A stretch of DNA of 23,296 bases, taken from a virus. The notes under the pieces are model-generated. The model was not told the origin of the DNA. It saw only the letters and a program-made list of their open reading frames with translations, and ran no database searches. The position numbers were made by a program, and so were the translations under genes. Positions 1 to 23,296 of the stretch are shown piece by piece. How positions within the stretch are numbered: position 1 is the stretch's first letter; every line of letters starts with the position of its first letter. The stretch is taken from positions 1 through 23,296 of the IMG/VR virus record IMGVR_UViG_3300049596_000906; one strand, written 5' to 3'.

Positions 1-1011
1 AAATACGCAAATCGTAATGGGTTTATTACGGATTTAAATTTAAATGAAATACCATACGATGAACTAGAACCGTGCCTTCCATATATAGATGAAATTGGTT
101 TAATCGGTAATTTAGATTATGAAAGTGTTGCTGACGACATTAAAAACACCTTATTATTATATCAATTAGAAAAAGATACTGACAAAACTTTAAAAATTAT
201 TTGTAACAGCCTTGTCAATGACGTTTACCCAATGAATGGAGGATATTACCTTTATGTTAAAGATAGGGAAGAACTGGCAGATTTATTTGAATCAGGTGGT
301 AGAGACTCATCGTCAAAAGATTATGCAAAAAGTATGTTAGGTGAAGATTATTGGGAACCTTATTGGGACACAACTGATGATGTTTATAGGGATGTGATTG
401 AAGATTTGAACGATAAGAATAAATCTATACTAGCTGAATATATTATTAAACATATTGGAGGGCAAGATTTTTCACTTGATGATTATGATGACGAATTGTT
501 TAGTAATTTTTCAGAAGAACAAGGAACCGAAGACACTTTTCAAATAACAACCAATAATGTTATGACGTTAATTGGTGATAAGGATGCAATGAAAGAAATG
601 TTAAAAGGTGAATTAAGTGATTTAAAAAGTGAATTATACTCAATTCATAATAATGCATATAATACCGCATATACTGATGAAATATCCAACGATATGTGGA
701 GTGAACTATCAACCTATTTTGATGTTAACTCTTGGGAATCAGAAACAAAACAAACAGCAAGCGGAAGACAAATATATAATGAATATCTTAAAATAGATAG
801 TTTTTATCAGATTATTTATGATTTTTTAGTTGCAAATGAAGGTGGTTCTTATAATGAAAGTCACTTAGATTATTGGGGTACGCTTATTGGTGTTATAACT
901 AGTTTAATGAACGATGATACATATTCTTGGTTAAGTTTTAGAGTTTCAGATTATGCAGATTGGACACTAACTAAAAAATATGTTAATGAATTATTCCCTG
1001 ATTACATATAA
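1..1011 (+). CDS. Unknown protein, 5' end missing
   Basis: The reading frame is open from base 1 and ends at 1011, so this is the last 336 residues of a longer protein. The first visible ATG (232) lies inside the frame and is probably not the start. The product is acidic and rich in Asp, Glu and aromatic residues, with no membrane segment or motif that I recognise. The composition, with runs such as DDYDDELF, suggests a soluble protein of mixed helix and strand. The next gene follows after 17 bases, but a TATTTAT word sits in that gap, so the two may be transcribed separately. I cannot assign a function. Confidence 0.75.
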   Translation, partial: KYANRNGFITDLNLNEIPYDELEPCLPYIDEIGLIGNLDYESVADDIKNTLLLYQLEKDTDKTLKIICNSLVNDVYPMNGGYYLYVKDREELADLFESGGRDSSSKDYAKSMLGEDYWEPYWDTTDDVYRDVIEDLNDKNKSILAEYIIKHIGGQDFSLDDYDDELFSNFSEEQGTEDTFQITTNNVMTLIGDKDAMKEMLKGELSDLKSELYSIHNNAYNTAYTDEISNDMWSELSTYFDVNSWESETKQTASGRQIYNEYLKIDSFYQIIYDFLVANEGGSYNESHLDYWGTLIGVITSLMNDDTYSWLSFRVSDYADWTLTKKYVNELFPDYI

Positions 1012-1016
1012 TTAAA

Positions 1017-1023
1017 TATTTAT
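1017..1023 (+). promoter_or_regulatory. TATTTAT element before the 1029 gene
   Basis: TATTTAT ends 5 bases before the ATG at 1029. It is one of a set of such words placed just before operon-leading genes in this window. It is a candidate phage promoter; the role is inferred. Confidence 0.4.
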
Positions 1024-1028
1024 ATAAG

Positions 1029-2060
1029 ATGGATAATATATATTACACAATTGCTGAACAAAAAATGGAAAGACTTAATGACATTTTAAATGAAATGCCA
1101 AAAGAAGACTTGAAAAAAATAATATCAAGAGAACTTCAAAAAATTAAATTAATTCCACTTGATATGTTTAGCGCAAAAGAAGCTATAACTAATATTATGA
1201 TGGCTGAGATATCAAGAAAAACTATAAATTTTAATAGGACAATACCATCTTTAATGACTTTAGATTTAAGAAACGTAACAACCCGTTCTAAATTTAGATT
1301 TGATAATTATTATAAAAGGTTTTACACATCAAGAAGTAGAGGATTTGATTTTGAAGGAATGATTGCTGGATTTTTGGATGGAGACATATCAACAGATAAA
1401 ACTTCACCATTTGATATAACCGCAAACGGACAAAAAATATCACTTAAAACTTTAAATAATGAAAATGAATCTGTTGTTATTAAATCTATATCTGACAGTT
1501 TAAAAAAATATTATAATACTTATGATGGGACACCTGAAAATAAAGAACAACTAAAAACTATTTTTTCATCTTCCAACCCAATAAAAGTTTTAGTTGATTC
1601 TAAAAATAATGATTTGTTAAATATTGCTGAAGATGTTGTTGGTATGGCATTAGAAGGTATAGATTGTTTATTAATAGGAATACCACAGGAAAATAATAAA
1701 ATTGGGTTGTATTATTTTAGTAAAGAAAGACTGATAAAGTTGGCAACAAATAAAGCTACATTAATGGCACCAAAATCTTCAGGATCAAAACAAATAAGAT
1801 TATCGTCATCAATTTTAATTGATGCTGATATGACAGGAACAATAATATTTCCAATTTTAAATGATGAGGATTATGAAAATTTCTTAATTGGTGATGAAAC
1901 AACAACCAGTACAATAAACACTTTAAATAAGTTAGGTAATAAATACGGTGTTAGAGGGTTAGGTAGTCAGTTACCACAAGATATTGTTATGGATTTAGCA
2001 AAGAGTGAACAATTCATTACAGATATGAACTTTATTATTGGTAATCAAAAAGAAGTATGA
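1029..2060 (+). CDS. Unknown protein, possible PD-(D/E)xK nuclease fold
   Basis: A 343-residue protein. Residues about 108-150 read FDFEG...SPFDIT.NGQKISLKTL. This has the order Glu, Asp, then a short spacer and a strand ending in Lys that is typical of PD-(D/E)xK nuclease cores, so a nuclease-like fold is possible. That is a weak pattern match. The N-terminus has an ILNE motif at residues 19-22, in the place where the tags of other proteins here end, but the preceding residues do not match a tag family. The gene overlaps the next one by an ATGA junction at 2057-2060, so the two are probably translated together. Confidence 0.75.
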   Translation: MDNIYYTIAEQKMERLNDILNEMPKEDLKKIISRELQKIKLIPLDMFSAKEAITNIMMAEISRKTINFNRTIPSLMTLDLRNVTTRSKFRFDNYYKRFYTSRSRGFDFEGMIAGFLDGDISTDKTSPFDITANGQKISLKTLNNENESVVIKSISDSLKKYYNTYDGTPENKEQLKTIFSSSNPIKVLVDSKNNDLLNIAEDVVGMALEGIDCLLIGIPQENNKIGLYYFSKERLIKLATNKATLMAPKSSGSKQIRLSSSILIDADMTGTIIFPILNDEDYENFLIGDETTTSTINTLNKLGNKYGVRGLGSQLPQDIVMDLAKSEQFITDMNFIIGNQKEV

Positions 2061-3109
2061 AAATATTAGTCACAAAGGAACAATTAGAAACAATAAGAGA
2101 AAATGACTCAAAGAAGTTTAATTGTGACAAGTGCAAACATTCTTGGAAAATAGAACCAAAAGATAAATTCCCCTATCTATGTCATATGTGTGGTTATGAT
2201 TCACATAAAAAAAAATACAACTACGAAGAACTTGAAAACTTTTGGAAGAACTATAAAAAAGAAGAAGAAGAAATAATAACAGAAAAGTGGACAGAAAAAT
2301 ATAAAAAAAGTATTAACTGTAGTAACTCAAAAGGATTTTCTCAAAGAGCGTATTGTCAGGGTAAAAAAAAGAATCTAAAAGAATCAAAAAAAAATGATAT
2401 ATCTAATGAAGAAATAAAAAATATAACATCAATTTTAATTGATTATGCAACACCTGAAATAAAAAAATATATTAAACCGTACCAACCGCAGTTAAAAGAT
2501 AATGATATTGTTATAAATTATGAATTAAATATTCATAAAAACTTTGATATAAATAATACTAAGGTTATTTACGTAACATTAGATATTGTAAATACTGATG
2601 GAAACTCAATTGTGATTTATGAGGATAATGAGTTGGATATAATTGATCTCCTTTTTGATTATTTAAAATATATGGGAATAGATAATGATGGCTTATATGA
2701 CTATAGTTTTGATTTTAAACGATATCATATGAAATTTAAATTGGATGAAAATAAAGAATCTGAAGAAAAAATAGCAGAGATTGGTTACGACATTAAAGGA
2801 ATAAAAGTTGCATTAAACGCGATGTCAGAACTTTCAGAAACATACGGAGAGGGAATACCTTTAGATTTTAGTTTGCGTGATTATTTGTTGAAACAAAACG
2901 AAGGAATTAGAAGACCAATATTACAACTATTCATTGATGTTAATAAAAAAGATGGAAAAGAATACAAAATAACACAAATGTACAGACACGAAATATCGGT
3001 GGAGTTGTTAGGTATTTTAGAAATGTTTGGATTATATAATGATGAACGTATGTCACCTTATTATAATTTTCACTTTAATAAAAAATCTTCTGAGGATTCA
3101 TTTGATTAA
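2057..3109 (+). CDS. Tagged zinc-ribbon protein with GFSQ...C.G module
   Basis: A 350-residue protein in modules. Residues 1-15 are a tag (MKILVTKEQLETIRE) ending in Ile-x-Glu. Residues 23-45 form a zinc ribbon with CxxC (C23, C26) and CxxC (C42, C45). Residues 77-105 (KWTEKYKKSINC...GFSQRAYCQGKKK) match a short basic Cys-containing module that I recall from many phage hypothetical proteins. Then LKE-S (107-110) leads into a C-terminal domain of about 240 acidic residues that I do not recognise. ITE (74-76) and LKE (107-109) are further candidate (L/I)xE sites that would separate the modules. The start is coupled to the gene before it. Confidence 0.8.
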   Translation: MKILVTKEQLETIRENDSKKFNCDKCKHSWKIEPKDKFPYLCHMCGYDSHKKKYNYEELENFWKNYKKEEEEIITEKWTEKYKKSINCSNSKGFSQRAYCQGKKKNLKESKKNDISNEEIKNITSILIDYATPEIKKYIKPYQPQLKDNDIVINYELNIHKNFDINNTKVIYVTLDIVNTDGNSIVIYEDNELDIIDLLFDYLKYMGIDNDGLYDYSFDFKRYHMKFKLDENKESEEKIAEIGYDIKGIKVALNAMSELSETYGEGIPLDFSLRDYLLKQNEGIRRPILQLFIDVNKKDGKEYKITQMYRHEISVELLGILEMFGLYNDERMSPYYNFHFNKKSSEDSFD

Positions 3110-3132
3110 TCAAAATAGTTTTTATACATTTG
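3102..3132 (+). promoter_or_regulatory. Bacteroidota-type promoter
   Basis: TTTG at 3101-3104, a 20-base spacer, and TACATTTG at 3125-3132 match the Bacteroidota consensus TTTG-N17/23-TAnnTTTG. Transcription would start near 3139, about 30 bases before the ATG at 3171. This suggests the 3171 gene is read by the unmodified host polymerase. Confidence 0.65.
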
Positions 3133-3170
3133 TACTATTATAAATCATTTAAAAATAAACAAGAAAAATT

Positions 3171-3422
3171 ATGGCAACAAAAACAGGAAACAAAGGACGT
3201 TACATTTGCAAAGTTGGTTACTTGGATATCTATGCTAAGGATAATCTAAAACCTAAAAAAGAGAGTAAACATAAGTTTACTAAAAGTGATGTTAAATCTA
3301 CGGTGTATAATATCCTACACGGAAAAAAATTCTCTTTAGGTGATTTAAAAACTAAAGATGAGGCGGTTGCCAAAGCAATACAATTGATGGGTGACAAAGC
3401 AGCACTTTACGGGTTAGTTTAA
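3171..3422 (+). CDS. Small basic unknown protein
   Basis: An 83-residue, lysine-rich protein without an N-terminal tag. It has no membrane segment and no known motif that I recognise. The C-terminal half (KTKDEAVAKAIQLMGDKAALYGLV) looks helical. It is a stand-alone unit with its own host-type promoter (3125-3132) and a strong terminator straight after it (3443-3470), unlike the surrounding operons. That arrangement fits an early or independently controlled phage gene. Function unknown. Confidence 0.75.
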   Translation: MATKTGNKGRYICKVGYLDIYAKDNLKPKKESKHKFTKSDVKSTVYNILHGKKFSLGDLKTKDEAVAKAIQLMGDKAALYGLV

Positions 3423-3442
3423 ACCAATCTACTATATATTAA

Positions 3443-3470
3443 AAGTCAGGATTAAGTCCTGACTTTTTTG
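3443..3470 (+). terminator. Intrinsic terminator
   Basis: AAGTCAGGA (3443-3451), a 5-base loop, then TCCTGACTT (3457-3465) form a perfect 9-bp stem followed by a T run. It closes the 3171 transcription unit. Confidence 0.85.
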
Positions 3471-3480
3471 TTTTCTATGG

Positions 3481-3487
3481 TATTTAT
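3481..3487 (+). promoter_or_regulatory. TATTTAT element before the 3492 operon
   Basis: TATTTAT ends 4 bases before ATG 3492 and lies straight after the terminator of the previous gene, so a new promoter is expected here. Confidence 0.45.
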
Positions 3488-3491
3488 TATT

Positions 3492-4721
3492 ATGGAATTT
3501 AAAAAGGAGGATTTAGTAATATCCGAAGATAAAAGCGAAGAAGGGATATTAAAAAAAATATTATCCAAGTTTAAAGATATTAAAAATAGAGCTAAGTCTG
3601 AAATAGAGGAGACTAAGGCTTTAGCCCGAATATTAACCTATGCGGTAAAGTCATATGTAAAAAATAGAGATTTTGACTTAGACAAAAAAGATATTGAGTT
3701 TATTCAAGGACAATCAGGTGACGTTATTAAAAACTTACTAATGATTGTCATTTCAATAATCCCGATTCCAATACCCATTACTCCATTTTTAATTATATTC
3801 GGTAAAAAAATAGGAATTGACATTGTGCCAAAGGAACACAAAATCCCTGAGAAAGGAAAGAAAAAAGATAAAATTGAAGAATCAAATATGAAAATAATAA
3901 TAACAGAAAGACAATACAAAATATTAAACGAAAGTTTAGTGGATGATAAAGTGTTTAGAGATACTATTAAAAGTTTTGAATCGACAGTTACAAATTCTGT
4001 GGGTAGCCACTACACGTTTGATGATAAAGACCCAAAAAACCCTAAAACATTTATAAAGAGTAAATCACCATATGGTGGTGTTTTAACGATTGGTTGGGGA
4101 CATACAGGTACAGATGCAAAACCAGGTAATGCTATATCTAATAAAAAGGCTGAGGAACTATTAAGTAAGGATATTTCAAACGAGGAAGGAAAGGCTAAAA
4201 AACTATTCCCAAAATACGACACATACCCGCTATATGTTCAAAGAGCTCTTACAAATTCAGTTTATAGGGGAGAAGCTAAAAGTGGATATGAGTGGGTAAA
4301 AAATATTAATTTAGGTAAATGGAACTTAGCGGCTGAAAAGTATTTAGAAGGTTGGGATATTGATTTCTCAAAGGCTGATGATCCAAGAATGAAGGGATCA
4401 GTGGCTCAAAGGATGAAATCAAATCAAAGTGCTCTTTTAAAATATGATGATGAGTTAAAAAGTGGAACCACACCAAAACCTAAAACAACAGAGTCAAAAC
4501 CTAAACCAACCACACCAAAACCATCTAATTGGATGGATTCAATGATAAGTAATCTTGAAAAAATAACTAAACCTTTAATAACATACACCGTTAAATCTGG
4601 TGATACTTTATCTAAAATTGCTGCTAAATACGACAAAACGATAACCGTTGACAGTATAAAAAAATTAAATGGATTAAAATCTGATAGTATCAGTGCGGGA
4701 CAAAAATTAAGAATTAAATGA
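3492..4721 (+). CDS. LETM1-like domain / tag / T4-type lysozyme / LysM fusion
   Basis: A 409-residue protein. Residues about 40-120 resemble the LETM1-like ribosome-binding domain (ETKALARILTYAV..., a hydrophobic stretch with IPIPIPITPF, then IPKEH-type VPKEH). A complete MKIIITERQYKILNES tag begins at Met133 (ATG 3888). It is followed by a T4-type (GH24) lysozyme domain, with candidate catalytic Glu163 and the TIGWGHT strand, which cuts peptidoglycan. After a Thr/Pro/Lys linker, the last 45 or so residues are a LysM peptidoglycan-binding repeat. The tag in mid-protein suggests fusion of a LETM1-like gene to a tagged lysozyme, or a second start at 3888. No signal peptide is seen. The start at 3492 follows a TATTTAT word; the ATG at 3477 is less likely. 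Confidence 0.85.
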   Translation: MEFKKEDLVISEDKSEEGILKKILSKFKDIKNRAKSEIEETKALARILTYAVKSYVKNRDFDLDKKDIEFIQGQSGDVIKNLLMIVISIIPIPIPITPFLIIFGKKIGIDIVPKEHKIPEKGKKKDKIEESNMKIIITERQYKILNESLVDDKVFRDTIKSFESTVTNSVGSHYTFDDKDPKNPKTFIKSKSPYGGVLTIGWGHTGTDAKPGNAISNKKAEELLSKDISNEEGKAKKLFPKYDTYPLYVQRALTNSVYRGEAKSGYEWVKNINLGKWNLAAEKYLEGWDIDFSKADDPRMKGSVAQRMKSNQSALLKYDDELKSGTTPKPKTTESKPKPTTPKPSNWMDSMISNLEKITKPLITYTVKSGDTLSKIAAKYDKTITVDSIKKLNGLKSDSISAGQKLRIK

Positions 4722-5290
4722 AAATAATTATAACCGAGGCACAATATAAAAGTTTAACTGAGGATAACCTTAGAGATTTTTTATTTTCATTTTGGGATAA
4801 TCAAAAAAAACAAGGACAAGAACCTTTTTTAGATGATATACTATATCACGTTACAGACATAAGAAAAGATAGTAGAGAGGATTATCAGAAGATTCGACCT
4901 ATTTGGTATGAATATAACGGAGGATATGAAAAAATACTTCAAGATGTAAGGGATAAAATAGAACACGGAGAATTTCATTTTAAAGGAGACGCCAACTTAG
5001 ATATGGTTATATTTGTTGATGAGGTGTATTCATACGGATTAAAAGGACAAGGAGGAATGGTTGATATTATTTGTAGGGTTGTTGGTGGTACTGTTGATGG
5101 GTATGTCCATAATGAAGAAACAGATATGATGGATATGGTACCAAATATGGATATATTTGAACAGTATAGTTTATTAGAATATGAATCAGGTGATCTTGTA
5201 CAATTTTTAACTGATGAAACCTATGGTTTCTTTTCAAACCTATTAAAAGATAGGTTAATACCAATACACGTTGATTTAATGGTAAGATAA
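4718..5290 (+). CDS. Tagged unknown protein, paralogue of the 5290 gene
   Basis: A 190-residue protein beginning MKIIITEAQYKSLTED, so the tag ends in Leu-Thr-Glu at residues 13-15. The body is acidic. It has a pattern (FLFSFWDN ... WYEYNGGYEKIL ... FHFKGDANLDMVIF) that also occurs in the next protein (LFKIWQSE ... YRDFLGGWDKMI ... YDFRGGYDFRF), so the two arose by duplication. It overlaps the lysozyme gene by ATGA and touches the next start at 5290, giving tight translational coupling. No function can be assigned; capsid cargo is the hypothesis. Confidence 0.8.
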   Translation: MKIIITEAQYKSLTEDNLRDFLFSFWDNQKKQGQEPFLDDILYHVTDIRKDSREDYQKIRPIWYEYNGGYEKILQDVRDKIEHGEFHFKGDANLDMVIFVDEVYSYGLKGQGGMVDIICRVVGGTVDGYVHNEETDMMDMVPNMDIFEQYSLLEYESGDLVQFLTDETYGFFSNLLKDRLIPIHVDLMVR

Positions 5291-5847
5291 TGAAAATAAT
5301 AATTACAGAATCACAATATAGAATTTTAGAAAATTACACCCAAGAAGATGAGGTGGCTAAAAATATATTATTTAAGATTTGGCAAAGTGAACTTGATAGT
5401 AGCGGTGAAATAGATTTTAACCCTAACGTTGTTGATTATATTAATTATAAACCACAAGGTAGGTTAGAAATTTATGAAATGTATAGGGATTTTCTTGGTG
5501 GTTGGGATAAGATGATTGAAAAGTCATATGAACTTATGGATAAAACTTTTGATACAATGGATTATGATTTTAGAGGGGGGTATGATTTTAGATTTAAACC
5601 CCAATTAGATGATTCTTATGAAGAAGATAATACGTTTTTTGTTAATTGTCCTGTTGAAAGTGATGGTAAAGTGACTTTAATGACTAATATGGAAACCCAC
5701 TATTTAAAAGATTTAGAAAAAAATGAAGATTTGTGGTGGGAAATTGAAAGTGAAATTGGGGGAGTAATTGATGATATCTTATATAGAGAAGTAACAAAGA
5801 AAACAGGAATAATGGTTGATGTAAATGTGTGTTGGATAAAGGAATGA
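5290..5847 (+). CDS. Tagged unknown protein, paralogue of the 4718 gene
   Basis: A 185-residue protein beginning MKIIITESQYRILENY, with Ile-Leu-Glu at residues 12-14 at the end of the tag. The body aligns by eye with the 4718 product over about 80 residues and then diverges. Start and stop overlap both neighbours (TAATG and ATGA), so it belongs to one polycistronic message from 3492 to 6853. Unknown function. Confidence 0.8.
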   Translation: MKIIITESQYRILENYTQEDEVAKNILFKIWQSELDSSGEIDFNPNVVDYINYKPQGRLEIYEMYRDFLGGWDKMIEKSYELMDKTFDTMDYDFRGGYDFRFKPQLDDSYEEDNTFFVNCPVESDGKVTLMTNMETHYLKDLEKNEDLWWEIESEIGGVIDDILYREVTKKTGIMVDVNVCWIKE

Positions 5848-6239
5848 AAATAATAATAACAGAGAATCAGTATAAAATGTTGTTGGAGTCAAATACGGAG
5901 TCCATACAATCACTTATTGATATTGCTTTTCAATCATTAAAAGATGATAGTGATAATGGTTTATTTATTGACGGATATGTTGAAGATACTGTTTATGTCA
6001 CAGAAGAAATAAAAGTAGTTGACGTACAAAAGGTTACAGGAAAAGATTATCTAACGGGTAAAGAAAGTAGTCATTTGTTTGTTACCATTGATGTTTATGT
6101 AGAAACTATATTTAACAGTATGGATGTTGGTGAAATGGTATGGGAATTAGAAATGGATTGTGAAAAAATAGTTGGTAAAAATAATATCAGATTAAATCTT
6201 AGAGAGGTTATAAATACCAACACAAATAGACAGTGGTAA
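5844..6239 (+). CDS. Tagged unknown small protein
   Basis: A 131-residue protein beginning MKIIITENQYKMLLES; the tag ends LLE-S. I chose ATG 5844, not the GTG at 5829, because it forms the ATGA overlap and begins exactly at the tag. The body is an alternating strand/helix protein (VFVTIDVYVETIF... type) with no recognised family. The first 20 bases, ATGAAAATAATAATAACAGA, are identical to those at 3888 and 6239, which shows recent sharing of the tag DNA. Confidence 0.8.
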   Translation: MKIIITENQYKMLLESNTESIQSLIDIAFQSLKDDSDNGLFIDGYVEDTVYVTEEIKVVDVQKVTGKDYLTGKESSHLFVTIDVYVETIFNSMDVGEMVWELEMDCEKIVGKNNIRLNLREVINTNTNRQW

Positions 6240-6853
6240 TGAAAATAATAATAACAGAAGAACAATTTAATAAGTTACAAGAAAGTAATTTAGATTTTAA
6301 TAAGACAAAGACTCTTATTAATACTATGTATGATGATGGACAATCTATCGATGATATACTTAATTATACTGGTTTAGATAAAGGTGTAGTCATCATTTCA
6401 CTTTATGATCGTGAAATGATAAACGATAAAAAGACTGAATACGAAGATAAATATAATTTCCTGTATGAGTTACTTTGGAATAGTGGTTTAATAACCAAAG
6501 ATTATAACTACGAAGATGGATCAAGAGTTAGTATTACTAAAGATTGGGGGTCAGGAACACTTAACTTTAATTATAGATCAAAAGAAGGGTATGTGTTATC
6601 AGGAATGGCAACATTAATGTGGGATTCCGAAAATGGACTACCTATTGATATTTCTTATTTATATGGTTTAGATGGTACTGAGTATGATGTTGACGGAAAT
6701 GTTAGTTCAGTTAAGGACTTAAAAAATGATAATAAACTTAATAACATTAAAACATTGAGAGAGTTAATTGATTATTTTAATAATGATTATTATATTATGT
6801 TGAAAGAAGAATTGAATCCTTTGTTAGAAGAAGTGATAAATGACTATTTATAA
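6239..6853 (+). CDS. Tagged unknown protein
   Basis: A 204-residue protein beginning MKIIITEEQFNKLQES; the tag ends LQE-S. The ATG at 6239 overlaps the previous stop (TAATG) and is preferred to the GTG at 6233. Residues about 17-60 could be a small helix-turn-helix-like segment (QSIDDILNYTGLDKGVVIISL), reminiscent of Trp-repressor or sigma-4 type helices, but this is only a pattern. The middle part is strand-rich (GTLNFNYRSKEGYVLSGMATLMW). It is the last gene of the 3492 operon. Confidence 0.8.
   Translation: MKIIITEEQFNKLQESNLDFNKTKTLINTMYDDGQSIDDILNYTGLDKGVVIISLYDREMINDKKTEYEDKYNFLYELLWNSGLITKDYNYEDGSRVSITKDWGSGTLNFNYRSKEGYVLSGMATLMWDSENGLPIDISYLYGLDGTEYDVDGNVSSVKDLKNDNKLNNIKTLRELIDYFNNDYYIMLKEELNPLLEEVINDYL
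6845..6851 (+). promoter_or_regulatory. TATTTAT element before thioredoxin
   Basis: TATTTAT overlaps the last codons of the 6239 gene, 22 bases before ATG 6874. The spacing is longer than in the other cases, so this copy is less certain. Confidence 0.25.
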
Positions 6854-6873
6854 GTAAAAAAATAAAATTAAAA

Positions 6874-7188
6874 ATGGAAATTACTGCAAAAGAATTACAA
6901 GAAAAAATAAATAATGGTGAAAAAATTATTGTTGAGTTTTGGGCCGAATGGTGTGGACCATGTAGAATGATGAAACCTGTATTTGAAAGAGTTGCATTAA
7001 ACAATGATACAGAAGTTCAAATGTATACGATGGATGTTGATCAAAATAGGGATTACGCGCAGACACTTGGAATCAGAAGCATTCCAGCTGTTAAAGTATT
7101 TTCAAATGGAAATGTAACCGATACTGTGGTTGGTGTTATTGGTGAAGAAAGAATAAAATCTTTGGTGAATAATTTAATAACTGAATAA
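6874..7188 (+). CDS. trxA: Thioredoxin
   Basis: A 104-residue, full-length thioredoxin fold protein. The active site WCGPC is at residues 26-30, and the conserved SIPAV segment with the cis-proline is near residue 71. It would reduce disulfides in the host cytoplasm; phages also use thioredoxin as a polymerase processivity factor or to support ribonucleotide reductase. It has no capsid tag, in contrast to the genes upstream. The next gene starts at the stop codon (TAATG). Confidence 0.92.
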   Translation: MEITAKELQEKINNGEKIIVEFWAEWCGPCRMMKPVFERVALNNDTEVQMYTMDVDQNRDYAQTLGIRSIPAVKVFSNGNVTDTVVGVIGEERIKSLVNNLITE

Positions 7189-7349
7189 TGAAAAAATACT
7201 TTCTAATCTTTATAATTTCACTTATATTTGTATCTTGTAAAACCACAAAACGAGTAAACTGCGATGCGTATACTAAAAATGTTAAAAAAACCGAAGTTAA
7301 ATACAGAGGAAATAAACAAGACATTAGACAAGATGTTTTTGTTTATTAA
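7188..7349 (+). CDS. Tiny lipoprotein
   Basis: A 53-residue protein with start and stop confirmed by translation. Residues 1-16 form a signal peptide (MKKYFLIFIISLIFVS) and the lipobox LIFVSC places the lipidated Cys at residue 17. The mature part would be only 37 residues, CKTTKRVNCDAYTKN and onward, which is basic and hydrophilic. It probably sits in the inner or outer membrane of the host. Phage lipoproteins of this size include outer spanin subunits for lysis and superinfection-exclusion lipoproteins; nothing here decides between them. It overlaps the thioredoxin stop, so it is in the same operon. Confidence 0.75.
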   Translation: MKKYFLIFIISLIFVSCKTTKRVNCDAYTKNVKKTEVKYRGNKQDIRQDVFVY

Positions 7350-7602
7350 TGAAAGTATTGAAGAAGTAAACGAACGAGATGAATATATAATTGTTATCGA
7401 TAAAGATATTAATGGTATAATGTATTACGATAAATTAACCAACAATTTATATTACGATAGAAATACAATAGGTAAGAACTTAACAAATGAATTCGTTAAT
7501 GGATCATCCATAAAAAGTGATGCAATTCAGAACGTTTTTAACGTGAGGTACCCAAACCTTGAAGTTAAAACAGTTAAATCAAAAAGATTAACGGTATTAT
7601 AA
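7333..7602 (+). CDS. Unknown small protein
   Basis: An 89-residue protein if it starts at 7333, which gives a 17-base overlap with the lipoprotein. Upstream in-frame ATGs at 7264 and 7279 would lengthen it to as much as 112 residues, at the cost of a long overlap. It begins MFLFINESIEE, with INE-S near the N-terminus, but is not a clear tag. The rest has short strands (YIIVIDKDINGIMYYDKLTNN) and no recognised family. A TATATTTG word at 7223-7230, inside the lipoprotein gene, might drive it separately. Confidence 0.6.
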   Translation: MFLFINESIEEVNERDEYIIVIDKDINGIMYYDKLTNNLYYDRNTIGKNLTNEFVNGSSIKSDAIQNVFNVRYPNLEVKTVKSKRLTVL

Positions 7603-7618
7603 AAAAACATTAAAAAAA

Positions 7619-7650
7619 TTTGGAAGTTTAGAATAAAGGACATATCTTTG
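7619..7650 (+). promoter_or_regulatory. Strong Bacteroidota-type promoter
   Basis: TTTG at 7619-7622, a 20-base spacer and TATCTTTG at 7643-7650 match the Bacteroidota consensus very well. The start of transcription would be near 7657, about 18 bases before the ATG at 7675. Confidence 0.75.
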
Positions 7651-7674
7651 TAAAACATTTAAAACGATAAACAT

Positions 7675-8427
7675 ATGATGACACTTGAACAACTTAAATC
7701 AACAGCACCTTCAATCTTCTCAACTTCTGCATCTCCAAAGATGTCTGATAAGTACGTATTCGTCCCAACTGAGGATATCTTGGAAAACTTCCAAAGAGAA
7801 GGATGGGAAATCGCATCAGCAAAACAAACAGGACGTGGAATGTACGGAGTACACGAAATCCGTTTACGTAACGGCGAACTACCAAAAGTTGGTGATACAT
7901 TGGTTGAGGCAATCATCCGTAACTCACACAACGGTATGACGACACTTGGGGTAAGTGCAGGACTTCACCGATTGGTATGTAGCAACGGATTAACAGTTCC
8001 CACGGCACTTGCAGAGTCTTTTAACGTAAGACACCAACGATTTGATTTGGACGACGTAAAACAACTTACAGAGTCATTCGCAGGTAAACTACCAAAAATT
8101 GAAGGATCGGTTAACCGAATGATGGAACGTGAGATGACAACAGACGAGAAAATTGATTTTGTTCGTAAATCTGCTGAGATTCGTTTCAGTAAAGAAAAAG
8201 TCTTGAACGACTTGGAAATCGTTGGACTATTGACACCAAACCGTGTTGAAGATGAAGGTGACGATATGTGGAAAGTATTCAACGTAGTACAGGAGAAGTT
8301 TGTCAGAGGAGGGATGGAATATTCATCACCAAAAGGACGAAGAACTAAACTCAGAGGACTACAAAACATAATGGCTGTGAACCAAGTAAACACAAAACTT
8401 TGGGAACTTGCTGAAGAAATGATGTAA
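7675..8427 (+). CDS. DUF932 family protein
   Basis: A 250-residue protein. The pattern of the central part, with RLRNGELPKVGDTLVEAIIRNSHNG and GLHRLVCSNGLTVP, is that of the DUF932 / phage-plasmid-like protein family, which is common in phages and plasmids and has no firmly known function. It has its own strong host-type promoter and terminator, which suggests early and high expression. Codon use differs from the neighbours: many C-ending codons (AAC, ATC, TTC, TAC) and CGT for Arg, where neighbours use AAT, ATA and AGA. That fits either selection for high expression or recent transfer. Two ATGs occur in a row; either may be used. Confidence 0.85.
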   Translation: MMTLEQLKSTAPSIFSTSASPKMSDKYVFVPTEDILENFQREGWEIASAKQTGRGMYGVHEIRLRNGELPKVGDTLVEAIIRNSHNGMTTLGVSAGLHRLVCSNGLTVPTALAESFNVRHQRFDLDDVKQLTESFAGKLPKIEGSVNRMMEREMTTDEKIDFVRKSAEIRFSKEKVLNDLEIVGLLTPNRVEDEGDDMWKVFNVVQEKFVRGGMEYSSPKGRRTKLRGLQNIMAVNQVNTKLWELAEEMM

Positions 8428-8434
8428 GAGTCAT

Positions 8435-8463
8435 AAATGTGGAGGTAACACTCCACATTTTTC
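8435..8463 (+). terminator. Intrinsic terminator
   Basis: AAATGTGGAG (8435-8444), a 6-base loop, then CTCCACATTT (8451-8460) and a T-rich tail. The perfect 10-bp stem ends the DUF932 unit. Confidence 0.85.
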
Positions 8464-8474
8464 ATTTTATAGGG

Positions 8475-8481
8475 TATTTAT
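8475..8481 (+). promoter_or_regulatory. TATTTAT element before the 8491 operon
   Basis: TATTTAT lies between the terminator at 8435-8463 and ATG 8491, ending 9 bases before the start. A promoter is needed here because of the terminator. Confidence 0.45.
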
Positions 8482-8490
8482 ATATATTGT

Positions 8491-9138
8491 ATGAAACACT
8501 TAATTAAAAAAATATTATTACAAGAGGTAGAAAAGAAATACCCAAAGCCAACACAAAACGTAGAAAAACTAATATATAATTGGTTAGATAACTATTTTGA
8601 TGGGGCTAAGATGTACCAAATGAAGGATTACGAGTTTAGTTATACTTTTGAATGGTGTAATAATGGTATGGAGATAGCACGATTTAGTGTGGATTTTAAC
8701 CATGATCATGATGTTTGGGATGATGCCCGAAAAACAAGTGAACGAGAATTTGATACATCGGAATTATGGATACCCAAAGACATTGTTAATGACTTACAAA
8801 CTGATATTCCTGTAAGAAGAAACTATTTAAGATATGTAATTGAAGAATGGTTTGAAGATACAATGATAGAAAAAATCCAAAGAGAATTGGGAAGAAATGA
8901 CATTTCAATGAATAGTTTTTCTGAACATCCAGAAAAGTCTCAAGTTTGTGTACCTCCTGTTTCAAAACCTGAAGGGGTAACAGATGATGAAATGATTGAT
9001 TTCATTGTTAAAAATACTTTATGGAAAGCAAATGATTTAATTAAAAAAGAAAAAGAAACTCCTGGATATATTGATAAATTATATGTAGATAAACTTCGTG
9101 ATCTTGAAATGGATCGTGTAAGAGGGAACGGGTGGTAA
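8491..9138 (+). CDS. Tagged unknown protein
   Basis: A 215-residue protein beginning MKHLIKKILLQEVEKK; the tag ends with Leu-Gln-Glu at residues 10-12. The body is rich in Trp, Asp and Glu, with a region of His and Asp (DFNHDHDVWDD) at about residues 70-80 that could bind a metal, though I do not recognise a family. The C-terminal third is helical and charged. It is the first gene of an operon of tagged proteins that runs to 9966. Confidence 0.8.
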   Translation: MKHLIKKILLQEVEKKYPKPTQNVEKLIYNWLDNYFDGAKMYQMKDYEFSYTFEWCNNGMEIARFSVDFNHDHDVWDDARKTSEREFDTSELWIPKDIVNDLQTDIPVRRNYLRYVIEEWFEDTMIEKIQRELGRNDISMNSFSEHPEKSQVCVPPVSKPEGVTDDEMIDFIVKNTLWKANDLIKKEKETPGYIDKLYVDKLRDLEMDRVRGNGW

Positions 9139-9139
9139 T

Positions 9140-9532
9140 ATGGAAAATAAATTAGATACAATTAAAAACTCTTTAAACACTTTGGTTTATATACTTGAAT
9201 CAAATGTTGATAAGAAATTAATTCAAGAAATTGAATTAGGAAAGGTTAATTATTATGAAAGATATAACTCTTTTGATACAACAATTACAATTAAAACTTT
9301 CTGTGAGGATCCTGATGTTGGTTCGTTTAATTATATTATTAATAAGGTAGATGATGAATTATATAGGGTTACAAGAGAATATAACTTTAATTCTAATGGA
9401 ACACTAAAAAAAATACATGAAATAGACGATAATTACTTGATGACTTTATTTGTGGGTTGTAAATGGGAAAATATGGGAGATAATGGGGTATATATGACAT
9501 ACCACTTAATGCAAGATGAATACGACGACTAA
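9140..9532 (+). CDS. Unknown protein with degenerate tag
   Basis: A 130-residue protein beginning MENKLDTIKNSLNTLVYILES. The N-terminus is an amphipathic helix that ends in Ile-Leu-Glu followed by Ser, the same endpoint as the tags nearby, but the sequence is not from the main tag families. The body is a strand-rich domain (FDTTITIKTF..., LYRVTREYNFNSNG). It starts two bases after the previous stop, and its own stop overlaps the next start. Unknown function. Confidence 0.75.
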   Translation: MENKLDTIKNSLNTLVYILESNVDKKLIQEIELGKVNYYERYNSFDTTITIKTFCEDPDVGSFNYIINKVDDELYRVTREYNFNSNGTLKKIHEIDDNYLMTLFVGCKWENMGDNGVYMTYHLMQDEYDD

Positions 9533-9966
9533 TGGAAAAACTAATCAAAAAAATATTAAAAGAAGAAAGTCTTAAACAGAATCTTAAACAACAAGTTAAA
9601 GCGTTTGGTTTTGAAGAAACCGCAGAACTTGTTGGAGGTACAGAAAATTTAGTAAAATTAGGGTTTAACAACAATCCAGTAGAATTTTTACATTTATTTA
9701 ATGACTTGGATGTTGTTCAGAGTGTGGAAGATGAAGATTGGACATTATTTAGATATAAAAAAGGAAATAATTTGATGGTTTACGACGGAAAAACTGAATA
9801 TGTTTACGTTAATTATGAACAAATTTGGTCATTTTTGAAAGATGGGTTTAGTCTTGATTTATCAGAAATTAAAGACATCATAAAGATATGGTTGCGTGAT
9901 GTATATAATTTAATGGGTCACAGAATCTACGCAAATGGAGAAAAAGTAATTGGAAATATTGAATGA
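9532..9966 (+). CDS. Tagged protein with LVGG module
   Basis: A 144-residue protein beginning MEKLIKKILKEES; the tag ends LKE. The next segment, FGFEETAELVGGTENLVKL, has the same pattern as DGLFYAAKLVGGLDNLKGI in the 11818 product, so the two share a module of about 40 residues that sits straight after the tag. The remainder (DWTLFRYKKGNNLMVYDGKTEYVYV) is strand-rich. Unknown function. It is the last gene of the 8491 operon. Confidence 0.8.
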   Translation: MEKLIKKILKEESLKQNLKQQVKAFGFEETAELVGGTENLVKLGFNNNPVEFLHLFNDLDVVQSVEDEDWTLFRYKKGNNLMVYDGKTEYVYVNYEQIWSFLKDGFSLDLSEIKDIIKIWLRDVYNLMGHRIYANGEKVIGNIE

Positions 9967-9988
9967 GGTATACAATTTAAAAATGAAC

Positions 9989-9995
9989 TATTTAT
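9989..9995 (+). promoter_or_regulatory. TATTTAT element before the 10001 gene
   Basis: TATTTAT ends 5 bases before ATG 10001, in a 34-base intergenic gap. Confidence 0.4.
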
Positions 9996-10000
9996 AAATA

Positions 10001-10381
10001 ATGAAAAACACTATTAAAAAAATTCTAAAAGAAGAACTTCAAGGACAGGAGTTTATCGATAACCACTATAAGGAATTTGAGAGGTTTGAAAGCACTAAAA
10101 GTGATATTATCGATTACATTAAATCTCAGTACCCAAACCTTGTTGATGTTGAATATAAAACAAAAAAGGTACAGTTAGGATCAACAAGGGGGACACCTAC
10201 TGTGGATGTAATTGTGGTAACATTAAAATTTGTTGATTTAACAAAAGAAGAATTGAGACCATTGAGCAGAATAAAAATAGACATAGTCGGTATTTTTAAA
10301 AATTACTTTGATTTTCATGTTATAGATTATGGCTCACCAGTACAATTAGAATTCAAGGCACAAGCTTGGGTTAATTTTTAA
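10001..10381 (+). CDS. Tagged unknown small protein
   Basis: A 126-residue protein beginning MKNTIKKILKEELQG; the tag ends LKE. The body has a helix (FERFESTKSDIIDYIKSQYP) followed by strands (VDVIVVTLKFVD, IKIDIVGIF), giving a small alpha/beta domain of unknown type. Its stop codon is immediately followed by the stop of the reverse-strand gene at 10382, so transcription from the two sides meets here. Confidence 0.8.
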   Translation: MKNTIKKILKEELQGQEFIDNHYKEFERFESTKSDIIDYIKSQYPNLVDVEYKTKKVQLGSTRGTPTVDVIVVTLKFVDLTKEELRPLSRIKIDIVGIFKNYFDFHVIDYGSPVQLEFKAQAWVNF

Positions 10382-10675
10382 TCATTTCATATTCTTTAAC
10401 ACCATCTCCAACGAGTAGATAGAATCCTTATCCTGTTTTGTTTTAACAGGTTTATTTTTAAGGTACTCCAAAGAATTAAGAACCTCATTCTTTTTACTAT
10501 TAGTGTTTGCGACAGAAGATACTGACACGTTTTCAGACGTAGTTGTATTGATGATTCGAGCAACATAAACAATCTCTTTTTCCTTAACAGGATAGAGGGT
10601 TTGGTAGATGTCTGCAGCTGTTTTTGCGTGACGAGTGGTAATACGAATAACGAGATATTTGATTAGTTCTTTCAT
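10382..10675 (-). CDS. Unknown protein, only reverse-strand gene
   Basis: A 97-residue basic protein starting at the ATG whose complement is 10673-10675; the TTG at 10690 is a less likely start. It begins MKELIKYLVIRITTRHAKTA, with no (L/I)xE ending. The first part is compatible with a helix, and the middle is Ser/Thr/Asn-rich (NTTTSENVSVSSVANTN) like a linker, followed by a charged helix. No plus-strand frame fills this interval. On the reverse strand a TATCTTTA word ends 4 bases before the ATG, which resembles both the host -7 box and the TATTTAT element. It is convergent with the 10001 gene. Function unknown. Confidence 0.6.
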   Translation of the reverse strand: MKELIKYLVIRITTRHAKTAADIYQTLYPVKEKEIVYVARIINTTTSENVSVSSVANTNSKKNEVLNSLEYLKNKPVKTKQDKDSIYSLEMVLKNMK

Positions 10676-10739
10676 ACCATAAAGATACAAAAAACAACCT
10701 AATTAAGGTTTAAATTAACCAATAAATATTTTATTGAGG

Positions 10740-10746
10740 TATTTAT
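10740..10746 (+). promoter_or_regulatory. TATTTAT element before the 10752 operon
   Basis: TATTTAT ends 5 bases before ATG 10752 and directly follows the divergent reverse-strand gene, so a promoter is expected. Confidence 0.45.
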
Positions 10747-10751
10747 CATTG

Positions 10752-11342
10752 ATGAGACATATAATTAAAAAAATATTAAAAGAAGAGACCCAAAATATTG
10801 ATAGTTTTATTGATACCATTGAGGGTAAATACCCTGAAGTTTCGGAGTTCAAGGACGTTTTGATTTCATTTATTGAGGAATCGGATTGTCAAAAAATTGA
10901 ATTTGCAAATTTTAAATACGGGGCATTAGGAATGGCTTTACATAATGGGGTATTAATTAATAACATAGCATTGAATAATCGATTACCTATGTTAATATTC
11001 ATTATACTTCACGAAGTGGCTCACCAATACCAGTTTAAAAAGTATGGAGCTGATGAAATGTATAGATGTTATAGTGGTGAAGTAACAATAGATGAGGCTG
11101 CTGATTTTATGAGAAATACAGAAATTGTTGCTGATAAATATGCGGCATTAAAACTAAGACAACTTATTAAAAGTGGGTATATTGATTCGTCATTTGTTCC
11201 ACCACAAATGTACAAAAATGTACCTGTAGGACAAATAAAACAAATGATAGAACAATTTAAACATCAGTTTAGAATGAATAATGTTAAATCATCTGAAGAG
11301 ATATCTTCATTTATGTATAATATGATTAAAAGAGAATTATGA
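10752..11342 (+). CDS. Tagged zinc metallopeptidase
   Basis: A 196-residue protein. The tag MRHIIKKILKEE ends LKE at residues 9-11. HEVAHQ at residues 87-92 is the HExxH zinc motif (H87, E88, H91), and NTEIVADKYA at 122-131 supplies Glu124 as a likely third ligand, with the ExxAD pattern of gluzincin peptidases (as in M48 or ImmA/IrrE-type proteins). It should hydrolyse peptide bonds, with unknown targets. If the tag directs it into the head, it could act in head maturation or be injected with the DNA. The start at 10752 is preferred over the TTG at 10734 because the tag begins there. It overlaps the next gene by ATGA. Confidence 0.85.
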   Translation: MRHIIKKILKEETQNIDSFIDTIEGKYPEVSEFKDVLISFIEESDCQKIEFANFKYGALGMALHNGVLINNIALNNRLPMLIFIILHEVAHQYQFKKYGADEMYRCYSGEVTIDEAADFMRNTEIVADKYAALKLRQLIKSGYIDSSFVPPQMYKNVPVGQIKQMIEQFKHQFRMNNVKSSEEISSFMYNMIKREL

Positions 11343-11818
11343 AAGATTTGATACGACACATATTAAAAGAAGAAACCAAAGATTATAAATCGGTGGAAAA
11401 AGGTATTGACGTATGTATTAGTGTTGCCAACAAAACGTATCCATTTATTGTTGGTTGGGAAAAGGCTAATAATTGGGATAATACTAAATATTTTTTTTAT
11501 ATAGATTTAGTTGTGGATCATAAAAAAGTTAAAGAATATTATAACTTACCTTTCAGATCTTTTTACGAAAAATACCCTGAAGAGATTGAGAAACTTATTA
11601 AAAATAAAACAAATCTTGCTTTTCCAACAAGTATGTTAGACTATGGATTAAACGATGATCAATATGATATATCAAAAAAAATAAAAGAAACGGTTGAAGA
11701 TTCGTACGAATTAATACCTAATGAATATAAAATGATGTACCAAGCTGAAGGTTATTTCGGAGAAACTGAACGATACTATCCAAAAGAAATTAATATTTCA
11801 TATTTTATATTTGTTTAA
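11339..11818 (+). CDS. Tagged unknown protein
   Basis: A 159-residue protein beginning MKDLIRHILKEETKD; the tag ends LKE. The body has a strand-rich first half (VCISVANKTYPFIVGWEKAN, YFFYIDLVVDHKKV) and a helical, charged second half. No family is recognised. It is coupled to both neighbours (ATGA at 11339 and TAATG at 11818). Confidence 0.8.
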   Translation: MKDLIRHILKEETKDYKSVEKGIDVCISVANKTYPFIVGWEKANNWDNTKYFFYIDLVVDHKKVKEYYNLPFRSFYEKYPEEIEKLIKNKTNLAFPTSMLDYGLNDDQYDISKKIKETVEDSYELIPNEYKMMYQAEGYFGETERYYPKEINISYFIFV

Positions 11819-12360
11819 TGAGACATATAATTAAAAAAATATTAAAGGAGGAGACTAAAGGTAATAATTTAGATATTATTAATTTAATAAAAACGGATGG
11901 ATTGTTTTATGCGGCAAAATTGGTTGGGGGATTAGACAACTTAAAAGGGATTTTTAAAGATGACCCCGAAATGGTTGAAAGAATTGAAAAACAGAAAGGT
12001 TTAGTTAAAGTATCTTGGACAACGGATGGGGACGAACCATCAATTGTTTTACCATTTAAAACTATTGATGCCGAATGGAATATATGGATGACTAATAGTT
12101 GGCCAATAGTTAATATTATTTATAATGAAAATAAATTAACTAAAGATGAGGATTATAAATTTAAAGATTTTTTATATGATTCTTTTAATGTTGAGGCTTC
12201 AGTAAGAGTTCTTGAACTTAATAGTGATGAACTTAGAATGCATCAAACCTATGTTCAGTTGGGGGAAATAAACGGAAAAACTATACAACAACCAAGTAAC
12301 CCAAGTCGTATTTATGATATGTCTGACATTTGGGGTATAGTAGAAACATTAAAAGCATAA
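11818..12360 (+). CDS. Tagged protein with LVGG module
   Basis: A 180-residue protein beginning MRHIIKKILKEETKG. The first 29 bases of the gene are identical to those of 10752, although the bodies are unrelated. After the tag comes AAKLVGGLDNLKGI, a module shared with the 9532 product. The rest is a strand-rich domain (GLVKVSWTTDGDEPSIVLPF) and a C-terminal part with no recognised motif. Unknown function. Confidence 0.8.
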   Translation: MRHIIKKILKEETKGNNLDIINLIKTDGLFYAAKLVGGLDNLKGIFKDDPEMVERIEKQKGLVKVSWTTDGDEPSIVLPFKTIDAEWNIWMTNSWPIVNIIYNENKLTKDEDYKFKDFLYDSFNVEASVRVLELNSDELRMHQTYVQLGEINGKTIQQPSNPSRIYDMSDIWGIVETLKA

Positions 12361-12362
12361 TA

Positions 12363-14291
12363 ATGAGAGGACTTATTAAACACATATTAAAGGAAGAAAC
12401 TAACAAATTTGAGTTAGTTAAGAATCTTATATACACTATGTTTGATAATGTTAGTTTTATAGAATACGTTACCAAAAGAAATGAGGTTATGATATATTAT
12501 ACTAATCGTGATAACCGACAAATGTTAATACCCACCGAAATATGTGATATGATTAGTCAATATACGGGTTTAGATGTTGTTCCTTGGCATGAGGATAGAG
12601 AACACGATAACCAACCCGATTTTTATATTGATACTGAGGAATACGAAGAAGAACTTAATGAAAATATCAAAGAAACACCCAAAGAAATAGAAAGAAATCT
12701 AAATGTTATAAGAACCATAATAAAACAAGTTAGTTGGGATGGTTTATGTGATATTTGGGTAGAATATAACAAGATGGACGGGGAATATGAAATACGTTCT
12801 AAATATGCAAATTTAGACTTCAATATTGACGACACGCAAAAAGAGTTAGAGTTTTTAGATAATACAATACGATCAATGGGAATACGTGTTTATATATACA
12901 CGCCGTGGTTTGTTGATAGTTGTGAGGATGAACCTGAATTTTTGAACGAATCTAAAAAAGAATCACAAAAAGAAATTATTGAAAAAGTATTAAATACTAT
13001 AGTATTACCTGAGTATGAGCACGTTATTTGTGGGTTTGAAGTGAAAGAACCACACGAAAGGTTTGACACTTTGGGCAATACTCCATTTAAGTTTATAAGT
13101 GTTACAATAATATTTATTGGTGGACCTGGTACAAAACTTTGGCCACAAACTCAAGGGGTTCAAAGAATGTATGATGATGTAATGGATGAGGTTTGGGACG
13201 TGATTTATAATTACACAAATGAGGGGGTAGATGTATATCACAAAACCGTTAAAGATTGTGGAAAGAAAAACATATATCTTAGAGAGTCAAAAGAAAATTA
13301 TAGTCCTGCAGGAAAAGAAATAACGCCAAACAAAATTGTTATACATAAATCTAATCCAAAGGTTAGAGATAAAATATTAAATGAAGGGTTAAAAGTAAGG
13401 GCTGGAGAATGTTATAAAATATATGCAGGTTACGGAGAAAAATGTATACCAGCAATCTTTGCTACTAACTCAACAAATAAAAGAGCGTCGTTTGATTCTA
13501 CATACGATGACGATGTATGGGAAATTAATACTGAAATGATACCTGATGTTAAGTGGTACAAAGATAAACACTACGAATCAAGATCAAAACATATAGTGAC
13601 ATTTGAAAACATACCCGTAGATGCAATAACATTAAAGCGTGAAGGCACAGGTAAGGATTGGGGATTAATGGAATCAATTGACAAATCTGAAAATAATAAA
13701 CTTAAAATGGTTAAAGATTTAATACATACGCTTTTTGATGAGGTTAGTTTTATTAAAATTAAAAAATATGAAAATAAACCAATGATAATAGTTTATTTTG
13801 ATAACGATAAAGATTTTGGTAATGAAGAGACTTATTTTGCCGAACAAATACAACATGAAATATATGAATATACAGGCATTAAACTTCGTCCGTATTGGCA
13901 CCATGAACAGCATAACACTGATTCAGATTTTCGCTTGGATGCCATTAAACTAAAATACGATAATGAAGGAAATGTTATAAATGAATCAAAAGAAACTGAA
14001 CCAAAATATTTAAGTCTAATTGAAGAATTAGTTGAACCATTTAAAGATGAGGAGGGTGTCTGTGATATAAATGTTTCATACGACGATGAGGATGATATGT
14101 ATACGGCATATCTTGTTATTGGAACAGAAGAAATGAATGAAAAGTTTATTTATGTTCCTGCTATGCAGAGTCACATTTCAAAATTAAGAATGGAGGTTAA
14201 AAACACCATCAAACAATATATACCAATAGATAATTTGTATGTTGGATCATACGGCAAACCAAATTGCGAATGGGATCCAATTAGTAAGTAA
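12363..14291 (+). CDS. Tagged multi-module protein, possible polyprotein with ADP-ribosyltransferase-like module
   Basis: A 642-residue protein. The tag MRGLIKHILKEE (LKE at 9-11) is followed by six modules separated by (L/I)xE: A 12-100 (ends LNE-N), B 101-196 (LNE-S), C 197-308 (LRE-S), D 309-437 (LME-S), A' 438-541 (INE-S), B' 542-642. A and A' are clear duplicates (VKNLIYTMFDNVSFI against VKDLIHTLFDEVSFI), and B and B' share a weaker pattern (GLCDIWVEY against GVCDINVSY). Module D has H328 in VIHKSNPKVRDKILNEGL, then YKIYAGYG and a later WEINTE. This resembles ADP-ribosyltransferase-fold proteins of the DarT/Tpt1 kind, at modest confidence. The start at 12363 is three bases past the previous stop; the upstream GTG at 12330 is less likely. 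Confidence 0.85.
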   Translation: MRGLIKHILKEETNKFELVKNLIYTMFDNVSFIEYVTKRNEVMIYYTNRDNRQMLIPTEICDMISQYTGLDVVPWHEDREHDNQPDFYIDTEEYEEELNENIKETPKEIERNLNVIRTIIKQVSWDGLCDIWVEYNKMDGEYEIRSKYANLDFNIDDTQKELEFLDNTIRSMGIRVYIYTPWFVDSCEDEPEFLNESKKESQKEIIEKVLNTIVLPEYEHVICGFEVKEPHERFDTLGNTPFKFISVTIIFIGGPGTKLWPQTQGVQRMYDDVMDEVWDVIYNYTNEGVDVYHKTVKDCGKKNIYLRESKENYSPAGKEITPNKIVIHKSNPKVRDKILNEGLKVRAGECYKIYAGYGEKCIPAIFATNSTNKRASFDSTYDDDVWEINTEMIPDVKWYKDKHYESRSKHIVTFENIPVDAITLKREGTGKDWGLMESIDKSENNKLKMVKDLIHTLFDEVSFIKIKKYENKPMIIVYFDNDKDFGNEETYFAEQIQHEIYEYTGIKLRPYWHHEQHNTDSDFRLDAIKLKYDNEGNVINESKETEPKYLSLIEELVEPFKDEEGVCDINVSYDDEDDMYTAYLVIGTEEMNEKFIYVPAMQSHISKLRMEVKNTIKQYIPIDNLYVGSYGKPNCEWDPISK

Positions 14292-14348
14292 AAATTTATT
14301 AGTTGATTATTAAATTGTTAAGTCCTATTATTAGTACAATATAAATTA

Positions 14349-14355
14349 TATTTAT
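14349..14355 (+). promoter_or_regulatory. TATTTAT element before the glycosyltransferase
   Basis: TATTTAT ends 5 bases before ATG 14361, in a 69-base AT-rich gap after the polyprotein gene. Confidence 0.4.
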
Positions 14356-14360
14356 AATAT

Positions 14361-15083
14361 ATGGATTTAAAAAACTTATTAACCATCGTTATCCCTTGTA
14401 AAAATGAGAAGGGAATTATCCAAAAAACATTAGATTTATTAAATCACCAAAAAGACGTCTCCAATGTTAAAGTAATTGTGTGCGACGCATCAAATGATGG
14501 AATCACAAGACCCAATTTATTAGATAGATTGGAGTATGATAGTAACACTGACTTATTTAATTTATATGTTATGGACGGTGGACTACCATCAAAGGCAAGA
14601 AACAATGGATTCAAACTTGTTACAACACCATACGTACTATTTATGGATGCCGATGTGTTCCTATTAGACCCTAAAATTCTAATACGTTCAATAATTAAAA
14701 TAGATAGATATCATTTGGATCTTGTAACAACTAAGTTTAGATCAGATAACGGTAACTATAACTACGTTTATAAAACATTCGATTTTATACAGTTAATGTC
14801 AAAGTGGTCAACACCATTCTGTTTAGGTGGATTTATGTTAGTTAGATCAGAAACCTTTAAAGAAATCGGTGGGTTTGATGAGGACGTAAAAGTTGCTGAG
14901 GATTATATATTCTCAAAACAAATCAAACCAAAAAAGTTTGGAAGAATTAAAAATATAGTATACACACCACCAAGAAGATTTGAAAATAAAGGGGTTATCT
15001 ATATGTTAAAATTAATGATGTCATCATTTTTTAATCAAAACAATAAAACATATTTCACAAACGATAAAGGGTATTGGAAATGA
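14361..15083 (+). CDS. Family 2 glycosyltransferase
   Basis: A 240-residue GT-A fold enzyme. IVIPCKNEKG at residues 9-18 is the nucleotide-binding strand, MDADVF at 95-100 holds the DxD metal site (D96, D98), and GGFDEDVKVAEDYIFSKQI carries the acidic catalytic region with the usual ED. Such enzymes transfer a sugar from a nucleotide-sugar to an acceptor, often a lipid or surface polysaccharide. The C-terminal tail (VIYMLKLMMSSFF) could associate with the membrane. It has no tag. It overlaps the LpxH-like gene by ATGA, so the pair probably acts together on the host envelope. Donor and acceptor cannot be read from the sequence. Confidence 0.88.
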   Translation: MDLKNLLTIVIPCKNEKGIIQKTLDLLNHQKDVSNVKVIVCDASNDGITRPNLLDRLEYDSNTDLFNLYVMDGGLPSKARNNGFKLVTTPYVLFMDADVFLLDPKILIRSIIKIDRYHLDLVTTKFRSDNGNYNYVYKTFDFIQLMSKWSTPFCLGGFMLVRSETFKEIGGFDEDVKVAEDYIFSKQIKPKKFGRIKNIVYTPPRRFENKGVIYMLKLMMSSFFNQNNKTYFTNDKGYWK

Positions 15084-15796
15084 AAAAGTGGAGAACAATT
15101 ATAATGAGCGACTTACATCTTGGTGCAAGACAATCACAAACAGACAAGATACTAAAATTCTTAGAACAAAACGAATCAGACACGTTAATATTAAACGGGG
15201 ATATAATTGATGGATGGGCATTAAAGTCAGGAGGTAAATGGAAAAAAGAATGTTCAAAAGTATTCAGAAAGTTTATGAAAAGATCGGAACAGGGAACCAA
15301 TGTAATTTATATCAGAGGTAATCACGACGACTTTTTAAAACCATTTGTTCCATTCTTTATGAATAACATTCAAATAGTTAGAAAATACACGCACATTGGA
15401 GCTGATGGTAGAAGTTATTATTGTTTTCACGGGGATGTATTGGACTTTGTTATAATGAAGATGAGGTGGTTAGCTGTTATTGGTGGGTGGTCCTATGATT
15501 TGGTTATTAAATTAAATACATTTTATAACTTCATAAGAAGAAAATTCAATCTACCATACCATTCGTTAGCAAACGACATTAAACAGTCTGTAAAGGGAGC
15601 AATTAACTTTGTGTCCGATTTTGAGGAGAACGCAAAGGGGTTAACAAAACAAAAAGGATATGATGTTGCGGTTTGTGGTCACATACACCAACCAAAATTA
15701 GAGAGTGACTATATGAACTCAGGGGACTTCTGTGAAAACTCAACTTGTCTTGTGGAAGATTATGATGGGAATTGGAAAATAATAATTATTAATTAA
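15080..15796 (+). CDS. LpxH-like metallophosphoesterase (UDP-2,3-diacylglucosamine diphosphatase family)
   Basis: A 238-residue calcineurin-type phosphoesterase close to the length of LpxH. The metal motifs are all present: DLH (D11, H13), GDIID (D41), GNHDD (N81, H82), HGD (H118) and GHIH (H201, H203). LpxH hydrolyses UDP-2,3-diacylglucosamine to lipid X at the inner membrane in lipid A synthesis. Whether this phage enzyme has that substrate or another phosphate ester is open. The ATG at 15080 overlaps the glycosyltransferase stop and is preferred to the TTG at 15074. It has no capsid tag. The pairing with a glycosyltransferase points to cell-surface change. Confidence 0.85.
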   Translation: MKKWRTIIMSDLHLGARQSQTDKILKFLEQNESDTLILNGDIIDGWALKSGGKWKKECSKVFRKFMKRSEQGTNVIYIRGNHDDFLKPFVPFFMNNIQIVRKYTHIGADGRSYYCFHGDVLDFVIMKMRWLAVIGGWSYDLVIKLNTFYNFIRRKFNLPYHSLANDIKQSVKGAINFVSDFEENAKGLTKQKGYDVAVCGHIHQPKLESDYMNSGDFCENSTCLVEDYDGNWKIIIIN

Positions 15797-15822
15797 ATTC
15801 TTTTTTACTGATATTTTATTCT

Positions 15823-15830
15823 TATATTTG
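15823..15830 (+). promoter_or_regulatory. TAnnTTTG -7 box directly before a start codon
   Basis: TATATTTG fits the Bacteroidota -7 box and ends only 4 bases before ATG 15835, so the message would be nearly leaderless. No clear TTTG is seen at the -33 position, which lowers confidence. Confidence 0.4.
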
Positions 15831-15834
15831 TAGA

Positions 15835-16248
15835 ATGGATCATAGAATAGAATATATAATAGACATATTAGATACCGACGGAATCAAGGTAGAAGTAAAA
15901 GATAATGTTTATCACATCACAAAACTTTTTGATGCAAAAAAATCAGATACCCTTAGTAGTTTTTTTCATTTAGTTAAACTAACCAGTAAATTAACAATTG
16001 AATCAAAATTAAGAACTTACTTACCTGAGAAGATGTTTAAAATATATATGGAGGTAATTAATTTACCTGATCCAAAGATTATTAAAACAAAATCATCAGA
16101 TTACTATAAAGATTTATTAGGTGGTATAGATATGGCAAACAATGCCGATACATACGTTAATATACATAGAAGTTCTTCATTTGATAATATTGGTATAACT
16201 ATACCAGGTCAAGTACGTAATTGGGATTATGGTTGTTATACAGTATAA
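15835..16248 (+). CDS. Unknown protein
   Basis: A 137-residue protein without a tag. The N-terminal half has strands and helices (RIEYIIDILDTDGIKVEVKDNVYHITKLFDA). The C-terminal half contains a conserved-looking segment (LLGGIDMANNADTYVNIHRSS) and ends in WDYGCYTV. I do not recognise a family. It begins 38 bases after the LpxH-like gene and may have its own promoter (TATATTTG at 15823-15830). An in-frame Met further on (MFKIYMEV) would shorten it, but the upstream part reads as protein. Confidence 0.75.
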   Translation: MDHRIEYIIDILDTDGIKVEVKDNVYHITKLFDAKKSDTLSSFFHLVKLTSKLTIESKLRTYLPEKMFKIYMEVINLPDPKIIKTKSSDYYKDLLGGIDMANNADTYVNIHRSSSFDNIGITIPGQVRNWDYGCYTV

Positions 16249-16279
16249 CGTATACGACAACATAATTGTATTATAGATA

Positions 16280-16286
16280 TATTTAT
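16280..16286 (+). promoter_or_regulatory. TATTTAT element before the tag minigene
   Basis: TATTTAT ends 4 bases before ATG 16291, the start of a ten-codon frame with a tag-like sequence. Confidence 0.4.
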
Positions 16287-16290
16287 ATTT

Positions 16291-16320
16291 ATGAACCTAC
16301 AAGATAACATTTTTAAATGA
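16291..16320 (+). CDS. Orphan tag minigene / leader peptide MNLQDNIFK
   Basis: A frame of nine residues plus stop: MNLQDNIFK. The first four residues, and most of the DNA (ATGAACCTACAAGA), match the MNLQEHI tags of the 18852 and 19418 genes. The TGA stop overlaps the ATG of the 16317 gene, so translation could pass on by re-initiation. It could be a broken tag left after a mutation, or a leader peptide that couples translation. Such a short frame is not proof of expression. Confidence 0.4.
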   Translation: MNLQDNIFK

Positions 16321-16655
16321 AACGACTTGATACCTTATTAGAACTTTTAAAAACTTATGATTTACCATATGGTGAATACGCAGTATTTGGTTCGGCTCCT
16401 CTTGTTATTACGGGAATGATTAAAGACGTTAATGACCTTGATGTCATTATAAGACCTAGAGCTTGGAGTTTTGATAATGACGGAGAATATAGGACCAATG
16501 ATATTGAATTTTTTGATAATTGGCCAGGTTTTGATGTTGACGATTTAATTGACAATCACACATTTGAATTTAAGGGTGTGTTGTTCGTTTATCCTGAAAA
16601 AGTTATTGAATATAAACGAAAACTAAATAGAATAAAAGATAAAGGGTTATTTTAA
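16317..16655 (+). CDS. Nucleotidyltransferase-like protein
   Basis: A 112-residue protein with the short nucleotidyltransferase pattern: YAVFGSAPLVITG (G25, S26) followed by NDLDVII with D40 and D42. That matches the GS...DxD core of polymerase-beta-type nucleotidyltransferases. The C-terminal YKRKLNRIKDKGLF resembles the usual K-x-R-x-KD ending of such folds. Family members move nucleotides onto proteins, RNA or small molecules, often in antitoxin, defence or antibiotic-modifying systems; the target here is unknown. It is untagged, while an orphan tag frame (16291-16320) lies directly upstream and overlaps its start. Confidence 0.75.
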   Translation: MKRLDTLLELLKTYDLPYGEYAVFGSAPLVITGMIKDVNDLDVIIRPRAWSFDNDGEYRTNDIEFFDNWPGFDVDDLIDNHTFEFKGVLFVYPEKVIEYKRKLNRIKDKGLF

Positions 16656-16661
16656 TCATAT

Positions 16662-17342
16662 ATGAACTTACAAGAACAAATAAGAAGAATATTAAAGGAA
16701 GAAGAAAATAAATTTAATCCCGTACGGTTTTTTTATGAACAATATTTAAATCAACAACCATTATATTTTGAGGATTTAATGTTACATCCTACCTATGACG
16801 GAACTAAAATAATGTGGAATGTCGAAAACCCAAACGATAGATCATTTAATTACGGCGTTTTAGATGGAGTTATTGGTGATGAATTTAGAACTTTTTGTGC
16901 AATGATAAACGGAGATTATCAAAAATACGACAGGTTTGTTAGGGGTTTTTATGATAAACCAAGAGATAATTGTTATTTAAACGAAGGGGATACAAGTAAA
17001 ATCAATCAAATATTAAAAAATAAAAAGGAGTTTAGATGTGACACCCACAGTAATATGTTTTTTTTTAATTTAGATTATAAATCTTTCGAAATTAGTACAT
17101 ATTCAGACGAGATATCTTTTTATGGATATTTTAATTTTAATAAAATATACAAATACGATTCACATGGTGATAATGAAGAAATTATACCAAGACGTGAGTT
17201 TTTTGATAATCTTGATGAAGATAATCTTGATGATTGGAACGAAGGGTTATACTCATTTTTTGATGAAGTACTTTTAGTTTTAGCATCAAACACGGCGTTT
17301 TTTGACAAAGATTATGATTATTTTAATCTTTATTTAGAATGA
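16662..17342 (+). CDS. Tagged unknown protein
   Basis: A 226-residue protein beginning MNLQEQIRRILKEEE; the tag ends LKE. The body is rich in Phe, Tyr, Asn and Asp (FFFNLDYKSFEISTYSDEISFYGYFNF), with an internal LNE-G near residue 107. No family is recognised. It overlaps the next gene by ATGA, which starts the operon of tagged proteins running to 19780. Confidence 0.8.
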   Translation: MNLQEQIRRILKEEENKFNPVRFFYEQYLNQQPLYFEDLMLHPTYDGTKIMWNVENPNDRSFNYGVLDGVIGDEFRTFCAMINGDYQKYDRFVRGFYDKPRDNCYLNEGDTSKINQILKNKKEFRCDTHSNMFFFNLDYKSFEISTYSDEISFYGYFNFNKIYKYDSHGDNEEIIPRREFFDNLDEDNLDDWNEGLYSFFDEVLLVLASNTAFFDKDYDYFNLYLE

Positions 17343-17713
17343 AAAATTTAATTAGAAAGGTATTAAGGGAAGAGTTTAATGAATCAAAACGTATTAATAG
17401 TAATGAGACGTTCCAATACCTGATAGATATGGAAATGGAACGAATGAAAGAAATATGTTTTACACAGAGTGCAGAAGATACAACCGATATGGTTTCATTT
17501 GATGTATGTGATTTTTTAGAATACTCAAAACCACAAGTAGAAGTCACGGGGTTTGATTATCACAATGATAAGCCAGTAATAATTGTTAAAATTAAAGTTA
17601 GCACAAGCCAACTGTTTATGGATGAAGAATCATTTGTGGATGAGTTAGAAGGTAGACTAAGAAAGTGGATAGGTAATAACATAATAGAAGTTGAAGATAT
17701 ATATTTTATATGA
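17339..17713 (+). CDS. Tagged unknown small protein
   Basis: A 124-residue protein beginning MKNLIRKVLREEFNESK; the tag ends LRE, with a second FNE-S three residues on. The body has a helix, then strands (VEVTGFDYHNDKPVIIVKIKVS) and a helix with RLRKWIG, a small alpha/beta fold. It has the MKxLI-type tag although it lies between MNLQ-type genes, so tag type does not strictly follow position. Unknown function. Confidence 0.8.
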   Translation: MKNLIRKVLREEFNESKRINSNETFQYLIDMEMERMKEICFTQSAEDTTDMVSFDVCDFLEYSKPQVEVTGFDYHNDKPVIIVKIKVSTSQLFMDEESFVDELEGRLRKWIGNNIIEVEDIYFI

Positions 17714-18441
17714 ATTTACAAGAACAAATATCAAGAATACAATCAATGATGGGACTGAATGAAGTGTCAAACCCATATTCCATTACTTGGTTAGAACCAA
17801 CAAGAGAATACTTTACCCAAGAGTTAGATGAATTACTTGGGAATGCTATGAGGTTTAGCAAAGATGAATTCTTTCATCCACAAAATTACGATTTAATGTA
17901 TTCCATATTCCCACACACATTCAAAATGATTGCGGAACACGCAAAAGGAAGTGAAGTGGATAATGAGCAAGAAATTAAAGACATTCTATTAGATAAAGAA
18001 ATATCTGATTTAATGAATGATTGGGATGATTTTAGAAGAGTTCTATTAAAAGATGGGGAATCACAAATGGAAGGGTTTAATTTGTTTAATAAAGGAAGAA
18101 TGGAAGAATGGGGAGAGGAAAAAATAAACAGCACATATTATATGGGAAGATTCTCAAAAGTATTTCCATATAAATTTAAAGATACCACATCATCAGGATT
18201 AATTAAACAAATGACAAATGATGATGGAGAAGTTAACCCAAACCACAAAGGTTATGTTGATAATATAGAAAACTTAAGAAACGAAAACCATAGAGAACTT
18301 CCAGCACCATTTGTAATGAAACTACCAACAGGAGGAAGAGAAAAAAATGAATACACATTAATTGGTGGACACAAACGATCAACAGTAGCTGATCAACTAA
18401 ACATACCAATATCAGTTTGGTTTATAGATTTAACAGTATGA
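17710..18441 (+). CDS. Tagged protein with ParB-like C-terminal region
   Basis: A 243-residue protein beginning MNLQEQISRIQSMMGLNEV; the tag is longer and ends LNE-V at residues 16-18. The C-terminal part reads LPAPFVMKL...EYTLIGGHKRSTVADQLNIPISVWFIDL. This matches the ParB/sulfiredoxin-type fold, in which a GxH(K/R)R motif follows a Y-x-L-I strand. Those proteins use or hydrolyse nucleoside triphosphates, and some are nucleases or kinases. The helical middle (residues 60-150) is unassigned. It overlaps the next gene by ATGA. Confidence 0.8.
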   Translation: MNLQEQISRIQSMMGLNEVSNPYSITWLEPTREYFTQELDELLGNAMRFSKDEFFHPQNYDLMYSIFPHTFKMIAEHAKGSEVDNEQEIKDILLDKEISDLMNDWDDFRRVLLKDGESQMEGFNLFNKGRMEEWGEEKINSTYYMGRFSKVFPYKFKDTTSSGLIKQMTNDDGEVNPNHKGYVDNIENLRNENHRELPAPFVMKLPTGGREKNEYTLIGGHKRSTVADQLNIPISVWFIDLTV

Positions 18442-18845
18442 TACTACAAGAATCCATAAGAAAGGTATTAAAGGAATATTGGGAAAAGCCAAAACAAGAT
18501 AACACCGAAGTTGAAAAGACTATCAATAAGGTAATGTCAAAAAAGTTTTATTGGTGGAAAAATATAATAATAGAAGAGTTTTCTTATAGTGGAATAGAAC
18601 CACATTCTTTAACAATATATGGAACAATAGAAGTGGATGAAGAATGGGCATCAGAAAGATGGTCGGAAGTTTATGATTATACACCGTTTCCACAAACGTT
18701 CGATATGAGAAGGTTTGGTGATTTATTAACTCAGGAGTTTGCAAAAGAGTTATCCGACTTTATGACAATGTTACTTACATCAGTTACAGAATACTCCCCA
18801 ATAGATTATGTTAGAATGGGACCATTAAAAGTTAAATTTGTATAG
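18438..18845 (+). CDS. Tagged unknown small protein
   Basis: A 135-residue protein beginning MILQESIRKVLKEYWEK; the tag is a variant of MNLQEHI and ends LKE. The ATG at 18438 overlaps the previous stop and is chosen over the upstream frame extension at 18417. The body has strands (NIIIEEFSYSG, SLTIYGTIEVDEEW) followed by helices. No family is recognised. Confidence 0.8.
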   Translation: MILQESIRKVLKEYWEKPKQDNTEVEKTINKVMSKKFYWWKNIIIEEFSYSGIEPHSLTIYGTIEVDEEWASERWSEVYDYTPFPQTFDMRRFGDLLTQEFAKELSDFMTMLLTSVTEYSPIDYVRMGPLKVKFV

Positions 18846-18851
18846 ATTAAT

Positions 18852-19421
18852 ATGAACCTACAAGAACATATAAGAAAAATATTAAGGGAAGAACTTAATG
18901 AAGTTAGAGTTCCAAGAAGTGAAAGAGTGGAACTATATAAAGATGACAATATAATTGTTGTCGTTCCATTAACACATAGAGCATTACAAAAATACGCTCA
19001 CCAATGCCAGTGGTGTATTAATGATGATATTTATGAGTGGGAAGATTACCATAAAGGTAAACATGCAGTAATAATTCAAAGAAACCCAAAGAAACCAAAA
19101 ATAGGTATAACAGGAAATCCAACGGCATCGGAAATATTTTTATTAGCCAAATGGGATAACAATCAATCAAGTTTTGAAGATGTATGTCAGATGTTAGATT
19201 ATGAATTTAGGAATGATAGAACAATGTCTGATTATTATGTAACGATTTCAAACGATATAAATAACTTCGCCACCAACATAGTCTATTATTCACCTGAAAC
19301 AGGTATCTACGACCAAGAAGATAATTTCTTATGGAATTTTAATATAGAGATAAATGACATCCCGAATGTAAAACCTAAAGTCATTGAGATAATGGATGAT
19401 TATTTAACTGAAGAAGAATGA
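18852..19421 (+). CDS. Tagged unknown protein with WCI motif
   Basis: A 189-residue protein beginning MNLQEHIRKILREELNE; LRE ends the tag and LNE follows four residues on. The segment VVPLTHRALQKYAHQCQWCINDDIYEWEDY, with later HAVIIQRNP, recalls a pattern seen in other phage proteins in which a QWCI strand follows a helix. I cannot name a function for it. The C-terminal part ends DDYLTEEE. It overlaps the 19418 gene by ATGA. Confidence 0.8.
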   Translation: MNLQEHIRKILREELNEVRVPRSERVELYKDDNIIVVVPLTHRALQKYAHQCQWCINDDIYEWEDYHKGKHAVIIQRNPKKPKIGITGNPTASEIFLLAKWDNNQSSFEDVCQMLDYEFRNDRTMSDYYVTISNDINNFATNIVYYSPETGIYDQEDNFLWNFNIEINDIPNVKPKVIEIMDDYLTEEE

Positions 19422-19780
19422 ACCTACAAGAACACATAAGAAAAGTATTAAAGGAGGAAACGGAAGACATACCAAAAAGAACTCCATTAGAAAAATCAAT
19501 CACAGATTTTGTAAATATGTTATTGAAAGATTATGAACTACCTGAAAACTTTTATGGTGTTGCTGTGGATATAATTGATGATAATGAAACGTGTGAAATC
19601 ACCGCATTATTTAAAAAACCATTTACAATGGTAGAATCAGATAAATTACACAAAATACTAAAAAATATAAGAAAAGAAGTCCATAACTACTTCGGACTAC
19701 AATTTGATATGAAAGGGGGGTGTTCACACATAGATAGTTATAATCATTTTTACAAAAGATATTATCTACCAAGAAAGTAA
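19418..19780 (+). CDS. Tagged unknown small protein
   Basis: A 120-residue protein beginning MNLQEHIRKVLKEETED; the tag ends LKE. The body has a helix (SITDFVNMLLKDYELP), a strand pair (GVAVDIIDDNETCEITALF) and a helix, ending in a short basic tail. It is the last gene of the second tagged operon; a long non-coding region follows. Unknown function. Confidence 0.8.
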   Translation: MNLQEHIRKVLKEETEDIPKRTPLEKSITDFVNMLLKDYELPENFYGVAVDIIDDNETCEITALFKKPFTMVESDKLHKILKNIRKEVHNYFGLQFDMKGGCSHIDSYNHFYKRYYLPRK

Positions 19781-19867
19781 AAGAGTATAGATTTAATTTA
19801 CTCACTCATCTCTACCGTTCATTTCATTCACTACGTTCTTCGTTTCATAACTTAATCCTATACTCTT
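19781..19867. repeat. Inverted repeat AAGAGTATAG / CTATACTCTT
   Basis: Perfect 10-bp arms at 19781-19790 and 19858-19867 enclose 67 bases, directly after the last gene of the tagged operon. It could form a large stem-loop in the message end. Confidence 0.65.
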
Positions 19868-19873
19868 ATAGTG

Positions 19874-19929
19874 AACAAGAGTAGTAATTACCTACGTATT
19901 AAAAACAAGAGTAATCTTTACCTACGTAT
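19874..19929. repeat. Two 26-bp direct repeats, 30-bp period
   Basis: AACAAGAGTA ... ACCTACGTAT occurs at 19874-19899 and 19904-19929 with a few changes in the middle. Each copy contains ACCTACGTAT. The pair is iteron-like. Confidence 0.65.
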
Positions 19930-19936
19930 AATACTC

Positions 19937-19985
19937 TTATTGTAGAAAAATCACAATAAACGTATTATTGTAGAAATTCTACAAT
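19937..19985. repeat. TTATTGTAGAAA direct repeat and palindrome
   Basis: TTATTGTAGAAA occurs at 19937-19948 and 19965-19976. The second copy is part of a 19-base palindrome at 19967-19985, ATTGTAGAA-A-TTCTACAAT. This looks like a site for a dimeric DNA-binding protein. Confidence 0.6.
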
Positions 19986-20064
19986 GATAAACATTACATA
20001 TCTATAAAGGATATGTGGTAATTAATGGGACATACCTTAAATCATAATGTAAAAAGTATTTTCC

Positions 20065-20151
20065 CCCATTTAATGGGTGGTTTAATAAGATGTCTCCATC
20101 AGTAATTAATAGAATGTCCCCCATTACTTAGGGGATAATTACATAAGATGT
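20065..20151. repeat. C-rich hairpins and ATAAGATGT repeats
   Basis: CCCATT-T-AATGGG (20065-20077) and CCCC...GGGG (20119-20134) are small inverted repeats. Between and after them are ATAAGATGT (20085-20093), ATAGAATGT (20109-20117) and ATAAGATGT (20143-20151). Confidence 0.5.
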
Positions 20152-20283
20152 TTATGTATGTTCAAGATTATATTCATTTAAATATAACTTCGTTAAAACA
20201 ATATGAATTGTATGTAGGAACATATAGATGAGGTGGTATACTAATGGACTGTCATGTTCATTTACATATAATGTGGGGGATGG

Positions 20284-20323
20284 GCAAATATACGGTAAAC
20301 GTTTACATCTACCGTATATTTGC
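20284..20323. repeat. Perfect 14-bp inverted repeat with outward -7 boxes
   Basis: GCAAATATACGGTA (20284-20297) and TACCGTATATTTGC (20310-20323) are exact complements around 12 bases. Across the left arm and loop lies a second palindrome, GTAAACGTTTAC (20295-20306). Each arm carries TATATTTG reading outward, on the minus strand at left and the plus strand at right, which fits the Bacteroidota -7 box. No -33 box is evident. Confidence 0.7.
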
Positions 20324-20376
20324 GTATGAGAAGTCCCACTTATTACCACTATTATAATATCTTATCTAAGTGATCC

Positions 20377-20426
20377 TTTATACGTTGGGGGTATTATATG
20401 ACACATTTACCTGTTTTATACGTTGG
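20377..20426. repeat. Direct repeat TTTATACGTTGG
   Basis: The 12-base word is at 20377-20388 and 20415-20426, 38 bases apart. It may be an operator or phage-specific promoter word. Confidence 0.55.
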
Positions 20427-20510
20427 ATATACTTTAGGACTTCGTCTCCCGCACCCCTACAGTATAAGAACACTTTTTAGCTGGAAAATGTATATAGTAA
20501 AAAAAATAGT

Positions 20511-20539
20511 CCTACAGGTACCTACAGAGGGGTTTTTTT
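20511..20539. repeat. Tandem CCTACAG repeat followed by G4T7
   Basis: CCTACAGGTA and CCTACAGAGG lie head to tail at 20511-20530, with another CCTACAG at 20456-20462. GGGG and seven T follow (20529-20539). This could be a weak terminator, but I find no strong stem. Confidence 0.4.
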
Positions 20540-20775
20540 AGGGTACAGATAGCAAGAGGGGAATAAATGGTGTAAATAAGTGGGAATAATAGGTGGGAGA
20601 AAGTGGTAAAAGGGATTGTCCCCCGTGTAAAGCGTGACTGACATTTTGACAAAATCAAGAAAATTAACATAAAAAGTTATTAACAATATCCCCCTGTCAT
20701 AGTGTCCGATTGTCCACACGAGTAGTGTCAGGTACAATTTACTATTTATTTATCAACAAATACTTATTAACATTA

Positions 20776-21102
20776 ATGTATATGGAAGGTGTAGAGAAGT
20801 TTTTAAAGGAACAATTCATCCCCAAGGTGGTGGAAGATAAGATGGGAATCAAATGTTTATTTCAACATAAGGATAAGTTAGTAGAAGATGGGGTTGTATT
20901 TTTTGAGTTTGCTAAAAAGAAGTGGAGTAAGAAACCCATTATGTCTAATAGACAGTTTGTCATTGTGGATGCAGATATGACTGACGTGTTAACATTTCTA
21001 AATCAATATTACAACCTAACAGAAGAAGACTATGCAACAGTTAGAAAAGTAATCATAGACATGGGGGTAGAACATATAGAAAGGTTCTACGGTAATGATT
21101 AA
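20776..21102 (+). CDS. Unknown protein
   Basis: A 108-residue protein if it starts at ATG 20776; ATG 20782 would remove two residues, and a GTG at 20710 is less likely. It begins MYMEGVEKFLKEQFIPKV, a short helix with LKE at residues 10-12 that loosely resembles a tag end. The middle has DGVVFFEFAKKKW and QFVIVDADMTDVLTFLNQYYNL, suggesting an alpha/beta fold. The C-terminus is helical. It stands alone within a non-coding region. A TATTTAT word at 20743-20749 lies 26 bases upstream. Confidence 0.7.
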   Translation: MYMEGVEKFLKEQFIPKVVEDKMGIKCLFQHKDKLVEDGVVFFEFAKKKWSKKPIMSNRQFVIVDADMTDVLTFLNQYYNLTEEDYATVRKVIIDMGVEHIERFYGND

Positions 21103-21134
21103 CGTAACTGTTTATCTTTTTTAATTAATACATA

Positions 21135-21141
21135 TATTTAT
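21135..21141 (+). promoter_or_regulatory. TATTTAT element without a following gene
   Basis: A TATTTAT word after the 20776 gene with no start codon close by. It could begin the candidate RNA at 21147-21291. Confidence 0.25.
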
Positions 21142-21146
21142 ATTAG

Positions 21147-21291
21147 AATTCATTTTCCCCACAGCAGGGAGTTAGTTGTTCAGTCACCCAGGCGGTACGT
21201 AAAGTTCAAGATGAATTTAACAACACACATTCTGATGTCCCCCTGTTTATGGTGTCGTATACCGACACATAGTGGAGTGGGGAATTTTTTT
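21147..21291 (+). ncRNA. Candidate structured RNA ending in a terminator
   Basis: AATTCATTTT (21147-21156) can pair with AAGATGAATT (21208-21217) with one G-U pair, and TCCC...GGGA forms a small hairpin inside. A strong terminator closes the stretch at 21239-21291. No protein frame fits. It may be a real small RNA or the structured tail of the 20776 message. Confidence 0.35.
21239..21291 (+). terminator. Branched intrinsic terminator
   Basis: GTGTCG (21252-21257) and CGACAC (21263-21268) form an inner stem, an outer CCCC (from 21239) can pair with GGGG (21279-21282), and seven T follow (21285-21291). It separates the DNA upstream from a new promoter at 21304. Confidence 0.65.
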
Positions 21292-21303
21292 ATGCCTAAT
21301 TGT

Positions 21304-21334
21304 TTTGCCAAGTAAATTATTATTCTTATCTTTG
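21304..21334 (+). promoter_or_regulatory. Bacteroidota-type promoter in non-coding DNA
   Basis: TTTG at 21304-21307, a 19-base spacer and TATCTTTG at 21327-21334 fit the consensus as well as the promoter of the DUF932 gene. There is no protein gene close downstream, so it probably makes an RNA. Confidence 0.65.
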
Positions 21335-21340
21335 AGTATT

Positions 21341-21480
21341 GGTTTGGGGGTTACACCTCTGACGACTACTCTGAAAAATGAGAAGCAAGTAGACTCCAAC
21401 CTGCTTCTATATTTTCCCCATACTAAACTATAAGGTAGGCTGGAGTCTACCCTCTTAAAGAAGAACTTGTTTCTCTGACC
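21341..21480 (+). ncRNA. Candidate small RNA with long imperfect helix
   Basis: The predicted transcript begins near 21341. GAGAAGCAAG (21380-21389) pairs with CTTGTTTCTC (21466-21475), with one G-U pair. Directly inside, TAGACTCCAACCT (21390-21402) pairs with AGGCTGGAGTCTA (21437-21449) with one mismatch, and the helix can run on for four more pairs. A 16-base bulge lies on the 3' side and a 26-base loop at the tip. A local GAAGCA/TGCTTC hairpin is an alternative fold, so the RNA might switch. I find no terminator and cannot fix the 3' end. I do not recognise the family. Confidence 0.5.
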
Positions 21481-21544
21481 CGTCTCGAACTTAATCATTG
21501 ACAAGTCAAAGGTACGGATTATATATGAGACTTCCTAACGGTCG

Positions 21545-21776
21545 GGTAAATTTATTTACCACTACCAAACAATCCCCCATATATATTATAGGAGTTATTA
21601 ACAATGTCATTGTGTCAGTTAATAACTTAGGGTTCCATGTCTACCCCCCTCTTATCTTTGTCATACCCCCTCCTCCTCATTTATTGGGGTCCCCTCCCCC
21701 CGTATCCTCCCTTTATATGACAAGTTGTCAGGTGTCAAAAGGGGGGTCAATCCCTCTTGCAGAGTATATATTATAA
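21545..21776. other. Non-coding stretch with inverted repeats and a pyrimidine tract
   Basis: No credible gene is present. GGTAAAT-TT-ATTTACC lies at 21545-21560. GTTATTAAC (21594-21602) is inverted at 21618-21626 around 15 bases and includes the word TTATTAACA. A TATCTTTG box is at 21653-21660 without a clear -33. From 21641 to 21718 the plus strand is very rich in C and T. Confidence 0.5.
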
Positions 21777-21783
21777 AAAACAT

Positions 21784-21845
21784 TATACCCCCCTATATGA
21801 TAAAAAAAATTCTGGAAAAATTTTATGGAAAATCGGAGTATTTAT
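21784..21845 (+). promoter_or_regulatory. Upstream element A, repeated before the HNH gene
   Basis: TATACCCC, a short spacer, an A run, TT-C-GAAAA, TTTT, and TATTTAT (21839-21845) occur in this order. The same order occurs at 22212-22271. It ends 17 bases before ATG 21863. It is probably a promoter with an A-rich upstream region. Confidence 0.5.
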
Positions 21846-21862
21846 AATTAAAATAATATATT

Positions 21863-22132
21863 ATGAGAAATAGATTAACAGAGTCAGATATTAACCGTAT
21901 AGTAAGGCGTGTAATTAGTGAACAAGAAAATACACTTAGAGTTAAAATAACTAAAGTAACAAAGCCAACATCTTGGTATAAAAACCTTATGGGTAAAGAA
22001 TTTACGGTATATAGTGATGTTGTAAATGATGATTTTTATGAAGTAATATTTTCAGATGAAGAAAAAAAATCAATCCCAAATACTGATAGACTTCATGTAA
22101 TTAAAATAAGTGATTGTGAAGTTGTTAAATAG
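21863..22132 (+). CDS. Tagged small SH3-like protein
   Basis: An 89-residue protein. Its N-terminus MRNRLTESDINRIVRRVISEQ is a fourth tag type and ends in Ile-Ser-Glu at residues 18-20. The body (VKITKVTKPTSWYKNLMGKEFTVYSDVVNDDFYEVI) matches a pattern seen in small phage and plasmid proteins: a strand, then a W-Y-x-N-x-x-G turn and a strand, as in SH3-like barrels. It is a stand-alone gene with element A upstream and a terminator downstream. Molecular role unknown. Confidence 0.8.
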   Translation: MRNRLTESDINRIVRRVISEQENTLRVKITKVTKPTSWYKNLMGKEFTVYSDVVNDDFYEVIFSDEEKKSIPNTDRLHVIKISDCEVVK

Positions 22133-22152
22133 TATTATTAAAACATTAAATT

Positions 22153-22186
22153 AAACCCCCTCCTTCAAACAGAGGGGTTTTTTGTT
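22153..22186 (+). terminator. Intrinsic terminator
   Basis: CCCCTC pairs with GAGGGG around a short loop, followed by a run of T. It ends the 21863 unit. Confidence 0.8.
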
Positions 22187-22211
22187 TTCCCTTATTTCTT
22201 TTCATATTCAC

Positions 22212-22271
22212 TATACCCCTATATACGAAAAAAAAATTTCAGAAAATTTTTGATAAAATCAAGTATTTTAT
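22212..22271 (+). promoter_or_regulatory. Upstream element B before the HNH gene
   Basis: A second copy of element A with a few changes: TATACCCC, an A run, TTTCAGAAAA, TTTT, GATAAAATC and TATTTTAT. It ends 2 bases before ATG 22274. Confidence 0.5.
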
Positions 22272-22273
22272 CT

Positions 22274-22792
22274 ATGGAAAAAACTTGTACAAAATGTGAT
22301 ATAACTAAACCTTCTTCTGATTATAGAAAAGGGAGAAACACATGCAAGTCCTGTGAGAATAAAATCAGATACCAACAGAAAAAAGAACGTAGAAGTATTG
22401 ATTCTGAATATGATAAGAAACTCAAAGCATATGACGTTAAAAGAAAACGTAGAAATGAGAAGAATAACCCAATGGCAGGATTCATTCAGAAAATGAGACA
22501 ATCTGTTCGTAGATCATTCAAACGTCGTGGGTTTACAAAGAAATCAAAAACATATATTATTCTTGGGGAAGAATGGGTAATTGTTAAATTACATATGGAA
22601 TCTCTATTCAAAGAAGGTATGACTTGGGACAACTACGGTGAATGGGAGATTGATCATATTATCCCATTATCAAGTGGTAAAACAGAAGAAGATGTAATAA
22701 AATTATGTCATTACAAAAACCTTCAACCTCTATGGAAAGAAGATAATAGAAAAAAGGGAAATAAGTTACCTGATAAACCCCCTTCCAACTAA
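22274..22792 (+). CDS. HNH endonuclease
   Basis: A 172-residue protein. A zinc finger with C5, C8, C24 and C27 is at the N-terminus. A very basic middle (about residues 30-95) probably contacts DNA. The HNH core is WEIDHIIPLSSGK (D127, H128), YKNLQPLW (N149) and DNRKKGNK. Such proteins nick or cut DNA and are often free-standing homing endonucleases in phages. The ATG at 22274 starts directly at the zinc finger and is preferred to 22250. The stop lies in the loop of its terminator. It is untagged and has its own promoter, as expected of a mobile single gene. Confidence 0.88.
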   Translation: MEKTCTKCDITKPSSDYRKGRNTCKSCENKIRYQQKKERRSIDSEYDKKLKAYDVKRKRRNEKNNPMAGFIQKMRQSVRRSFKRRGFTKKSKTYIILGEEWVIVKLHMESLFKEGMTWDNYGEWEIDHIIPLSSGKTEEDVIKLCHYKNLQPLWKEDNRKKGNKLPDKPPSN

Positions 22793-22806
22793 GGAGGGGT
22801 TTTTTA
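22775..22806 (+). terminator. Terminator overlapping the HNH stop codon
   Basis: CCCCCTTCC and GGAGGGG form the stem and a T run follows. The stop codon TAA (22790-22792) is in the loop, so the last codons also form the stem. Confidence 0.8.
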
Positions 22807-22816
22807 TTTTGTTGTA

Positions 22817-22823
22817 TATTTAT
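22817..22823 (+). promoter_or_regulatory. TATTTAT element before the 22829 gene
   Basis: TATTTAT ends 5 bases before ATG 22829 and comes straight after the HNH terminator. Confidence 0.45.
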
Positions 22824-22828
22824 CTTAT

Positions 22829-23170
22829 ATGAAAATATTAATTACAGAAAGTCAAACAGATAAACTTATTGAACGGATTTTAGATTCTGAAGATATAACA
22901 TATAACATGAGATATCAGGGAAGAACCTATGGGTCATTTGGGGCTGAGAAAGCTTATGACCATGTTGTTTTTAGGTTTTATTTTCCGAATGGTGATGAGT
23001 ATGAACGAACGGTTTCTTTTGTTACAAAAGAAGATGGAATACTTAGATTTTCTGGATCTTCCATTTTTTCTGATGCAATTGATGAACTTATATATATTCC
23101 TTCTGATATAGTTAATTATTATTTTGCAAATATTGCTAAACCATTTTTAGAAAATATTTTAAATAAGTAA
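22829..23170 (+). CDS. Tagged unknown protein, tandem paralogue
   Basis: A 113-residue protein beginning MKILITESQTDKLIERILDS; the tag ends LIE-R at residues 13-15. The body has strands (HVVFRFYFPNGDEYERTVSFV) and a C-terminal helix. The segment MRYQGRTYGSFGAEKAY matches GYKNRSYGNPGTVY in the next, incomplete gene, so the two are tandem copies. Unknown function. Confidence 0.8.
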   Translation: MKILITESQTDKLIERILDSEDITYNMRYQGRTYGSFGAEKAYDHVVFRFYFPNGDEYERTVSFVTKEDGILRFSGSSIFSDAIDELIYIPSDIVNYYFANIAKPFLENILNK

Positions 23171-23171
23171 T

Positions 23172-23296
23172 ATGAAAATATTAATTACAGAATCACAAAC
23201 AGACGATCTTATTAAATCCATTCTTAAACAAAATGATATTAAAGTAGTTTTTGGATATAAAAATAGAAGTTATGGTAATCCTGGGACGGTTTATGA
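23172..23296 (+). CDS. Tagged unknown protein, 3' end beyond the window
   Basis: The first 41 residues are visible, beginning MKILITESQTDDLIKSILKQ, with the same tag family as the gene before it. It runs out of the window at 23296. In this copy the exact (L/I)xE ending is lost (DLIKS instead of KLIER), which is an exception to the rule. Confidence 0.75.
   Translation, partial: MKILITESQTDDLIKSILKQNDIKVVFGYKNRSYGNPGTVY

Follow-up and report, generated by a model that had tools for sequence, protein, structure and literature searches.

In phage T4, the prohead protease gp21 cleaves after L/I-X-E, and a stretch of 10 residues at the N-terminus of the internal protein IPIII is enough for targeting (PMC9026906). 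Other head proteins are cleaved several times, and most of the small fragments into which their scaffold or propeptide is cut are cleared (PMC9026906, PMC10052503). For polyvalent proteins, which occur in phages and conjugative elements, proteolytic release has been proposed, likened to that of polyproteins and attributed to embedded peptidase domains (PMC5512222). The open-access literature holds single cargo proteins with targeting sequences, propeptides and scaffold cleaved at several points, and polyvalent proteins that bring their own peptidases; a chain of cargo whose joints carry prohead-protease sites was not found there, most subscription papers lying outside this scope. A preliminary description of the present DNA knew of no phage cargo of such a form, and for phages the polyprotein principle itself may well be new.

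Here, a chain of six modules behind a single tag is described in a 23,296-nucleotide stretch of viral DNA, referred to below as the window. The protein is likely a head-targeted polyprotein cargo precursor of a T4-like phage, from which the prohead protease would free the modules.

Architecture of the chain and its relatives

The 642-residue protein consists of an N-terminal tag ending in LKE, followed by six modules. IMG/VR was scanned using the complete protein and three of its modules (D, C and B) as queries, giving loci L002-L009 and L043-L110, whose numbers are used below to name homologues. The features are as follows:

11818..12360, + strand: separate tagged gene directly upstream of the chain, homologous to the module that opens longer chains such as L049
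12363..14291, + strand: chain gene, ATG at 12363 and stop at 14291, 642 aa, N-terminus MRGLIKHILKEE
12363..12395, + strand: capsid-targeting-like N-terminal tag MRGLIKHILKE, residues 1-11, ending in LKE, assigned from its sequence; pLDDT <50 at 1-10
12396..12662, + strand: module A, residues 12-100, ending in LNE then N; homologous to A' and to modules in L045, L047, L049 and L098
12654..12662, + strand: junction site 1, LNE 98-100 then Asn; low-confidence linker 96-102
12663..12950, + strand: module B, residues 101-196, ending in LNE then S; homologues in L049, L057, L062, L071, L098, L105 and L107
12942..12950, + strand: junction site 2, LNE 194-196 then Ser; low-confidence linker 191-199
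12951..13286, + strand: module C, residues 197-308, ending in LRE then S; homologues in L045, L049, L071, L092 and L098
13278..13286, + strand: junction site 3, LRE 306-308 then Ser; low-confidence linker 306-313
13287..13673, + strand: module D, residues 309-437, predicted KptA/Tpt1-like ADP-ribosyltransferase fold (AF2, Foldseek, VIA-align; 49 loci)
13665..13673, + strand: junction site 4, LME 435-437 then Ser; low-confidence linker 432-441
13674..13985, + strand: module A', residues 438-541, ending in INE then S; homologous to A
13977..13985, + strand: junction site 5, INE 539-541 then Ser; low-confidence segment 541-545 overlaps the last residue of the site
13986..14291, + strand: C-terminal module B', residues 542-642 plus stop, ending in WDPISK without the motif, from comparison with B' homologues
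19418..19780, + strand: separate tagged gene MNLQEHIRKVLKEE..., with a homologue that includes the tag midway along the L092 chain

At its N-terminus the chain has a short putative propeptide ending in (L/I)xE. Tags similar to it occur on 17 of the 39 genes called in the window when a loose pattern is used. The same modules recur in about 40 related loci in some 20 different orders and numbers, with up to about nine modules behind one tag, as in these examples:

Window: A-B-C-D-A'-B'
L071: D-X-B-Y-C-B'
L045: A-D-C-(internal tag)-
L048: D-A-C-A'-B'
L049 (1057 aa): N-B-C-A-D-A'-B'-T-T
L098 (cut by the contig end): A-B-B-C
L057: N-B-C-D-A'-B'-T

A search of a cultured phage collection with the whole chain protein gave no match, and such chains are real and widespread in uncultured T4-like phages. 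At 4001-4387 of L065, module D precedes a short tail whose tag is truncated (TLQESIRSY, then a stop), which looks like a chain that has lost its downstream modules.

Several other features of the window were noted. Three tag types (MKIIITExQ..., MxxLIKKILKEE and the one beginning MNLQEHIRKVLKEE) tend to cluster in runs of adjacent genes at 4718-6853 and 16662-19780. The gene at 3468-4721 encodes a phage lysozyme (PF00959) and LysM protein in which the complete tag MKIIITERQYKILNES follows an unrelated N-terminal domain; this may be a second chain, or its start codon may be wrong. A tagged protein at 10755-11342 carries HEVAHQ, a motif typical of metallopeptidases, without a Pfam hit, and is a candidate injected protease. 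The region 19800-22000 has few convincing genes and a G+C content above that of the rest of the window. The T4-type late promoter TATAAATA occurs 14 times in the window against 8.3 expected, which is not informative.

Exchange between tagged genes and chain modules

Genes that stand alone in one phage are chain modules in another. The product of 11818-12360 is 74% identical to residues 6-183 of the L049 chain over 178 residues (E=6e-84), and its homology to the first module of chains is also found by HMM (E=4e-48). Likewise, the product of 19418-19780 matches the L092 chain from residue 3 with 56% identity (E=8e-38). On account of these homologues, chain modules and tagged single genes can be regarded as one protein pool. 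Complete tags are also found within chains, namely LQESIRKVLREE followed by DYSPAG in L062, with the putative cut between them, and LKEHIKKVLKEET in L092. Comparison of the encoded proteins shows that chains evidently gain, lose and rearrange modules through in-frame fusion of tagged genes, after which the joined tag is usually reduced to a putative protease site.

The junction motif

The preliminary description placed (L/I)xE motifs at five module borders, and all five were confirmed (LNEN98, LNES194, LRES306, LMES435 and INES539). The bare motif [LI]xE is weak evidence by itself, since it is not enriched in the chain protein, with 13 copies outside the tag against a shuffle mean of 10.3 (P=0.22). 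The extended form [LI]xE[SN] is enriched (5 against a shuffle mean of 1.17, P=0.006), and all 5 copies in the protein lie at the proposed module boundaries, with none elsewhere.

The relatives follow the same rule. Linkers of no more than 70 residues separate recognised neighbouring modules in 64 distinct cases, of which 54 contain [LIM]xE[SN] and 10 lack the strict motif. Since the chains share descent, neither these nor the other junction counts given below are independent. With core boundaries initially drawn from the window's own modules, the density of [LIM]xE[SN] is 2.59 per 100 residues across all linkers and 0.083 in cores, a difference of about 31-fold. In a further test, the ends of BLAST alignments were the sole definition of module borders; in 82 of 338 cases [LI]xE[SN] fell at such a homology breakpoint, against 39.8±5.5 by circular shifting (z=7.6). 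Controls with [LI]xE before other residues (z=1.0) and with [LI]x[DKNQ][SN] (z=0.1) were unenriched. A control with a charged P3, [KRDENS]xE[SN], likewise showed enrichment close to breakpoints (z=5.1), probably because the linkers are rich in E and S.

The motif also depends on the position of a module, being usually lost once the module becomes the last in its chain. B' ends in (L/I/M)NE then S in 8/8 internal copies and in 0/3 C-terminal copies, that of the window among the three, and the strict motif follows D in 18/26 internal but 1/11 terminal cases. At P2, Asn occupies 39/57 junctions, compared with 6/112 of the [LIM]xE within cores, giving the junction consensus (L/I)NE then S; Met is at P3 in 9/57 junctions, which falls outside the T4 rule. 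Glu at P1 is encoded by 47 GAA and 10 GAG, Ser at P1' by both TCN and AGT, and P3 by eight codons, and this variety indicates that the residues, and not just the DNA, have been kept. The P1' residue differs by site: it is Ser or Asn at junctions, and mostly Glu behind N-terminal tags or, in the capsid protein, Ala. A helix N-cap role for the Ser/Asn was considered and ruled out, as D starts with a strand yet keeps its site; it is also contradicted by the predicted helices, which start about five residues after the Ser/Asn.

These patterns bear on the possibility that the chain is packaged with only its N-terminal tag removed and that its modules act as one polyvalent protein, the motifs being remnants of fused tags. 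We regard this as unlikely. The complete internal tags show that fusion of tagged genes happens, but most junctions retain only the protease-site residues, the tag helix being gone, and these residues persist despite synonymous codon change and length changes after D. The site is, moreover, lost in C-terminal modules. Uncut multidomain effectors do have a precedent in polyvalent proteins from phages and plasmids, which combine 2-15 domains and of which some are packaged or transferred unprocessed (PMC5512222).

Predicted structure and relations among modules

For the full chain, AlphaFold2 with aligned collinear relatives (A7) as input produced a model with a mean pLDDT of 72 and a pTM of 0.28, in which the chain is predicted to consist of domains of fair confidence without a fixed mutual arrangement. 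The pLDDT falls below 50 at residues 1-10, 96-102, 191-199, 306-313, 432-441 and 541-545, with folded blocks between; four further segments below 50 fall within modules. The tag and all five sites therefore lie in or adjoin low-confidence linkers and are not predicted to be buried in one continuous domain, an outcome for which the preliminary description had proposed structure prediction as a check.

The duplications that it had proposed were borne out as well. A and A' share 35% identity over 85 residues (E=2e-14), and B and B', weakly similar in pairwise alignment, gain support when their profiles are compared (hhalign 74.9%, E=2.6e-5). Modules A, B, C, A' and B' are predicted to have one common order of helix-strand-strand-helix-strand, and D differs. 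Profiles of A, B and C did not match each other, so that common descent of the three is not shown by their shared predicted topology. Pfam and PHROG searches with single modules gave no confident hits, with nothing firm for A, B and C, and in Foldseek with the full chain only D had a convincing match, to KptA.

Module D alone was modelled by AF2 with a pLDDT of 81.6. It matches KptA in Foldseek (E=1.9e-5, prob 1.00) and the ADP-ribosyltransferase lobe of KptA/Tpt1 in VIA-align (Z 9.9, 87 residues, 2.3 Å). The best matches cover only about residues 77-180 of KptA, and D, at 129 residues, starts at the ADP-ribosyltransferase (ART) lobe. The N-terminal lobe of the two-lobed KptA/Tpt1 enzyme is absent, which makes a role as tRNA phosphotransferase unlikely. 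D is thus predicted to be a KptA-like ADP-ribosyltransferase fold, not necessarily an active transferase. A family search with D gave only a sub-threshold match to DUF5820, and no relatives were found in the bacterial and archaeal genomes searched. The IMG/VR scan contains 49 D-type loci, and in L079, L082-L084, L086, L088 and L090 the module forms a single tagged protein of 137 aa.

Prohead protease and capsid protein in relatives

The contig G003, which carries the L071 chain, has the gene order gp17, gp20, gp21, gp22, gp23. Its gp21 is a PF03420 prohead protease (E=5.6e-24); gp17, gp20 and gp22 are presumed names, given from sequence and gene order. Of 19 other contigs that carry D-type loci, 11 have both PF03420 and gp23; the rest, which may be fragments, have neither. 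At least five relatives (L045, L051, L056, L071 and L098) have a chain, PF03420 and gp23 on one contig. No protease hit was found on the window's own contig, a 23-kb fragment.

In 12/12 capsid proteins, positions 58-60 read INE or LNE with Ala or Ser next, and hence the inferred protease site of this clade shares the (I/L)NE form of the junctions. The predicted capsid site at residue 60 is near the location of the T4 gp23 cut, the propeptide of T4 gp23 being 65 residues long (PMC5694885). Two candidate protease sites of the same form lie in L018 (G003 100001-120000): LNE then S at residue 205 of the gene at 101153-101887, between portal and gp21, and INE then N at residue 24 of a scaffold-like gene at 103992-105440. 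Flavobacterium phage immuto has been cultured and is related by its capsid protein; the first 150 of its 160 kb showed no tag system.

The chain could instead be a cytoplasmic, non-virion multidomain protein, its tag and (L/I)xE sites serving another localisation or another protease, a reading that we hold to be improbable. Packaging is indeed putative, A, B and C could not be placed in a family with confidence, and the tag system was not seen in immuto, but the junction consensus matches the predicted site of the capsid protein itself, Asn at P2 included, and a T4-type protease lies on the same contigs as the chains.

Proposed mechanism and its meaning

That the pattern is functionless, [LI]xE being frequent in a protein rich in E, L and I and the linkers being rich in E and S, is highly improbable and, given the reshuffled relatives, strongly disfavoured: chance explains the bare [LI]xE of the chain protein (P=0.22), and the enriched [KRDENS]xE[SN] control (z=5.1) speaks for composition, but for [LI]xE[SN] at junctions it is rejected by the shuffles and the breakpoint test, and the unenriched controls with a hydrophobic P3 but altered P1 or P1', the 54/64 linkers, the roughly 31-fold density and the preference for Asn at P2 stand against it.

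The reading of the chain as a head-targeted precursor was anticipated in the preliminary description, in which one tag carries several cargo domains that the protease frees. It is supported by the roughly 20 reshuffled architectures with the motif at their joints, by internal tags and stand-alone tagged counterparts, and by the T4-type protease and capsid site of the relatives; head entry, actual cutting and the fate of the pieces are what we infer from these observations. The amphipathic N-terminal tag would bring the whole chain into the prohead core, like the targeting sequence of T4 internal proteins. A gp21-type prohead protease would then cut after Glu, at the end of the tag and at each (L/I/M)xE|(S/N) junction. 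Six small proteins would thereby be freed in the head, one with a predicted KptA-like ADP-ribosyltransferase fold and five with a predicted alpha-beta-beta-alpha-beta fold. By analogy with T4 IPI and Alt, the freed proteins may enter the host with the DNA and act as early effectors or in anti-defence, injection and module functions being suggested by this precedent.

On balance, we favour the broader view of a family of T4-like phages whose effectors are delivered as assortable polyproteins behind one capsid-targeting tag, cut in the prohead by the protease that matures the capsid, which would supply them in equal doses and allow new effectors to be added by in-frame fusion. If so, phages apply a polyprotein strategy to virion cargo, analogous to that of RNA viruses and tied to capsid maturation. 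The tag or junction site would then be a sequence rule for spotting injected proteins among the uncharacterised genes of uncultured T4-like phages, and the exact mature ends of each injected protein would be predictable. It would also offer a route to loading several proteins into phage heads at a fixed ratio.

Comparison with known systems

The chain resembles T4 IPI, IPII, IPIII and Alt in its short N-terminal propeptide ending in L/I-X-E and its diverse small cargo, and, as in the T4 internal-protein system, a gp21-type protease and gp23 capsid protein occur in the same phages, here the relatives. No sequence relation of the chain to the T4 internal proteins was found. Alt is an ADP-ribosyltransferase, and module D shares that fold, resembling KptA and not Alt/VIP2. 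T4 has one cargo per tag, whereas here the modules behind one tag number up to about nine and are joined at putative sites; with six modules behind its tag, the chain is a variant of T4-type capsid-targeted cargo and not a plain member.

Other ART families occur in polyvalent proteins. Described polyvalent proteins, like the chain, hold many domains per polypeptide in variable order and are presumed to be delivered into the host (PMC5512222). They differ in that the chain has a capsid-targeting-like tag and sites matching a head maturation protease that would act in trans; no peptidase domain was recognised within it. Domains of the described polyvalent set (for example MPTase, ParB-like, helicase-methylase) gave no confident Pfam or PHROG hits in the chain, in which D has the predicted ART fold.

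With T4 gp22, gp67 and gp68 and the long propeptides of phiKZ and SPN3US, the chain shares several prohead-protease sites per substrate, the cuts here being putative. Unlike in those proteins, the pieces between its sites are predicted folded domains. Finally, one precursor and a junction-specific virus protease, as proposed here, recall the polyproteins of eukaryotic RNA viruses, to which no homology is claimed; in contrast to these, the chain would belong to a DNA phage, as optional cargo that is shuffled freely and whose modules also exist as single genes.
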